Assembly (NCBI RefSeq): GCF_000334455.1 | Contig: NZ_BANX01000020.1 | Coordinates: 62,001-126,000, forward strand | DNA: 64,000 nt | Direction of reading: 5' to 3' | From: Gordonia soli NBRC 108243 | Lineage (GTDB): Bacteria > Actinomycetota > Actinomycetes > Mycobacteriales > Mycobacteriaceae | Shown here: positions 1-64,000 of the stretch, one piece after another | Layout of the letters: each line of letters opens with the position of its first letter | Position numbering within the stretch: the first letter of the stretch is position 1 | The notes under the pieces: generated by a model | Database searches by the model: none | Told to the model about the DNA's origin: nothing | Seen by the model: the letters and a program-made list of their open reading frames with translations, nothing else | Program-made: the position numbers and the translations under genes

Positions 1-1069
1 CGTGCGGTGCGGGTCCGGCGCCCGAGGAGCGTGTCGGGGGGCCGCCGACAGGTGTCGACGATCCGGCTGTGCCCGGGGTGTTCGGCAACGAGCCCATGAG
101 TCGGCGAGAGAGCGGCGTCTGTCCCGCAGGTGAGCCACCCACGCCGCCGGCGCCACCGCCGGCTGCGCGGCCGCCTCCTCCTGCTCCGCTCGACTGTCCC
201 GTGCCGGCTCCGGGCAGGACGCCGCCCGGGAACTGTTGCTCGTTGCCCGCCGGATTAGCATTGCCGCCACGCTGTAGACCACCGGGACCGTCGCCGCTGC
301 GGCCGGAGGTCGGCGACTCCCCCAGCGAGAGAGGCTTGTCGGGCGAGCCGCCGGCGAGGTTCGCGTTGGGCCGCCCCGACGTCGGGCCGGCGGCCGGAGT
401 CACAGACGTCGGCGTACCGCCGCTGCCCGGATAGTCACCGGCATCGCTGACGCCGCCCGCCTGGGCCCGACCGGCCGCGTTGGAGGGGCCACTGCCGCCC
501 CCGCCACCGTCGCCGCCGAACCCCGACATCGGCGACGAGATCTCCTGGGTTGCGTACTGCTCAGGCTGCGGGACCGAGCCGGCGGCGGCACTCATGGGCG
601 GGTTATAGGTGCTGGTCATCCGCTCGCTCGCGCGTTGAATGGCCTGCGGAGCCTTTTCCGGTTCGTTGTCTATCTCGTCCTGCAGCGATTGCAAGAAAGG
701 TGCTTGCGCGATTGCGGCACCTGCAGTCGCGATTCCCTGACCGAGCGCGCTGAGAGCTTCGGTCGCTATCGCAGTCTGGTTGACGATGTCGCGCGCAATC
801 TGACGCGCTCGCTCTTCACTGGCACTGGCCGCTCGCCCCTGCATTCCGTCTTGACCGAAGTACATCAGCGTTGCGGCCGCGTCGTTGGCAGCGTTGATCG
901 CGTTCATGAGCGCCTGCGCGTCGGCCGCGGCGCTCTCTGGCTTCATGGTTGCCAGCATCGAAAGGATCTGTCTGATCGGTCGATCCCAACTGGTCGATCC
1001 GCCGCCAGCACCGTCAGTGGACTGTCCCGCGCTGGTCTGCGCTTCGCGCGCGCCATCATCTGGCGGCAT
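1..1069 (-). CDS. PPE-like / ESX-associated protein, C-terminus beyond window edge
   Basis: Open frame of 356 codons from an ATG at 1069 (purine-rich GGGGGAGAG just upstream) running off the left edge without a stop. The first ~170 residues are Ala/Gln-rich and helical (MLATMKPESAAADAQALMNA, then GQGIATAGAAIAQAPFLQSL). A segment ERMTSTYNPPMS leads into a Gly/Pro/Ser-rich low-complexity tail with PMSGFGGDGGGG and RRLMGSLPNTPG. A helical N-terminal domain with a glycine-rich tail is the architecture of PPE/EspB-like substrates of type VII secretion, but no WxG or PPE signature is visible, so the family is inferred. It is divergent from the small gene at 1241 and lipoprotein at 1663, which may be functionally linked. 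The real C-terminus is not seen. Confidence 0.6.
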   Translation of the reverse strand, partial: MPPDDGAREAQTSAGQSTDGAGGGSTSWDRPIRQILSMLATMKPESAAADAQALMNAINAANDAAATLMYFGQDGMQGRAASASEERARQIARDIVNQTAIATEALSALGQGIATAGAAIAQAPFLQSLQDEIDNEPEKAPQAIQRASERMTSTYNPPMSAAAGSVPQPEQYATQEISSPMSGFGGDGGGGGSGPSNAAGRAQAGGVSDAGDYPGSGGTPTSVTPAAGPTSGRPNANLAGGSPDKPLSLGESPTSGRSGDGPGGLQRGGNANPAGNEQQFPGGVLPGAGTGQSSGAGGGGRAAGGGAGGVGGSPAGQTPLSRRLMGSLPNTPGTAGSSTPVGGPPTRSSGAGPAPH

Positions 1070-1240
1070 CAGCTCTCCCCCTCGAGACGGCGCTTCACTG
1101 CGAGCCGACGACGGCTCGCAGGTCGAACCGCTACCATACTTCGGAACTGTCCTACGCTGGGTTTGCGGGCGGGACTGTGCACAACGGTCGGGGGAACCAA
1201 GTCTTAGTCCCCCGCGTCTGACGAGTGTGGGGAGCTTGAG

Positions 1241-1666
1241 ATGACCGGACCTGGAATCGGTGCCAGCGAGCACATAGGTGACGGACCCCGTGGGGCAGAT
1301 TGGTTCCCGACCAACAAGCCACCCAATCTCGATGATTGGGGGAAGGGTGCGCCAGGCGGGCGAGTCGTTTCGACCTCGGAGGACTGGAAGACCCGCGCGA
1401 AGGTGGCAACAGACGCCGCGCAAGCGATCCGAGAAAGCATAGACCTCGCGCGCGGCATTCTCGGAACCAACTTCTTCGGGGCCGGATGTCCAGAAGGGGT
1501 CAATCTACAGGCGAAGCTAAGAGCAGCCCTCCTGGACAGTGGAGGGTGGGCTCAGAATCTGTCTCTACAGTTCACCGCACTTGAGAAGCTGTCGCAGACC
1601 GCCTCACAAACAGGTGAAGAATTCTCGGCGACCGATCAATCCGCTTCCAGACCTCTTACCAAGTGA
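1241..1666 (+). CDS. small hypothetical protein, possibly ESX-associated
   Basis: 141 residues. ATG at 1241 follows GGGGAGCTTGAG, a good ribosome binding site. The N-terminal ~45 residues are Gly/Pro-rich with a WFPTNKPPNLDDWGKG stretch. Residues ~48-75 and ~90-130 look like amphipathic helices (TRAKVATDAAQAIRESIDLA; LSLQFTALEKLSQTASQTGE), reminiscent of small helical ESX partner proteins. I do not recognise a family. Its stop overlaps the start of the lipoprotein gene by ATGA at 1663-1666, so the two are translationally coupled. It is divergent from the PPE-like gene across ~170 bp. Confidence 0.6.
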   Translation: MTGPGIGASEHIGDGPRGADWFPTNKPPNLDDWGKGAPGGRVVSTSEDWKTRAKVATDAAQAIRESIDLARGILGTNFFGAGCPEGVNLQAKLRAALLDSGGWAQNLSLQFTALEKLSQTASQTGEEFSATDQSASRPLTK

Positions 1667-2289
1667 AAGAGTTAGGCCGGGGGAATGCCGCTTCGGCAGC
1701 ATTGGCGATCATTTTCGTAATCGCAGCTACGGCATGCGGAGTCGAAGTCACCGGGCAACCTCAGCCGCAATCTTCGGCCTTACGCCTGGAGCCAAGGCAG
1801 ACTGATGACCAAGGACGAACCTTGCCATTTCGAACAAATTTCAAGCATCGCTGGAACTCTTCGAATAACGGTTCGACCTACGAACCGTGTACGTCGGTTA
1901 CCAACGTTGTTCAATCAAAACTCGGCTTTATTCCGAACTCCGCTCGCGACTCTGCAACCGTCGACGGCCAAACTGCTCGCGGATGCCGCTGGCGCTATCC
2001 CGACTCTGCGTGGACAATCTCACAAGCGGTCGGCAACAGTCCAAGCCTCAGCAGCTACAAAGCACTCAACAGCACAGCCATCGATTGGCTAGCGGACATA
2101 GTTATTGACGGAAGACCGGTGGGCGTCGCAACTGACCCCAGCGCCGGCTGCACAACATATGTGCAGTCGGGAGGCGCCGGGGTTGTGACAGTTGCGAGTT
2201 ATATTCGACTTCCGACAATACCAACGTCACAGATCTGCGGGCGAGCAATTAGCCTTACCGCGGCGACCATTTCTCAGATTCCAAGATAA
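1663..2289 (+). CDS. DUF3558-type lipoprotein
   Basis: 208 residues. The N-terminus is a lipoprotein signal: charged start, hydrophobic core AALAIIFVIAATAC, with the lipobox Cys at about residue 25. The mature part has FRTNFKHRWNSSNNGSTYEPCTSV and a later GCRWRY, the paired-cysteine pattern of DUF3558 lipoproteins common in Nocardia, Gordonia and mycobacteria. The protein should sit on the outer face of the membrane; the molecular role of the family is unknown to me. It is coupled to the upstream gene by a 4-base overlap. Its base composition is clearly less GC-rich than the housekeeping genes to the right, which suggests recent acquisition together with the flanking AT-richer DNA. Confidence 0.7.
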   Translation: MKELGRGNAASAALAIIFVIAATACGVEVTGQPQPQSSALRLEPRQTDDQGRTLPFRTNFKHRWNSSNNGSTYEPCTSVTNVVQSKLGFIPNSARDSATVDGQTARGCRWRYPDSAWTISQAVGNSPSLSSYKALNSTAIDWLADIVIDGRPVGVATDPSAGCTTYVQSGGAGVVTVASYIRLPTIPTSQICGRAISLTAATISQIPR

Positions 2290-2560
2290 GAATATAAATT
2301 GCCAAAGTCTGACAACGCGACCGCTCAGAATCAGGCAAAAAGACAGTATTTCCCACGGCTCGGATGATAATGCTTGCTTAACTTACGTCCAATCCCAAAT
2401 CACTGGCCCGCCAAAATTTTGCGAAGATCATTCGACGACCACTGTCAACCTTGGAGCATAATTGCAGTTACGCGATTGGTTTGACAGTTCTCATGCGACC
2501 GCGAATTCCACAGTAAAGCCTGACATCCGTTTACCCTAAATGGCGGGCAGTCTCCGAATA
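2290..2560 (+). other. AT-richer non-coding stretch with possible DUF3558 gene remnant
   Basis: No intact gene seen. Composition is markedly AT-richer than the rest of the window. In the frame ending at 2461 there is a run reading NACLTYVQSQ followed ~15 residues later by a FCED motif. This resembles the AGCTTYVQSG...QICG segment near the C-terminus of the lipoprotein just upstream, so the stretch may be the tail of a decayed second DUF3558 copy. The resemblance is short and could be chance. The insertion sequence begins at 2561. Confidence 0.3.
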
Positions 2561-2638
2561 TGTAGCAGTTAGTCGCGAAATCCGCGTTGTGGTGTCTCGG
2601 GTCATCGCTGACACTTGTGTCTCGGGTCATCGCTGACA
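2561..2638 (+). repeat. left end of IS: 53-bp inverted repeat plus second internal copy
   Basis: The outer repeat 2561-2613 matches the right end. Its inner 21 bases (2593-2613, GTCTCGGGTCATCGCTGAC core) are repeated exactly at 2618-2638, a step of 25 bp. The left end therefore carries two tandem potential transposase binding sites. Confidence 0.8.
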
Positions 2639-2639
2639 G

Positions 2640-3826
2640 TCATGCTGCCGGAAGTGGTTGTCGTTTGCCATGGGTGCCGGGGATTCGGCGTTGGCCTTGG
2701 TATCGGCGGGTGGGGTCGGCGTCGAATTCCCGGACGATGGTGGTGCCGCTGAAGATGACGATGTGGTTGTCGTCGCAGATGGCGTCGAGGGTGTGTCCCG
2801 CCCCATTGGTTGCCGACCTGGACGAAGTAGGGGCCGACGGTGATTTTGCCTTGTGTGGGGTTGACCTGTTGGTGGGTGGTGAACACCGGCGCCGGCAGTG
2901 GCCGGTCGACTGGTCGGGCGGGTTCGGTGGCGTCGAATGTTTCGGCCGGAGTTGCACCGTGTAGCGCCCGGTGTGGTCGATGGTGGTTGTAGTGACTGCG
3001 GAATCGGTCGAGCATCTCGTTGAGGTCGTCGAGGGTCGCTGGTGCGGGCTGGGTGTTCAGCCAGCGTTTGAGGGTTTGCCAGAACCGCTCGATCTTGCCG
3101 CAGGTCTGCGGGTGATCTGGGCGGGAGTTGATGGTGCGGGTACCCACCGCGCGGAGGTTCTTTTCCAGCGGTGTTTCGAATCCACGATGCTTGCCGGTGT
3201 AAACGAATCCGTTGTCGGTCAACGACATTGATGGGACTCCGCACTCGTCGATCGCGGCGAGCATCACCTGCCACACCAGTGTGGTGGTGCCATCACCAAT
3301 GTCGGCGGCCAACGCGCACAGGTACCGGGAGTGGTCATCGATGGTGCCCGCGATCGCTACCGAGGTGCCATCGGCGAGATGCCATTCGGTCCAGTCCGAC
3401 TGCCACAACTCGTTGGGGCGGTCGTAGTAGAACCGCCGAATCGAGGACTTCGGCCGTTTGCCCGGCTCGGCAACGATCAGCCCGTGACGGTGCAGAATTC
3501 GCCACACGGTAGAGCGTGAGGACCCCCTCACGCTGCAACGTCCACACGATCGACTGCGGGCCGTGATCGCAGCCTGCCGACTGCAAACGCCTGCGCGTGG
3601 CGACCGCCAGCGCCTCGACCTCATCGCCACTACGCCCCGGCGCTGTGTGCGGCCGTCGAGAGCGTGGCTCGAGCCCGGCCAACCCCTCAGCGGCGAAACG
3701 ACGCCGCCACTTGTAGAACGTCTGCCGACTGACGTGGTGCTCCCGACAGAACTGGGCCACATTCTCAACCCCACCCGCCAACGCCGTAGCTGCACGAACG
3801 TCCATCGCCGTCACCTTCTGGGCCAT
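2640..3826 (-). pseudogene. IS481-family transposase, two frameshifts
   Basis: Read through both shifts, this is a ~395-residue transposase. The N-terminal helix-turn-helix is ENVAQFCREHHVSRQTFYKW, followed by a second DNA-binding part (STVWRILHRHGLIV). The DDE core is LWQSDWTEWHLADG (first Asp), LTDNGFVYTGKHRG (second Asp) and HPQTCGKIERFWQTLKRWL (Glu). The C-terminal part reads HTLDAICDDNHIVIFSG. The first frameshift lies in a run of five C at 3523-3527, between QREGV and RGSSRSTVW. The second is near 2795-2806, between VGNQWG and GHTLDAI. I start it at ATG 3826 (MAQKVTAMDV). All catalytic residues survive, so the two indels are what inactivate it. A single programmed shift could be argued for the C5 run, but not for both sites. 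Confidence 0.75.
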
Positions 3827-3855
3827 GAACCATGCTGGCCACGCCCCCACCCAGG

Positions 3856-3934
3856 TGTCAGCGAAGACCCGAGACATCACCTGTCAGCGATGACCGGAGA
3901 CACCACAACGCGGAAACCGCGACAAACTGCTACA
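3856..3934 (-). repeat. right end of IS: 53-bp inverted repeat plus second internal copy
   Basis: Mirror of the left end. The outer repeat is 3882-3934 and the inner copy of the 21-bp core is at 3856-3876 with one mismatch (TCTTCG in place of TCATCG, read on the minus strand). The step between the two copies is 26 bp, against 25 bp at the left end. Confidence 0.8.
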
Positions 3935-3972
3935 AAATCGCGCGGGGCGGGCGGGGTCGCGCGAGCAGACAC

Positions 3973-4293
3973 CTACCCCAACGGCCCGTCTTCGGGGAGC
4001 CGGAGCTCCGACTTCTCGAGTTCCTCGATGTTGACGTCCTTGAAGGTGATCACCCGGACCTGCTTGACGAAGCGGGCCGGACGGTACATGTCCCACACCC
4101 AGGCGTCACTCATGCGAAGCTCGAAGTAGACCTCGCCGTCGGCGTTGCGGGGCACCATCTCGACTGCGTTCGCCAGGTAGAAGCGCCGTTCGGTCTCCAC
4201 CACGTAGGTGAACTGACCGACAATGTCCTTGTACTCGCGGTACAGGGAGAGTTCCATCTCGGTTTCGTACTTTTCGAGATCCTCAGCACTCAT
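3973..4293 (-). CDS. DUF2469 family protein
   Basis: 106 residues, acidic and highly conserved in actinobacteria (Rv2901c family of M. tuberculosis). It starts [20 protein letters not shown] and contains [20 protein letters not shown]. No function is established that I know of. It overlaps the end of rnhB by 11 bases and follows lepB-rnhB in the same direction, the same order as in mycobacteria, so it belongs to that transcription unit. It is the first conserved gene right of the IS element. Confidence 0.85.
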
Positions 4294-4975
4294 CTTGTAA
4301 GCCTATCGTGGTCGGTTCGGGGCTGGTCAGCACGCGCGCGCGGACGTTCCGGTACGACATGCGGTGCTGACGAGAGGGGCCGATGCGGTCGATGCAGGAC
4401 ATGTGGCGGGCGGTGCTGTAGCCCTTGTGGATGGCGAAGTCGTACCCGGGCAGCTCGGAGTCCATCGCGACCATGATGCGGTCTCGGGTGACCTTCGCGA
4501 TGATGCTCGCCGCAGCGATGCAGGCCGCGGCGCCGTCACCGCCGATCACCGGGAGCGACGGGGCGGTCAGGCCGGGTACCGCGAACCCGTCGGACAGCAC
4601 ATAGCCGGGTGTCACGTCGAGGCCCGCGATGGCCCGGCGCATCCCCTCGATATTCGCCACGTGGATGCCGATGCGGTCGATCTCGCCGGCATCGATCACG
4701 ATCGCACACCAGCTCTGCGCGTAGCGGGTGACCGCCTTGTAGAGGGTTTCCCGCGTCGCCTCCGACAGTCGCTTGGAATCGTCCAGGTCGGCGAGAGAGG
4801 TGAGCTGGGTCGGCTTGAGCACACAGGCGGCGACCACAAGCGGGCCCGCACAGGCACCACGTCCGGCCTCGTCGACGCCGGCAACCGGACCGAGACCGCT
4901 ACGGTGCAAAGCGAATTCGAAGGTCCGTAGGCTCGCCGCCCTCCGGATGGGAAATCTCGGTGGCCACCGTCCCAT
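4283..4975 (-). CDS. rnhB: ribonuclease HII
   Basis: 230 residues. It cleaves the RNA strand of RNA-DNA hybrids and removes misincorporated ribonucleotides from DNA. Signature motifs: [19 protein letters not shown] (Asp-Glu of the metal site), [13 protein letters not shown], and [20 protein letters not shown]. The frame is open upstream, but ATG 4975 ([12 protein letters not shown]) is chosen because GGGGGAG lies at the right distance upstream and it leaves a 13-bp gap from lepB instead of an overlap. It is followed by DUF2469. Confidence 0.9.
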
Positions 4976-4988
4976 CAGCACTCCCCCA

Positions 4989-5858
4989 TCACTGCTGCGG
5001 GTTGCCCGAGGACACACCACCGATCCGCGAGAAGGGATAGATGACGGCGCGGACCTTGCCGCGGATGTCGCTGACGGGAACCGTACCGCGGTACTGGTCC
5101 TCCATGTGGAAGCGCGAATCCGCCGAGTTGGCGCGGTTGTCGCCCATCACCCAGACGTTGCCGTCGGGTACCTTCACCGGACCGAAGTCGGGGCCGTAGC
5201 AGCTCGCCACGCCACCGTTCTCGTCGGCGGCGGCCTCATTGCCCGCCGCGACGTCCTGCGACTGGAGGTTCTTGTCGATGTACGGCTCGACCAGTGGCTT
5301 GCCGTTCACCTTCACCCCGACGTTCTCGGAGTCGCGGCACTCGACGGTCTGCCCGCCGGTCGCGATCACGCGCTTGACGAGGTCGTTCTCGTCCGGCGGA
5401 GCGAAGCCGAACCACGACATCGCGTCCTGCAGGCGATGCACGACGGGGTTGTTCGAGCGAGGCGACATCCATCCGCCGTCCCACGACTCGCTGGGTGCGC
5501 GGAACACCACGACATCACCGGGTGTCGGGTCACCGAACCGGTAGCTGATCTTGTCGATCACGATGCGGTCGTTGGTGCATCCGCTGCAGCCGGTGAGCGT
5601 CGGCTCCATCGACTCCGACGGGATGACGTACTGGCGTCCGACAAAGGTCTGCAGCAACCAGGTCAGCAGCAGGACGCAGCCGACGATGATGACGACCTCA
5701 CGCAGCAGGGAGCCACGCTTCTCCGGCTTGTCGTCCTTGGTTCGCCAAGGACGTTCGTCGGGGTGGTCGTCGTCGGAATCCCAGCCGTAGTCGGCGGGAT
5801 CCGACGAACGGTGTCCACCCGAATCCGGGTCGCTGTCCGCGCGGTGAGTGTCGGCCAC
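4989..5858 (-). CDS. lepB: signal peptidase I
   Basis: 289 residues. It removes signal peptides from Sec/Tat-exported proteins at the outer face of the membrane. It has a ~50-residue cytoplasmic acidic N-terminus ([19 protein letters not shown]), one membrane helix at about 53-71, then the catalytic Ser83 in [10 protein letters not shown] and the general-base Lys162 in [16 protein letters not shown]. The conserved [11 protein letters not shown] box is near the C-terminus. It lies 18 bp downstream of rplS and 13 bp upstream of rnhB, so one operon is likely. Confidence 0.92.
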
Positions 5859-5876
5859 GTCGTCAGGGTAGACGCG

Positions 5877-6218
5877 TCAGCGCTTTTCCTTGATCTTCGC
5901 GGCCTTGCCACGCAGATCACGCAGGTAGTAGAGCTTCGCGCGACGCACGTCACCGCGGGTGACGACATCGACCTTCGCGATGTTCGGGCTGTGCACCGGG
6001 AAGGTGCGCTCCACGCCGACGCCGAAGGACACCTTGCGGACGGTGAAGGTCTCGCGCACGCCGCCACCCTGGCGACGGATCACGACACCCTTGAACACCT
6101 GCACGCGCTCCTTGGAGCCCTCGATGACCTTGACGTGGACGTCGAGGGTGTCACCGGGACCGAAGTCGGGGATGTCGTCGCGCAGCGACTGCTTGTCGAG
6201 GAAGTCGAGAGTGTTCAT
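5877..6218 (-). CDS. rplS: 50S ribosomal protein L19
   Basis: 113 residues, the usual L19 length, beginning [19 protein letters not shown] and containing [17 protein letters not shown] and [14 protein letters not shown]. It sits at the 30S-50S interface. The frame is open far upstream, but ATG 6218 matches the family start. In mycobacteria trmD lies close by on the same strand; here the two are separated by an inserted ~3.3-kb cassette. Confidence 0.95.
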
Positions 6219-6291
6219 CGTTGGATGGTCCAATCTGGCGGTCGCGTGAACAGAGGAACCTGGCGGCCCGCACCACCGACCATCGAGATGG

Positions 6292-7266
6292 TCATGCGTG
6301 GGGTTCGACCGGTTCGTGCTCCGAGTCATCGGTTGTGCGCAAAGGACGTGGTCGAGAGAGACCGGCGTCGTCAGGCAACCCGACCATTGTGCCAGACAGA
6401 CCCCGCCGCGGAGAAATCGTGGGTGGCGCCGGAGCAGGCCGGACGACCTCGTCGAGCCGGTCCTCGGTCGCCGCCCGGACGTGCGGCAGAACATCGGGCC
6501 GACCTGCGATGAGGTCCTGCACGAAGATCTTGGCCTGGACGAGAGGCCGGCGCAGTCGACGCTCGCGTCGGATGGCGCGTTCCATCTTCCCGGGACGCCG
6601 AACGTATCGCCAGCGCGCCCACGGCGAGGTCGGCCGCGCGAGGCGCAGCATCCCGACGATCAGCAGCGGCCACGCGAAGATCCCGATGAGCCCGGTCCAC
6701 ACCTTGCCCTTGAGGACCACGATCGCCGCGAGCAGGAAGTTCACGCCGGCGGCGACGACATCGACGATGACGGTGTGCTCCACCCGCAGGTCGCGCAGGG
6801 CATCGAAGTACAGGTCGAGAGGTCGGAAGCCCAGCAGGATCATCCCGGTGGCGGCGACGGCGACGAACACCGCGTCGACCGACGCCCGCCCCTCTTGACT
6901 CCAGTAGACGTCGCGCAGGTAGAAGATCAGGGCGAACTCGTCGAGGATCAGCGCGGCACCGACCCCGAACAGACCGGCGAGCACCGACATCGCGGTCTGG
7001 TCGCCGTTGATGGAGAAGGCGATCAGGCCCAGCCCGGACGAGAGCGTCAGGACGACACCGAACACCACGTGATGGATGTGGGTGTCGCCCGCAGTGACGT
7101 TCGAGAACCACCACCTCACGTCGGCCCGGATGAGCCGGACACTGACCCGGATCACGACGAAGCCGACGATGAGGCCGCAGAAGAAGACGAGCAGCGGGAG
7201 CAGACCGCGGTCGATGATGTCGTGTGACATCCAGTCCGAGGCACGCTGCGTCAACCAATGGGGCAC
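6292..7266 (-). CDS. multi-pass membrane protein, unknown function
   Basis: 324 residues. Hydrophobic segments are at about 23-45, 64-86, 94-118, 128-148, 168-190 and 193-213, giving roughly six membrane helices, followed by a basic, Pro/Arg-rich cytoplasmic tail of ~110 residues ([19 protein letters not shown]). A HIHH motif at the start of the second helix and ILDEFAL in the third put His and Asp/Glu in or near the membrane, which suggests a metal or catalytic site; this is inference. I cannot name the family. It lies between the ESX-like cassette and rplS in the same direction. Confidence 0.75.
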
Positions 7267-7331
7267 ATGGACCAGGCTAACCAGCGGGAACGGCCGTCAC
7301 CGGCAGTTGCGACCGGACACCCTCGCCCGAC

Positions 7332-7787
7332 TCAGCCCGCGTACTGGGTGACCACCCCGACCACACCGCTCTCGCCGCGGAGGGCGACGGTCGCCTCGTA
7401 CGCGACCTCGCGCACGACGTCGCGACGATCGAGGGACGCCCCGCCGGTGGTCGCGCCGATCGCATACGCGAGGCAGCTGAGTGCCCGCGCCTGGAAGAAG
7501 GCCCGGTCACGGGCAGGTTCGTCGCCTCGGCGTGCGGCCGCGAACGCCCGATGTTCGGCCTGGGTGACCGCGGTCGCCATCTCGAGTCGCGTCGATCCCG
7601 ACACCCGGCCGTGTTCGCGGAGAGCGGTCAGAGCTCGCGTCAAATCCGGATCGTCTCCCAGCCCGGTCGCCGTCATCGCGCTGATGGTCAGCAAGTAGAC
7701 GCAGGCGTCGATGTCGGGATCGGGAACCCTGTCGACCAGCCCGGCGAGCTCGTACGACAGTGACTCGATGCGGTGCGTCATCGTCAC
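7332..7787 (-). CDS. hypothetical protein, last gene of YbaB/EspC-like cassette
   Basis: 151 residues, helical and soluble by appearance, with no signal peptide or membrane segment. It begins MTMTHRIESLSYELAGLVDR and has LREHGRVSGSTRLEMATAVT. No family recognised. Its start overlaps the end of the preceding gene by 4 bases (7784-7787), making it the fourth translationally coupled gene of the 9551-7332 cassette, which argues that it is a real protein working with the others. Confidence 0.65.
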   Translation of the reverse strand: MTMTHRIESLSYELAGLVDRVPDPDIDACVYLLTISAMTATGLGDDPDLTRALTALREHGRVSGSTRLEMATAVTQAEHRAFAAARRGDEPARDRAFFQARALSCLAYAIGATTGGASLDRRDVVREVAYEATVALRGESGVVGVVTQYAG

Positions 7788-8833
7788 TGATCTCCGGGAT
7801 CACTGGCGTCCCACGACCACGCCGGATCGGACAGGTCGTCGGGTGCCAGGAGTTCGGCGTCGGTCTGTCCCAATGCCGCGATGGTCTCGGGTGCCATCGG
7901 GGTCGCCGCCGCGAAGGCCAGCGGCTCGACGCCGGACCTGGCCATCTGATCGGCGATGGCGAGCTCCGCGGACCGGCCGTTGCCGGCCAGGAACTCCGAG
8001 TCCCGCAGCGACAGCCCTTCGCGGAGATAGGGATACGGATCACTCGTCCCGACGATGACCACTCGTGCACCATCGGACAACTCTCCGAGGCCGACCGCCA
8101 TCCGCACCCAGCCTGCCAACGACGGTGGGATGGACGACTGCAACTGCGCCGCCCGACGCTCCAGCCACTGCACGTCACCGGCGGCGATGCCGTCGGGCGT
8201 GTGCGCGTCAGTCGCCGACAGCGACGACGCCAGTGCTCCGACCCCTGCGGCAGCACCCCCCAGCGCGGCGAAGGGCATCATCCCGGCGCTCGCGGCAGGA
8301 GGAGGCATCGCGGAGTTCTGATCGTGGCCGTGCCGACCGTCGTCGGCCGACTGCTCGGTGTATTCGTCGCCTGCGGCAGTCAGTGCCAGGCGACCTCCGC
8401 TGGCGGCCATCACGCGTGCGGAGTCGTCACCGAGGAGTCCGAGCACCTCGCCGCGGAGCCGGTCGCGGTCGGCGATCGCTGCCATCACCGCGGTCTGTTC
8501 GTGTGCGAGACCGCTTGTGGCCGCGTACCTCTCGACCGCTTCGACCAGTGCCCACCCGGATGAGAGCGATCGTTGGGCCGCCGACGTGGCCGAGGTCGTC
8601 ACCCTGTCGGCGTGATCGAGCATCGCTTGATGTGTCTGCCCCGCCCCGTCGGCGCCCCGCTGCGCGTGGCCGACGGCGGCCACCGCCTCCGACAATCGGG
8701 TCAGCAGCGTGCGGAGCCTACCGGCGGCCTCCATCAGCGCCCCGACATCGGCAGTCGGCCAGACGTCGGGCGCCAACGAGTCGGCGATGCGGCGCAAGCT
8801 GTCGAGATCTGTCCCGGCGATCGGGGTACTCAC
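7784..8833 (-). CDS. hypothetical protein with helical N-terminal domain, possible ESX substrate or effector
   Basis: 349 residues. Residues ~1-130 are Ala-rich and helical (LMEAAGRLRTLLTRLSEAVAAVGHAQRG), like the N-terminal domains of ESX-linked proteins. Residues ~165-200 form a Gly/Ala-rich hydrophobic linker (GMMPFAALGGAAAGVGALAS). The C-terminal ~150 residues look globular, with ARVVIVGTSDPYPYLREGLSL. No known domain recognised. It is coupled by 4-base overlaps to the EspC-like gene upstream and the hypothetical gene downstream. Helical domain, linker and distinct C-terminal domain is the layout of type VII-exported effectors, but nothing here proves export or activity. Confidence 0.65.
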   Translation of the reverse strand: MSTPIAGTDLDSLRRIADSLAPDVWPTADVGALMEAAGRLRTLLTRLSEAVAAVGHAQRGADGAGQTHQAMLDHADRVTTSATSAAQRSLSSGWALVEAVERYAATSGLAHEQTAVMAAIADRDRLRGEVLGLLGDDSARVMAASGGRLALTAAGDEYTEQSADDGRHGHDQNSAMPPPAASAGMMPFAALGGAAAGVGALASSLSATDAHTPDGIAAGDVQWLERRAAQLQSSIPPSLAGWVRMAVGLGELSDGARVVIVGTSDPYPYLREGLSLRDSEFLAGNGRSAELAIADQMARSGVEPLAFAAATPMAPETIAALGQTDAELLAPDDLSDPAWSWDASDPGDQ

Positions 8834-9159
8834 GTGTGCCAGACCTCCCCCGCGCGCGTGTCCCCGTCGAGCAGTTCGGCCCGCCCGTGGCGAAGCGCAG
8901 CCGAGTGCGCGGCGATCTCGTCGCGCGCCGAGCGGAGTCCGTCACCGGTGGCCTGCAGCAACGGCGCCACCGTCGCCCGGAACGCGTCGGCGGCCGGACC
9001 GACACCGATCGCGACGTCCACCTGCGCCGCGAGCCGGTCGAAGTCCTCGTGGAGTGCCGACACGACATCCGCGGCTGCCATCCAGCGTCCGGCGACGGAG
9101 TCGGCCGTCGCCGCGTCGAAGCGCACCCGGTCGGCACCGTCGGCAGCGTGATCGCTCAT
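8830..9159 (-). CDS. small EspC/WXG-like type VII secretion target
   Basis: 109 residues, predicted two-helix hairpin: ATADSVAGRWMAAADVVSAL, a central GVGPAADAFRATVAPLLQA, and a C-terminal tail ending AEVWHT-like (AGEVWHT). Size, Ala-rich helices and position next to a YbaB-type gene fit the EspC-like ESX substrate group; the canonical WxG turn is not seen, so family membership is inferred. It overlaps both neighbours by 4 bases. Probably the secreted partner or chaperone of the 349-residue protein that follows. Confidence 0.65.
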   Translation of the reverse strand: MSDHAADGADRVRFDAATADSVAGRWMAAADVVSALHEDFDRLAAQVDVAIGVGPAADAFRATVAPLLQATGDGLRSARDEIAAHSAALRHGRAELLDGDTRAGEVWHT

Positions 9160-9551
9160 CGGTGTCCCCGTTCGTCGTCAGACCAGCCACCCGGCGTCGC
9201 CGCGGATGGTCGCGCCGCATCCGACGCGTCCATCCCGACCACGTCGTCGTAGCCCGGTACAGGTTGGACGGCCGCGGTGAGGAGTTCGTTCCGCGTGGCA
9301 CGCAGTCGATCGTCGGCGTCGGACACCAGGGCCGTGATCGCAGCGGAGAGTTGGTCGGCCCGGTACCGCCGCAGCGCCGCGGGTTCGATGGCCAGATCGA
9401 CGAGCAGGCCGCGAGCGTTGACCTCGACGGTGATGAGACGGTCGGTGCTGGTCGCGCGGGCCGTTAGCCCGGACACCGCAGTCGCGACGCGATCGAGTTC
9501 GGCCCGCTGACGCGCGAGCTCGTCGAGCATCTCCGCCCATCGTCCGGCCAC
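9156..9551 (-). CDS. YbaB/EbfC-family protein
   Basis: 131 residues with a GTG start at 9551. The core, RAELDRVATAVSGLTARATS...ITVEVNARGLLVDLAIEPAAL...ISAAITALV-type helix-strand-helix, is the YbaB/EbfC fold used by nucleoid-associated DNA-binding proteins. In mycolate-containing actinobacteria such proteins are often encoded next to ESX substrates. The C-terminal ~30 residues are a polar tail absent from classical YbaB. First gene of the four-gene cassette, starting only 31 bp after the trmD stop, so it may be transcribed with the trmD operon. Confidence 0.75.
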   Translation of the reverse strand: MAGRWAEMLDELARQRAELDRVATAVSGLTARATSTDRLITVEVNARGLLVDLAIEPAALRRYRADQLSAAITALVSDADDRLRATRNELLTAAVQPVPGYDDVVGMDASDAARPSAATPGGWSDDERGHR

Positions 9552-9582
9552 GAGTCCCCCTCCCCGATCGCTCGAGGAGATC

Positions 9583-10308
9583 CTAACCGCCGTCGGGGTC
9601 GGCGGGAGCCGACGATGCCGGTGCGTCCGGTCGATCGAGGAGGTCCGGTCGCCTCTCGCGCGTACGTTCCAGTCCCTGTTCGTGCCGCCACCGCGCGATC
9701 TTCGCGTGGTCGCCGCTGCGCAGGACGTCGGGCACCGACAGATCGCGCCATGTGATCGGGCGGGTGTAGCTCGGACCTTCGAGCAGGCCGTCGGAGAACG
9801 AATCCTCTTGATGGGAACGAGGATTGCCGAGCACCCCGTCCAGGAGGCGGACGGTGGCCTCGATCATCGCCATAGCGGCGACCTCACCGCCGATCAGCAC
9901 GAAGTCGCCGAGGGAGACCTCTTCGACCCGCACACGCCGGGCGGCATCGTCGAACACACGTTGATCGATCCCCTCGTAGCGGCCGCAGGCGAACACGAGA
10001 TGATCCAGCCTGCTCCACCGCTGCGCTGTCGCCTGCGTGAACGGCACACCGGCCGGGCTCGGGACGACCAACGTCGCCTCATCCGGGCAGACGTCGTCCA
10101 GACACGGCCCCCAGACGTCGGGGCGCATCACCATCCCCGGCCCGCCGCCGTACGGCGAGTCGTCCACACTCCGGTGCACGTCACGCGTCCAGTCGCGGAG
10201 GTCGTGGACGTCGACGGAGATACGGCCGTTCTCGATCGCCTTGCCCAGCAACGCGACTCGCAACGGCACGAGGTACTCGGGGAAGATCGTGACGATGTCG
10301 AGTCGCAC
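9583..10308 (-). CDS. trmD: tRNA (guanine37-N1)-methyltransferase
   Basis: 241 residues, GTG start. It methylates G37 next to the anticodon using SAM, preventing frameshifting. Motifs: [52 protein letters not shown], and the trefoil-knot SAM loop [20 protein letters not shown], followed by PSYTRP. It starts 4 bp after the rimM stop. The C-terminal ~15 residues ([13 protein letters not shown]) are low complexity. Confidence 0.95.
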
Positions 10309-10312
10309 GGCG

Positions 10313-10831
10313 TCAGTTCTCCACGTCCAGCAGACCGTCCGGTGGGTCGATCTCGATGAGTTCCCGACCGACCGTCGGGACGATCTCCCGGACGAACGGG
10401 ATCAGCACCTCTCGGCCGTCGGGGGTGCGGACGGCGAGGATCTCGCCCCCCGGCAGATGAAGCACCGACTCGACGGTTCCGACGGATTCGCCGCCGACCG
10501 TCGACACGGGAACGCCTTCGAGTTCATGGTCGTAGAACTCGTCCGGGTCGGTGCCCGAGTCGACGTCGGCGCTGTCGATGAGGAACAGCGTGCCCCGGAG
10601 CGCGTCGGCCGCCGAGCGATCGGCGACCTCCTCCAGTGACAGCAACAGCCGCCCGGAGTGCTCCCGGGCGGCTGTCACCGTCAATGTCTGTTCGCCTGCG
10701 CCCTTGGGCAGCCGACCGCGCAGCGACGATCCGGGCGCGAAACGCGCTTCGGGATCGTCGGTGCGGACGTCCACGACCACCTCGCCCCGGATTCCGTGTG
10801 ACTTGACCACACGGCCGACCACGAGATCCAT
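10313..10831 (-). CDS. rimM: 16S rRNA processing protein RimM
   Basis: 172 residues. Assembly factor for the 30S head that binds S19. The N-terminal barrel starts [20 protein letters not shown]; the C-terminal PRC-barrel contains [20 protein letters not shown]. The frame is open further upstream into the KH gene, but ATG 10831 matches the conserved family start and gives a 13-bp gap after khpA. Operon with trmD downstream, khpA and rpsP upstream. Confidence 0.92.
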
Positions 10832-10844
10832 CGCGGGACCCGTG

Positions 10845-11087
10845 TCAGCGGTCGGTGTCGACGATGTCCACGCGGACACCCCGTCCACCGATACCGGTGA
10901 CCAGGGTGCGCAGCGCGGTGGCGGTGCGACCGTTACGGCCGATCACCTTGCCGAGGTCCTCGGGGTTCACGTGGACCTCGACGAGCCGTCCGCGACGACC
11001 GGTGATCAGTTCCACCTGGACGTCGTCGGGGTTGGCGACGATTCCACGGACGAGATGTTCGACCGCGTCGGCGACGACTGCGCTCAC
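10845..11087 (-). CDS. khpA: KH-domain RNA-binding protein KhpA
   Basis: 80 residues, one KH domain with the GXXG loop in [16 protein letters not shown]. It binds RNA and in Gram-positive bacteria works with KhpB in envelope growth control. Its start overlaps the rpsP stop by 4 bases. The order rpsP-khpA-rimM-trmD is the standard actinobacterial one. Confidence 0.92.
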
Positions 11088-11539
11088 GCGTCGGCCTTGG
11101 CGTCACCCTCGGCGGCCGGCGCGTCGGCGGCGGGTGCCTCGTCGGCCTTCTTGGCGGCCTTCTTCTTCGGGGTGGTGGCCTCGGCGACGGGCTCGCTGTC
11201 GGCAGCCGCCAGGGCCGCGTTGAAGAGATCCAGCTTGCTGGTCTTGGGCTCCTTGACCTTCAGGGTGCCCTCGGCGCCCGGCAGGCCCTTGAACTTCTGC
11301 CAGTCACCGGTCACCTTGAGGATCGCCGCGACCGGCTCGGTCGGCTGTGCACCGACGTTCAGCCAGTACTGGGCACGCTCGGAGTCGACCTCGATCAGGC
11401 TCGGCTCTTCCTTCGGGTGGTACTTGCCGATGGTCTCGATCACCCGGCCGTTGCGGCGGGTCCGAGCGTCGGCGACGACGATGCGGTACTGCGGGTTGCG
11501 GATCTTGCCGAGCCGCGTGAGCTTGATCTTGACAGCCAT
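11084..11539 (-). CDS. rpsP: 30S ribosomal protein S16
   Basis: 151 residues. ATG 11539 ([20 protein letters not shown]) is chosen over an upstream in-frame start because it matches all S16 proteins and has GAGGGAAAG upstream. The conserved part ends near residue 115. The remainder is an Ala/Lys/Glu-rich extension ([18 protein letters not shown]) typical of actinobacterial S16. First gene of the rpsP-khpA-rimM-trmD operon. Confidence 0.95.
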
Positions 11540-12000
11540 GTCTACAGTCTTTCCCTCTGTGGTCACTGCGCAATTCAGCGACCCGCCAGGTACGGCGAGC
11601 CCGGTTTTGCGATCTGTTCCGGTGTGACCGTCGGTCGGCCGTGGCCGGGTCCGACGAACCAGCGAGCCATTCTGCCAGATGGGGTCGAGGAACTCTAAAT
11701 CCCCGAGATCTGCGACGACGCAGCGGATGAACGCGATGAGGTCGGACCAGGATCGAGAGGGACCCGAGAAGTTGTAGGGCTCGGCATGTGGTTACCCACC
11801 CCGCGAAAGGTAACCACATGCCGCGCGCACCCCGGCCCCACGACAACTCGCTACGCTTCGGCCGGTCGCGGTCCTCCCCTGACCCGGCGTTCCCGGCGGC
11901 ATGGCGGCTGTTCGCCGTGAGAATCGGCGAGCCCGTGCAACGCTGTTGCTACATTACCTACGGGTAAGTTGTGGGACCAGATCACCAAAAGTGGGGTTGG
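11540..12000 (-). promoter_or_regulatory. rpsP upstream region, 461 bp without a gene
   Basis: No supported gene. It lies between the amidohydrolase stop and rpsP, both on the minus strand, so it must hold the rpsP operon promoter. A CAGAAT hexamer (minus strand, plus positions 11669-11674) within CTGGCAGAATGG is a plausible -10 element, without a convincing -35. It also carries the 15-bp inverted repeat listed separately and a short TTACC-TACG-GGTAA dyad at about 11954-11967. Confidence 0.35.
11782..11823. repeat. perfect 15-bp inverted repeat, 12-nt loop
   Basis: Arms CGGCATGTGGTTACC (11782-11796) and GGTAACCACATGCCG (11809-11823) are exact reverse complements around CACCCCGCGAAA. There is no T-run on either side. 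It is either a terminator for the amidohydrolase gene or a regulator operator for the rpsP operon. Confidence 0.8.
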
Positions 12001-13107
12001 TCACAGCACGTAACGCCCGGCACACACCACCGCGCGCGGGCGCCGCAGAGTCTGCAGATCGCGGGTCGGATCGTCGTCGAGGACCAGGAAGTCGGCCCGG
12101 TCGCCGTCGTCGAGGATGCCCGCACCGAGCCAGCTTCGAGGCCCATATGTGGCGGCCAGCAAGGCATCCCGCGCCGGGAAGCCGGCGGCAACCATCGCGG
12201 CGATCTCGTCCACGATGCGCCCGTGTTCGATGAAGCCGCCTGCATCGGTACCTGCGAACATCGTCACCCCGGCCTCGCGAGCGGCCGCGAACACGGCCGG
12301 CGCGCTGCGGTGCAGGGCACGCATGTGCGCCTGATATGTCGGGAAGCGGTCGGCACCGTCGGCGATACCGGGAAAGTTCTCCACCTGGATGAACGTGGGC
12401 ACCAGTGCGATGGACTTCGCGACCATCGCGTCGATCAGGTCGTCGGTGAGTCCGGTGCCGTGCTCGATGCAGTCGAACCCGGCCGCGATGATGTCGGGCA
12501 GGGCGTCGGTGCCGAACACATGTGCCGTGATCCGGCCACCTTCTGCGTGCGCAGCGTGCACCGCCGCGTCCAACTGGTCCCGAGTCCACAGCGGTGCCAG
12601 GTCACCGACCTCGCGGTCGATCCAGTCGCCGACCAGCTTGACCCAGCCGTCGCCTGCCCTGGCCTGCCGGGTGACCTCGGCGGCCAGGTCGTCGGGGTCG
12701 TCGAGTTCGATGCCGTAGCCACGGAGGTACCGCTTGGTCCGGGCGATGTGCTTACCCGCGCGCACGAAGACCGGCCCGGTCGGATCGTCGTCGAGAGGGT
12801 GGGTGTCCAGGGGCGACCCGACCTCGCGGATGAGCAACGCGCCGGCGCGGACGTCCGCCTGCGCGAACGCCCGTGCCTGTTCGATGGTGACGCCGAGTCC
12901 CGGGGCGATCCCGACATGATTGTGTGCGTCGACGAGGCCGGGAACGATCCAGCCCCCGTCGGTCTCGGTGACCGCACCGGGTACCGACTCGCGTCGGATC
13001 ACCCCGTTGTCGACCCACAGTTCGATCGGCTCACCCGTGAACGGGTCACGACCACAATGGTGCGCCACTCCGCCGGTAGCGCTCGGGGACCTCGAATCCG
13101 TCGACAC
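12001..13107 (-). CDS. amidohydrolase, imidazolonepropionase/prolidase-like
   Basis: 368 residues. GTG start at 13107 behind GGAAGGTGG. Metal-dependent hydrolase of the amidohydrolase superfamily: HxH motif in VPGLVDAHNHVG, carboxylated-Lys region DGWVKLVGDWIDREVGDL, RITAHVFGTDALP (His), FDCIEHGTGL (His) and MFAGTDAGGF (Asp). The C-terminal RADFLVLDDDPTRDLQTLR closes the composite beta domain. Substrate unknown. The same gene lies downstream of ffh in M. tuberculosis (Rv2915c). It begins 116 bp after ffh. The N-terminal 13 residues (STDSRSPSATGG) look non-conserved, so a GTG at VAHHCGRD is a possible alternative start. Confidence 0.85.
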   Translation of the reverse strand: MSTDSRSPSATGGVAHHCGRDPFTGEPIELWVDNGVIRRESVPGAVTETDGGWIVPGLVDAHNHVGIAPGLGVTIEQARAFAQADVRAGALLIREVGSPLDTHPLDDDPTGPVFVRAGKHIARTKRYLRGYGIELDDPDDLAAEVTRQARAGDGWVKLVGDWIDREVGDLAPLWTRDQLDAAVHAAHAEGGRITAHVFGTDALPDIIAAGFDCIEHGTGLTDDLIDAMVAKSIALVPTFIQVENFPGIADGADRFPTYQAHMRALHRSAPAVFAAAREAGVTMFAGTDAGGFIEHGRIVDEIAAMVAAGFPARDALLAATYGPRSWLGAGILDDGDRADFLVLDDDPTRDLQTLRRPRAVVCAGRYVL

Positions 13108-13223
13108 CGTCGCCGACCACCTTCCGCGTCAGGACGCGGAGTTCCACCTCCGCGCCGGGGACGCTTCGATCGCGTCCGCGTGGACAGACGGGGCGGACCG
13201 ATGGCGCCCCGCACGGCGCATCG

Positions 13224-14789
13224 TCAGTCGGTGCGCTTTTTCGGCTGGAACTGCGAGACGTCGATGCCCTCGAGCCCCGGGGGCAGCTGATCGAGCCCGG
13301 CGGGCATGCCCGACAGGTCCGGGAACCCGGCGGGCAGACCACCGGGGAAACCTCCCCGTGCGCCCTTCGGCGGAGTCGGGCCGCGGCCCTTCCCCTTGCC
13401 CTTCTTCCCCTTGCCCTTCTTGCGGTTGTTCTTGCGGTTGGTCACGCCGCCCATGCCCATCCGCCCCGACATCTGGGCCATCATCTTGCGGGCGTCGTAG
13501 AAGCGGTCGACGAGCTGGTTGACCTCGCTGACCGCAACGCCCGAACCGTTGGCGATGCGCAGCCGTCGCGAGGCGTTGATGATCTTGGGGTTGTCGCGCT
13601 CGGCGGGTGTCATGCCGCGGATGATGGCCTGCACGCGGTCGAGCTGTTTGTCGTCGACCTGCGACAGCGCATCCTTCATCTGACCGGCGCCCGGGAGCAT
13701 CCCGAGGATGTTGCCGATGGGACCCATCTTGCGGATCATCAGCATCTGCTCGAGGAAGTCCTCGAGGGTCAGCTCACCCTGGGTGATCTTGGCGGCGGTG
13801 GCCTCGGCCTGCTGCGCGTCCCAATGCTGCTCCGCCTGCTCGATCAGGCTGAGGACGTCGCCCATGCCGAGGATCCGGCTGGCCATCCGGTCCGGGTGGA
13901 AGACGTCGAAATCCTCGAGCTTCTCGCCCGACGACGCGAACATGATCGGCCGACCGGTGATCTCCCGCACCGACAGCGCCGCGCCGCCCCGGGCGTCACC
14001 GTCCAGCTTGGTGAGGACCACACCGGTGAAGCCGACGCCCTCCTGGAAGGCCTCGGCGGTCGACACCGCGTCCTGACCGATCATCGCGTCGACCACGAAC
14101 AGCACCTCGTCGGGCTGCGTGGCGTCGCGGATGTCGGAGGCCTGACGCATCAGTTCCTCGTCGATGCCCAGTCGTCCGGCGGTGTCGATGATGACCACGT
14201 CGTGTTGCAGACGCCGCGCTTCCTCGACGCCGGCCCGAGCGACCTCGACCGGGTCGCCGGAGCTGATCCCGAGTTCACCCTCGCCACCGACGCTGGTGCC
14301 CGCGTGCGGCGCGAATACCGGGACCCCGGCTCGCTCGCCGACGATCTGCAGCTGCGACACCGCACCAGGGCGCTGCAGGTCGCAGGCCACCAGGATCGGG
14401 GTGTGCCCCTGCTGCGAGAACCAGTTGCCGAGCTTCCCGGCGAGGGTCGTCTTACCGGCACCCTGCAGGCCGGCGAGCATGACGATCGTCGGCGGGTTCT
14501 TCGCGAACTGCACACGACGGGTCTCTCCGCCGAGGATCCCGACGAGCTCCTCGTTGACGATCTTGACGACCTGTTGGGCCGGGTTGAGGGCCGCCGACAC
14601 CTCGGCGCCCTTGGACCGTTCCTTGATGCGGGCGATGAAGGTCCGCACCACGGGCAGGGACACATCGGCCTCGAGCAGGGCCAGCCGGATCTCCCGGCTG
14701 GTGCGGTCGATGTCGGCATCGGACAGACGACCCTTGCCGCGCAGGTCCTTCAGCGCACCGGTCAACCGGTCGGAGAGGGAATCGAACAT
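13224..14789 (-). CDS. ffh: signal recognition particle protein Ffh
   Basis: 521 residues. SRP54 GTPase that binds signal sequences and SRP RNA and delivers ribosomes to FtsY (also in this window). The N domain covers ~1-85. G domain: P-loop GLQGAGKTT (107-115), DLQRPGAVSQL, DTAGR, TKLDGDARGG. The methionine-rich M domain follows (LEQMLMIRKMGPIGNILGMLPG). The C-terminus is Gly/Lys-rich (KNNRKKGKGKKGKGKGRG). Upstream is glnD with a ~75-bp gap. Confidence 0.95.
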   Translation of the reverse strand: MFDSLSDRLTGALKDLRGKGRLSDADIDRTSREIRLALLEADVSLPVVRTFIARIKERSKGAEVSAALNPAQQVVKIVNEELVGILGGETRRVQFAKNPPTIVMLAGLQGAGKTTLAGKLGNWFSQQGHTPILVACDLQRPGAVSQLQIVGERAGVPVFAPHAGTSVGGEGELGISSGDPVEVARAGVEEARRLQHDVVIIDTAGRLGIDEELMRQASDIRDATQPDEVLFVVDAMIGQDAVSTAEAFQEGVGFTGVVLTKLDGDARGGAALSVREITGRPIMFASSGEKLEDFDVFHPDRMASRILGMGDVLSLIEQAEQHWDAQQAEATAAKITQGELTLEDFLEQMLMIRKMGPIGNILGMLPGAGQMKDALSQVDDKQLDRVQAIIRGMTPAERDNPKIINASRRLRIANGSGVAVSEVNQLVDRFYDARKMMAQMSGRMGMGGVTNRKNNRKKGKGKKGKGKGRGPTPPKGARGGFPGGLPAGFPDLSGMPAGLDQLPPGLEGIDVSQFQPKKRTD

Positions 14790-14864
14790 TCACCCAGTCT
14801 TCCACGTTCGCGCACGGGTTCTCGCGTGCGGTGCCCGGCCGACGAGAATCTCCACGGGCCGGTG

Positions 14865-17402
14865 TCAGCTGATCGGGACGCCTGGCCGACCGGTACCGGT
14901 CTGCCCCTCGGTACCGCCCGGCCCCGATCCCGTCTCGCTGACGGGTTGCGGAGGCGGACAGACGGCCGTCACGGCATCGGCCAACGCAGCCCTCGCCTCA
15001 GGGGAGTCATCCGGGATGAACAGCGAGAACGTGTCGACCACGGTGCTGCCGAGAGTCGACACCTTCGCCCAGCGGACGTCGGCGCCACGGCGCTCGATGA
15101 CCGAGCTCACCCGACTGAGCAGGCCGAGCCGATCGTCGGTACGCAACTCCATGAGGACGTCGTCGCCGCCGGTCTCCACCCAGATGACCCGTGGCGGGGC
15201 AACCGCGTACAGCGCGGGGACCGCGTTCTTCGGATGACCGGCGCCGTCGGTCTCCGGATCGGTGGAGCCGGCCGCCGCCGCGGCACCCAGGACCGATCCG
15301 GGACTCGACTCGATCGAGGCGATGGTCGGGATCGGTGACTCACGCTCGCGCACCTCGAGGCGAGCCAGCACGTCGATCCGTCCCTCGACCGCCGCGATCA
15401 ACTGCTGTCGCATCAGCCCATCCTCCGGCGGGGTACCGAACACCGGTACGACGACGAACGTGTTGACCGCACTCCCGGCGTGGCTCTGGACGGTGGCCGA
15501 ATGCGACCGCAGCCCGTTCAGCGCGAGCACACCCGCCATCTGCGAGAGCAGACCCGGCTGGTCCGGCGCGACCATGATGACCCGATAGGTGTGCAAACCG
15601 TCGGTCGGTTCGAGGCGCACGGCGAAGCCACCGCCCTCGGCCAGGGACACCTGGGCGTCGGTCAACGGCTCCGGCGTCGCGAGCCCGGCCCCGTCGATGA
15701 GACGCATACATCTCCGGACCAGGTCGCTGATCAGCGACGCCTTCCACTCCCCCCAGACACCCGGTCCGGTCGCGAGTGAGTCGGCCTCGGCCAGCGCCGC
15801 CAGCAACTCCAGGAGGTTCCGGTTGTGTCCGAGGGTCTCCACCACGCCCTGCGCGGTCGCCGGGTCGTCGAGGTCACGACGGGTCGCGACGGTGGGCAGC
15901 AACAGGTGATGACGCACCATCTCCGAGAGCACGGTGACGTCTTGCGGCCACAACCCGATCCGGCTGCCGACCTGGATGGCGAGTTCGGCCCCGACGATGC
16001 TGTGATCGGCGCCGCGGCCCTTGCCCAGGTCGTGAATGAGCGCGCCCAGCACCAACAGGTCGGGCCGGGCCACCCGGGTGGTCATCGACCCCGCGTGTGC
16101 GGTGGTCTCGACGAGGTGCCGGTCGACGGTCCAGGTGTGGATCGGGTCGCGGGGCGGGAGATCGCGCACCGCGCCCCACTCGGGGAGCAGACGCCCCCAG
16201 AGTCCGGTGCGGTCGAGTGCCTCGATCGGGTCGACCATGTGGTGTCCGGAACCGAGCAGGACCAGCAGATCGCTCAACGCCTCGGCCGGCCAGGGTTCAC
16301 GCAGTTCGGGGGCATAGTCTCCCAGCCGACTCAACGTCGACGCGCTGATCGGCAGTCCGGTGCGGGCCGACGACGACGCGACCCGCAGGATCAGACCGGG
16401 ATCCTTGCTGGGGATGGCGTTGCGCGCCAACACGATCTCACCGTTGTGCTCGACCACACCCTCGTCCAGCGGACGTCGGATGGGTGACCGTCGGAGTTTG
16501 GCGAGTCCGCGGCGGGGCAACGAGTTGCCCGCGGTCCGCAGTCCGACGTCGATGGAGTAGCTGACCGTGCGCGCAGCGTCGCTGATCACGCGGGCGAGAT
16601 CGAATCGATCGCCGATACGCAGCGCCGCACCGATCTCGTCGGCGTCCTGCGCGCGGACCTGTTCGCGCGGCCGGCCGGCGATCCGATGCAACTCGGTGCG
16701 GATGTCGAGCAGTCGGCCGTAGGCTGCCTGCGGACCGGCTCCGCCGGGTGAGTCCGGTCGCAGGCTCGCCATGCCGTCGGACAGTTGCGCGATGGACAGC
16801 GCCCCCAGAAGCTGCACGTCGCGGAGTCCCCCGCGACCGTTCTTCAGGTCGGGTTCAGCCCTGTGCGCGATGTCGCCCGCGCGCCGCCAGCGGTCCTGCG
16901 CGTGCGACACGACCTCGGGGAAGCGGGTGCGGATCTCGGTGCGCCACTGCTGCCGGACGCCGCCGATCAGGAGCGACGAGAGATCGTCGTCGCCGGCGAT
17001 GTGCCGTGCCTCGAGGAGTCCGAGGGCGGCGGTGACGTCGGAGCTCGCGACCTGGAGCGCCTGGGGCACCGTCCGCACCGAATGGTCGAGCGGGATGTTG
17101 GCGTCCCACAGCGGATACCAGAGTCCGTCGGCGACCTCGGCGACCCGATCGGGTGCCAGGTCGTCGTGCAGGAGGATGAGATCGAGATCGGAGTACGGCA
17201 GCAGTTCGCTGCGTCCGAGGCCGCCGACGGCGACGATGGCGAATCCGCTGCGTGAACGGATTCCGAGTTCGGCACCCTTGCTGGTGAGCCAGAACTCATG
17301 GAGGTCGACGAGCACCTGCCGCAGTCCGGCGGCGTCGAGCTTGCCGGACCGGCTCGACTGCAGCAATTGTCGGCGCGCTTGGGCGAGATCGGTTGCGGCC
17401 AC
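14865..17402 (-). CDS. glnD: bifunctional [protein-PII] uridylyltransferase
   Basis: 845 residues with the start used here. It senses glutamine and modifies and demodifies the PII protein encoded next door. Nucleotidyltransferase motif: GGLGRSELLPYSDLDLILL. HD domain: LVLGALIHDLGKGRGADHSI. Two C-terminal ACT domains (HTYRVIMVAPDQPGLLSQMA; MELRTDDRLGLLSRVSSV). The open frame continues upstream to 17498, but that would place a strong hairpin (17439-17475) inside the coding region and has no ribosome binding site. GTG 17402 has GGAAG 4 bp upstream and a conserved-looking start, AATDLAQARRQLL. Same strand as amt-glnB. Confidence 0.9.
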   Translation of the reverse strand: MAATDLAQARRQLLQSSRSGKLDAAGLRQVLVDLHEFWLTSKGAELGIRSRSGFAIVAVGGLGRSELLPYSDLDLILLHDDLAPDRVAEVADGLWYPLWDANIPLDHSVRTVPQALQVASSDVTAALGLLEARHIAGDDDLSSLLIGGVRQQWRTEIRTRFPEVVSHAQDRWRRAGDIAHRAEPDLKNGRGGLRDVQLLGALSIAQLSDGMASLRPDSPGGAGPQAAYGRLLDIRTELHRIAGRPREQVRAQDADEIGAALRIGDRFDLARVISDAARTVSYSIDVGLRTAGNSLPRRGLAKLRRSPIRRPLDEGVVEHNGEIVLARNAIPSKDPGLILRVASSSARTGLPISASTLSRLGDYAPELREPWPAEALSDLLVLLGSGHHMVDPIEALDRTGLWGRLLPEWGAVRDLPPRDPIHTWTVDRHLVETTAHAGSMTTRVARPDLLVLGALIHDLGKGRGADHSIVGAELAIQVGSRIGLWPQDVTVLSEMVRHHLLLPTVATRRDLDDPATAQGVVETLGHNRNLLELLAALAEADSLATGPGVWGEWKASLISDLVRRCMRLIDGAGLATPEPLTDAQVSLAEGGGFAVRLEPTDGLHTYRVIMVAPDQPGLLSQMAGVLALNGLRSHSATVQSHAGSAVNTFVVVPVFGTPPEDGLMRQQLIAAVEGRIDVLARLEVRERESPIPTIASIESSPGSVLGAAAAAGSTDPETDGAGHPKNAVPALYAVAPPRVIWVETGGDDVLMELRTDDRLGLLSRVSSVIERRGADVRWAKVSTLGSTVVDTFSLFIPDDSPEARAALADAVTAVCPPPQPVSETGSGPGGTEGQTGTGRPGVPIS

Positions 17403-17438
17403 TGCACTTCCGTCGGGGATCGGGTGGGATGAAGGGCG

Positions 17439-17475
17439 CGGCCCCGCGCCTGACTTGCCGTCAGACGCGGGGCCG
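17439..17475 (-). terminator. strong hairpin between glnB and glnD
   Basis: Outer arms CGGCCCCGCG (17439-17448) and CGCGGGGCCG (17466-17475) are exact, extended inward by CTGAC/GTCAG around a 5-nt loop. No U-tract follows on the minus strand. Its place 33 bp after the glnB stop suggests partial termination or an mRNA processing/stability element that lowers glnD expression relative to amt-glnB. Confidence 0.65.
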
Positions 17476-17507
17476 TGCTGGGTGTTCAGAAAGGGCACGT
17501 GCAGCCG

Positions 17508-17849
<342 letters not shown>

Positions 17850-17892
17850 TTATCCCTCTCCACAGAGATCAGCGTAGTGGTCGACGTGCGGC

Positions 17893-19230
17893 TCATGCCG
17901 GTTCATACGCGGTCTCCGCGTGCTCGGCCTCGTCGATGCCGTTGTGCTCGTCCTCGGTACTGATACGCCAGCCGAGCGGCTTGAGGGCGAAGGCGATGAC
18001 CGCGGTGAGGACACCGGTGAAGACGAGAGCGAACGCTGCGATCACGATCTGGACCACGAGCTGCTTGTAGTCGCCGCCCCAGAACAGGCCCACGTCCTTG
18101 GCGAGCAGGCCGACACCGATGGTGCCCCAGAGGCCCGCGACCAGGTGGACACCGACGACGTCGAGCGAGTCGTCGTAGCCGAACTTGTTCTTCAGTCCGA
18201 TCGCCAGTGCCGACAGGACGCCTGCGATGACACCCAGGATCAGCGAGCCGACCGGGGTGAGAGCACCACATGCGGGGGTGATCGCGACCAGACCGGCAAC
18301 GATGCCCGATGCGGCGCCGACGCTGGTGGCGTGCTTGTCGCGGATCTTCTCCACCGCGAGCCAGCCGATGGTCGCGGCAGCGGTGGCCGCCGTCGTGTTG
18401 ACCCACACGAGACCCGCGGTGTTGTCGGCGGCGAGTTCGGAGCCCGCGTTGAAGCCGAACCATCCGAACCACAGCAGGGCCGCGCCCAGCATGACGAACG
18501 GGATGTTGTGCGGACGGTAGGCGGTGCGACCGAAGCCCGCACGCGAACCGACGATGAGCGCGAGGACCAGAGCGGCCACACCGGCGTTGATGTGCACCAC
18601 TGTGCCGCCGGCGAAGTCGATCGGTGCGACGTTGGCCTTACCGTCGGTGGTGCCGAACATCCATGCGGCAAAACCGTTCTCGCCGCCGCCCATGATGCCG
18701 CCGCCGCCGACGAGTCCGCCCCACACCATGTGTGCGAGCGGGAAGTACACGACGGTCGACCAGATGACCGTGAACACGATCCACGTCGAGAACTTGACGC
18801 GCTCGGCGAGCGCGCCGCTGATCAGTGCGACCGTGATGACCGCGAATGTCAACTGGAAGCCCAGGAAGACGAACGCCGGGATCGTGAGGCCGGCGGTGAC
18901 GACCTTGTCCTCACCCATCGTCGCCGACAGCTGGTCGGAACCGAACAGCGAGAACGGATTCGCGAAGATCCCCGCGATGTCGTCGTTGCCGGTGATCCCG
19001 TCGCTGAACGACATCGAGAAGCCCCAGAGCACGTAGACCACGCTGATCGCGGCCAGCGAGCCGAAGGACATCATCATCATGTTCAGGACCGACTTGCCCC
19101 GAGACAAACCCCCGTAGAAGAAGGCGAGACCCGGGGTCATCAGCAGGACCAGTCCCGCGGCGGCGAGCATCCACGCCGTGTTGCCGGGGTCGGCTACGCC
19201 GAACACCTCTTCTGGCAGTGCCAAAACCAC
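17893..19230 (-). CDS. amt: ammonium transporter
   Basis: 445 residues, about 11 membrane helices. Family motifs: GNTAWMLAAAGLVLLMTPGL, AFFYGGLSRGKSVLNM, FAGGTVVHINAGVAALVLAL, and DVVGVHLVAGLWGTIGVGLL with the pore His. The frame extends to 19281, but GTG 19230 is chosen because a perfect GAGGAGG lies 9 bp upstream and the protein then starts at the family-typical position (VLALPEEVFGVADPGNTAW). First gene of amt-glnB-glnD, with GlnR-like boxes ~90-130 bp upstream. Confidence 0.93.
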   Translation of the reverse strand: MVLALPEEVFGVADPGNTAWMLAAAGLVLLMTPGLAFFYGGLSRGKSVLNMMMMSFGSLAAISVVYVLWGFSMSFSDGITGNDDIAGIFANPFSLFGSDQLSATMGEDKVVTAGLTIPAFVFLGFQLTFAVITVALISGALAERVKFSTWIVFTVIWSTVVYFPLAHMVWGGLVGGGGIMGGGENGFAAWMFGTTDGKANVAPIDFAGGTVVHINAGVAALVLALIVGSRAGFGRTAYRPHNIPFVMLGAALLWFGWFGFNAGSELAADNTAGLVWVNTTAATAAATIGWLAVEKIRDKHATSVGAASGIVAGLVAITPACGALTPVGSLILGVIAGVLSALAIGLKNKFGYDDSLDVVGVHLVAGLWGTIGVGLLAKDVGLFWGGDYKQLVVQIVIAAFALVFTGVLTAVIAFALKPLGWRISTEDEHNGIDEAEHAETAYEPA

Positions 19231-19315
19231 TGTACGAAACCTCCTCGCAGTGCGCCGACGGCTCGGCGTCTGCAAAGACAATGTCGGTCAACGGTTTCAG
19301 CAGTGGTGCCCTGGT

Positions 19316-19363
19316 GTTTCTTCCGTGTGAACCGCTGGGCGATTGAGATTTCGTGGATGTAAC
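19316..19363 (-). promoter_or_regulatory. two GlnR-like boxes upstream of amt
   Basis: On the minus strand: GTTAC-N6-GAAAT (plus 19348-19363) and TTCAC-N6-GAAAC (plus 19316-19331). Both match the actinobacterial GlnR pattern gTnAC-N6-GaAAc. They lie 86-133 bp before the amt start, the expected place for activation of amt under nitrogen limitation. Confidence 0.6.
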
Positions 19364-19421
19364 GGCCCAGGTCGCGATTTCCGACCCTCACCGACGGGAG
19401 ACGTGCGCTGTGAACCGATCG

Positions 19422-20966
19422 TCACAAGAGCGCGTCGACGAATGCCTCCGGCTCGAATGGTGCCAGATCATCGGCCCCCTCGCCGAGACCGACGAGTTTC
19501 ACGGGTACACCGAGCTCGTTCTGCACGTGGAAGACGATGCCGCCCTTGGCGGTGCCGTCGAGTTTGGTCAGCACCACACCGGTGATGTCGACGACCTCGG
19601 CGAAGACGCGCGCCTGGGCGAGACCGTTCTGCCCGACGGTGGCGTCCAGGACGAGGAGAACCTCGTCGACCGGAGCCTTCTTCTCGACCACCCGCTTGAC
19701 CTTGCCGAGCTCGTCCATCAGCCCGGTCTTGGTGTGCAGCCGGCCCGCGGTGTCGATCATCACGACGTCGACGCCGTCCTCGACTCCCCGGGCGACCGCG
19801 TCGAAGGCCACCGATGCCGGGTCGGCTTTCTCCTTGCCGCGGACCACGGCGGCGCCGACGCGCTCGCCCCAGGTCTGCAGCTGATCGGCGGCGGCTGCGC
19901 GGAAGGTGTCGGCCGCGCCCAGCAGCACCCGCCGACCGTCGGCGACCAGCACGCGGGCGAGCTTGCCGGTGGTGGTGGTCTTACCGGTGCCGTTCACACC
20001 GACGACGAGCACCACGGCGGGGCTGCCGGCATGCGGGAGAGCCCGGATCGAGCGATCGAGCTCGGGATGGAGCTGGTCCACGAGCACCCGCTTGAGGAGC
20101 GCGCGCGCCTGGTCGGCGGTGCGGATGTTCGACGTCGCGAGCTCGGTGCGTAGTCGCTCGACCACGGCTGTGGTCGCCGACGTACCCAGATCGGCCAGGA
20201 CCAGCGTGTCCTCGATCTCCTCCCAGCTGTCCTCGTCGAGATCGCCCGCACCCAGCAGGCCGAGCACACCCTTGCCGATGGCGCCCTGGGATCGCGACAG
20301 ACGCCCACGCAGACGTCCGAGGCGACCGGCGGTGGGAGCGATCTCCTCGCGAGACGTGGTCGGCGCGTCAGTGGACTCGTCGACGGTCGGGGCCTGCTCG
20401 GTGGGTACCGGGGTGGTCACCGGGGGTTTGATGACCTCGGTGGCGTCCGACACCTCGTCGGTGGTCGGCACGGTGTCGGTCGCCGGTGGCTCCACGGTCG
20501 GGGCCGGAGCGGCGGTGTCCGGGGCCGGAGCGGCAGTGTCCGGGGCCGGCGCGGCAGTGTCTCCGAGGGCCGCATCCGAGGTGGGCGTCTCGAGCGGGGC
20601 CGCGTCGGGCAGGGAGACGTCGGTGATCCCGCGCTGGGCCGAATCCCGCGGTACCGCTGCGTCGTCACCGACACCCGGCTGTCCGTCGACCTCGGTGCGT
20701 TCCGGGGTCGGGGTGATCGGTCCGGTGCCACGGCTGTCGGTGGGTCGGTCGACGGTCGCGGTGTCGCCCTGGCTGAAGGAGAACCCCGACCCCGCGCGAT
20801 ATCCACCGGATCGGTCGACCTCGCGTGTGGTGGTCCCCTCGACGGTCGGGGTCGTGTCGTCGGTGAGCGAGATGCGTCGTCGGCGCGCGACGATCAGCCC
20901 GGCCACGACGATCGCGAGCAGTACGACCACCGCGACGACGATCCCGATGATGATTCCGGTGTTCAC
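19422..20966 (-). CDS. ftsY: signal recognition particle receptor FtsY
   Basis: 514 residues. SRP receptor GTPase, partner of Ffh. The N-terminus is a membrane helix (IIIGIVVAVVVLLAIVVAGL) and a long acidic Pro/Thr/Ala-rich linker to about residue 205, including a 7-residue tandem repeat. The NG domain carries GVNGTGKTTTTGKLARVL, DTFRAAAADQLQ, DTAGRLHTKTGLMDEL and TKLDGTAKGG. A true N-terminal helix is typical of actinobacterial FtsY. It follows smc with an 85-bp gap. Confidence 0.95.
   Translation of the reverse strand: MNTGIIIGIVVAVVVLLAIVVAGLIVARRRRISLTDDTTPTVEGTTTREVDRSGGYRAGSGFSFSQGDTATVDRPTDSRGTGPITPTPERTEVDGQPGVGDDAAVPRDSAQRGITDVSLPDAAPLETPTSDAALGDTAAPAPDTAAPAPDTAAPAPTVEPPATDTVPTTDEVSDATEVIKPPVTTPVPTEQAPTVDESTDAPTTSREEIAPTAGRLGRLRGRLSRSQGAIGKGVLGLLGAGDLDEDSWEEIEDTLVLADLGTSATTAVVERLRTELATSNIRTADQARALLKRVLVDQLHPELDRSIRALPHAGSPAVVLVVGVNGTGKTTTTGKLARVLVADGRRVLLGAADTFRAAAADQLQTWGERVGAAVVRGKEKADPASVAFDAVARGVEDGVDVVMIDTAGRLHTKTGLMDELGKVKRVVEKKAPVDEVLLVLDATVGQNGLAQARVFAEVVDITGVVLTKLDGTAKGGIVFHVQNELGVPVKLVGLGEGADDLAPFEPEAFVDALL
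20500..20562 (-). repeat. three tandem 21-bp units inside ftsY
   Basis: Three near-identical 21-bp units (GGGGCCGG.GCGGC.GTGTC pattern) encode DTAAPAP repeated in the disordered linker of FtsY. Substitutions are few, so copy number probably varies between strains. Confidence 0.8.
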
Positions 20967-21051
20967 TCAGATGTCCTTCGTCAGTAGGCGGGTGAAGATG
21001 CCGCTGGGATCGACAGGGACCGTGATCCCCGGTCCGCGGGCCTGCCTCGAG

Positions 21052-24000
21052 TCAATCAGAGAACAGTTGCTCGGCGGCGTCGGGCGTGGTCGCACCGATC
21101 CCCTTGGCGACCGGGATGTCGACACCGCGGAGGCGCTGGGAGATGACCGTGGTGATGCCGTCGCCGCGCATGCTGACGCCGTAGAGCGCGTCGGCCACCT
21201 CCATGGTCGGCTTCTGGTGGGTGATGACGATCAACTGCGAACGCTCGCGGAGCTGCTCGAACAGACTGATCAGCCTGCGCAGGTTGGTGTCGTCCAACGC
21301 CGCCTCGACCTCGTCCATCACGTAGAACGGCGACGGCCGGGCACGGAAGATCGCGACCAGCATGGCCACCGCGGTCAACGACTTCTCACCGCCGGACAGC
21401 AGCGACAAGCGCTTCACCTTCTTGCCCGGCGGGCGGGCCTCGACCTCGATGCCGGTGGTCAGCATGTCGTTGGGCTCGGTGAGCACCAGCCGGCCCTCGC
21501 CACCGGGGAACAGCGTCGAGAACACCTGCGAGAACTCGCGCTCGACATCGGCGTAGGCCTCGGTGAAGACCTGCAGGATGCGTGCGTCGACCTCGTCGAC
21601 GACGTCGAGCAGGTCGCGACGCGCCGCCTTGACGTCCTCGAGCTGGGCAGAGAGGAAATTGTAGCGCTCCTCCAGGGCTGCGAACTCCTCGAGTGCCAGC
21701 GGGTTGACCTTGCCGAGCGTGGTCAGGTCCTTCTGCGCTTTCTTGGCGCGGGCCTCCTGGGTCGCACGGTCGAACGGCATCGGCGCGGGCGCGACCACCA
21801 ACTCGCCGCGGGAGCGCGCGTCCTCGTACTCCGCGATCTCCAGCGCCGACGGCGGCATCGGCACATCGGGTCCGTACTCCGCCACGAGATCGTCGGGAGC
21901 GATCGAATACGACTCCAGGATCTGCTCCTCGAGCTGCTCGATGCGCAACGCCGCCTGGGCCCTGGCCATCTCGTCACGGTGGACGGAATCCTTCAGGGCG
22001 TTCAGCTGCGAGGTGAGTTCGGTGACGACCGTCTTGAGCTCGTCGAGTTGGGAGCTGCGCGAGACACGGATGGCCTCGAATTCGTCGCGGCCCGCCTGTG
22101 CGGTCGCGACGGTGTCCGCGAGACGACCGGCGATCTCCGACCCCGCACGCGCCACGGCCTCGGCCACCGACGCGGCGTGACGGCGTTGCTGATCCTGGCG
22201 GCGGGCGCGCTCACGCGCCTCGCGCTCGCGCTCGGCCGCACGACGCAACGAGTCGGCCCGGCCCCGGACGGACGCGAGCCGTTCCTCGGCGGTGCGCAAC
22301 GCCAGGCGTGCCTCCATCTCCACCGCGCGGGTCTCCGCGACAGCGGTCGCGGCGGCAGAACGGTCGGTGTCGTCGGAGCCGGAGTCGGGCGAGACGGTCG
22401 AGTCGTCGTTGGCCAGACGGAGCCGCTCCTCGAGTTCGGCCAGCGATGCCAGCGTCTCCGTGCGTCCCTCCTCGGCCTTCTCGCGTTGCCGGGTCAGCCG
22501 CTCGGCCTCCCCGCGCGCAGCACGGAGTTCCTGGCCGAGACGGGCCATCTGCTCCAGTGCGCCACCGAGATTGGCGTCGGACTCGTGCAGCGCTGCCAGC
22601 GCCTCCTCAGCGGCCTCACGGCGTGCCTGTTGATCGGTGAGCGCACCATCGAGGGCTGCCTCGATCTCCTCGACCCGACGCCGCGCGGTGGCGAGGTCAC
22701 CGGTCGCGGCGTCGATGGCCGACTGGACCTCCAGCGTCGACGGTCGGTGCGACGAACCGCCCTCCACCGACGCAGGCCCGATGCGGTCGCCGTCGCGGGT
22801 CACCGACCGCAGGCTGTGGTCGCGGGCGAGATCGAGACCGGTGTGCGGATCGTCGACGAGCACGGTATCGGCGAGTACGAGGTCGACGGCACCGCGGATC
22901 GACGGCGGGCAGGTCACCACCGACGATGCCCAGCGTGCGCCGTCCGGGAGGTCGACCTGCGGCGTGGTCGCGGTGTCGGGGAGACCACCGAGGATCAGGC
23001 TCGCCCGTCCTCCGTCACCGCTCTTCAGCGCCTCCAGGGCACGTACGGCGGCCAACGAGTCGACGGTGGCGATCGCGTCCACGGCCGGTCCGAGCGCGCC
23101 CGCGATCGCAGTCTCGTATCCGTTCTCGACGGTCAGCAGCTCCGACATCGGCGCGAGCAGACCGTCGGGGGCGTTGTCGAGCAGCCAGGCCCCGCCGTCG
23201 TTGCGTTCCAAGCCCACCGACAGCGCCTCGATCCGTGCGGTGAGCGACGCGATCCGCTGCTCGGCCTCACGCTCTTCGGTCTGCAGCGACGCGACGCGCT
23301 CGTTGGAGACGTTGAGTGCCGTGACGCTGCGTTCGTGGTGGTCGTCGAGGCCCTTCTCGGCTGCTTCGAGCTCGCCCAGACTTGCCGCGGTCGCGTCCTG
23401 ATCGGCCTGCGCCTTGGCTGCTCGTTCGGTGCTGGCGGCGATGGCCGCGGTGATCCGGGCCGCCTCGGCGTCGACCGACTCTGCCCGCGTCCGCAGGTTG
23501 TCGACCTGGCCTTCGAGTCGGGCCAGTCCTTCGCGGCGGTCGGCGATCGCACGGACCGCGGCCATGTGGGCCTGCTCGGCAGCGGCGGCGACGGCCTCAC
23601 GCTCGGACAATTCGTCCTGCGCTCCGGCGAGCCGCTCGGCCGCCTCGCCGACGCCTTCGGTCAGCTCGGCTTCGAGTTCGGCCGCCTCGAGTGCCTGCTC
23701 CTCGAGCTCCTCGGGGTCGGTGCCACCGGCCTCGGTCGTCGGCTCGGACAGGTAGCGACTGCGTTCGGCGGCGATCCGACAGGTCGCGTCGACCCGCTCG
23801 GCCAGCGCCGACAGTCGGTACCAGGCCTGGTTGGCAGCCGCGGCCGCCGGAGTGACCTCGGCGAGACCCTGCTCGTGCTCGGCCAGTTCGGCGGTCACGC
23901 GGTCGAGTTCCGCACCGACCTCGTCCTGCCGGCGGCGGACCTCGTCCTCGACTGCCGAGTGCTCTGCCATCTCCGACTGTCGGATGACCAGATCGTCGGC

Positions 24001-24690
24001 CGCCAGCCGCAACCGGGCATCGCGCAGGTCCGCCTGCACGGTCTGCGCGCGACGTGCCACCTCGGCCTGCCTGCCGAGCGGTTTGAGCTGCCGCCGCAGT
24101 TCGCCGGTGAGGTCGGTCAGTCGGGCGAGATTGGCCTGCATCGCATCGAGCTTGCGGACGGCCTTCTCTTTGCGCTTGCGGTGTTTGAGGACACCCGCGG
24201 CCTCTTCGATGAACGCGCGACGGTCCTCGGGACGGGATTCGAGGATCGCGGCCAATCGCCCCTGCCCGACGATGACGTGCATCTCACGCCCGATACCGGA
24301 GTCGCTCAACAGCTCCTGGACGTCCATCAGCCGGCAGGAGGTGCCGTTGATCTCGTACTCACCCGCGCCGTCGCGGAACATGCGGCGCGTGACGGAGACC
24401 TCGGAGTACTCGATCGGGAGGGCCCCGTCGCTGTTGTCGATGGTGAGCGTCACCTCGGCGCGGCCGAGGGGCGGTCGGCCGGATGTGCCGGCGAAGATGA
24501 CGTCTTCCATCTTGCCGCCGCGCAGCGCCTTGGCGCCCTGCTCCCCCATCACCCAGGTGAGGGCGTCGACGACGTTCGACTTACCCGAGCCGTTGGGACC
24601 CACCACACATGTGATGCCGGGTTCGAATCGCAGCGTCGTGGCCGACGCAAACGACTTGAAACCCTTGAGGGTCAGGCTCTTGAGGTGCAC
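21052..24690 (-). CDS. smc: chromosome segregation protein SMC
   Basis: 1212 residues, GTG start. Condensin ATPase that organises the chromosome with ScpAB. Walker [11 protein letters not shown] at 31-40. Long coiled coils flank a hinge at about 505-650 ([20 protein letters not shown]...[12 protein letters not shown]). The C-terminal ABC signature is [15 protein letters not shown] and Walker B is [13 protein letters not shown]. Gly/Ser/Asp-rich insert ([13 protein letters not shown]) in the second coil. Order acyP-smc-ftsY as in mycobacteria. Confidence 0.95.
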
Positions 24691-24749
24691 GACGGTACAG
24701 AATACTCACCATCTCGACCGGATCGGTCGATACCACGGGCGGGACGCGG

Positions 24750-25034
24750 TCAGCGCTCGACGAAACCGCTGAGATCGCCCCGCGCAGAGTCGAACCGCTC
24801 CACCACGAGATCCACGTGGCCGGGTGTGTCGCCCGATCGCAGCGCGTCCAGAAGACGCTGAGCCGACACCTGGTCGCCTTCCGCGACGACCAGGACCCGA
24901 CCGTCCTGCTGGTTCGCCGCATAACCCACCAGGCCGAGCTCGAGCGCACGCGACCTCGTCCACCAGCGGAATCCGACACCCTGCACCCGACCGTGCACAT
25001 GCGCGGTCAGTCGGACGGGGTCGGCATCGCTCAT
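24750..25034 (-). CDS. acyP: acylphosphatase
   Basis: 94 residues. It hydrolyses acyl phosphates. Signature VHGRVQGVGFRWWTRSRALEL (catalytic Arg) and GYAANQQDGRVLVVAEG (Asn). ATG 25034 overlaps the stop of the OsmC-like gene by 4 bases (ATGA), so it is translationally coupled. It precedes smc by 59 bp. Confidence 0.92.
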   Translation of the reverse strand: MSDADPVRLTAHVHGRVQGVGFRWWTRSRALELGLVGYAANQQDGRVLVVAEGDQVSAQRLLDALRSGDTPGHVDLVVERFDSARGDLSGFVER

Positions 25035-25495
25035 TCGGTGTCGATCGTCAGGTTGACGGTGGTGCCCGCCTTCAGCGTGCGCCCCACGGTGCAGACCGCG
25101 TCGATGGCGCGCTCGACGACGACCAGCAGCCGCTGCGCCGCCTCCGGGTCCAGCTCGGACAGGTCGACCTCGAGGATCTCGTTCAGCTCGGGATAGCGCT
25201 CGTTCTCGCGGTCGGCCGCCCCGTTCACCCGCACGGTCGCGTCGTAGTCGTCGCCGAGACGGCGGGCCAGCGGACGATCCGACGACATGCCGGTGCACGC
25301 CGCGAGCGCGATCTTGAGCAGCTCTCCCGGGGTGAAGACACCCTCGACGTCTTCCGAGCCGACGAGCACCTCCGCGCCCCGCGAGCTCTTCCCGGTATAG
25401 CGGCGCACTCCGGTCCGCTCCACCCAGAGCTCGGTCGCGGGCGTGGCGTGCACGGTGGCGGATTGCTCGGTGGTGGCGCTGTGGGTCTCGGTCAT
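25031..25495 (-). CDS. OsmC/Ohr-family protein
   Basis: 154 residues. OsmC-like peroxidases reduce organic hydroperoxides through two cysteines; both expected positions are present: LKIALAACTGMSSDR and ERAIDAVCTVGRTL. The substrate and whether it is an Ohr or a general OsmC-like protein cannot be told. ATG 25495 leaves ~50 bp from mutM, a base-excision glycosylase for oxidised bases, giving a small oxidative-damage cluster. Confidence 0.85.
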   Translation of the reverse strand: MTETHSATTEQSATVHATPATELWVERTGVRRYTGKSSRGAEVLVGSEDVEGVFTPGELLKIALAACTGMSSDRPLARRLGDDYDATVRVNGAADRENERYPELNEILEVDLSELDPEAAQRLLVVVERAIDAVCTVGRTLKAGTTVNLTIDTE

Positions 25496-25544
25496 GGGCG
25501 CTGGACGTCCCTTCTGTTCTGCGGGACACCGGGGTCGGTGTCGA

Positions 25545-26435
25545 TCATGCGGTGGAAACGCGGACGGCGGGCGAATCCTTCCGCTGACACCGCGGGCAAT
25601 AGTACGAGCTGCGGTTCATGAACTGATCCCGACGCATGATCTGGCCACAGCGTCGACACGGCTGCCCGGCGCGTCCGTAGGCGTTCAGGGACCGTTCGAA
25701 GTAGCCCGACTGCCCGTTGACGTTCACGTACAGCGCGTCGAACGACGTGCCGCCGACATCCAGGGCCGAGCGCATCACAGCACTCGCCGCGTCGATCAGC
25801 TCACCGAGTTTGCGTGCGCTGATGTTCTCGGCGACCCGGGTGCCGTGCAGCCGGGCTCGCCACAGCGCCTCGTCGGCGTAGATGTTGCCGACGCCGGAGA
25901 TCACCGTCTGGTCCAGCAGGACCCGTTTGATCTCACTGTGTTTGGTGCGCATCCGGGCGACCACCGCCGCACGGTCGAAAGAATCGTCGAAGGGGTCCGG
26001 CGCGATGTGGACGATCGACGCAGGCAGGTCGGGTCCGCCCGCCGGATCGTCCGCGTACTCGTCGACGTGCCAGCCGCCGAAGGTGCGCTGGTCGACGAAC
26101 CGGAGCTCGTTGCCGTCGTCGAGTCCGGCCCGGATCCGCAGGTGGGTGTGATCGGGTGCACCGGCGGTCGCGATCAGCATCTGTCCACTCATGCCCAGGT
26201 GAACGACCACCGGTGCGGTGTCGTCGCGGTCTCCGGTGTCGAGCCACAGGTACTTGCCGCGGCGCCGGACCCCGGTGATCTCCTTGCCACGCAGGCGGCC
26301 GACCAGGTCGACGGGTCCGCCCTCGTGGCGACGGACAGCGCGCGGGTGCAGCACGTCGACGCCGGTGATCGTGCGACCGACGATGTGGGTTGCCAGGCCA
26401 TGACGAACCGTCTCGACCTCGGGTAGCTCAGGCAC
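25545..26435 (-). CDS. mutM: formamidopyrimidine-DNA glycosylase (Fpg)
   Basis: 296 residues. Bifunctional glycosylase/lyase that removes 8-oxoguanine. N-terminal [13 protein letters not shown] gives the catalytic Pro1 (after Met removal) and Glu2; [17 protein letters not shown] carries the conserved Lys. The H2TH region is [20 protein letters not shown], and a C-terminal zinc finger is CRRCGQ...YYCPRCQRK. It lies 12 bp after rnc. A second Fpg/Nei-type gene is at the right end of the window. Confidence 0.95.
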
Positions 26436-26447
26436 GACGGGGTCCCG

Positions 26448-27194
26448 TCACGAAGTGGCGGTGCGGTCGGAGAGTGCCTTCCACGCGTGCGCTGCAGCCT
26501 TCTGCTCGGCCTCTTTCTTGGTCCGACCGACACCGGTCCCGAGTTCTTCCCCCGCGATCACCGCGGTGGCCGTGAACTCCTTGTCGTGGTCGGGTCCGGT
26601 CGAGGCGATCTGATACTGCGGCGGGCCCTGTCCCTGTTCGGCGGACAGTTCCTGTAGCGACGTCTTCCAGTCCAGACCAGCGCCCAACAATCCAGCGCGA
26701 TCGATGATCGGGTCGAAGAGACCGAGGACCACTCGCTGCGAGACGGCCAGTCCGTGGTCGAGGAAGACGGCGCCGAACAGCGATTCCAGGCCGTCGGCGA
26801 GGATGCTGGCCTTGTCGCGACCACCGGTCATCTCCTCGCCACGTCCCAGCAGCAGATGCTGGCCGAGACCGCCGGGACCCAGGTCGCGCGCGACGTCGGC
26901 GAGCGCGTGCATGTTCACCACGCTCGCACGGATCTTCGCCAACTCACCCTCGGGACGGTCGGGGTACGAGAGATACAGACGCTCGGTGATGACCACGCCG
27001 AGGACGGAGTCGCCGAGGAATTCGAGTCGTTCGTTCGTCGGCAGACCACCGTTCTCGTAGGCATACGAGCGATGGGTGAGCGCCAGGGTGAGCAGCTCGG
27101 GGGTGATGTCGACACCGAGCGCACGCACCAGTTCCGAGCGCGGAGCCGGCGCGTCCGCAGCGGGGGCGACGCCGTCCACGGGCTGGTCGGTCAC
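26448..27194 (-). CDS. rnc: ribonuclease III
   Basis: 248 residues. Double-stranded-RNA endonuclease for rRNA processing. Signature [16 protein letters not shown] and the second metal-site segment [21 protein letters not shown]. The C-terminal dsRNA-binding domain is at ~172-245 ([20 protein letters not shown] ... [21 protein letters not shown]). GTG 27194 overlaps the DUF177 stop by 4 bases (GTGA). The frame is open further upstream, but that part is the DUF177 gene in another frame. Confidence 0.93.
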
Positions 27195-27844
27195 GCAGGT
27201 TCCCGCCCGTCCGGTCCGTCGGCCGGCGGGGTCTCGTCGAGCGTCGCGAACTTGTCGGCCAGTCCGGCCCACCGCGGGTCGATGATGTCGTGACCGTGGC
27301 CGGGCTCGGCGGCCGCCAGACGGACACCACACACCTGGCACAGGCCGGGGCAGTCCGTGGTGCACAGCGGCGACATCGGCAGCTCCAGGCTCACGGCGTC
27401 GATGATCGACTGTTCGAGATCGAGTTTCTCGTCGACGATGCGATGCACCTCGTCGGAGTCCGTGGTCTGCTCGGTGGCGCTGTCGGGGTAGGCGAACAGC
27501 TCGGTGAGGAAGACGGTCACCGTGCCGTCGACCGGGTCGAGGCATCGGGAGCACTGCCCGGCGGTCTCGCCGCTCACCGTGCCGGTGACCAGCACGCCTT
27601 CGCTCACCGATTCCAGGCGGAGGTCGAGGTCGACGTCGGAACCGGCGGGGATGCCGACCATCTCGACGCCGAGGCGTTCCGGCGAGACCAGCGTCCGGTG
27701 GACCTCGGTCATGGTCCCGGCGCGACGGCCGAGCCTGCGCACGTCCAGCACGAAGGGTTCACGGGGCACCAAATGCGCCTGACCGCCCGTGGGAGAGCCG
27801 GCTCCAGAACGCGCATCCGCTTCGGTCACGGGTTGTTCAGCCAC
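27191..27844 (-). CDS. DUF177/YceD family protein
   Basis: 217 residues. The YceD family is linked to 23S rRNA and ribosome assembly and in many bacteria precedes rpmF. Motifs: [18 protein letters not shown] and the C-terminal Cys-rich segment [17 protein letters not shown]. Here rpmF is absent and the gene is coupled to rnc. ~40 N-terminal residues ([14 protein letters not shown]) are low complexity. Confidence 0.88.
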
Positions 27845-28000
27845 AAGCTCACGATACGCCCGAGATGCCGGGTCACGGACATCGCGACACCGCGCGCCCC
27901 GACACCGGCGCGTCAGCCTCGTCCGCGCACCTCACGACCTGCGCGGTCGACGCGCGCACAGGCCGCGAGACACGTTGTCGGCCGCGGCGTCGGAGACGAC

Positions 28001-28840
28001 TCAGACCGCGAGTGGCGAGCCCTCGCCACGGTCGTACGCGGCACGATCGGCGGTGGCGCGATCACGTCCGGCGCGATGCGGGCCCGCGTCGTCGACGCCG
28101 CGCGGGTACTCGACGTAGTCGTGCATCCCGGCTCCTGTGCGCAGCTGGTGACGGCCCCGGTTGACCGAACGCAAAGTTCCGGTGAGGATCTCCTCGAATT
28201 CCGCCAACTTCTCGTCGACGTAGACGTCGCAGTCACCGCGGAGGCGGTCGGCCTCGGCGTGGGCCGCATCGATGATGCGCTCTGCTTCCGACTTGGACGC
28301 CGCGACGACCTCGGCTTCCGAGACGAGACGCTGCTGCTCGGCGATGCCGTCGGCGACCGACTTGTCATAGGTGTTGTTCGCGGCGTCGATCGTGCGCTGC
28401 GCCTCGGCACGCGCCCGGCCGGTCACAGCCTCGAACTCGCGGGCCGCGCTGGTGTTCAGGCGATGCGCCTCACCGGTGGCGTCCTCGACGAGCGAGGCGC
28501 CATGCGCCGACGCCTCGTCGACCATGCGGTCTGCCTGGGCCTTCGCCTCGGCCAGGATGCGGTCGGCCTCGGCGCGTGCGTGCGAGATCACCGATTCCGA
28601 CTCCGAGTCGGCCTTGGAGATCGCGTTCTCGGCATGGTCGCGTGCGTTGCCGATCAGCGAGTCACGCTGATCGAGGACGTCCTGCGCGTCGTCGAGTTCA
28701 CCAGGGATCGAGTCCTTGATGTCGTCGAGCAGTTCCAGCACGTCCCCGCGCGGAACAACGCAGCCCGCGGTCATCGGGACGCTGCGCGCCTCCTCGACGA
28801 TCGCGGCGAGTTCGTCGAGCGCTTCAAATACCCGGTACAC
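28001..28840 (-). CDS. sepIVA: DivIVA-like cell-division protein SepIVA
   Basis: 279 residues, GTG start. It begins YRVFEALDELAAIVEEARSV and has VPRGDVLELLDDIKDSIP, followed by an uninterrupted coiled coil (~75-230) rich in Ala, Glu and Asp (ISHARAEADRILAEAKAQAD). Length and position (next to DUF177-rnc, as Rv2927c) identify it as SepIVA, which in mycobacteria is needed for division and polar growth. The last ~50 residues are basic and polar. Confidence 0.88.
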   Translation of the reverse strand: MYRVFEALDELAAIVEEARSVPMTAGCVVPRGDVLELLDDIKDSIPGELDDAQDVLDQRDSLIGNARDHAENAISKADSESESVISHARAEADRILAEAKAQADRMVDEASAHGASLVEDATGEAHRLNTSAAREFEAVTGRARAEAQRTIDAANNTYDKSVADGIAEQQRLVSEAEVVAASKSEAERIIDAAHAEADRLRGDCDVYVDEKLAEFEEILTGTLRSVNRGRHQLRTGAGMHDYVEYPRGVDDAGPHRAGRDRATADRAAYDRGEGSPLAV

Positions 28841-28965
28841 AGCTACTCCGATCCGGCGCTTGCCATTGATCCAGAACGGCCACGACGGCGCGACCGCTGA
28901 TATCGATGTGACTATTGTGCCGAATGTTGCAAATGTGACGTGGGAGGCTGGCGTGGCGTGTCGGC

Positions 28966-29454
28966 TCAGATCGAGCGCTCGCCGGCCAGTCGGGCGAGAA
29001 CCGCGGAGTGGATCACCGGGGACAGGAAGGGTGACACCTCACCGTCCAACTTCGCCACCTCTTTCACCAGCGAGCTCGAGACGTGCGCGAACCGCGGGTC
29101 GGTCAGCAGGAACACCGTCTCGACGTCGGCGAGTTCTCGGTTCATCTGCGCCATCGGCACCTCATAGTCGAAGTCCACAGCCGACCGGAGGCCTTTGACC
29201 ACCGTGTCGATCGACTCCTGGCGCAGATAGTCGACGAGCAGACCGGTCCACCGGTCGACACGGACGTTCGACAGATCGGCGCAGTCCTCCCGGATGAGGT
29301 CGATGCGCTCATCGACGGAGAAGAGGCCCCGCTTGTTGGGGTTGACCACCACGGTGATCACCAGTTCGTCGAAACGCGCAGCCGCGCGCTCGACCACATA
29401 GCGGTGACCGAGGGTGAACGGATCGAAGGAGCCGGGGCACACAGCAGAGGTCAT
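28966..29454 (-). CDS. coaD: phosphopantetheine adenylyltransferase
   Basis: 162 residues. Penultimate step of CoA synthesis. Nucleotidyltransferase motif GSFDPFTLGHRYVVERAAA (with TxGH) and the C-terminal DPRFAHVSSSLVKEVAKL. It starts 9 bp after rsmD on the same strand, the usual rsmD-coaD pair. Confidence 0.95.
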   Translation of the reverse strand: MTSAVCPGSFDPFTLGHRYVVERAAARFDELVITVVVNPNKRGLFSVDERIDLIREDCADLSNVRVDRWTGLLVDYLRQESIDTVVKGLRSAVDFDYEVPMAQMNRELADVETVFLLTDPRFAHVSSSLVKEVAKLDGEVSPFLSPVIHSAVLARLAGERSI

Positions 29455-29463
29455 GGCATGAAA

Positions 29464-30030
29464 CTACTGGGCAACCCCGGAAGCGCGGCCGAGCACGGTG
29501 ACCCTGGTGTCGCCGTAGACCTTCTCCACCAGCACCGCCAGGTCGCCCGGCACCGCGACTGCAGGCGTCCGTGCACTTCGTTCCACCACGACGATCCCGT
29601 CGGCACCCAACCACCGACCGGCGACCACCTCGAGCTCAGCGGCCAGGACCTGCCCGTCGAGGTCGTACGGCGGGTCGACGAACACGACGTCGAAGATCTG
29701 GGCATCGCCGGCGAGATGGTCGGCGACGCGACGGGTGACGACCGATCCGACGTCCTGCGCACCCACGGTCGCCAGGTTCTTGGCGATCACCGCCGTGGCC
29801 CGACGACGCGCGTCCACCAGCGCCGCCGATGCCGCACCACGCGACAACGCCTCGATCCCCAACGCACCGGAACCCGCATAGAGATCCAGAACCCGCGCTC
29901 CGTCGAGATCGATCCGCGACTCCAGGATGTTGAACACGGCCTCGCGCACGCGATCGGATGTGGGCCGGGTGCCGTCGTCGGGGACGGCCAGCCGGCGGCC
30001 CCCGTGACGGCCGGCGATGATCCTTGTCAT
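29464..30030 (-). CDS. rsmD: 16S rRNA (guanine966-N2)-methyltransferase
   Basis: 188 residues. SAM motif I in VLDLYAGSGALGIEALSRGA and catalytic VFVDPPYDLDG. ATG 30030 (MTRIIAGRHGGRRLAVPDDG) matches the family start, while the open frame runs 39 bases further upstream. A coaD partner follows. Divergent from the ectoine genes. Confidence 0.93.
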   Translation of the reverse strand: MTRIIAGRHGGRRLAVPDDGTRPTSDRVREAVFNILESRIDLDGARVLDLYAGSGALGIEALSRGAASAALVDARRRATAVIAKNLATVGAQDVGSVVTRRVADHLAGDAQIFDVVFVDPPYDLDGQVLAAELEVVAGRWLGADGIVVVERSARTPAVAVPGDLAVLVEKVYGDTRVTVLGRASGVAQ

Positions 30031-30166
30031 GGCGTCGATTCTGCGCCATCGCGGCCCAACAAGATGCACCAGACCTCGAGTCGGTGCAATACTTTGTGAT
30101 CCACTTCACAAACAGTGCCTGATCAGGGGCAAGGCAGGTGTTTCGGGGACCTATTTCTGCTGGTAC

Positions 30167-30195
30167 ATGACATCGCCGACACGCGTTGTTAACTT
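30167..30195 (+). promoter_or_regulatory. promoter of the ectoine operon, nearly leaderless
   Basis: ATGACA (30167-30172), a 17-bp spacer, and TAACTT (30190-30195). A transcript starting 6-8 nt after the -10 would begin at about 30202-30204, only 2-4 nt before the ectA ATG at 30206. There is no ribosome binding site before that ATG, consistent with leaderless translation. Confidence 0.55.
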
Positions 30196-30205
30196 CGAAT
30201 GCGTC

Positions 30206-30736
30206 ATGAGCCCGTCAAAAACAAGCACGGCCCAATCCACAACAACTCTCGCAATCGACTACCGGCAGCCGACCGTCGACGACGGCACCCGGCTGTGGGA
30301 AATCGCTTCTGACTCACAGGTTCTCGATGTCAACTCGAGCTACTCATATGTGCTCTGGTGCCACGACTTCGCGAACACCTCGATCGTCGCCGAAGTAGAC
30401 GGTCGGGCAGTCGGATTCGTCACCGGATACCGTCGCCAGACGGACCCGTCCACCATCATGGTGTGGCAGGTCGCCGTCGATGACGCGTATCGCGGTCACG
30501 GGATCGCAGCGACGATGCTGCACCGTCTGCTCGATCGCACCCAGCGTCTCGGAGTGGTCGCGATGCACACCACCATCAGTCCGGACAACGTTGCGTCGCA
30601 ACGACTCTTCGGCTCTGTCGCCTCCGCTCGCGGACTTCGTTTCGAGCGACGCGACCTGTTCGCCGTCGGAGATTTCCCGGACGCTCACGAGCCCGAGGAC
30701 CTGTACATGCTCGAGCCCGAGCTCCAGGAGCCCTGA
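30206..30736 (+). CDS. ectA: L-2,4-diaminobutyrate acetyltransferase
   Basis: 176 residues. GNAT-fold enzyme that acetylates L-2,4-diaminobutyrate, the second step of ectoine synthesis. Motifs: LDVNSSYSYVLWCHDFANTS, VTGYRRQTDP, and the acetyl-CoA loop WQVAVDDAYRGHGIAATMLH. The N-terminal ~18 residues are Ser/Thr-rich and variable. The start at 30206 is supported by the promoter geometry, since an upstream ATG at 30167 lies inside the -35 element. Followed by ectB after 175 bp. Confidence 0.92.
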   Translation: MSPSKTSTAQSTTTLAIDYRQPTVDDGTRLWEIASDSQVLDVNSSYSYVLWCHDFANTSIVAEVDGRAVGFVTGYRRQTDPSTIMVWQVAVDDAYRGHGIAATMLHRLLDRTQRLGVVAMHTTISPDNVASQRLFGSVASARGLRFERRDLFAVGDFPDAHEPEDLYMLEPELQEP

Positions 30737-30911
30737 GCCCGAATCGCAGGCCGACGCGTGCAACACGCGCCATCGTCGCGGATCTAGAGGGTCTATCCCC
30801 CGTTGACGAATGATGCCTCACGGCAGCCCGTTTCGCTCTTGTCGAACTCTCTCGCGAGTCCGCGCAGCGATTTCCCCATGTCAGACATTCTCGAAAGATG
30901 AAGGAAGCACC

Positions 30912-32183
30912 ATGCAACTTCTCGATCAGACCGTCGACGACTCTGTCTTCACCACTCACGAGTCCGAGGTCCGTAGCTACTGCCGCAGCTGGCCCACCGT
31001 CTTCACGCGTGCCCGCGGCTCGTACATCACCGACCAGAGCGGCCGCGAGTACCTCGACTTCTTCGCCGGTGCCGGGTCACTGAACTACGGCCACAACAAC
31101 CCGGTGCTGAAGTCGGCACTCCTCGAGTACATCGAGAACGACGGCATCACCCATGGCCTCGACATGGCGACAGTTGCCAAGGGCAAGTTCCTGGAGGCCT
31201 TCCACGGCAAGATCCTGTCGCCGCGCGGACTGGACTACAAGGTCCAGTTCCCCGGCCCGACCGGAACCAACGCCGTCGAGTCCGCCCTCAAGCTGGCCCG
31301 AAAGGTCACCGGCCGCGAGTCGATCATCAGCTTCACCAACGCGTTCCACGGCATGACCCTGGGATCGCTGTCGGTGACCGGCAACTCGATGAAGCGTGCG
31401 GGCGCGGGCATCCCGCTGGTCCACGCGACCCCGATGCCGTTCGACAACTACATGGGCGGCGTGGTCGAGGACTTCAGCTGGTTCGAGCGTGTGCTCGACG
31501 ACTCCGGTTCGGGACTGAACCGCCCCGCCGCCGTCATCGTCGAGACCGTCCAGGGTGAGGGTGGCGTGAACGTCGCCCGCGCCGAGTGGCTGCGGGCGCT
31601 CGAGGAGCTGTGCCGTCGTCGGGACATCCTGCTGATCGTCGACGACGTGCAGATGGGTTGTGGCCGAACGGGCAAGTTCTTCTCCTTCGAGGAGGCGGGC
31701 ATCAAGCCGGACATCGTCACGCTGTCCAAATCGATCAGCGGGTACGGCCTGCCGTTCGCCCTGATGCTGATGCGGCCGGAACTCGACGTCTGGTCGCCGG
31801 GAGAGCACAACGGCACCTTCCGAGGCAACAACCCCGCCTTCGTGACCGCGACCAAGACGATCGAGCACTACTGGTCGGATGACGCGCTGGAGAAGGACAC
31901 CTACGCCAAGGGCGACCGCATCGCGAAGGTCTTCGGAGACATCTCCGATCGCTTCGACGGCGTCTCCCACCGTGGCCGCGGCATGGTGCAGGGCCTCGTC
32001 TTCGAGGACTCCACCGCTGCCGGAAAGGTCTGCGCGGAGGCGTTCGAGGCGGGGCTGCTCGCCGAGACCTCGGGACCGTCGGATGAGGTCGTGAAGCTCC
32101 TGCCGCCGCTGACCATCAGCACCGACGACCTGGATCGCGGGCTGACCATTCTGACCGAGTCGACCGAGAAGGTGATCGGATGA
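30912..32183 (+). CDS. ectB: diaminobutyrate-2-oxoglutarate transaminase
   Basis: 423 residues. PLP enzyme making L-2,4-diaminobutyrate from aspartate semialdehyde. Motifs: [49 protein letters not shown], and the PLP Lys in [17 protein letters not shown] 30912 is preceded by AAGGAAG; the open frame upstream of it does not resemble EctB. The 175-bp gap after ectA may hold an additional promoter. It overlaps ectC by 4 bases. Confidence 0.95.
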
Positions 32184-32632
32184 TCGTACGTACCACTGAC
32201 GAGATCTCGGGGACCGAGCGCGAGGTCAAGGATCCAAAGGGCAACTGGGTCTCCAAGCGCATCGTCCTCGGCGGTGACGGAGTCGGTTTCTCCTACCACG
32301 AGACCGTCATCGACGCCGGTTCGGTCAACGAGTTCCACTACGCCAACCACATCGAAGCGGTGTGGCTGATCGAGGGCACGGGAACCCTCACCGATCGTGA
32401 GACCGGTGAGAAGTACCCCCTCGCCCCGGGCACGATGTATCTGCTGAACGGGCATGAGCGTCACACAGTCGAGGCCGACACCCAGCTGCGGATGTTCTGC
32501 GTGTTCAACCCCCCAGTCGTGGGCACCGAGGTTCATGACGAGAACGGTGTCTACCCGTTGGTGGCAGTTCCGCACCCGACCGGCAAGCACAGCAGCGAGA
32601 GCGGTGCCGACCCGGTCGACGCGACAAACTGA
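32180..32632 (+). CDS. ectC: L-ectoine synthase
   Basis: 150 residues. Cupin that cyclises N-acetyl-diaminobutyrate to ectoine. Contains [39 protein letters not shown] and [17 protein letters not shown] overlap with ectB. No ectD hydroxylase follows, so this locus makes ectoine but not 5-hydroxyectoine. The C-terminal 15 residues ([13 protein letters not shown]) are an extension. Confidence 0.95.
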
Positions 32633-32671
32633 CGCCGACATCCGGCTCGGCCGGGGCCTAACCTGGAGGGG

Positions 32672-33583
32672 ATGCATACGCGACCTCAACAGGCTTGGGC
32701 CCCGGCCGAACCAACTCCCATCGACGATGACCTCGCCGAGCAGTTCACCCGCATGCGGGCGCTGCTCGGCGAGCGTCGTCTGGTGGCCCTGACCGGCGCG
32801 GGTATCTCGACCGATTCCGGAATCCCGGACTACCGCAGCCCCGGCGCCCCGGTCCGTACGCCGATGACCCTGGAGATGTTCCTCTCCTCCCCGGACTTCC
32901 GCCGGCACTACTGGGCGCGCAACCACCTCGGCTGGCGCCACATGGACGCCGCACGGCCCAACGACGCACATCGTGCGCTCACCGCACTGCAGCGCGAGGG
33001 ACGTCTGCTGTCGGTCATCACCCAGAACGTGGACATGCTCCACACCAAGGCCGGAACCCGTCGGGTCAACGAGCTGCACGGCTGCTATGGGCGGGTGCGA
33101 TGCCTGTCGTGCGACTGGCGGATCTCCCGACATCGCCTGGCCGAACTCCTGGACGACCTGAATCCGGGATTCGCCGAGCGCGTGCGCGGCGCCGGAGCCA
33201 TCGAGGTCGCACCCGACGCCGACGCGATCTTGTCCGACACGGCCGACTTCCGGATGATCGACTGCCCGGATTGCGGCGGGATCGTCAAACCCGACATCGT
33301 GTACTTCGGCGAGTCGGTCCCGAGACATCGTGTGGCAGAGGCGTACTCGATGGTCGAGGAGGCCGAGGCACTACTGGTGGTCGGTTCGTCGCTGAGCGTG
33401 ATGTCCGGGCTCCGGTTCGTCCGGCACGCGCACCGCATCGGCACGCCGGTCGTCATCGTCAACCGCGGCATTACCCGCGGCGACGACCGTGCGACGTTGA
33501 AGGTGGATCACCTGGCCGGGGTCGTACTGCCGATGCTGGCCGATTCGATCGGCAAGGGCGTCAGCTCGGCACTCGCGCACTGA
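32672..33583 (+). CDS. NAD-dependent protein deacetylase (sirtuin)
   Basis: 303 residues. ATG 32672 with GGAGGGG upstream. NAD-binding GAGISTDSGIPDYRSPGAP, TQNVDMLHTKAGT, catalytic His in VNELHGCYG, and zinc ligands in RCLSCDW and DCPDCGGIVKPDIVYFGE; then VVGSSLSVMSGLRFV. Class II/U bacterial sirtuins are 240-300 residues, so this is at the long end. It starts 39 bp after ectC and may share the ectoine transcript. Its 3' end overlaps the convergent methyltransferase gene by 23 bp. Confidence 0.9.
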   Translation: MHTRPQQAWAPAEPTPIDDDLAEQFTRMRALLGERRLVALTGAGISTDSGIPDYRSPGAPVRTPMTLEMFLSSPDFRRHYWARNHLGWRHMDAARPNDAHRALTALQREGRLLSVITQNVDMLHTKAGTRRVNELHGCYGRVRCLSCDWRISRHRLAELLDDLNPGFAERVRGAGAIEVAPDADAILSDTADFRMIDCPDCGGIVKPDIVYFGESVPRHRVAEAYSMVEEAEALLVVGSSLSVMSGLRFVRHAHRIGTPVVIVNRGITRGDDRATLKVDHLAGVVLPMLADSIGKGVSSALAH

Positions 33584-34136
33584 ACCGGAGCGCTCCCGGG
33601 GTCGTGTCGACCGAGACGTCGGTGAACCCGGCCTCGCTCAGACGGTCCGGCAGCGTGGCAGGCGGCATGGGGTTGTAGGTGTCCCCGATGTGCATCGCCG
33701 CGAACGGGAGCGTCGGCGAACCGTCGCCGCCGACGAAGACACCACCCGGTTCGAGCACGCGGAACGCCTCGGCGAACAGCGCATCCTGCAGCGCCGGGGT
33801 CGGCACGTGATGAAGCATCGCCATCGACACGACCGAGGAGAACCCGCGCGATGCCAGGCCGGTGTCGGTGCCGTCCCCCTCGATGACCCGGACACCGCCC
33901 GTGGAGGCGAAGCGTTTGCGCAGATGGTCGGCGTAGTCGGGATCGATCTCGACGGCGGTGACAGAACCTGCCCGCTCGTTGAGGTAATCGGTGTTGGCCC
34001 CGAATCCCGGACCGATCTCCACCGTCGAACGGCCCAGGTCTGCGTCGCCGAGCGCCCATGGGAGGAGCACCCGACGACTGAAGACCGACCACCCGGCCGA
34101 GCGGCAGCACCACTTGTGGAGCAGGTTCATCGACAT
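33561..34136 (-). CDS. SAM-dependent class I methyltransferase
   Basis: 191 residues from ATG 34136 (MSMNLLHKWCCRSAGW). Motif I is STVEIGPGFGANTDYLNERA, then VTAVEIDPDYADHLRKRF, and AMLHHVPTPALQDALFAEAF with VLEPGGVFVGGD, the UbiE/Methyltransf_11 layout. Substrate unknown. The open frame extends upstream into the repeat region (to 34262), but that part is not conserved in appearance. An iron-box-like dyad abuts the start, and the 21-bp repeat array lies further upstream. Confidence 0.8.
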   Translation of the reverse strand: MSMNLLHKWCCRSAGWSVFSRRVLLPWALGDADLGRSTVEIGPGFGANTDYLNERAGSVTAVEIDPDYADHLRKRFASTGGVRVIEGDGTDTGLASRGFSSVVSMAMLHHVPTPALQDALFAEAFRVLEPGGVFVGGDGSPTLPFAAMHIGDTYNPMPPATLPDRLSEAGFTDVSVDTTPGALRFSARVPS

Positions 34137-34140
34137 GGAC

Positions 34141-34159
34141 TTAGGGTAACCTAACCAGT
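34141..34159 (-). promoter_or_regulatory. IdeR/DtxR-like iron box candidate at methyltransferase start
   Basis: TTAGGGTAACCTAACC on the plus strand fits 13 of the first 16 positions of the 19-bp actinobacterial iron-box consensus; the last three positions do not match. It ends 5 bp before the methyltransferase ATG, where a bound repressor would block initiation. Suggestive only. Confidence 0.35.
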
Positions 34160-34215
34160 CGGTGCTGTGCACCGTGCCACCTTGTCGGGGGACATTCTGG
34201 TGGTGCCCCGTCTCC

Positions 34216-34413
34216 GTCGACCGTGCGCTCGAAAACGTCGACCGTGCGCGCGAAAACGTCAATCGTGCGCCTCATTCCGTCCACCGTGCAGGCTCCTCCG
34301 TTGACCGTGCGCCCGAATTCGTCCATCGTGCGCGCGGCCGCACCGTCGACGCACTCCAGCGCACGATCGACGCATGCGAGTGCACGATCGACGTTCCCGA
34401 GCGCACGGTCGAC
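34216..34413. repeat. repeat block A: 6 forward and 4 inverted copies of a 13-bp core, 21-bp step
   Basis: Core GTCGACCGTGCGC. Forward copies start at 34216, 34237, 34258, 34279, 34300 and 34321; inverted copies occupy 34338-34350, 34359-34371, 34380-34392 and 34401-34413. Steps within each arm are exactly 21 bp. Each inverted copy is the mirror of a forward one about the single axis 34335.5. The core varies mainly at position 3 (C/T) and position 6 (C/T); the 8-nt spacers vary freely, with CGAAAAC twice and CGAATTC once. Confidence 0.9.
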
Positions 34414-34596
34414 GAGGTGTGGCGCGACCGGGTAATGTTGTCGGGCAATCAGATTCATGCACAGCGTTCAGTCACCCATCAACGGCCCACCACGACCGCA
34501 CACCAACAACCGCCACCACCCCGACCGCGCACTCACACGCGCCCGACCACCTGACCCGGAGTGAACCGACATTCCCGAGCGAAAGCGAGAGAACGC

Positions 34597-34701
34597 GTCG
34601 ACCGTGCGCGGCAGAACGTCGACCGTGCATACGCTGCCGGCAATTCGCCGATCAGGGGTCGTTGTGGACGCACGATGAACGATTTCCAGCGCACGGTCAA
34701 C
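34597..34701. repeat. repeat block B: 2 forward and 2 inverted copies of the same core
   Basis: Forward copies at 34597-34609 and 34618-34630, inverted copies at 34668-34680 and 34689-34701, again in 21-bp steps and mirrored about 34649. The inner inverted copy (ACGCACGATGAAC) is the most divergent. It begins 183 bp after block A and ends 25 bp before the proB stop. Confidence 0.85.
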
Positions 34702-34726
34702 GCTGGCGCGGCGGGAGTTCGCCGCT

Positions 34727-35842
34727 TCAGACGGTGACGAGATCGTCGGCGTGGATCACCGGGCGCCGGAGGTCGGCCGGCAGGTCGGAGGTCGACCGCC
34801 CGACCATCGAGCGGACGTCGTCGGCCTCGTAGGCCACGACGCCGCGCGCATGGACCCGACCGTCGGCATCGACCACCTCGACCACGTCGCCGTCGAAGAA
34901 CCGACCGTCGACACCGATCACGCCGGCGGCCAGCAACGAGCGTCGGCGACGGGCCACCGCGTCGACGGCACCGGCGTCGAGCACGATGCGCCCTCGCGCA
35001 TCGGCCGCGTGACGCACCCAGAATCGTCGCGCGGAGAGCCGCTCGGATCTGGCCGCGAAGACGGTGCCGACCGCGGCCGCGGTGAGTGCCTGCGCCGCGT
35101 CAGAGGCTGCGGCCAGCAGGACCGGTACGCCGGCATCCGCCGACAGTCGGGCGGCGGCGAGCTTGGAGGCCATCCCCCCGGTGCCCAGCGCTCCCCCCGA
35201 GCCGGCGATCACGCCGTCGAGGTCCTCCGGCCCCGCGACCTCCGGGATGAGTCGGGCCGGACGTCCATCGGGGCCCGGGCGGCGCGGATCGCCGTCGTAG
35301 AGTCCGTCGACGTCCGACAACAACACGAGTGCGTCCGCCCCGGCGAGGTGGGCGACGAGCGCCGCGAGTCGGTCGTTGTCACCGAACCGGATCTCGGTGG
35401 TCGCCACCGTGTCGTTCTCGTTGACCACTGCCACCGCACCGAGCGATCGCAGACGGTCGAGTGTCCGTTGCGCATTGGCGTGATGCGCACGATTCGAGAT
35501 GTCGTCGGCCGTGAGCAGCACCTGCCCGACGGTCCGTCCGTACCGCGCGAACGACGTGCCCCAGGCGTGCGCCAACGCCAGCTGCCCGACACTCGCCGCG
35601 GCCTGCTTGGTCGCCAGATCCACCGGACGCTTCTTCAGCCCGAGCGGCGCGATGCCCGCACCGATCGCACCGGATGACACCACGATGACATCCGTCCCGG
35701 CACGCATCCGAGCCTCGAGGGCATCGGCCAGTCGATCGAGACGGCCGGTGTCGAGGCCGTCGGCCAGGTCGGTCAGAGCCGACGACCCGATCTTGACGAC
35801 GATGCTGCGTGCGCCCGCGATTCGCTCGCGGACATCGCTCAC
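34727..35842 (-). CDS. proB: glutamate 5-kinase
   Basis: 371 residues. First step of proline synthesis. Kinase motifs [57 protein letters not shown], and [20 protein letters not shown]. The C-terminal PUA domain (~285-365) has [20 protein letters not shown]. It overlaps obgE by 4 bases. Proline and ectoine are both compatible solutes, and the two pathways are neighbours here. Confidence 0.95.
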
Positions 35843-37305
35843 GACTGATCCTCGTCGAATTCGTCCTCGTGGAGACCTCGACGCAGGCGACGTGCTTCCT
35901 TCCGTTCGGCCGCGCCGATGCGATCGGAGCGATCGAGCCGGATGTCGGTGCCACGACCGGTCACCGGGACCTCGTCGCCCATCGGAGTGGTCGGCTCCCA
36001 GTCGAAGGTCACGGCGCCGATGGTCACGGGCGCACCTGGCTCGGCCCCCTGTCGCACCAACTCGTCCTCGACGCCGAGTCGGTTGAGTCGGTCGGCCAGG
36101 TAGCCGACGGCCTCGTCGTTGTCGAACTGGGTCTGCGCGATCCAGCGCTCCGGACGCGTGCCGCGGACGATGAAGCCGCCGGGTGATGCCGGGTCGGCGA
36201 TCACGGTGAAGCCCGCGTCGTCCACGGCCTTCGGTCGGATCACCGGTCGACGCGCCTGCGGCTTGGGGTGCTGCTCGCGATAGTCACGCACCATCCGCGC
36301 CAGCGCGAAGGTGAGCTCACGAAGTCCTTCGTGGCTGACCGCAGAGATGCGGTGCACGGGCCAACCACGCTCTGCCACTTCGGCTTCCACGAGGTCGGCG
36401 AGGTCCGCGGCATCGGGGACGTCGATCTTGTTCAGGATGACCACGCGCGGCCGCTCGGCCAGGTCGCCCAGACCGTGGTCGGCGGTCAGCGCCGGCTGGT
36501 ACGCCGCCAGTTCTGCCTCGAGCGCATCGATGTCGGAGATGGGGTCGCGTCCGGGTTCCAGTGTCGCGCAGTCGACGACGTGCGCGAGAACGGCGCAACG
36601 CTCGAGGTGGCGGAGGAACTCCAGTCCGAGACCGCGACCGGTGGAGGCGCCGGGAATGAGCCCGGGGACGTCGGCGATGGTGAACACCTCGCCCTCGGTC
36701 TGCACGACACCGAGATTGGGGACGAGGGTGGTGAACGGATAGTCGGCGATCTTGGGCTTGGCCGCCGAGAGCACCGACACGAGAGACGATTTGCCCGCCG
36801 ACGGGAAGCCGACCAACCCGACGTCGGCGACCGATTTCAGTTCCAGGACCAGGTCCCGGGCCTGGCCTTCTTCGCCGAGCAGAGCGAACCCGGGAGCCTT
36901 GCGCGCCTTGGATGCCAGTGCCGCGTTGCCGAGCCCGCCACGGCCGCCCTGGGCCGCCTCGAAGGTCGTGCCGTCACCGACCAGGTCGGCGAGGATGCGA
37001 CCGTCGGCGTCGAGGACCACCGTGCCGTCGGGAACCTTCAGCACCAGGTCCTCGCCGGTGGCGCCGTCGCGGTTGCCGCCCTGTCCGGGGCGCCCGTTGC
37101 CGGCCTTGGCGTGCGGACGGAAGTGGAAGTCGAGCAGCGTGTGCACCTGGGGGTCGACGACGAGGCGCACGCCACCGCCGTTACCGCCGTCACCACCGTC
37201 GGGTCCGCCAAGCGGTTTGAACTTCTCACGATGAACGGAGCTGCAACCGTGCCCGCCGTTGCCGGCCGCGACATGGATGGTCACGCGATCGACGAAGCGG
37301 GACAT
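35839..37305 (-). CDS. obgE: GTPase ObgE/CgtA
   Basis: 488 residues. Ribosome-assembly and stress GTPase. The glycine-rich Obg fold starts [21 protein letters not shown] motifs: [26 protein letters not shown], and NKIDVPD. The C-terminal OCT domain is at about 340-425 ([20 protein letters not shown]), followed by a charged tail ([19 protein letters not shown]). ATG 37305. Downstream of rplU-rpmA, as usual. Confidence 0.95.
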
Positions 37306-37420
37306 GGGAACTCCTCAGAGCGGGCCGGGCCGGATCAGCCGACCGTCGGCGGTGCAGTTGTTCTGTGTGCGAGTGGCGTGCGCGGAGACCTCGACATCAC
37401 GCCACGTGGGGGAAAACGAA

Positions 37421-37459
37421 CAGGGCGGGCCGGGTACGTGATGACCCTGGCCCGCCCTG
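37421..37459 (-). terminator. intrinsic terminator of rplU-rpmA
   Basis: Exact 11-bp arms CAGGGCGGGCC (37421-37431) and GGCCCGCCCTG (37449-37459), extended inside by GGGT/ACCC. On the minus strand the hairpin is followed by TTCGTTTTCCCCC. It lies 31 bp after the rpmA stop and separates the ribosomal genes from obgE. Confidence 0.8.
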
Positions 37460-37490
37460 TGTCGAGAGCTGTTGTCGGCGTCCGCTCGGG

Positions 37491-37754
37491 TCAGACCTGA
37501 GCGGTTTCCGGCACGATGTTGACGGTCTTGCGACCACGCTTGCTGCCGAACTCGACGGCACCGGCAGCGAGGGCGAACAGGGTGTCGTCGCCACCACGGC
37601 CGACGTTGACGCCCGGGTGGAAGTGGGTGCCGCGCTGACGGACGAGGATCTCGCCCGCGCTGACCTGCTGACCGCCGAAACGCTTCACACCCAGTCGCTG
37701 GGCATTGGAATCACGACCGTTGCGCGAACTGGACGCGCCCTTCTTGTGTGCCAT
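37491..37754 (-). CDS. rpmA: 50S ribosomal protein L27
   Basis: 87 residues, start [20 protein letters not shown], then [20 protein letters not shown], all canonical. It lies near the peptidyl-transferase centre. It follows rplU by 36 bp and ends before a strong terminator. Confidence 0.96.
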
Positions 37755-37790
37755 CTCTGGAGTCCTCCTGTGACGTCTCGGGCCCGAGGC

Positions 37791-38102
37791 CTACTTGATA
37801 CCGGTGACCTTGAGGACCGTCAGCTTCTGACGATGACCCTGGCGCTTGTGGTAGCCGGTCTTGTTCTTGAACTTGTGGATGCGGATCTTCGGGCCCTTGA
37901 CGTGCTCGACGACCTCACCGGTCACCGACACCTTGGCCAGCTTGTCGGCGTCGGTGGTGAGCTTCGCGCCGTCGACCACCAGCGCCACCGGCAGGCTGAC
38001 GGTGGTGCCGGGAGCGCCGTCGATCTTCTCGACCTTCACCAAGTCGCCCTCAGCGACCTTGTACTGCTTACCGCCGGTCTTGACGATCGCGTACGTTGCC
38101 AT
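37791..38102 (-). CDS. rplU: 50S ribosomal protein L21
   Basis: 103 residues, [20 protein letters not shown] at the N-terminus and [20 protein letters not shown] near the C-terminus. First gene of rplU-rpmA with a likely promoter ~220-250 bp upstream. Confidence 0.96.
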
Positions 38103-38417
38103 CGAAGCTGTCCTCTTACTCGTCTGTCGGGCTCGCGACGCGGGCGAACCGCACCGAAGCGTGTTGGTGGTGTCTGGCGTGTGCCGTCAGGCGTCCCGAT
38201 ACCGAGCCGGGCTGCCTCCGTGTCGCACCAGAGGGCCTGCCTGCGGGGCTCGACATGTGATCTCCGGACCCCGTCGGGCGGGATCGAGCATGTCGGACCC
38301 TTCGCGGAAGGCGACCTGTCAAGGTTACGGGACCGCCGTCTGTCCGGTCAAACCGGCGGACTCCCCCGCGACCTGCGGCAAGACCGATCGGAGCGACCCG
38401 GACCGTGCGGCCCGAGA
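38103..38417 (-). promoter_or_regulatory. rplU leader and promoter region
   Basis: 315 bp between rne and rplU with no gene. On the minus strand TTGACC (plus 38346-38351), an 18-bp spacer and TAACCT (plus 38322-38327) form a good housekeeping promoter. It would give an untranslated leader of about 210 nt, long enough for structured control of ribosomal protein synthesis; I do not recognise a known leader motif. Confidence 0.5.
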
Positions 38418-41400
38418 TCACTCGTCGACGGGCGGCCCCGCCGGACGTCCGGCGGCTCGGCGTCGAGGTCGCCGACGTACGGCCACCGCAGGTTCGGATG
38501 CCGGTGCCCCGATCGGACCCGACGTGGTCACCGGCGCCGAGTCGTCCGCCGACGTCGCGTCCGCGGTGACGATGACCGGGTCCGGCGCAGCCGTCGGCGC
38601 GGCGGCCCGACGGACGACCCGGCGGCGACGTCGTGCGCCGATCGCAGCGCCCGCCTCGTCGGCGGCAGCCGCGGTCGATGCCCCGTCCGTGACGGAGGAG
38701 GTGGCGGCCTCCGCATCGCTCGAGTCGTCCGCTGCCTGGTCGACAGCGGTCGCGTCAGAACCCGACTCGTCGGCGACACCCGCGTCGGCATCGCTCTCGG
38801 CGGTATCGCTCTCGCCGATGTCGCGCTCGTCGAGCTGCTCGTCGGTGGATCCGGCGGCTGCGTCGACTGCGGTCACGGCATCGTCATCGGGTGACGATTC
38901 CGAGTCGTCCGGCGTCGACTCCGCATCCGCACCGGCGGCCTGTTCCGTTGCGGTACCCGATGCAGCCTCGTCGGTCGCGGTCCGGGATTCCGGTGCACCT
39001 GCGCGCCGACGGCGCCGACGGCCCGCACTCCGGCGACCCGATGTCTCGACCTCAGACGAGTCGATGGTGCCGGCGGCGTTCTGCGCACTGTCGGCAGCAG
39101 ACACGTCCTCGGTGGTCGTGGTGTCGGCGGCAGATGTCGCAGCGCCGTCACCCGATGCCGTGGACGCCTCGTCGGAGGCCCCCGCCGCAGCGTCGGCATC
39201 GTCGTCGTGCGTGTGTGCGGCCATCGCTCGGAACATCGGGTGCTCGGCCGGGTTGTGCGCTGCCGGCTTCGACTCGGGCGCGGTCTCACCCTTGCGGCGC
39301 CCACGTCGCGAACGCTTGGAGCCCGCCCCATCCGACTTGCCGGAGTCGTCCGAGCGGACCTCGACCGGACTCGAGTGGACGATGATCCCGCGTCCACCAC
39401 ACGTGGTGCACGTCGTCGAGAACGCCTCCAGCAGTCCGGTTCCCAGCCGCTTGCGGGTCATCTGCACCAGCCCCAGCGAGGTCACCTCGGACACCTGGTG
39501 GCGGGTGCGGTCACGGGCCAGCGCCTCGGTCAGGCGACGCAGCACCAGATCGCGGTTGGACTCGAGGACCATGTCGATGAAGTCGACGATGATCATGCCG
39601 CCGATGTCGCGCAGACGTGTCTGCCGGACGATCTCCTCGGCTGCCTCGAGGTTGTTGCGCGTGACGGTCTCCTCGAGGTTGCCGCCCGAACCGGTGAACT
39701 TGCCGGTGTTGACGTCGACGACCGTCATCGCCTCGGTGTGCTCGATGATGAGCGTGCCGCCGGAAGGCAACCAGACCTTGCGGTCGAGCGCCTTGGTGAG
39801 CTGCTCGTCGACGCGGTGCACGACGAACGAGTCCGGCGCATCCGCGTGGGCCTTCTGGAACTGCTCGACACGCTCCATCAGATCGGGTGCCACCGAGCTG
39901 ACATAGCCCTCGACGAGCCGCCAGGCCTTCGGCCCCTCGACCACCAGCTTCTTGAAGTCCTCGTTGAAGAGGTCGCGGACCACACGGACCAACAGGTCGG
40001 GCTCTTCGTAGAGCGCTTGCGGCGCCGACGACCCCTTCTTGGTCTTCTGCACCGCTTCGTCGATGGTCTTCCATTGCGACTCGAGACGCGCGATGTCGGC
40101 GCCGAGCTCCTCGGCGCTGACGCCCTCGGATGCAGTGCGGATGATGACGCCTGCGCCCTCGGGGACGAGCTTGCCCAGGATCTGCTTGAGGCGCTTGCGC
40201 TCCACATCGGGCAACTTGCGGCTGATGCCGGTCGAGGAGCCACCCGGCACGTAGACCAGGTAACGGCCGGCCAGCGAGATCTGGGTCGTCAGACGGGCGC
40301 CCTTGTGCCCGACCGGATCCTTGCTGACCTGGACCAAGACGTTGTCGCCCGGCTTCAGGGCCTGCTCGATCTTGCGCGATCCGCCGTCGAGACCGGCTGC
40401 GTCCCAGTTGACCTCGCCGGCGTAGAGCACACCGTTGCGCCCGCGACCGATGTCGACGAAGGCGGCCTCCATACCGGGAAGTACGTTCTGCACGCGTCCG
40501 AGATAGATGTTGCCGACCATCGATGACGACGTGGCCGTGGTGACGAAGTGCTCGACCAGCACGCCGTCCTCGAGTACCGCGACCTGGGTGTAGTCCTCGA
40601 CGACCTTGTGCTCGTGGTTGCCGTCGTCGTCGGTGATCACGGTGTTGGCGGAGCGTTCGCGCACCACCATCACGCGGTCGACGGCCTCCCGGCGGGCCAG
40701 GAACTCCGACTCGCTCAGGATCGGCGGTCGACGACGACCGGCGTCGCGGCCGTCACGACGTCGCTGACGCTTCGCCTCCAGACGGGTGGACCCCGAGATG
40801 CCCTGCACCTCGTCGCGCGCACGCTTGCTCCGCGGTTCACGCTCGTGGACGACCGTGTTCGGCGGATCGTCGGGTGAGGAGTCCTCGGAATCGCCGCCGC
40901 CCTTACGACGACGCCGCCGTCGACGACGCTTGGACGTCGAACCGTCCTCACCGGAATCGTCGGAGTCTGCGGACTCGTCACCGGTATCGCCATCGGTGTC
41001 GTCGTCGCCGTCCTGATCGGCGTTCTGCTTGGCCTTCTTGCCCTTCTTGCCCGAGGGACGTCCGGAGCGGCCGCCACGACTCGTGTCGGATCCCTTGTCC
41101 TCGGACTCGGCGTCCTTCTGCGTGCCGGAGCCGGAGTCCTGAGTGCCGGAGTCCTGAGTGCCCGAGTCCTGAGTGCCGAAGTTCTCGGTGTTCGGGTCGT
41201 TCGCGCCGGAGCCCTTGTCCTGACCTGCGTCCGTCGTGGCCCGCCCGGCATCGGACGACTCGTCGCCGCTGTCGGTGTCGTCGCCGTTCTGATCGCCGCG
41301 GCCACGGCCCCGGCCGCGGCGTCCCCGACGACGTCGGCGCGACGATCCGCGACCCGAATCGTCGTTGTCGTTGTCGTTGTCACCGGCGGCGCTGCCCGAG

Positions 41401-42194
41401 TCGGTGTCGGAGCGCTCATCGGCCACGTCGGCCGACTGGTCGTCGGATTCCCGTGCCGACGAGCCTGCCGACTTTGCGGCAGGGGCCGCGAACGGATCGA
41501 CCGGAGTCGGCTGCAGGAACAGCGGGCCGGAGGCAACCGAGTCCGAGCCACCGACCACCGGTTGGTCATATTGCGAGGAGGCGGCCGAGAACAGGCTCGG
41601 GGTCTCGGTCCGGCGCTGCGCGCTCTCCTCCGATGCTGCCGTCTCTGGTGCTGCCGTCTCGGCAGCGGCAGGCTTGTCGCCGTCCTCGGTCGGCGCGGCA
41701 CTCTCGGGGACGCCGCCCGCGGCGGGCGCGGACGGTTGTGTGTCACCGTCAGCGAGGTCGGACGCCGCGGACTCCGCAGCCGGTTCCGGCGCGGGGGCCG
41801 CTGACTCCACCTGGGCCGGCGCGGGCACCGCCGGGTCGTCGACTTCGGGTTCGGCAACGGTCGGCTCGTCGGCCGGTTCCGGCTGCGCTCCGACCGCGGT
41901 CTCCGCAGTCGCGGTCGCTCCGACGGCGCTGTCGGCGGCGACAGGATCGGCGACGACGGTCTCGTCGACCTCGACGTGTGCGCGCACACGATCGGCCACG
42001 GCCTGCGCGACCTCACGGTCGATACTCGACTGTGGGCTGCGTGTCTCCTGGCCCAACTCGGCCAGGTGCGCCAGAACCTGTCGGCTCGTCAGGCCCAGTG
42101 TTCGGGCCAGGGCGTGCACACGAAGTCTGCTGGGAAATTCATCCGCCGGGGTGGACGCATCGTTCGCGTCAGCCGGCGACCCGTTCTCGGTCAC
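38418..42194 (-). CDS. rne: ribonuclease E/G
   Basis: 1258 residues, GTG start behind GAGGAGACTGA. Main endonuclease of mRNA decay and rRNA processing. Residues ~1-540 are a disordered acidic N-terminal extension with basic patches (SKRRRRRRRRKGGGD). The S1 domain is around 560-650 (GNIYLGRVQNVLPGMEAAFV), catalytic Asp segments are TVVDVNTGKFTG (~830) and IIVDFIDMV (~875), and the zinc-link is TTCTTCGGRG (~931). A second acidic/basic disordered tail follows, ending RRRPRRRAAGRPAG. The scaffold-first layout is typical of actinobacterial RNase E. Confidence 0.95.
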   Translation of the reverse strand: MTENGSPADANDASTPADEFPSRLRVHALARTLGLTSRQVLAHLAELGQETRSPQSSIDREVAQAVADRVRAHVEVDETVVADPVAADSAVGATATAETAVGAQPEPADEPTVAEPEVDDPAVPAPAQVESAAPAPEPAAESAASDLADGDTQPSAPAAGGVPESAAPTEDGDKPAAAETAAPETAASEESAQRRTETPSLFSAASSQYDQPVVGGSDSVASGPLFLQPTPVDPFAAPAAKSAGSSARESDDQSADVADERSDTDSGSAAGDNDNDNDDSGRGSSRRRRRGRRGRGRGRGDQNGDDTDSGDESSDAGRATTDAGQDKGSGANDPNTENFGTQDSGTQDSGTQDSGSGTQKDAESEDKGSDTSRGGRSGRPSGKKGKKAKQNADQDGDDDTDGDTGDESADSDDSGEDGSTSKRRRRRRRRKGGGDSEDSSPDDPPNTVVHEREPRSKRARDEVQGISGSTRLEAKRQRRRDGRDAGRRRPPILSESEFLARREAVDRVMVVRERSANTVITDDDGNHEHKVVEDYTQVAVLEDGVLVEHFVTTATSSSMVGNIYLGRVQNVLPGMEAAFVDIGRGRNGVLYAGEVNWDAAGLDGGSRKIEQALKPGDNVLVQVSKDPVGHKGARLTTQISLAGRYLVYVPGGSSTGISRKLPDVERKRLKQILGKLVPEGAGVIIRTASEGVSAEELGADIARLESQWKTIDEAVQKTKKGSSAPQALYEEPDLLVRVVRDLFNEDFKKLVVEGPKAWRLVEGYVSSVAPDLMERVEQFQKAHADAPDSFVVHRVDEQLTKALDRKVWLPSGGTLIIEHTEAMTVVDVNTGKFTGSGGNLEETVTRNNLEAAEEIVRQTRLRDIGGMIIVDFIDMVLESNRDLVLRRLTEALARDRTRHQVSEVTSLGLVQMTRKRLGTGLLEAFSTTCTTCGGRGIIVHSSPVEVRSDDSGKSDGAGSKRSRRGRRKGETAPESKPAAHNPAEHPMFRAMAAHTHDDDADAAAGASDEASTASGDGAATSAADTTTTEDVSAADSAQNAAGTIDSSEVETSGRRSAGRRRRRRAGAPESRTATDEAASGTATEQAAGADAESTPDDSESSPDDDAVTAVDAAAGSTDEQLDERDIGESDTAESDADAGVADESGSDATAVDQAADDSSDAEAATSSVTDGASTAAAADEAGAAIGARRRRRVVRRAAAPTAAPDPVIVTADATSADDSAPVTTSGPIGAPASEPAVAVRRRPRRRAAGRPAGPPVDE
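41134..41178 (-). repeat. three 15-bp tandem units inside rne
   Basis: GAGTCCTGAGTGCCG three times with one change, encoding GTQDS repeats in the disordered N-terminal part of RNase E. Likely to vary in copy number. Confidence 0.8.
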
Positions 42195-42595
42195 TCAGTC
42201 TCCTCGGACCCCCGGGCGCGTCGTCGGACGACGCGGCCACGCGGGGGCGTTTCTGTATGTGCCGGTCACGCGGACCGGTGTTGTGTGGTCTTCACGCCTT
42301 CGTCGCGAGTCGGTGTTGCCGCGTCGCGAATCGGCGTCTTGCGGTGATGCCCGATCCCACACCGCCGTCGCACGCCATCCGGGTACAGGCTCGTGGCCTG
42401 CGGTCTCGTCGTCCGGAGACGATTCGACACCGGATGGGGAGGCGGGTATCGGTACCGGCAACACGGTGTTGTGCACGCGGGTCACTGGTGCTGATGCTGG
42501 GCCGTCATCGGTGTCACCGGCGGCAAAGCGTGTCGCCGACAACTTTCCAAGTATCCCACACAGGGGGAGACGTCCCGCACACTATGAAGGTTTGA
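42195..42595 (-). promoter_or_regulatory. rne upstream region, 401 bp
   Basis: No convincing gene; an open frame (42195-42542 minus) translates to a basic low-complexity sequence without family resemblance and would abut rne with no gap. It must contain the rne promoter and leader; in other bacteria the rne leader mediates autoregulation. A direct 21-bp near-duplication is present at 42301-42321 and 42322-42342 (both begin CGTCGCGA). Confidence 0.35.
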
Positions 42596-42627
42596 CCCGC
42601 GTAGGCCCTGGTCAGGGCCTACGCGGG
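42596..42627 (-). terminator. terminator downstream of ndk
   Basis: Exact 15-bp arms CCCGCGTAGGCCCTG (42596-42610) and CAGGGCCTACGCGGG (42613-42627), 15 bp after the ndk stop. Only a weak T content follows on the minus strand (TCAAACCTT). Confidence 0.75.
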
Positions 42628-42642
42628 CATGTCAGAAGGTGG

Positions 42643-43059
42643 TCAGGCGCGCAGGTCGGGGAACCAGAGGGCGATCTCACGCTCCGCCGATTCCGGTGAG
42701 TCCGAACCGTGCACCAGATTGTTCTGGGTGCTCAGCGCGAAGTCCCCACGGATCGTTCCCGGGACGGCCTTCTCGACCGGGTCGGTACCACCGGCGATCT
42801 GGCGGAACGCCGCCACGGCGCGGGGTCCCTCGAGCACAGCCGCGACGAGCGGGCCCGACGTGATGAACTCCAGCAGCGAGGGATAGAAGGGCTTGCCCTC
42901 GTGTTCGGCGTAGTGACCGCGGGCGACCTCCTCGGTCGCCTGCTTCAGTTCGAGTGCGACAAGCGTGAGCCCCTTGCTCTCGACACGGCTGATGATGTCA
43001 CCGACCAGGGCACGGGCGACGCCGTCGGGCTTGATGAGTACGAGTGTCCGTTCAGTCAC
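42643..43059 (-). CDS. ndk: nucleoside diphosphate kinase
   Basis: 138 residues. It balances NTP pools through a phospho-His. Start [20 protein letters not shown]; catalytic His in [20 protein letters not shown]. Two GTG codons (43065, 43059) are in frame; 43059 is chosen because it gives the conserved [13 protein letters not shown] start. Confidence 0.95.
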
Positions 43060-43101
43060 GAGCACACTGTATCGACTCGACGGCAGTCCCCCGGGGTCCG
43101 A

Positions 43102-43554
43102 TCAGGAGCAGAAGCGGCCTTCGACCGGGAAGAAGCCGTAATTGAACAGGTTGCCCGACCGCGATCGCGGGTCGACGACCACCTGTAGGCAGCCCCCCGG
43201 GGATGCGAGCGCCCCCTGGAGTGCGAGGTCGAACTGCTTGGCGAGGGCCAGGTTCGCGGGACGGTACTGGGCGGGCACCGGGAGGGAGGCGATTCCCTCG
43301 GCCGCCCGTTGCGACGCTGCGCGCTGGGTGACCGCATGTGTCGCCTGGAAGCTGATCTCGCTACCGCTGACCGGTACCGGTGCCCCGGCTTCCGGGACCT
43401 CGACGACGGCAGCGGGAGCCGGTTGCGGCGCCTTCTGAGGAGGCACCGCGGTGGCGACTCCGGCCGCGACACATGAACCGGCCGCGGTCACGACGATCGC
43501 GGTTCCCATCCGGCGTGTCAGGGCGGAGATGCTGGTCGGAGTCGAGATACGCAC
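43102..43554 (-). CDS. small secreted protein, unknown function
   Basis: 150 residues. Signal peptide-like N-terminus: basic residues, then GTAIVVTAAGSCVAAGVATA with likely cleavage at ATAVPP. The mature protein is Ala/Pro-rich, then a conserved-looking tail with two cysteines (GGCLQVVVDPRSRSGNLFNY, GRFCS), which may form a disulphide. No family recognised. Placed between ndk and DUF4233, positions that are otherwise adjacent in mycobacteria. Confidence 0.7.
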   Translation of the reverse strand: MRISTPTSISALTRRMGTAIVVTAAGSCVAAGVATAVPPQKAPQPAPAAVVEVPEAGAPVPVSGSEISFQATHAVTQRAASQRAAEGIASLPVPAQYRPANLALAKQFDLALQGALASPGGCLQVVVDPRSRSGNLFNYGFFPVEGRFCS

Positions 43555-43783
43555 GGACAGAGATCCTCACTTCATCGGATGTGGTCGCCGGACGGCACGG
43601 ACTCCCACGGAAGAAGCCACCGCCCCCCGACGAACGGGCCCCCGACATTCTGACAAGCCGATGCGCCGGTCGGTGGGAATTGGCGGTAACGGTCCCACAA
43701 CACCTCTTGTGACGACCGAATCGAGGGTCGACGTTGTCGAATTGAACCCGGAATCGGCGAACGCCCCGATCAGATGCGTCGCC

Positions 43784-44185
43784 TCACTCCTCGATCGGTT
43801 CCTGACCTGCCAGCATGCCCCGTTCGATGCGCTTCTCGACATCTCGCTTCACATACACGATGTAGATCCACACGCAGCCGAAGATCACTCCGATGACAGC
43901 GATCGACCAGTGGAAGAAGCCGCCGAGGATCACCAGGACCTGGAGGCCCAGATCGATCTGCAATGCCTGCGGACGCTTCTGCACCCCGCAGGCGAGTATC
44001 AGCGCGATGAAGAGCAGTCCGAGGTAGCCGCCCGACATCCAGGTCACCCCGCCGGCGATCTTTGCCACGATCGGAAAGGCGAGGCCGACGACGATGGCTT
44101 CCAGGATGAGGATTCCCGACATCACGCCGCGGAGTCCCTTCCACGGGTCCGTGGCCGGCTCGGTGAATCGTCGGGGCTCGGTCAT
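43784..44185 (-). CDS. DUF4233 membrane protein
   Basis: 133 residues with four hydrophobic segments (MSGILILEAIVVGLAFPIVA; GYLGLLFIALILACGV; LGLQVLVILGGFF; IAVIGVIFGCVWIYIVYV). Matches the actinobacterial DUF4233 protein always found after folC (Rv2446c). Function unknown. It overlaps folC by 4 bases. Confidence 0.88.
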   Translation of the reverse strand: MTEPRRFTEPATDPWKGLRGVMSGILILEAIVVGLAFPIVAKIAGGVTWMSGGYLGLLFIALILACGVQKRPQALQIDLGLQVLVILGGFFHWSIAVIGVIFGCVWIYIVYVKRDVEKRIERGMLAGQEPIEE

Positions 44186-45875
44186 GAGGGCTCCTTGCCG
44201 AACAGGGTCCGACCGGCGCCCGCGGTGACCACCGATCCGGTGATCACCACGCCGGCACCGGCGACAGGCTCACCGTCGGACTCCTCGGCCAACGCGATGG
44301 CCTCGGTGACGGCGTCGGGCAGGAACGGCGTGACGAGCACCCGGTCCTCGCCGAAGATGGTGCGCGCGATCTCGGCCAGTCGTTCTGAATCGATGGCGCG
44401 CGGAGATCCGTTGTCGGTGATCACGACGTGGTCCAGCACAGGCTCCAACGCCTCCAGGAATCCGTCGGCATCCTTGTCGCCGAGCATCGCGATGACGCCG
44501 ACGAGCCGTCGGAAGTCGAATTCCTCCGACAGCGCCTGCGCCAGAGCCGCTGCGCCGTGCGGATTGTGGGCTGCGTCGACGAACACGGTCGGCGCACTGC
44601 GTACCCGCTCCAGCCGACCGGGACTGGACACCGCCGCGAATCCCGCACGGACCGCGTCGATCTCGAGCTGCCGTCCGGGACCGGAGCCGAAGAACGCCTC
44701 CACGGCCGCCAACGCCAGGGAGGCGTTCGCGGCCTGATGCGCGCCGTGCAGTGGCAAGAAGATCTCGTCGTACGTGCCGCCCAACCCCTGCAGGGTCAGC
44801 AACTGTCCGCCGACGGCGGTGACGGATTCGATGACCGCGAACTCCGAGTTCTGCCGCGCGACAACGGCCCCGGACTCGACGGTCTGGCGCAGCAGGACGT
44901 CCATCGCCTCCGGTTCCTGCATGCCGATGACCGTGACCGGATCGACCGGTGAGAGATCGTCGGGCTCGGCCTTCTTGATGATCCCCGCCTTCTCCCCCGC
45001 GATCGCGGTGAGCGTGTCGCCCAGATAGTCGGCGTGGTCCATCGCGATCGGTGTGATCACCGTGACCCCGGCGTCGATGACGTTGGTCGCATCCCAGCGA
45101 CCGCCCATGCCGGTCTCCACCACCGCGACGTCGACGGGCGCCTCCGCGAACACCGCATAGGCCATGGCCGTCAGCACCTCGAACTTGCTCATCCGCGGTC
45201 CACCCGCAGCGGTCGACGAATCGTCGACCATGGTGATGAACGGCTCGAGTTCACGGTAGGTGTCGACGTACGTGCGCGGACTGATCGGTACACCGTCGAC
45301 CGAGATGCGTTCGGTGACCGTCTGCAGGTGGGGGCTGGTGATCCGACCGGTCCGCCGATGCAGGCTGGTCAGCAGCGCGTCGATGATGCGCGCCACCGAC
45401 GTCTTGCCGTTGGTCCCGGCGATGTGTATCGCCGGATAGCTGCGCTGTGGGGACCCCAGCAGATCCATGAGTGCTGCGATCCGGGTGAGTGACGGCTCAA
45501 TCCGGGTCTCCGGCCACCGGGTGTCCAGTTCGGCCTCGACCTCGACGAGTTCGGCCAGCGCCATCCGGGCGTCGGTCGCATCGCCGGTGATGTGCCCGGG
45601 TCCCGGCTCCTCGGCGTCGAGATCATCCTCGTCGAGTGCATCGGCCGGGATCTGGGCGTCGTCGGCACCGAATGCGAGCGCCCCGAGATCCACCGGTTCC
45701 GAGGCCGCCTGTTCGTCGGCCAGGTGCGCGAGGTCGATCTCGTCCAGCTCGACCGCACCGGGATCGGTGTCGTCCGCGCCACGCCGCCGCGCCGCCGACC
45801 GTCCCTCGTCCACGAACTCGGGATGTACGGCGTCCGGATCCTCGAACTGGTCAGGCTCGTACTCGTCCTCTCGAC

Positions 45876-45879
<4 letters not shown>
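44182..45879 (-). CDS. folC: bifunctional dihydrofolate/folylpolyglutamate synthase
   Basis: 565 residues. Motifs [20 protein letters not shown] (P-loop), [55 protein letters not shown], and [15 protein letters not shown]. The enzyme proper begins at about residue 105; before it is an acidic, low-complexity extension ([36 protein letters not shown]). GTG 45879 overlaps the valS stop by 4 bases (GTGA), and no better internal start is obvious, so the extension seems real. Confidence 0.92.
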
Positions 45880-48521
<2,642 letters not shown>

Positions 48522-48565
48522 CCCTCGATCTTAGGTAACCGCTATGCAACCGGCGAAAACGGTGG

Positions 48566-49174
48566 TCAGACCCGCAGGCGATGCACGTCCTCCGGCGCGT
48601 TGACGTTGGTCAGCCAGTCGAGGTCGCTGACGGTCACCCGATGGGTGCACACGGTCTCCAACGCGCCCAGCAGGCGCCGCTCGCCCGCCGCCACCAGCTC
48701 GTGGAGTCTGGGGGCGACCGCGGTCCGATACACACCGGCCAGCGGGTGATCCCGGGACGCATCGTGCGCGATCACCACGTCGGTGGACGGCGTGACCCCG
48801 TGAACGAGTTCGTCGATCAGCTCGGTGCCGATCAACGGCATGTCGGTGGCGCATACGAAGGCCAGTTCGGCACCGGCCGCGCCGGCCGCAGACAGGCCTG
48901 CCGCCAAGGCACCCAGCGGTCCCGTGTCGGGGACCTCGTCGGTGACCCACCGGGCGGCGGGGCCGCCGGAGCCGTAGAGCAGCCGATAGGCCGGCGACGA
49001 CTCCGCGGCGACCACGAACACCTGCTCGCACCGCTCCCCGACCACCGACACGATCCGGCCGAGCATCGGTTGACCGTCCCAGTCGAGTGCTGCCTTGTCG
49101 CTTCCCATGCGGACCGACTGACCACCGGCCATCACGATCCCGGCGAGTGCTGATTCGTTGCTCTGTTCCGACAT
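48566..49174 (-). CDS. mobA: molybdenum cofactor guanylyltransferase
   Basis: 202 residues. It adds GMP to molybdopterin. N-terminal GIVMAGGQSVRMGSDKAALD (GTP loop with Lys), WVTDEVPDTGPLGALAAGL, and CATDMPLIGTELI. ATG 49174 (MSEQSNESALAG) fits; the open frame runs to 49231, overlapping the divergent gene. Divergent from a molybdopterin enzyme with only 48 bp between, so cofactor and enzyme genes likely share a control region. Confidence 0.9.
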   Translation of the reverse strand: MSEQSNESALAGIVMAGGQSVRMGSDKAALDWDGQPMLGRIVSVVGERCEQVFVVAAESSPAYRLLYGSGGPAARWVTDEVPDTGPLGALAAGLSAAGAAGAELAFVCATDMPLIGTELIDELVHGVTPSTDVVIAHDASRDHPLAGVYRTAVAPRLHELVAAGERRLLGALETVCTHRVTVSDLDWLTNVNAPEDVHRLRV

Positions 49175-49222
49175 GGCACCAGTCTGTGCGACACGGCCCC
49201 GGGTTGGGAGCAAGATGGACAT

Positions 49223-51538
49223 ATGACGCACTCAGACCATGGGCACGACCACTCGATCGCCGAGCCGGAGGACGTCCACATCGGTCACGTCAAGCACTAC
49301 GCCGCCGGGGTCCCGGCCGTCGCGGTGGCTCTCAAACGAGGCTTCGAACAGATGGGACCCGTTCGCACGACCCGCGCTCTGCTGAAGCTCAACCAGCGCG
49401 AGGGCTTCGATTGCCCGGGATGTGCATGGCCGGAGACACCCGGGCACCGCAAGCATGCCGAGTTCTGCGAGAACGGCGCCAAGGCCGTCGCCGAGGAGGC
49501 GACCACGCGTCAGGTCGGCCCGGACTTCTTCGCCGACCACGCGGTGGCCGACCTGCGGACCCGGTCGTCGTACTGGCTGTCTCAGCAGGGACGACTCACC
49601 CATCCGATGTATCTCGCTCCCGGCGACACCCACTACCGCCCGGTCGACTGGGACGAGGCCAATCGGCTCATCGCGGCCGAATTCGCGGCGATGACCACCC
49701 CCGACGAGGCGGTCTTCTACACCTCGGGGCGGACCAGCAACGAAGCCGCATTCCTCTACCAGCTCTTCGCCCGCAGCGTGGGCACCAACAACCTGCCCGA
49801 CTGCTCCAACATGTGCCACGAATCGTCGGGCACCGCACTCGGTGACGCGATCGGAATCGGCAAAGGATCGGTCACCGTCCCCGACCTCGAGGTCGCCGAT
49901 CTCATCATCATCGCCGGCCAGAACCCGGGCACCAATCACCCACGGATGTTGTCGACGCTGGAGAAGGCCAAGCACAACGGTGCGCGCATCGTCGCGGTCA
50001 ACCCGCTCCCGGAGGCCGGTCTGATGCGGTTCAAGGACCCGCAGAAGGTCGGTGGGGTGGTCGGCCAGGGGACGCGCCTCGCCGACGACTTCCTGCAGAT
50101 CCGCCTCGGCGGCGACATGGCGTTGTTCCGCGGTGTAGCCAAGCTGCTCCTCGATGCCGAGAACGCCTCTCCGGGAACGGTCTTCGATCACGACTTCCTG
50201 ACCGCCCACTGCGCCGGACTCGACGAGTACCTCGACGTGCTCGCCGATGTCGACCTCGACGAGATCGTCACGGCCACCGGTCTGTCCCGGGCTCAGATCG
50301 AGGACCTGGCGACCGCGATCGCCACCTCGGATCGCGTGGTCCTGTGCTGGGCGATGGGACTCACACAGCATCGCCACGCGGTGGCGACGATCGCCGAGGG
50401 CACCAATGTCCTGCTGCTGCGCGGCATGATCGGCAAGCCCGGCGCAGGTCTGTGTCCGGTGCGCGGACACTCCAACGTCCAGGGTGACCGCACCATGGGC
50501 ATCTGGGAGAAGATGCCGGAGTCGTTCCTCTCGGCACTCGACCGGGAATTCGGCATCGACAGTCCCCGCGACCACGGCCACGACACGGTGGCGTCGATCG
50601 AGGCGATGCAGCGCGGCGAGATCCGGCTGTTCGTGGCGATGGGCGGCAATTTCGTCTCGGCCGCACCGGATTCGGCCGCCACCGCCGCTGCGCTCGCGTC
50701 CTGCGCACTGACGGTCAACGTGAGCACCAAACTGAACGAGTCGCATCTGGCGACCGGCCGCGCCGCTCTCATCCTGCCGACCCTCGGTCGCACCGACCGC
50801 GACGTGACCGGCGGTGTCCGACAGCAGGTCTCGGTCGAGGACTCGATGTCGGTGGTTCACCTGTCCCGCGGATCGCTGAAGCCGGCGTCGACGGAGCTGC
50901 GCAGTGAGGTCGCCATCATCTGCGACCTGGCGACGGCAGTGCTCGGCACTTCTCACTCCGTCGACTGGCAGCGGTTACGCGGTGACTACGACGCGGTCCG
51001 AGACCACATCTCGCGGGTCGTCCCCGGATTCGAGGACTTCAACATCCGCGTGCGCCAATCGGACGGGTTCGTGCTTCCTCACCCGCCCCGGGACCGTCGG
51101 GAGTTCACCACCGCGAACGGCAAGGCGAATCTGTCCGCCGAACCACTCGACTGGGTCCGGACTCCGCCCGGACGTCTGGTTCTGCAGACCCTGCGCAGCC
51201 ACGACCAGTACAACACCACGATCTACGGTCACGATGACCGATACCGGGGCATCTCGGGCGATCGACGGGTGGTGATGGTCAACGCGGCCGACATCGCCGC
51301 CCTGGGGTTCCTGGACCGGCAGCGGGTCGACATCATCTCCGAGTTCGACGGTCCGCGGGGCCGGGAGGAGCGGCGGGTCGACGGGTTCACGATCGTCGCC
51401 TACGACACCCCGACCGGCAACGCGGCCGCCTACTACCCGGAGACCAACCCGTTGGTTCCCCTGGGGGCCGTCGCGGCCCGGTCGAACACCCCGGTGTCCA
51501 AGGCGATCATCGTCCGCTTGGAACCCGCGGTCGACTGA
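49223..51538 (+). CDS. FdhF/YdeP-type molybdopterin oxidoreductase
   Basis: 771 residues. Molybdopterin-bis-guanine-dinucleotide enzyme of the FdhF/YdeP group (formate dehydrogenase alpha-like). N-terminal FDCPGCAWPE lacks a full four-Cys iron-sulphur motif. Then TSGRTSNEAAFLYQLFARSV, LPDCSNMCHESSGTALGDAI, GQNPGTNHPRML, RGMIGKPGAGLCPVRGHSNV, and a C-terminal molydopterin-binding domain (LQTLRSHDQYNTTIYG). Close in type to Rv2900c. Substrate uncertain; members may act in acid or formate metabolism. The His-rich start (HSDHGHDHS) is unusual. Confidence 0.88.
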   Translation: MTHSDHGHDHSIAEPEDVHIGHVKHYAAGVPAVAVALKRGFEQMGPVRTTRALLKLNQREGFDCPGCAWPETPGHRKHAEFCENGAKAVAEEATTRQVGPDFFADHAVADLRTRSSYWLSQQGRLTHPMYLAPGDTHYRPVDWDEANRLIAAEFAAMTTPDEAVFYTSGRTSNEAAFLYQLFARSVGTNNLPDCSNMCHESSGTALGDAIGIGKGSVTVPDLEVADLIIIAGQNPGTNHPRMLSTLEKAKHNGARIVAVNPLPEAGLMRFKDPQKVGGVVGQGTRLADDFLQIRLGGDMALFRGVAKLLLDAENASPGTVFDHDFLTAHCAGLDEYLDVLADVDLDEIVTATGLSRAQIEDLATAIATSDRVVLCWAMGLTQHRHAVATIAEGTNVLLLRGMIGKPGAGLCPVRGHSNVQGDRTMGIWEKMPESFLSALDREFGIDSPRDHGHDTVASIEAMQRGEIRLFVAMGGNFVSAAPDSAATAAALASCALTVNVSTKLNESHLATGRAALILPTLGRTDRDVTGGVRQQVSVEDSMSVVHLSRGSLKPASTELRSEVAIICDLATAVLGTSHSVDWQRLRGDYDAVRDHISRVVPGFEDFNIRVRQSDGFVLPHPPRDRREFTTANGKANLSAEPLDWVRTPPGRLVLQTLRSHDQYNTTIYGHDDRYRGISGDRRVVMVNAADIAALGFLDRQRVDIISEFDGPRGREERRVDGFTIVAYDTPTGNAAAYYPETNPLVPLGAVAARSNTPVSKAIIVRLEPAVD

Positions 51539-51571
51539 ACCGTCGCGGTCGGCCGATCACACCGACCGACG

Positions 51572-51613
51572 GCGAACGCGCACCCGCCCGGGGATGGGCG
51601 GATGCGCGTTCGC
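51572..51613. terminator. bidirectional hairpin between oxidoreductase and clpX
   Basis: 18-bp arms GCGAACGCGCACCCGCCC (51572-51589) and its complement at 51596-51613 with one mismatch, loop GGGGAT. It lies 33 bp after the oxidoreductase stop and 18 bp after the clpX stop, between convergent genes. No U-run. Confidence 0.75.
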
Positions 51614-51631
51614 GATCGAGAACTGGGTGCG

Positions 51632-52912
51632 TCAGGCGCTCTTGTCGCGTCGCTCGTCGCGACGGTCCTTGCGCGGGACGATCGTCGGCAACACGTTGTC
51701 GCTGACGGTCTCCCCTGTCACGACGACCTTGGCGACGTCGTCACGGCTCGGGATGTCGTACATCACCGGGAGCAGGACTTCTTCCATGATGGCGCGCAAA
51801 CCACGGGCACCGGTGCCACGATGGATCGCCTGGTCGGCGACCGCCTCGAGCGCGTCCTTGGTGAACTCGAGTTCGACATTGTCCATCTCGAAGAGCTTGG
51901 TGTACTGCTTCACCAGGGCGTTCTTCGGCTCGGACAGGATGCTCACAAGCGATTCCTTGTCCAGGTTGGTCACCGACGCGATCATCGGCAGTCGGCCGAT
52001 GAACTCGGGGATCAGACCGAACTTGATCAGGTCCTCGGGCATCACCTCGGCGAAGTGGTCGACGACGTCCACCTCTTCCTTGCTGGCGACGTCGTTGCCG
52101 AAGCCGATTCCACGCTTGCCCACGCGATCAGAGACGATCTTCTCCAGCCCTGCAAAGGCGCCCGCCACGATGAACAGGACGTTCGTCGTGTCGATCTGGA
52201 TGAACTCCTGGTGCGGGTGCTTACGTCCGCCCTGAGGCGGCACCGACGCCTGCGTTCCCTCGAGGATCTTCAGCAGCGCCTGCTGGACACCCTCACCGGA
52301 CACGTCACGGGTGATCGAGGGGTTCTCGCTCTTGCGGGCGATCTTGTCGACCTCGTCGATGTAGATGATGCCGGTCTCGGCGCGCTTGACGTCGTAGTCG
52401 GCGGCCTGGATCAGCTTCAGCAGGATGTTCTCGACGTCCTCACCGACATAGCCGGCCTCGGTCAGCGCAGTGGCGTCGGCGATCGCGAAGGGCACGTTCA
52501 GCATCTTCGCCAACGTCTGCGCGAGGTAGGTCTTGCCACAGCCGGTCGGGCCGAGCATCAGGATGTTCGACTTGGCGAGCTCGACGGTCTCACCGGTCCG
52601 CGAGTCCTTCTTCTCCCCCGCCTGGATGCGCTTGTAGTGGTTGTAGACGGCGACCGCGAGGGTGCGCTTGGCGGTGTCCTGCCCGATGACGTAATTTTCG
52701 AGGAAGTCACGGATCTCGGCGGGCTTGGGCAGCTCGTCGAGCTTGACGTCGCCGGTCTCGGCGAGCTCCTCTTCGATGATCTCGTTGCACAGGTCGATGC
52801 ACTCGTCGCAGATGTAGACCCCGGGGCCGGCGATGAGCTTCTTCACCTGCTTCTGGCTCTTGCCGCAGAAGGAGCACTTCAGCAGGTCGCCACCATCTCC
52901 GATACGTGCCAT
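51632..52912 (-). CDS. clpX: Clp protease ATP-binding subunit ClpX
   Basis: 426 residues. AAA+ unfoldase of the ClpXP protease. N-terminal zinc-binding domain with C13, C16, C35, C38 ([19 protein letters not shown]). Walker A GPTGCGKT at 121-128, Walker [12 protein letters not shown], pore loop and the GFGND segment, sensor/Arg finger [20 protein letters not shown]. It lies ~300 bp downstream of clpP2 on the same strand. Confidence 0.96.
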
Positions 52913-53208
52913 CGCGTGCTGTACCTACTTCCTAGTCGCCGGATCTGCCGAGTCGCCCGTTTCCTGACTCCTCGACCGTTCGATCTGCCGTCACCACCCC
53001 GGCCGCCCGCCGACCACGGGTGGCCGACCAACACCCGGATCGCCCAATAATCCGACGGTACCCGGGTGCCGCCCGATCTTCGACCGATAAGCCCAAATGT
53101 CGCGCGGCAGTTTCGTGCAACAGATCAGGGGTCAAGGATGACGGTTCCGGGCCCGCAACCGACGCAAGCGCGCTCGGCGTGTTCGGGCTCGGACACCGCC
53201 ATCGGACG

Positions 53209-53904
53209 TCATGCCTTGCGGAAGGACTTCTTCCGGTATTCGAAGACCTCGTCCACGATTCCGTACTCCTTCGCGGCCTCGGCGGTGAGGATGTTGTCGC
53301 GGTCGGTGTCCTTCCGGATCTTCGCCGGCTCCTGACCGGTGTGGCGCGCGAGGATCTCGTCGAGACGGTTGCGGATGCGCTCGATCTCGGCGGCCTGGAT
53401 CTCGAGATCGGAGACCTGCCCCTGATAGGCGCCACCGGTGCGGGGCTGGTGGATCAGGATGGTCGCGTTCGGCAGCGCCGCACGCTTGCCCGGGGTACCG
53501 CCGGCGAGCAGGATCGCTGCCGCCGAGGCCGCCTCGCCGAGGCAGACGGTCACGATGTCGCTGTGTACGTACTGCATCGTGTCGTAGATGGCCAGCATGT
53601 CGGGCACGCTGCCACCGGGCGAGTTGATGTACATGGTGATGTCGCGGTCGGGGTCCTGGGACTCCAACACCAGCAGCTGCGCCATCACGTCGTTGGCGAC
53701 CGTCTGGTCGATCGGCGTCCCCACGAAGACGATGCGCTCCTCGAACAGCTTCGCGTAGGGGTCGTACTGACGCTGTCCGTTCGGCGTGTGCTCGATGAAC
53801 TGCGGGAGGATGTAGCGCGCCTCGATGCTGCGCAGGGCGAGGGCCGATGCCGGGATTCCGGCGGCGACCTCGGGTGCCGTTCCGGCGGGAAGGGAAGTGC
53901 TCAT
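53209..53904 (-). CDS. clpP2: ATP-dependent Clp protease proteolytic subunit 2
   Basis: 231 residues. Catalytic Ser127 in [16 protein letters not shown], His152 in [13 protein letters not shown], Asp in the KDTDRD motif. N-terminal ~45 residues ([20 protein letters not shown]) are a propeptide-like extension. In mycobacteria ClpP1 and ClpP2 form one mixed tetradecamer. ATG 53904; 47 bp after clpP1. Confidence 0.95.
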
Positions 53905-53951
53905 CTGCTGCTCCGTGGGGTTGTGGGAACGTTCCGACGATCCGAGGTTGC

Positions 53952-54545
53952 TCACGGTCGGCTGATCACGTGGTCGACCAGGCCGTAGTCCTTGGCCTCC
54001 GATGCGGTGAACCACTTGTCGCGATCGGCGTCCGCCTCGATCTTCTCCAGGGGCTGCCCGCTGAACTCGGCGTTGAGCCGGTTCATCTCCTTCTTGGTGG
54101 CCGCGAACTGCTCGGCCTGGATCGCGATGTCGGCAGCCGTGCCACCGATGCCCGCCGAGGGCTGGTGCATCATGATCCGCGCGTGCGGCAGCGCATGCCG
54201 CTTGCCCTTTGCACCGGCGGCGAGCAGGAACTGCCCCATCGAGGCCGCCATACCCATCGCGTAGGTGGCGACATCGCACTCGGCGAGCTGCATGGTGTCG
54301 AAGATCGCCATGCCCGCGGTGACCGAACCACCCGGGGAGTTGATGTAGAGGTTGATGTCGCGAGTCGGGTCCTCGGCCGTGAGCAACAGGATCTGCGCGC
54401 ACAGACGATTGGCGATGTCGTCGTCGACCTGGGTGCCGAGGAAGATGATGCGCTCGCGGAGAAGGCGCTCGAACACCGAGTCGGTCAGGTTCAGCCCGGC
54501 CACACCCGAACTCATCGTGGGTGTGTGGATGGTCGGCTCACTCAC
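53952..54545 (-). CDS. clpP1: ATP-dependent Clp protease proteolytic subunit 1
   Basis: 197 residues. Catalytic Ser102 in [16 protein letters not shown], His127 in [11 protein letters not shown], Asp in [23 protein letters not shown] 54545 is chosen over an ATG at 54578 because AGGTAGGAA sits just before it, and the protein length then matches actinobacterial ClpP1. Upstream of clpP2, convergent with nothing; tig is 273 bp upstream. Confidence 0.95.
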
Positions 54546-54720
54546 GGTTCCTACCTTTGCCTGTCGTGTTGACTGCATGTCGTGCTCTTGGGTGCGACCG
54601 TGATCGTGACGATCCGGTCGGCCACCGAGGTGCTGCCTCGTCCGGCAGCGATCATCGGTTGGTGATGTCCTCACCGACACTAACCAATGCCGGTGTCACC
54701 GCAGTCCCGATGACACCCCG

Positions 54721-54738
54721 CTTCGCTGAGAGCAGAAC
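54721..54738 (-). promoter_or_regulatory. possible ClgR half-site upstream of clpP1
   Basis: On the minus strand GTTCTGCTCTCAGCGAAG: the right half AGCGAAG fits the ClgR operator half, the left half only partly (TGCT). It lies ~176 bp before clpP1. ClgR activates clpP1P2 in other actinobacteria; this match is weak. Confidence 0.25.
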
Positions 54739-54818
54739 AGCCGGGCCGGGACTCCGGCACCGGCTGTCGGCTCGTCGGATCGCGGGTCTCGGCGACCCGC
54801 GGTCCGCGAAGGGGATCG

Positions 54819-56165
54819 TCAGTCGCCGGTCTCGTCGGTGGCCTCGGCCTCGCCGAAGAACTCGGCGGTGTCGACGGTGGCCCCCGACGAGTCGGTGACG
54901 CTCACGTCACCGACGATGCTCGCGAGCGCCTTGCCGCGGCGGACGTCGGCGTACACGGCGCCGACCTGTCCGGCGTTCTGCAACTGCTGGATGAACTCCT
55001 GCGGCTGCATGCCGTAGCGCTGCGCCTGGAAGAGGATCTGCTGGGTCAGCTCGTCCTGGCCGACCTCGGTCTCCTGCTGATCGGCGATCGCGTCGAGCAG
55101 GAGCTGGGTGCGCACCGACTTCTCGGCTTCCTCGCGGGCCTCGGCGTCCCACTCCTCGCGGGTCTTGCCCTGTGCCTCGAGGAACTTGGCGAGCTGCTCG
55201 TCGTCGTGACCGAGTGCGTGGATGATCTGGTGCTGCTGGCCCTCGATCTCGCCCTCGACGACCTTCTCCGGCAGCGGGATCTCGACGGTCTCGAGCAGCT
55301 TCTCGAGGACGGCGTCGCGGATCGCGTTGGCCTGCTCGACCTTCTTCGACTGCGCGACCCGCTCGGCGAGGCTCTCCTTGAGCTCGGCGACCGTGTCGAA
55401 CTCGCTCGCCAGCTGCGCGAACTCGTCGTCGACCTCGGGCAGCTCGCGCTCCTTGACCGAGTGCACGGTCACCGAGACGTCCGCATCCTCACCGGCATGG
55501 TCGCCTGCGACGAGTTTGGTGGTGAACACCTTGCTCTCACCGGACTTCAGACCCACGAGTGCCTCGTCGAGGCCGTCGATCAGCTGACCGGAACCGACCT
55601 CGTGCGACAGGCCCTCGGTCGAGGCCTCCTCGACCGGCTGGCCGTCGATGGTCGCGCTCAGGTCGATCGACACGTGGTCGCCGTCCTGGGCACCGCGATC
55701 GACCCCGACCAAGGTGCCGAAACGCGCGCGCAGACCCTCGAGCTGCTCGTCGACGGCCGCTTCGTCGGCCTCGATGGCGTCGACCTCGACGGCCAACGTC
55801 GAGTAGTCGGGCAGCGTGACGTCGGGACGGACGTCGACCTCCGCGGTGAAGGTGATCGACTCACCGTAGGACAGCTCGGCCAGATCGATCTCGGGCTGGC
55901 CGATCGCCTTGATGTCGGCCTCGGTGACGGCCTCGGAGTACTTGCCCGGCAATGCGTCGTTGACGACCTGCGCGAGCACCGAGTCGCGGCCGACGCGGGC
56001 CTCGATGAGCTTGGCGGGCGCCTTGCCCGGACGGAAGCCCGGGATCCGGATCTGCTGGGCCAGCGACTTGTAGGCCCGGTCGAAGTCTCCGGACAGCTCC
56101 TCGAAGGGGACTTCCACATTGAGCTTCACTCGGGTCGGGCTCAGCTGCTCGACGGTGCTCTTCAC
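54819..56165 (-). CDS. tig: trigger factor
   Basis: 448 residues. Ribosome-bound chaperone and prolyl isomerase. Ribosome-binding signature [23 protein letters not shown], central PPIase domain ([20 protein letters not shown] ... [17 protein letters not shown]), C-terminal helical domain with acidic end ([20 protein letters not shown]). Placed next to clpP1P2, as in mycobacteria. Confidence 0.95.
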
Positions 56166-56245
56166 GCCTCGTGCTCCTTATATCTGGGGGATCGGGTCCG
56201 AAAGTCTCCGGTCGTCTGCGGGACTTCTCGGGGTCGCCGGACGAG

Positions 56246-56319
56246 TCGGGATGACAGGATTTGAACCTGCGACCCTCCGCTCCCAAAGCGGATGCGCTAC
56301 CAAGCTGCGCCACATCCCG
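56246..56319 (-). tRNA. tRNA-Pro (anticodon TGG)
   Basis: Minus strand folds as a cloverleaf: acceptor CGGGATG/CATCCCG with discriminator A, D arm GCGC..TTGGTA..GCGC, anticodon stem TCCGC/GCGGA around TTTGGGA, T arm with GTTCAAATC. CCA is not encoded. It lies 80 bp upstream of tig. Confidence 0.95.
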
Positions 56320-56560
56320 TGGACCCGCCGCACGCTGCGCCACAGGGGCACACGGTCGCAGAGCAGGGCCAACGCCACATAGTACGTGGCTGCGTCGGCG
56401 TCACCCAACCGGGTACTCGACGCCCCCGATGCGCACTCGACGCGTCCGCCGAGCCCCGTCCACCGGGTCGCACCGGGCGATTTCTCCGATTGTCGGACCA
56501 CCGGGTACAGTTCCGTGCTGCACGCGGAAAACCGATCTCACCGACCGGCTCGGCGCACAC

Positions 56561-56634
56561 GCGGGTGTAGCTCAATGGTAGAGCCCTAGTCTTCCAAACT
56601 AGCTACGCGGGTTCGATTCCCGTCACCCGCTCCA
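56561..56634 (+). tRNA. tRNA-Gly (anticodon TCC)
   Basis: Acceptor GCGGGTG/CACCCGC, D arm GTAGCTCAATGGTAGAGC, anticodon stem CTAGT/ACTAG around CTTCCAA, T arm GCGGGTTCGATTCCCGT, discriminator T and encoded CCA (56632-56634). Confidence 0.96.
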
Positions 56635-56635
56635 C

Positions 56636-56669
56636 AGGGTCAGCAGGCGTCACGCCGGCTGACCCTTTT
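56636..56669 (+). terminator. intrinsic terminator of tRNA-Gly
   Basis: AGGGTCAGC (56636-56644) pairs with GCTGACCCT (56658-56666), inner GGCG/CGCC, followed by TTTT. It begins 2 nt after the CCA end. Confidence 0.85.
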
Positions 56670-56759
56670 GTGGTCTGCACGCCGCCGGGCGCGCCGGGGA
56701 TTCGGAATCGCCTCCGCAACGACTGTGATCCACGCCACATCCGGCGTACCGTGGACCTC

Positions 56760-56948
56760 ATGTCCACCAGCCTGTCCAAGAGCACCCGCAAGTGCCCCAC
56801 CTGCGGCGCGAACCTGTACGTGCGCAAGGACGTCGCGGTCGCAGCCGCCGACGGTCCCGGGCGCGTCGACATCATGCTCGTCTGCCGCGACGAGTCGTGC
56901 GCCCAACCGGTGCGGCACCTCCGCACCGACCACCCCCTGCCCGCCTGA
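56760..56948 (+). CDS. small zinc-ribbon-like protein
   Basis: 62 residues: MSTSLSKSTRKCPTCGANLY, then VCRDESCAQPVRHLRTDHPL. Two CxxC/CxxxxC pairs (RKCPTCG; VCRDESC) would bind one zinc. No obvious ribosome binding site, so the start is uncertain. Function unknown. Confidence 0.5.
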   Translation: MSTSLSKSTRKCPTCGANLYVRKDVAVAAADGPGRVDIMLVCRDESCAQPVRHLRTDHPLPA

Positions 56949-57113
56949 GCCGGGGGCACGGCGAGAGCGACCGACCCGCCATCCGGGCGCCGGCAGGACG
57001 ACCTCTGCTCGTCCGCCAGGCGACCATGCGCCCTACGCCCTGGGAAGCAGCACGTTCGGATGAACATCCGATGACCTGCACAAGGTTCCCGGATCTGCAT
57101 CGGTGGGTCGAAG

Positions 57114-57143
57114 TTGACACCACGGCGGGATGCCTCATCATAT
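57114..57143 (+). promoter_or_regulatory. promoter of the secreted lipase gene
   Basis: TTGACA (57114-57119), 18-bp spacer, TCATAT (57138-57143), with TATAAG overlapping. About 60 bp before the chosen lipase start. A CGGATG-AA-CATCCG dyad lies 44 bp upstream of the -35 and could be an operator. Confidence 0.5.
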
Positions 57144-57205
57144 AAGCCGGGTTGGGAGGCTCATCCGCGCTCGTCTTCGAGCGCAGCCAGAACTGGGGGG
57201 TTGTG

Positions 57206-58486
57206 GTGTCGGTTCGACGTCCGCACATGAATCTGTCCACGGTACGGTCCACTACCGGCGTGCGCCGGCCGTGGCGACGTGCCGTCGTCGGCACAGCGAT
57301 CGTCTCGCTGGTCGCCGGCCTCATCTCGGCCGCCGCGGGTACCGCGAGCGCCGACAACGTATCGCTGCCGACGCCGCTGCGCGATCGGTTCTACGATGCG
57401 CCGCGCAATCTCGACAAGCTCGAGAACGGCGACATCATCCGCGCACGGAACAAGCCGAATCCGCCGGCATTCGTCGGTGTCCGCACCTATCAGGTCGCCT
57501 TCCGGTCGACCGACTCGCAGGACAAGCCGATCGTCGGCGTGACGACGCTGCTGGTGCCGACCACCAAGAAGCCGAACGGACCGCTGCTGTCGTTCGAGCA
57601 CATCGTCAACGCCACCGGGCTGCAATGCGCACCGTCGCAGGCGCTGTGGACCGAGGACCCGAACCTCGCGATCCGCGAGGCGCCGGCCCTCAACGTCGTC
57701 CTGCAGCAGGGCTGGACCATCGCGATCCCCGACCACCTCGGGCCGCGAAGTGCTTACGGCGCTGCGAAGTTGGGCGGCAAGGTCACGCTCGACGGCATCC
57801 GTGCCGCGCAGAAGTTCGCGCCCGCGGGCGTACGCAAGAGCAAGGTCGGCCTGGCCGGCTACTCCGGTGGCGGCATGGCCGCGGCCTGGGCCGCCGCGTT
57901 GGCCCCGAAGTACGCACCGGATGTGAACCTGGTGGGTGCCGCCTACGGAGGCGCCCCGATGAACCTCATCAAGATGGCCGAGGGGCTGGGTTACAACAAT
58001 CCCCATCCCGCATTCGGCCTGGCCTTCGCCGCGGCGATCGGATTCTCCCGCGAGTACCCGAAGGAGATCCCGATCCAGAAGTACCTGTCCGGCCTCGGCC
58101 GGCAGATGTACCGCGAGCTGCGCAACGCATGCACCAACGACATCCTGCGAGTGGGCGCCGGACACAGCGCCAAGCAGGTGGCACTGGGCGGCGAGCAGAT
58201 CTTCGAGAACAAAGAAGCCCGCCGGGTCGTGTCCGAGAACAGCCTGTCACTGTACCCGGGCATCCCGCGCGTGCCGATCTTCGAATGGCACAGCCCGACC
58301 GACGTGCTGATCCCGGTCTCGTCCATCACGTACACCATCAACCGGTACTGCCGGGCGGGTGCACGGGTGCAGACCCTGCTGACGCCGTCGCCGGACCATC
58401 TCAGCGCGGCGACCATCGGCGTGCTGCCGGCCCTGAACTTCCTCACGGACCGGTTCGAGGGACGTCCGGCACCCAGCAACTGCTGA
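57206..58486 (+). CDS. secreted lipase (LIP / CAL-A-like)
   Basis: 426 residues. Signal peptide: RRPWRRAVVGTAIVSLVAGL then ISAAAGTASADN (cleavage after ASA). Alpha/beta hydrolase with nucleophile Ser in GLAGYSGGGMAAAWAAALAP. Acid and base likely in FEWHSPTDVLIPVSS (Asp) and PSPDHLSAATIG (His). The family is the secretory lipase group of mycolate actinobacteria, acting on triacylglycerols or esters outside the membrane. Start: GTG 57206 with GGGGGG upstream is used; a GTG at 57203 and an ATG at 57230 are alternatives that leave the signal peptide intact. Confidence 0.85.
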   Translation: MSVRRPHMNLSTVRSTTGVRRPWRRAVVGTAIVSLVAGLISAAAGTASADNVSLPTPLRDRFYDAPRNLDKLENGDIIRARNKPNPPAFVGVRTYQVAFRSTDSQDKPIVGVTTLLVPTTKKPNGPLLSFEHIVNATGLQCAPSQALWTEDPNLAIREAPALNVVLQQGWTIAIPDHLGPRSAYGAAKLGGKVTLDGIRAAQKFAPAGVRKSKVGLAGYSGGGMAAAWAAALAPKYAPDVNLVGAAYGGAPMNLIKMAEGLGYNNPHPAFGLAFAAAIGFSREYPKEIPIQKYLSGLGRQMYRELRNACTNDILRVGAGHSAKQVALGGEQIFENKEARRVVSENSLSLYPGIPRVPIFEWHSPTDVLIPVSSITYTINRYCRAGARVQTLLTPSPDHLSAATIGVLPALNFLTDRFEGRPAPSNC

Positions 58487-58513
58487 TCCGACGCACACCG
58501 ACGACCACATCTG

Positions 58514-58566
58514 CTGCGAGATGGCACACCGTTCTTGATGGGCGGTTTGCCATCTCGCAGTTTTTT
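58514..58566 (+). terminator. intrinsic terminator of the lipase gene
   Basis: CTGCGAGATGGC (58514-58525) pairs with GCCATCTCGCAG (58549-58560), further inner pairs ACCG/CGGT, followed by TTTTTT (58561-58566). A textbook Rho-independent terminator 28 bp after the stop. Confidence 0.92.
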
Positions 58567-58758
58567 GTGACGCGACTCACAACGAGTTCACCACCACCCG
58601 CCACCTCGGCGTTAATGCCGACCGGTGAGACACCCGGCGAGAGTTGTCCGTTTGTTCGATCGCCGGTCTTTGGAGCGAAGGCAACGGTTGTGTAACGATG
58701 GTCGAGCGCATTCCGGGGGATGCGCATCGATTCATCAACTGCAAAGGTACGAACTCCT

Positions 58759-59454
58759 GTGCTGACAACTAAGCCCTCACGCCGCACGCGGCGTGGACCG
58801 GCACGTCTCCTCGCCACCATCTTCGGCGTCGTCGCCGTGATGGTGTCGCTGCCGTCCCTCGCGTCGGCCGCGCCGGTCACGGTCATCCCCGGCCTGCCTC
58901 CCGTCGAGGTGCCGCCGATCCCCGGTCTGCCCACTCCCCCGTCTCAGACGCCGTCGACGCCTTCGCCGACGCCGACTCCGGAGACCACCAAGGAGAAGCC
59001 TGCCGGCCCGCAGATCCCGAACGTGAAGACGTCGACCGGCTGGATCGCCCTCGCTGACGATCACACCCACCAGATCACCTGGTGGCACAACGGCAAGTAC
59101 GCGCGGACGATGCCGATCTCGATGGGCTCGGACAACCACCCGACCCCCAACGGCGTGTACCACACCAAGGAGAAGTACCGCGACATGTACATGGACTCGT
59201 CCACGTACGGCGTCCCGGTCGACTCCCCCAACGGGTACCGCACGTACGTCGAGTACGCGACGCGGATGTCCTGGGACGGCATCTTCATCCACGCCGCACC
59301 GTGGTCGGTTGCCCAGCAGGGTCGCAGCAATGCGAGCCACGGCTGCATCAACGTCAACACCGAGAACGGCAAGTGGGTGTACGACAACATCCCGCGGGAC
59401 ACCCCGATCGTGGTGCGCAACACAATCGGCCCCAAGTACGTGCCCGGTAGCTGA
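58759..59454 (+). CDS. L,D-transpeptidase, secreted
   Basis: 231 residues. It makes 3-3 peptidoglycan cross-links or anchors proteins. Signal sequence with RRTRRGPARLLATIFGVVAV, cleavage near LASAAP; a Pro/Thr-rich linker (PGLPTPPSQTPSTPSPTPTP); then the YkuD domain with GWIALADDHTHQITWWHNGK, DGIFIHAAP and catalytic Cys/His in NASHGCINVNTENG. Small single-domain type, unlike the IgG-domain Ldt proteins. GTG 58759 (AAAGGT upstream) is used; ATG 58720 in frame has its G-run too close. Confidence 0.9.
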   Translation: MLTTKPSRRTRRGPARLLATIFGVVAVMVSLPSLASAAPVTVIPGLPPVEVPPIPGLPTPPSQTPSTPSPTPTPETTKEKPAGPQIPNVKTSTGWIALADDHTHQITWWHNGKYARTMPISMGSDNHPTPNGVYHTKEKYRDMYMDSSTYGVPVDSPNGYRTYVEYATRMSWDGIFIHAAPWSVAQQGRSNASHGCINVNTENGKWVYDNIPRDTPIVVRNTIGPKYVPGS

Positions 59455-59484
59455 CACCAGCTTCTGACGACACCGATCGTCACG

Positions 59485-59520
59485 ACGAAGCCCCGGACGG
59501 TTCTCCGTCCGGGGCTTCGT
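59485..59520. terminator. 16-bp perfect hairpin between ldt and sthA
   Basis: ACGAAGCCCCGGACGG (59485-59500), loop TTCT, exact complement at 59505-59520. It lies 30 bp after the transpeptidase stop and serves as terminator for the plus gene and possibly for sthA from the other side. No T-run. Confidence 0.8.
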
Positions 59521-59658
59521 CGCTGTCAGGGGCGCCCTGTGCCGCGCTCGCGGGTGCCTGGTCCGGAGCCTTCGGTTCGGCGCCTCATGGGGCGGCCGTC
59601 TGCGGTCGGTCGACTCGGTGCCGGTCGGCACGGGGCGGGGTACTCGACCGACCGGTGA

Positions 59659-61113
59659 TCAGGTGGACGGGACCGGGGCGGCCGAGTCCAGGTCGAGTGC
59701 GTTCCCGGTGGCCCGAACACGCGCGATCGCCCGCATCTTGTTCACCGCGTCGAGCGCCGCGACCTTGTATCCCTCGGCCAGCGTCGGGTAGTTGAACACC
59801 GCGTCCACCAGATAGTCCACCGACCCGCCGAGACCCATCACGGTCTGGCCGATGTGGACCAGTTCGGCAGCGTTGCTGCCGAAGGCGTGTACTCCGAGCA
59901 GCGTTCGGTCCTCGGCGTGGACGAGCAGCTTCAGCAGACCGTACGAGTCGCCCATGATGGCGCCTCGGGCGAGTTCGCGATAGCGGGCGACGCCGACCTC
60001 GAACGGGATGTTGTCCGCGGTCAGCTGATCCTCGGTCCGGCCGACGAAGCTGATCTCCGGGATCGCGTAGATACCGATGGGTTGCAGATCGACATCGGTG
60101 GCGCCGACCGGCTCGCCGAATGCGTGGTACGCCGCGCGACGTCCCTGTTCCATGGATGTCGCGGCCAGTGCCGGGAACCCGATGATGTCGCCGACGGCAT
60201 AGATGTGGTCGACCTCCGTGCGGAAATGTTCGTCCACCGACAACCGGCCACGTCGGTCAGCGGTGAGGCCGGCCGCACTGACATCGAGCTCGTCCGAAAC
60301 CCCCTGCCGCCCGGCGGAATACAGCACGGTGTCGGCGGGAATCCGTTTGCCGGAGGCGAGAAGCGTCAGCGTGCCCGACGGATGGCTCTCGACGGTCTCC
60401 ACCGTCTCGCCGAAGCGGAAGGTCACCCCCCGTTCGCGGAGTTGGTACTGCAACGACTCGATGATCTCGCGATCGCAGAAGTCGAGCATCGACGGCCGCT
60501 GCTCGATCACCGTCACCTTCGACCCCAGCGCGGCGAACATCGACGCGTACTCGATACCGATGACGCCTGCACCGACCACCACCATCGATGCGGGCACCCG
60601 ATCCATGCCCAGGATCTGGTCCGAGTCGACGACGGTGGCTCCGTCGAAGTCGACTGTCGACGGCCGAGCCGGACGGGTTCCGACCGCGATCACGAACTTG
60701 TCGGCGCTGATGTGCTTGAGGTCGCCGGTCGCATCCTCGATAACGATCTCCTCCGGGGCGACGAATCGCGCGCTCCCGATCAGCAGTGCAACCGAGTTAC
60801 GTGCCAGCTGACTCTGGATGACGTCGATCTCCTTGCCGACGACATGCATGGTGCGAGCCGAGAGGTCGGTCACCGTGATGTCGCTCTTCAGGCGATACGA
60901 CTGCCCGTACAGCTCGCGCTGATTGAGACCGGTGAGGTAGAGGACCGCCTCCCGCAGGGTCTTCGACGGGATGGTTCCCGTGTTGATGCAGACCCCGCCG
61001 ACCATGTCGCGTCGCTCGACTACCGCCGCACGCTTCCCGAGTTTGGCCGCGGCGATCGCGGCCTTCTGTCCCGCCGGACCCGAACCGATCACGACGATGT
61101 CGTAGTGCTCCAT
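59659..61113 (-). CDS. sthA: soluble pyridine nucleotide transhydrogenase
   Basis: 484 residues. FAD enzyme exchanging NADPH and [24 protein letters not shown] (FAD loop), [20 protein letters not shown] with Thr in place of the second redox Cys, which separates SthA from lipoamide dehydrogenase, [20 protein letters not shown] (NAD loop), and [23 protein letters not shown] 61113 ([10 protein letters not shown]) has GGAGACATC upstream and is preferred to the longer frame. Confidence 0.93.
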
Positions 61114-61461
61114 GAGGATGTCTCCGATCAGAGAAGGTCCGCCCGAAAGGCCGCCGGTCGACCACCCCGGACGAACGGCATCCTCAGTGTCACCCAGGCC
61201 GGTGTCGCGCACGACTCGAAGCGTGGGTCACGGAGTCGATGCACCGAGGTCGCCCACCGACGGTCACACGCCGTTCACCTGGTCGCGCATCGACAGATCA
61301 TCGACCAGACACCCGCTTGGCCGTCGGACCGAGGAGCCGCCTGGCGGGAGCAGATTGCTGCCCGCTCACACGCCACTTCGCGCCGCGCCATGACCGACTC
61401 CGGCCTAAGTTCGACAGCAGTGACGACCACACACTGTGATCCCGAGCAACGAGGTGTCGAC
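61114..61461. other. 348-bp divergent intergenic region, nothing recognised
   Basis: Separates sthA (minus) from an amidohydrolase (plus). It must hold both promoters, but I see no clear promoter, dyad or small gene. Confidence 0.4.
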
Positions 61462-62457
61462 ATGGGACTGATCGCGATAGAAGAGCATTGGAATCACCCC
61501 GCTCTCACTGACGCGGTGCGCGCACTGCCTCTCGATGTCGGGGACCCGAGCATCGTGCTGGACGAGATGGGCGACAACCTCGAACGACTCGACGACATCG
61601 ACGCGCGGCGGATCGACTACATGGACGCGCAGGGCGTCGAGATGCAGATCCTCTCGCTGGCTCCGCCCGGGGCGCATCCGCTGCCGAGAGAATCGGCCGT
61701 GCGGTTGAGTGCGATGGCGAACGATCTCGCTGCCGAATCGGTTCGTCGGCATCCCACGCGCTTCCGTGCACTGGCCTGCCTGCCCACCGCTGACCCGGCA
61801 GCCGCAGTGGCCGAACTCGAGCGAACGGTGGCGCAGGGATTCGTCGGGGCGATGGTGTACGGCCGCACCCGCGGGATCCCGTTCGACGACCGAGGATTCG
61901 ACGATCTCTGTGCAGCGGCCGCTCATTTGCGCGCACCGATCTTCATCCATCCGCAGATACCGCCTGCCGTAGTGCGGACCGCGAGCTACTCAGGATTCGA
62001 CGAGGTGACGGATCTGGGACTCGCCACGTTCGGTTGGGGCTGGCATCTCGAGGCAGCCCAGGCCGCGCTACGGCTGATCGTCGCGGGGACCTTCGATCGT
62101 CACCCCGATCTCCAGGTCATCCTCGGGCACTGGGGCGAACTGCTCCTGTTCTGGCGCAGCCGGATCGCCGGCCTGAGTCGGGTCGCAGGTCTCGAACGCC
62201 CGATGGACGACTACCTGCGCTCCAACATCCACGTCACCTGTTCTGGCATGCTCGATCCGGTGCTCCTGCGACACGTCCTCGATGTCACCACCCCGGATCG
62301 GTTGATGTTCTCGACCGACTATCCGTTCCAGCGTCCGACCCGCGACGACATCGCCGGTTTCCTGGCCTGCTTCGACGATCCCGCCGCACGTGAACTGTTC
62401 GTCGAGGGAAATGCTCGCCGCCTCTTCGGCATCAGCGTGCCCCCGGCCTCCGACTGA
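61462..62457 (+). CDS. amidohydrolase-2 family decarboxylase/hydrolase
   Basis: 331 residues. ATG 61462 with GAGG upstream; the open frame further left is the shadow of sthA. Amidohydrolase-2 (ACMSD/gamma-resorcylate decarboxylase-like): ALIAIEEHWNHP-type start (IAIEEHWNHPALTDAV), RIDYMDAQGVEMQILSLAPP, IFIHPQIPP (His), VILGHWGELLLFW (His), LMFSTDYPFQRP (Asp). The EEHW start with Glu is typical of the decarboxylases acting on aromatic acids; the substrate is inferred only. Confidence 0.88.
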   Translation: MGLIAIEEHWNHPALTDAVRALPLDVGDPSIVLDEMGDNLERLDDIDARRIDYMDAQGVEMQILSLAPPGAHPLPRESAVRLSAMANDLAAESVRRHPTRFRALACLPTADPAAAVAELERTVAQGFVGAMVYGRTRGIPFDDRGFDDLCAAAAHLRAPIFIHPQIPPAVVRTASYSGFDEVTDLGLATFGWGWHLEAAQAALRLIVAGTFDRHPDLQVILGHWGELLLFWRSRIAGLSRVAGLERPMDDYLRSNIHVTCSGMLDPVLLRHVLDVTTPDRLMFSTDYPFQRPTRDDIAGFLACFDDPAARELFVEGNARRLFGISVPPASD

Positions 62458-62547
62458 CGAGCACGCGGCGCGACAGCCGATTCAGGCCCGACAGTAGCTC
62501 TTCGGGTGTGGCGCTTCGGCTGTGGCTCTTCGCCTGAGCCGGCCGGC

Positions 62548-63483
62548 TCAGGCAGCCAACCGGAAGGAGGCAGCGGATGTCGAGAAGGTCGCCTGGACCT
62601 GGATCCAGTGCGCGAGCACCTCGCAGCCAGTGGTCCCGGCATCCGTGACGGAGTCGGCGCGGTACTGCTCGACCGCGTAGGAGATGTGGCGTCCGCCTCC
62701 ACGATTGCGCCAGCGGACGGTCCGCCAGGCCAGGACCGGCGGCAGATACCCGAGGACCTCACGCAGCGCTGACCGCAGTCGCCGCAGATCGCGACGCCAC
62801 TGCCGCGGGCTGATCGCCGTTCGATGGGCGTTCTGGAAGTCGTTGCGGAACAGCGTCAGCACCATCGCGATCAACCAGTGTCCGAGCGCGGCGAAGGACA
62901 ACGACCCGGTGAGATCGGCGATGTCGCGGATGAACGAGTCCGGCCGGGCATCACAGATCACGTCGCCGGGCACACCGATCCAGTGGACGGGGAGATCGTC
63001 CGGTAGATCGAGGCCGGGACCCGCGACTCCCCAACCGCTGCAACCGTCGACGGCGCCGGCAGGTTGGTGGGGGTCTGCGACGAGACCGACGGCGAGGATG
63101 TCGTCGACCCGCGCGTCGCCCTCGGCCACCAGCTGATGGATCGCGGTCCGGACCACCACCGCGCCTTGGGAGTAGGCGATCAACGCGATCGGACCGGGCG
63201 TCTCGGCCAAGGCCGCTCGCAGCCGCCGAGTGCCCTCGGCGACGCTGAGCGCGTAACTCATGCCACCCGGTCGAGGTGACGGGCCGTAACTGGCCGGGTA
63301 GCCGACCCACCGTGACCGGAACCGGTCGTCGAGGTCACGAGTGACCGCCGAGAGCATCCCGGTGACATGACGTCGACGATCCGCGCTCCAGGACTCGCCG
63401 GTGCCGCCGACCGCGAGCACGGTGATGACCTGCCTGCAGTCGGTACCCGACGAGGTGTCCTCGGTCGTGCGGTCGTCGTCCAT
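62548..63483 (-). CDS. PE-PPE-domain / cutinase-like serine hydrolase
   Basis: 311 residues. VITVLAVGGTGESWSADRRR start, nucleophile Ser105 in LIAYSQGAVVVRTAIH, Asp in GVPGDVICDARPD, His probably in GGRHISYAVEQY, the triad order of the PE-PPE/cutinase fold. No signal peptide, so unlike typical cutinases it appears cytoplasmic or ESX-exported. ATG 63483 (MDDDRTTED) with CTGGGGAC upstream is used. Ester substrates in mycolate organisms include complex lipids; the specific one is unknown. Confidence 0.82.
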   Translation of the reverse strand: MDDDRTTEDTSSGTDCRQVITVLAVGGTGESWSADRRRHVTGMLSAVTRDLDDRFRSRWVGYPASYGPSPRPGGMSYALSVAEGTRRLRAALAETPGPIALIAYSQGAVVVRTAIHQLVAEGDARVDDILAVGLVADPHQPAGAVDGCSGWGVAGPGLDLPDDLPVHWIGVPGDVICDARPDSFIRDIADLTGSLSFAALGHWLIAMVLTLFRNDFQNAHRTAISPRQWRRDLRRLRSALREVLGYLPPVLAWRTVRWRNRGGGRHISYAVEQYRADSVTDAGTTGCEVLAHWIQVQATFSTSAASFRLAA

Positions 63484-63597
63484 GTCCCCAGGATGCGCCC
63501 GCGAGGTGAGAGCAGCACCGGTGCGACGCTGAGAGTTCACTGAGGTTGTCGCTTGGTCGCCACTGGTACGGTCGGCGGCCCGGGGCGGGACGGCCGC

Positions 63598-64000
63598 TCA
63601 GGTCTGGCAGACCGGGCACCAGTAGAGGTTGCGGCCTTCGAGGTCGGCCTGCCGGACCGTGGTCCCGCAGGTCCGGCACTCGTCACCGGCCCGGCGGTAC
63701 ACGTAGGTGCGGGGACGGTCGCGGGCATAGGAGCCGGGTCCGTGGTCGTCCTCGGGCCGGATGACGTGGATTCGGCCGCGGCGTACACCTATTCGCATCA
63801 GGGCGACCAGATCCGCCCACACCTCGTCGAACTCGTCGCGCGTCATCCGATCGCCGCGTCGATACGGATCGATACCGGCCCGGAACAGCACCTCGGCCCG
63901 GTACACGTTGCCGACACCTGCGATGACCTTCTGGTCCATCAGCAGCGACCCGATCGGTCGTTTCGACCGCGAGATGGCCTTCCAGGCGACGTCGGGATCG
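63598..64000 (-). CDS. Fpg/Nei-family DNA glycosylase (Nei2-like), N-terminus beyond window
   Basis: C-terminal ~133 residues, frame open through 64000. H2TH part KRPIGSLLMDQKVIAGVGNV YRAEVLF, then a C-terminal zinc finger CRTCG...WCPVCQ. The position after tig-lipase and the motif MDQKVIAGVGNVYRAE match mycobacterial Nei2 (Rv2464c), which repairs oxidised pyrimidines. The N-terminal Pro-Glu catalytic part is not in the window. Confidence 0.88.
   Translation of the reverse strand, partial: DPDVAWKAISRSKRPIGSLLMDQKVIAGVGNVYRAEVLFRAGIDPYRRGDRMTRDEFDEVWADLVALMRIGVRRGRIHVIRPEDDHGPGSYARDRPRTYVYRRAGDECRTCGTTVRQADLEGRNLYWCPVCQT

Follow-up and report, generated by a model that had tools for sequence, protein, structure and literature searches.

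Transcription can be blocked by DNA-bound proteins at dedicated sites; at phage stoperators, an immunity repressor halts elongation. Cluster A mycobacteriophages carry stoperators, asymmetric intergenic sites of ~13 bp that are present in many copies per genome and are described for the L5 repressor and in the TipsytheTRex structure (PMC9283540). Stoperator orientation is reported to follow transcription, and reversal of a site to abolish the block (PMC9283540). Roadblocks in general can depend on direction (PMC10310618). Two other systems are relevant: the REP and BIME elements, which are extragenic, occur in many copies and often lie between convergent genes (PMC1525189), and the clustered TTF-I sites behind mammalian rDNA, which specify termination by a bound protein (PMC3772059).

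Here, we describe a family of repeats in Gordonia and Williamsia. Whereas stoperators are dispersed one by one across a phage genome, the Gordonia units form tandem chromosomal arrays. No paper describing these repeats was found in the literature searched, in which subscription journals are little covered.

The array locus behind proB

The window is the whole stretch of 64,000 nucleotides analysed here, taken from the genome of Gordonia soli NBRC 108243. An earlier note on this DNA had reported 14 copies of a 13-bp core in two nested dyads, and all of these were re-found. Block A comprises six forward cores (at 34216, 34237, 34258, 34279, 34300 and 34321) and four inverted cores (34338, 34359, 34380 and 34401), whilst block B comprises two forward cores (34597 and 34618) and two inverted ones (34668 and 34689). 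All steps within an arm are 21 bp, and the symmetry axes calculated from the core coordinates lie at 34335.5 (block A) and 34649.0 (block B). Two of the 14 copies, at 34279 and 34668, are degenerate, with three or four differences from the core given in the earlier note, and both are omitted from a listing of core matches in the window at two mismatches. With up to two mismatches allowed, the single 13-mer is weakly above chance (27 matches in the window, against a shuffle mean of 16.1 and a largest shuffle value of 25). The features of the locus are as follows:

33561..34172, minus strand: methyltransferase gene on the other side of the arrays (start codon uncertain)
34216..34333, plus strand: block A forward arm, six units at a 21-bp step
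34338..34413, minus strand: block A inverted arm, four units
34474..34564, plus strand: DUF222-gene relic comprising the final ~30 codons, reading SPINGPPRPHTNNRHHPDRALTRARPPDPE, with its stop at 34562-34564
34597..34630, plus strand: forward arm of block B with two units, located 32 bp after the relic stop
34668..34701, minus strand: block B inverted arm, two units, in sense orientation 26 bp behind the proB stop; register 10 of 21
34727..35842, minus strand: proB-like gene with AA_kinase and PUA domains, with the inverted arms at its 3' end

The DUF222-gene relic separates the two blocks. Over 78 bp, its DNA is ~87% identical to the 3' ends of the DUF222 genes at two other loci (L021 and L027), the assignment to this family (PF02720) having been demonstrated on a paralogue at L013. 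Since the arms of block B sit behind the relic stop and the proB stop, this block amounts to an ordinary convergent dyad that has lost its left gene. No sense stop precedes the block A forward arm today. The gap between the block A arms is 17 bp by 13-mer starts, or 19 by the 11-mer measure used below, and falls in one of two preferred registers. By eye, positions 34706-34723, which separate the proB stop from the arm of block B, hold a 6-bp stem-loop that lacks a T run.

A phage or plasmid origin of the window arrays was considered and rejected for want of matches: positions 34150-34760 have none among 50,697 phage records and positions 34140-34730 have none in plasmids.

A genome-wide family of 21-bp units

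The window is one of many places in the G. soli genome where such units are found. A search with a two-unit pattern, allowing up to three mismatches, identified 281 pairs of units at a 21-bp step (121 forward and 160 reverse); the reversed motif gave none on either strand. Runs of two to seven or more units recur in 35 stretches, namely the window and 34 others fetched around listed matches; wherever runs of both orientations are near one another in these stretches, their arms face each other. In 400 kb of contig C50 chosen blind to arrays, three of whose array sites are also in the 35-stretch sample, a 13-bp weight matrix yielded 17 runs and 143 matches, compared with 8 matches when the sequence was reversed.

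The core common to the versions found in different species is GYYGAYYGTGC, with every species having its own variant (here and below, the genera g10 and g18 are regarded as Williamsia and the genome G006 as G. araii, since named records of these taxa agree with them in array counts or sequences). Taking the commonest base at each position, the 21-mer versions are:

G. soli: GTCGACCGTGCGCTCGAAACC
G049: GCCGATCGTGCGCAGTTTCGC
G. araii: GCCGACCGTGCCCAGTTTCCC
G. lacunae: GTCGACTGTGCGTCGGTTTCC
g18: GCCGACCGTGCAGTAGATCCC

The logo of the unit is asymmetric, the core being kept and the spacer being lost except for an AT-rich middle and the last C. Among neighbour distances of 11-45 bp, the 21-bp step accounts for 194 of 247 in G. 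soli, 86 of 104 in G049, 80 of 99 in G. araii and 94 of 111 in Williamsia; 22-bp steps are also present in G. araii (seven) and Williamsia (ten). Neighbouring units agree at 0.89-0.95 of core positions and 0.62-0.75 of spacer positions, a contrast that is inflated because the units were detected by their core but whose direction is real. The earlier note held that the spacers had diverged while the cores were kept and that the arrays were not a tandem duplication. The cores are indeed the better conserved part, but the spacers have not diverged freely: their similarity is 0.657 between neighbours in one arm and 0.518 between different loci. Tandem duplication thus contributes to the arrays, and its dismissal went too far.

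Taxonomic range and turnover

The earlier note would have counted absence of the arrays from all near relatives against its reading. Instead, the arrays are frequent in Williamsia and in 21 of the 59 Gordonia genomes (G. soli included), which have at least 15 pairs each, the other 38 having nine or fewer. In g10, seven of nine genomes have at least 26 pairs, and in g18 three of eight have at least 10. Across 301 genomes of the family, no genus besides Gordonia, g10 and g18 exceeds five pairs, and across 148 genomes of the class, with no Williamsia among them, no genome outside Gordonia has more than four. Among the matches listed from other phyla and from viral contigs, those inspected resemble coding or unrelated repeats and were set aside. 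An apparent third lineage, from a record titled Kitasatospora arboriphila NRRL B-24581 (L050, L098), was also discarded: its array counts equal those of G158 (g10) and it seems to be Williamsia.

Arrays turn over rapidly between species. G049 and G013 are close sisters, with flank identity of ~91-97%. For 11 of the 13 G049 sites tried, both flanks were found in the examined G013 stretches, and at ten of these G013 has no array and retains no more than one core in each arm; at the remaining site (L216), both carry the same pair of degenerate units. In 400 kb of G013 there are 16 intergenic single cores, ten of them in sense orientation behind a stop; the reversed motif gave one. Joint gain or loss across the chromosome would suggest a trans-acting factor. 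The array behind proB is found in none of 29 other Gordonia (720 bp searched). Within the first 320 bp of another gene end, arrays are seen in four of 30 species (G049, G041, G034 and G047), in differing versions, and different tandem repeats are seen in G022, G055, G038 and G026. In species that lack these arrays, tandem repeats of other length also stand at the corresponding gene ends (L205, L291, L293, L296 and L294).

Genes found near the arrays

Fast turnover between G049 and G013, sharing of species versions by unlinked loci, copying of longer array-bearing segments within a genome and the presence, at a shared gene end, of different tandem repeats in other species are all features that a selfish dispersed repeat could display. 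Such a repeat, resembling REP/BIME, would spread itself and accumulate at gene ends as harmless sites, with no role in termination. The genes close to the arrays provide further support. All six DUF222 gene calls, which form one paralogue group at five loci (L013, L021, L023, L027 and L041, the last being the same place as C50), lie within 400 bp of arrays, compared with 92 of 916 sampled genes, and several of these loci share longer flanking sequence together with the arrays. In three species, a DUF559/MTES_1575-type nuclease gene is located between a forward and an inverted arm, with differing neighbours (L038:7596-8669, L339:3269-3835 and L340:4488-4934). The palindromic mobile element suggested by the earlier note finds some backing here, in that block B, together with the sequence on its left, has related copies behind DUF222 genes at other places in the genome; this does not extend to block A.

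Other observations do not favour a selfish repeat. DUF222 counts, which are lower bounds, track array counts only weakly across the 59 genomes (Spearman 0.27, p=0.04), and the array-poor genomes G009 and G048 have at least 31 and at least 28 DUF222 genes, respectively. The DUF559-type genes are likewise present in array-poor genomes. The Y1-type (RAYT-type) transposase (PF01797) is missing from all 59 Gordonia genomes, whereas five of 14 control genomes were positive. Two candidates were rejected on these grounds: nucleases of the DUF222 and DUF559 types as the protein responsible, since their gene counts track the arrays poorly, and a REP/RAYT system, given the absence of the transposase. The nuclease genes of both types between the arms may be passengers or drivers of spread. 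No candidate binding protein was found, the Y1 transposase, DUF222 and DUF559-type families failing to explain the pattern. A selfish repeat also predicts neither the orientation of the units with the gene nor the rotational phasing of the arms described below, and we regard it as an unlikely, if serious, contender.

Position and orientation at gene ends

Gene positions were taken from a simple hexamer gene finder, with starts and a few small genes being uncertain. In the 35 array-centred G. soli stretches, window included, 41 of 56 noncoding runs lie in sense orientation behind a stop codon (expected fraction ~0.45), 28 of the 41 being within 30 bp of it; the other 15 have no preceding sense stop. 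Five of the 61 G. soli runs are inside gene calls and were dropped from this count, such that the description of the arrays as noncoding in the earlier note is correct for most runs but not for these. At L010:7992-8067, four in-frame units are found inside a large gene that is arabinosyltransferase-like by eye, 21 bp preserving the reading frame.

The same arrangement is seen in the other samples. In the array-blind 400 kb, 13 of 17 runs follow a sense stop (p=0.011), as do 32 of 34 noncoding runs in G049 (three inside gene calls dropped), 22 of 24 in Williamsia, 10 of 15 in G. araii and 22 of 28 in g18. For G047, G022, G038 and G046 the figure is 16 of 23 (three inside gene calls dropped), with seven lacking a sense stop; at 70% sense, this falls just under the pre-set 'more than 70%'. 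These sets overlap in part, as g18 includes W. deligens and G022 overlaps G. lacunae. The orientation of the unit with the ending gene, the genome-wide family and the species-specific versions all go beyond the earlier note.

Arrays are extragenic and enriched between convergent genes. Arrays occupy 10 of the 228 intergenic spaces of at least 40 bp that the 400 kb contains: five of 41 convergent gaps, compared with five of 187 others (three of 92 and one of 39 co-directional gaps, and one of 56 divergent gaps). Both strands are used about equally. Dyads arise because convergent genes each bring one arm, and the small number of gaps with arrays indicates that this is no general terminator. At two loci (L029:7994-8048 and L091:1421-1494), a hairpin and T run resembling an intrinsic terminator can be seen by eye between the stop and the array.

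Rotational phasing of facing arms

Pairs of arms face each other in 88 cases and stand back-to-back in two (raw counts). The distance between facing arms was measured from the last forward to the first inverted 11-mer start, and 46 of the 88 dyads were kept by a redundancy filter under which no two central segments have a 14-mer in common. For these 46 strict nonredundant dyads, a Rayleigh test at 10.5 bp gives R=0.70 and p=1.8e-10, compared with R=0.21 and p=0.14 at 21 bp and R=0.27 and p=0.03 at 7 bp. Periods of 21/k are favoured beforehand, 10.5 being a harmonic, because the steps are 21 bp. The informative result is the restriction to two registers, one helical turn apart, with the others nearly absent: the distances fall at about 7-11 and 16-20 of the 21-bp unit, half a unit apart. 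Of the 46 dyads, 37 lie no more than 2 bp from the mean phase (chance expectation 17.5, the phase coming from the same data) and nine are off phase. All 14 G049 dyads of up to 130 bp are in the two registers, their distances being 19, 29, 29, 29, 29, 30, 39, 39, 40, 40, 50, 50, 51 and 60; one wider pair, of 620 bp, is outside the 130-bp limit. With the registers set in advance, a later sample yielded two dyads only (20 and 41), both inside. The window dyads also fit, with distances of 19 (block A) and 52 (block B) and registers of 19 and 10, respectively.

At core position 6, facing arms tend to have opposite C/T in 18 G. soli dyads (r=-0.71, P=0.0007, six positions tested); this opposition is absent in G049 (r=0.22).

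RNA structure and composition

Complementarity between facing arms does not exceed that of shuffled arms, either in 18 G. soli dyads (core 0.844 versus 0.859, spacer 0.442 versus 0.466) or in 12 G049 dyads (core 0.807 versus 0.813, spacer 0.558 versus 0.569). When single arms were folded, eight of ten were no more stable than shuffles and two were more stable (z -3.17 and -2.25). The G+C-rich hairpin and U-run of intrinsic terminators are not common to the arrays. Taken together with the phasing of the dyads, the complementarity and folding results do not support the long RNA hairpin that the earlier note had entertained, which was rejected; nor do the many sites with one arm only.

An element acting in RNA behind the stop codon need not be a long hairpin: it could be a Rho loading site, a stabiliser or a hairpin terminator. 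This would suit the sense orientation directly behind stops, the excess of C over G on the sense strand in seven of seven sets (C 0.32-0.45, G 0.23-0.31) and the two arms that fold better than shuffles. The C excess is small in G. soli, however (0.35 versus 0.31 for G), the remaining arms and the lack of pairing between arms speak against it, Rfam has no match up to E=1 within window positions 33500-35500, and rotational phasing is a property of the duplex. An RNA-level element is thus very unlikely.

The combination of rotational phase, lack of arm complementarity and eight of ten arms folding like shuffles indicates that the constraint acts on duplex DNA. This is equally what might be expected of a topological or chromosome-organising site, where a nucleoid protein or topoisomerase would act as convergent transcription piles up supercoils, and the preference for convergent gene ends and the near-equal use of the strands fit as well. 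Such a site would not require an asymmetric unit oriented with transcription, though, and the patchy distribution (21 of 59 species) implies that the arrays are dispensable; we consider this explanation improbable.

A possible polar roadblock

The earlier suggestion of a binding array for a cooperative protein has gained support from the rotational phasing and from the asymmetric conserved core. A protein on duplex DNA fits the core, the two-turn spacing, the sense arms, their phase and the lack of shared RNA structure, and we are fairly confident that a protein does act on duplex DNA at the units. Each 21-bp unit would be one asymmetric site, with the core GYYGAYYGTGC, for a sequence-specific DNA-binding protein, and the sites would be stacked every two helical turns behind stop codons, pointing with transcription. 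Because the sites recur every two turns, all copies in one arm would lie on the same face of the DNA, and because facing arms are at a fixed rotational phase, the bound rows could touch or form one filament.

RNA polymerase would meet the bound complex from a defined side, and the putative roadblock or insulator would prevent read-through past the gene end, whether into an opposing gene or into the one that follows. Whether the complex stops transcription is a matter on which the evidence leaves us evenly divided. The same balance applies to our preferred reading as a whole, in which the arrays are tandem sites for an asymmetric DNA-binding protein that serve as a polar roadblock or insulator in the manner of stoperators: it may well be right, and may just as well be wrong. 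More tentatively, and with doubt somewhat outweighing belief, the arrays could constitute a chromosomal stoperator system, with a dedicated DNA-binding terminator protein forming a rotationally registered, two-sided roadblock on tandem sites two turns apart behind selected genes, and a recognition sequence that drifts by species along with the protein.

If true, bacteria outside the phage world would possess chromosome-wide, factor-dependent and direction-specific transcription barriers, and the rotational phasing of such barriers could be read directly from sequence. Sister species that differ in the presence of arrays offer a natural experiment.

Comparison with known systems

The arrays share with intrinsic terminators a position behind the stop but have no shared hairpin or U-run, and some of them follow such a terminator (by eye). 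They resemble the TTF-I clusters in being homotypic clusters of sites behind a transcription unit. TTF-I, however, belongs to a eukaryotic Pol I system, and the shared SalI-type GTCGAC is taken as a coincidence. With REP and BIME elements, the arrays have in common that they are extragenic, multicopy and frequent between convergent genes; unlike them, the Gordonia unit is non-palindromic and has no consistent fold, and the genus sample has no Y1 transposase.

The differences from stoperators are several. The Gordonia and Williamsia sites are chromosomal, are in tandem at an exact 21-bp step, lie behind stops and have facing arms in phase. Their sequence is different, and no repressor was found for them. 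In their basic design, nevertheless, the two are alike: the Gordonia sites are asymmetric, ~13 bp long, many per genome, intergenic and oriented with transcription.
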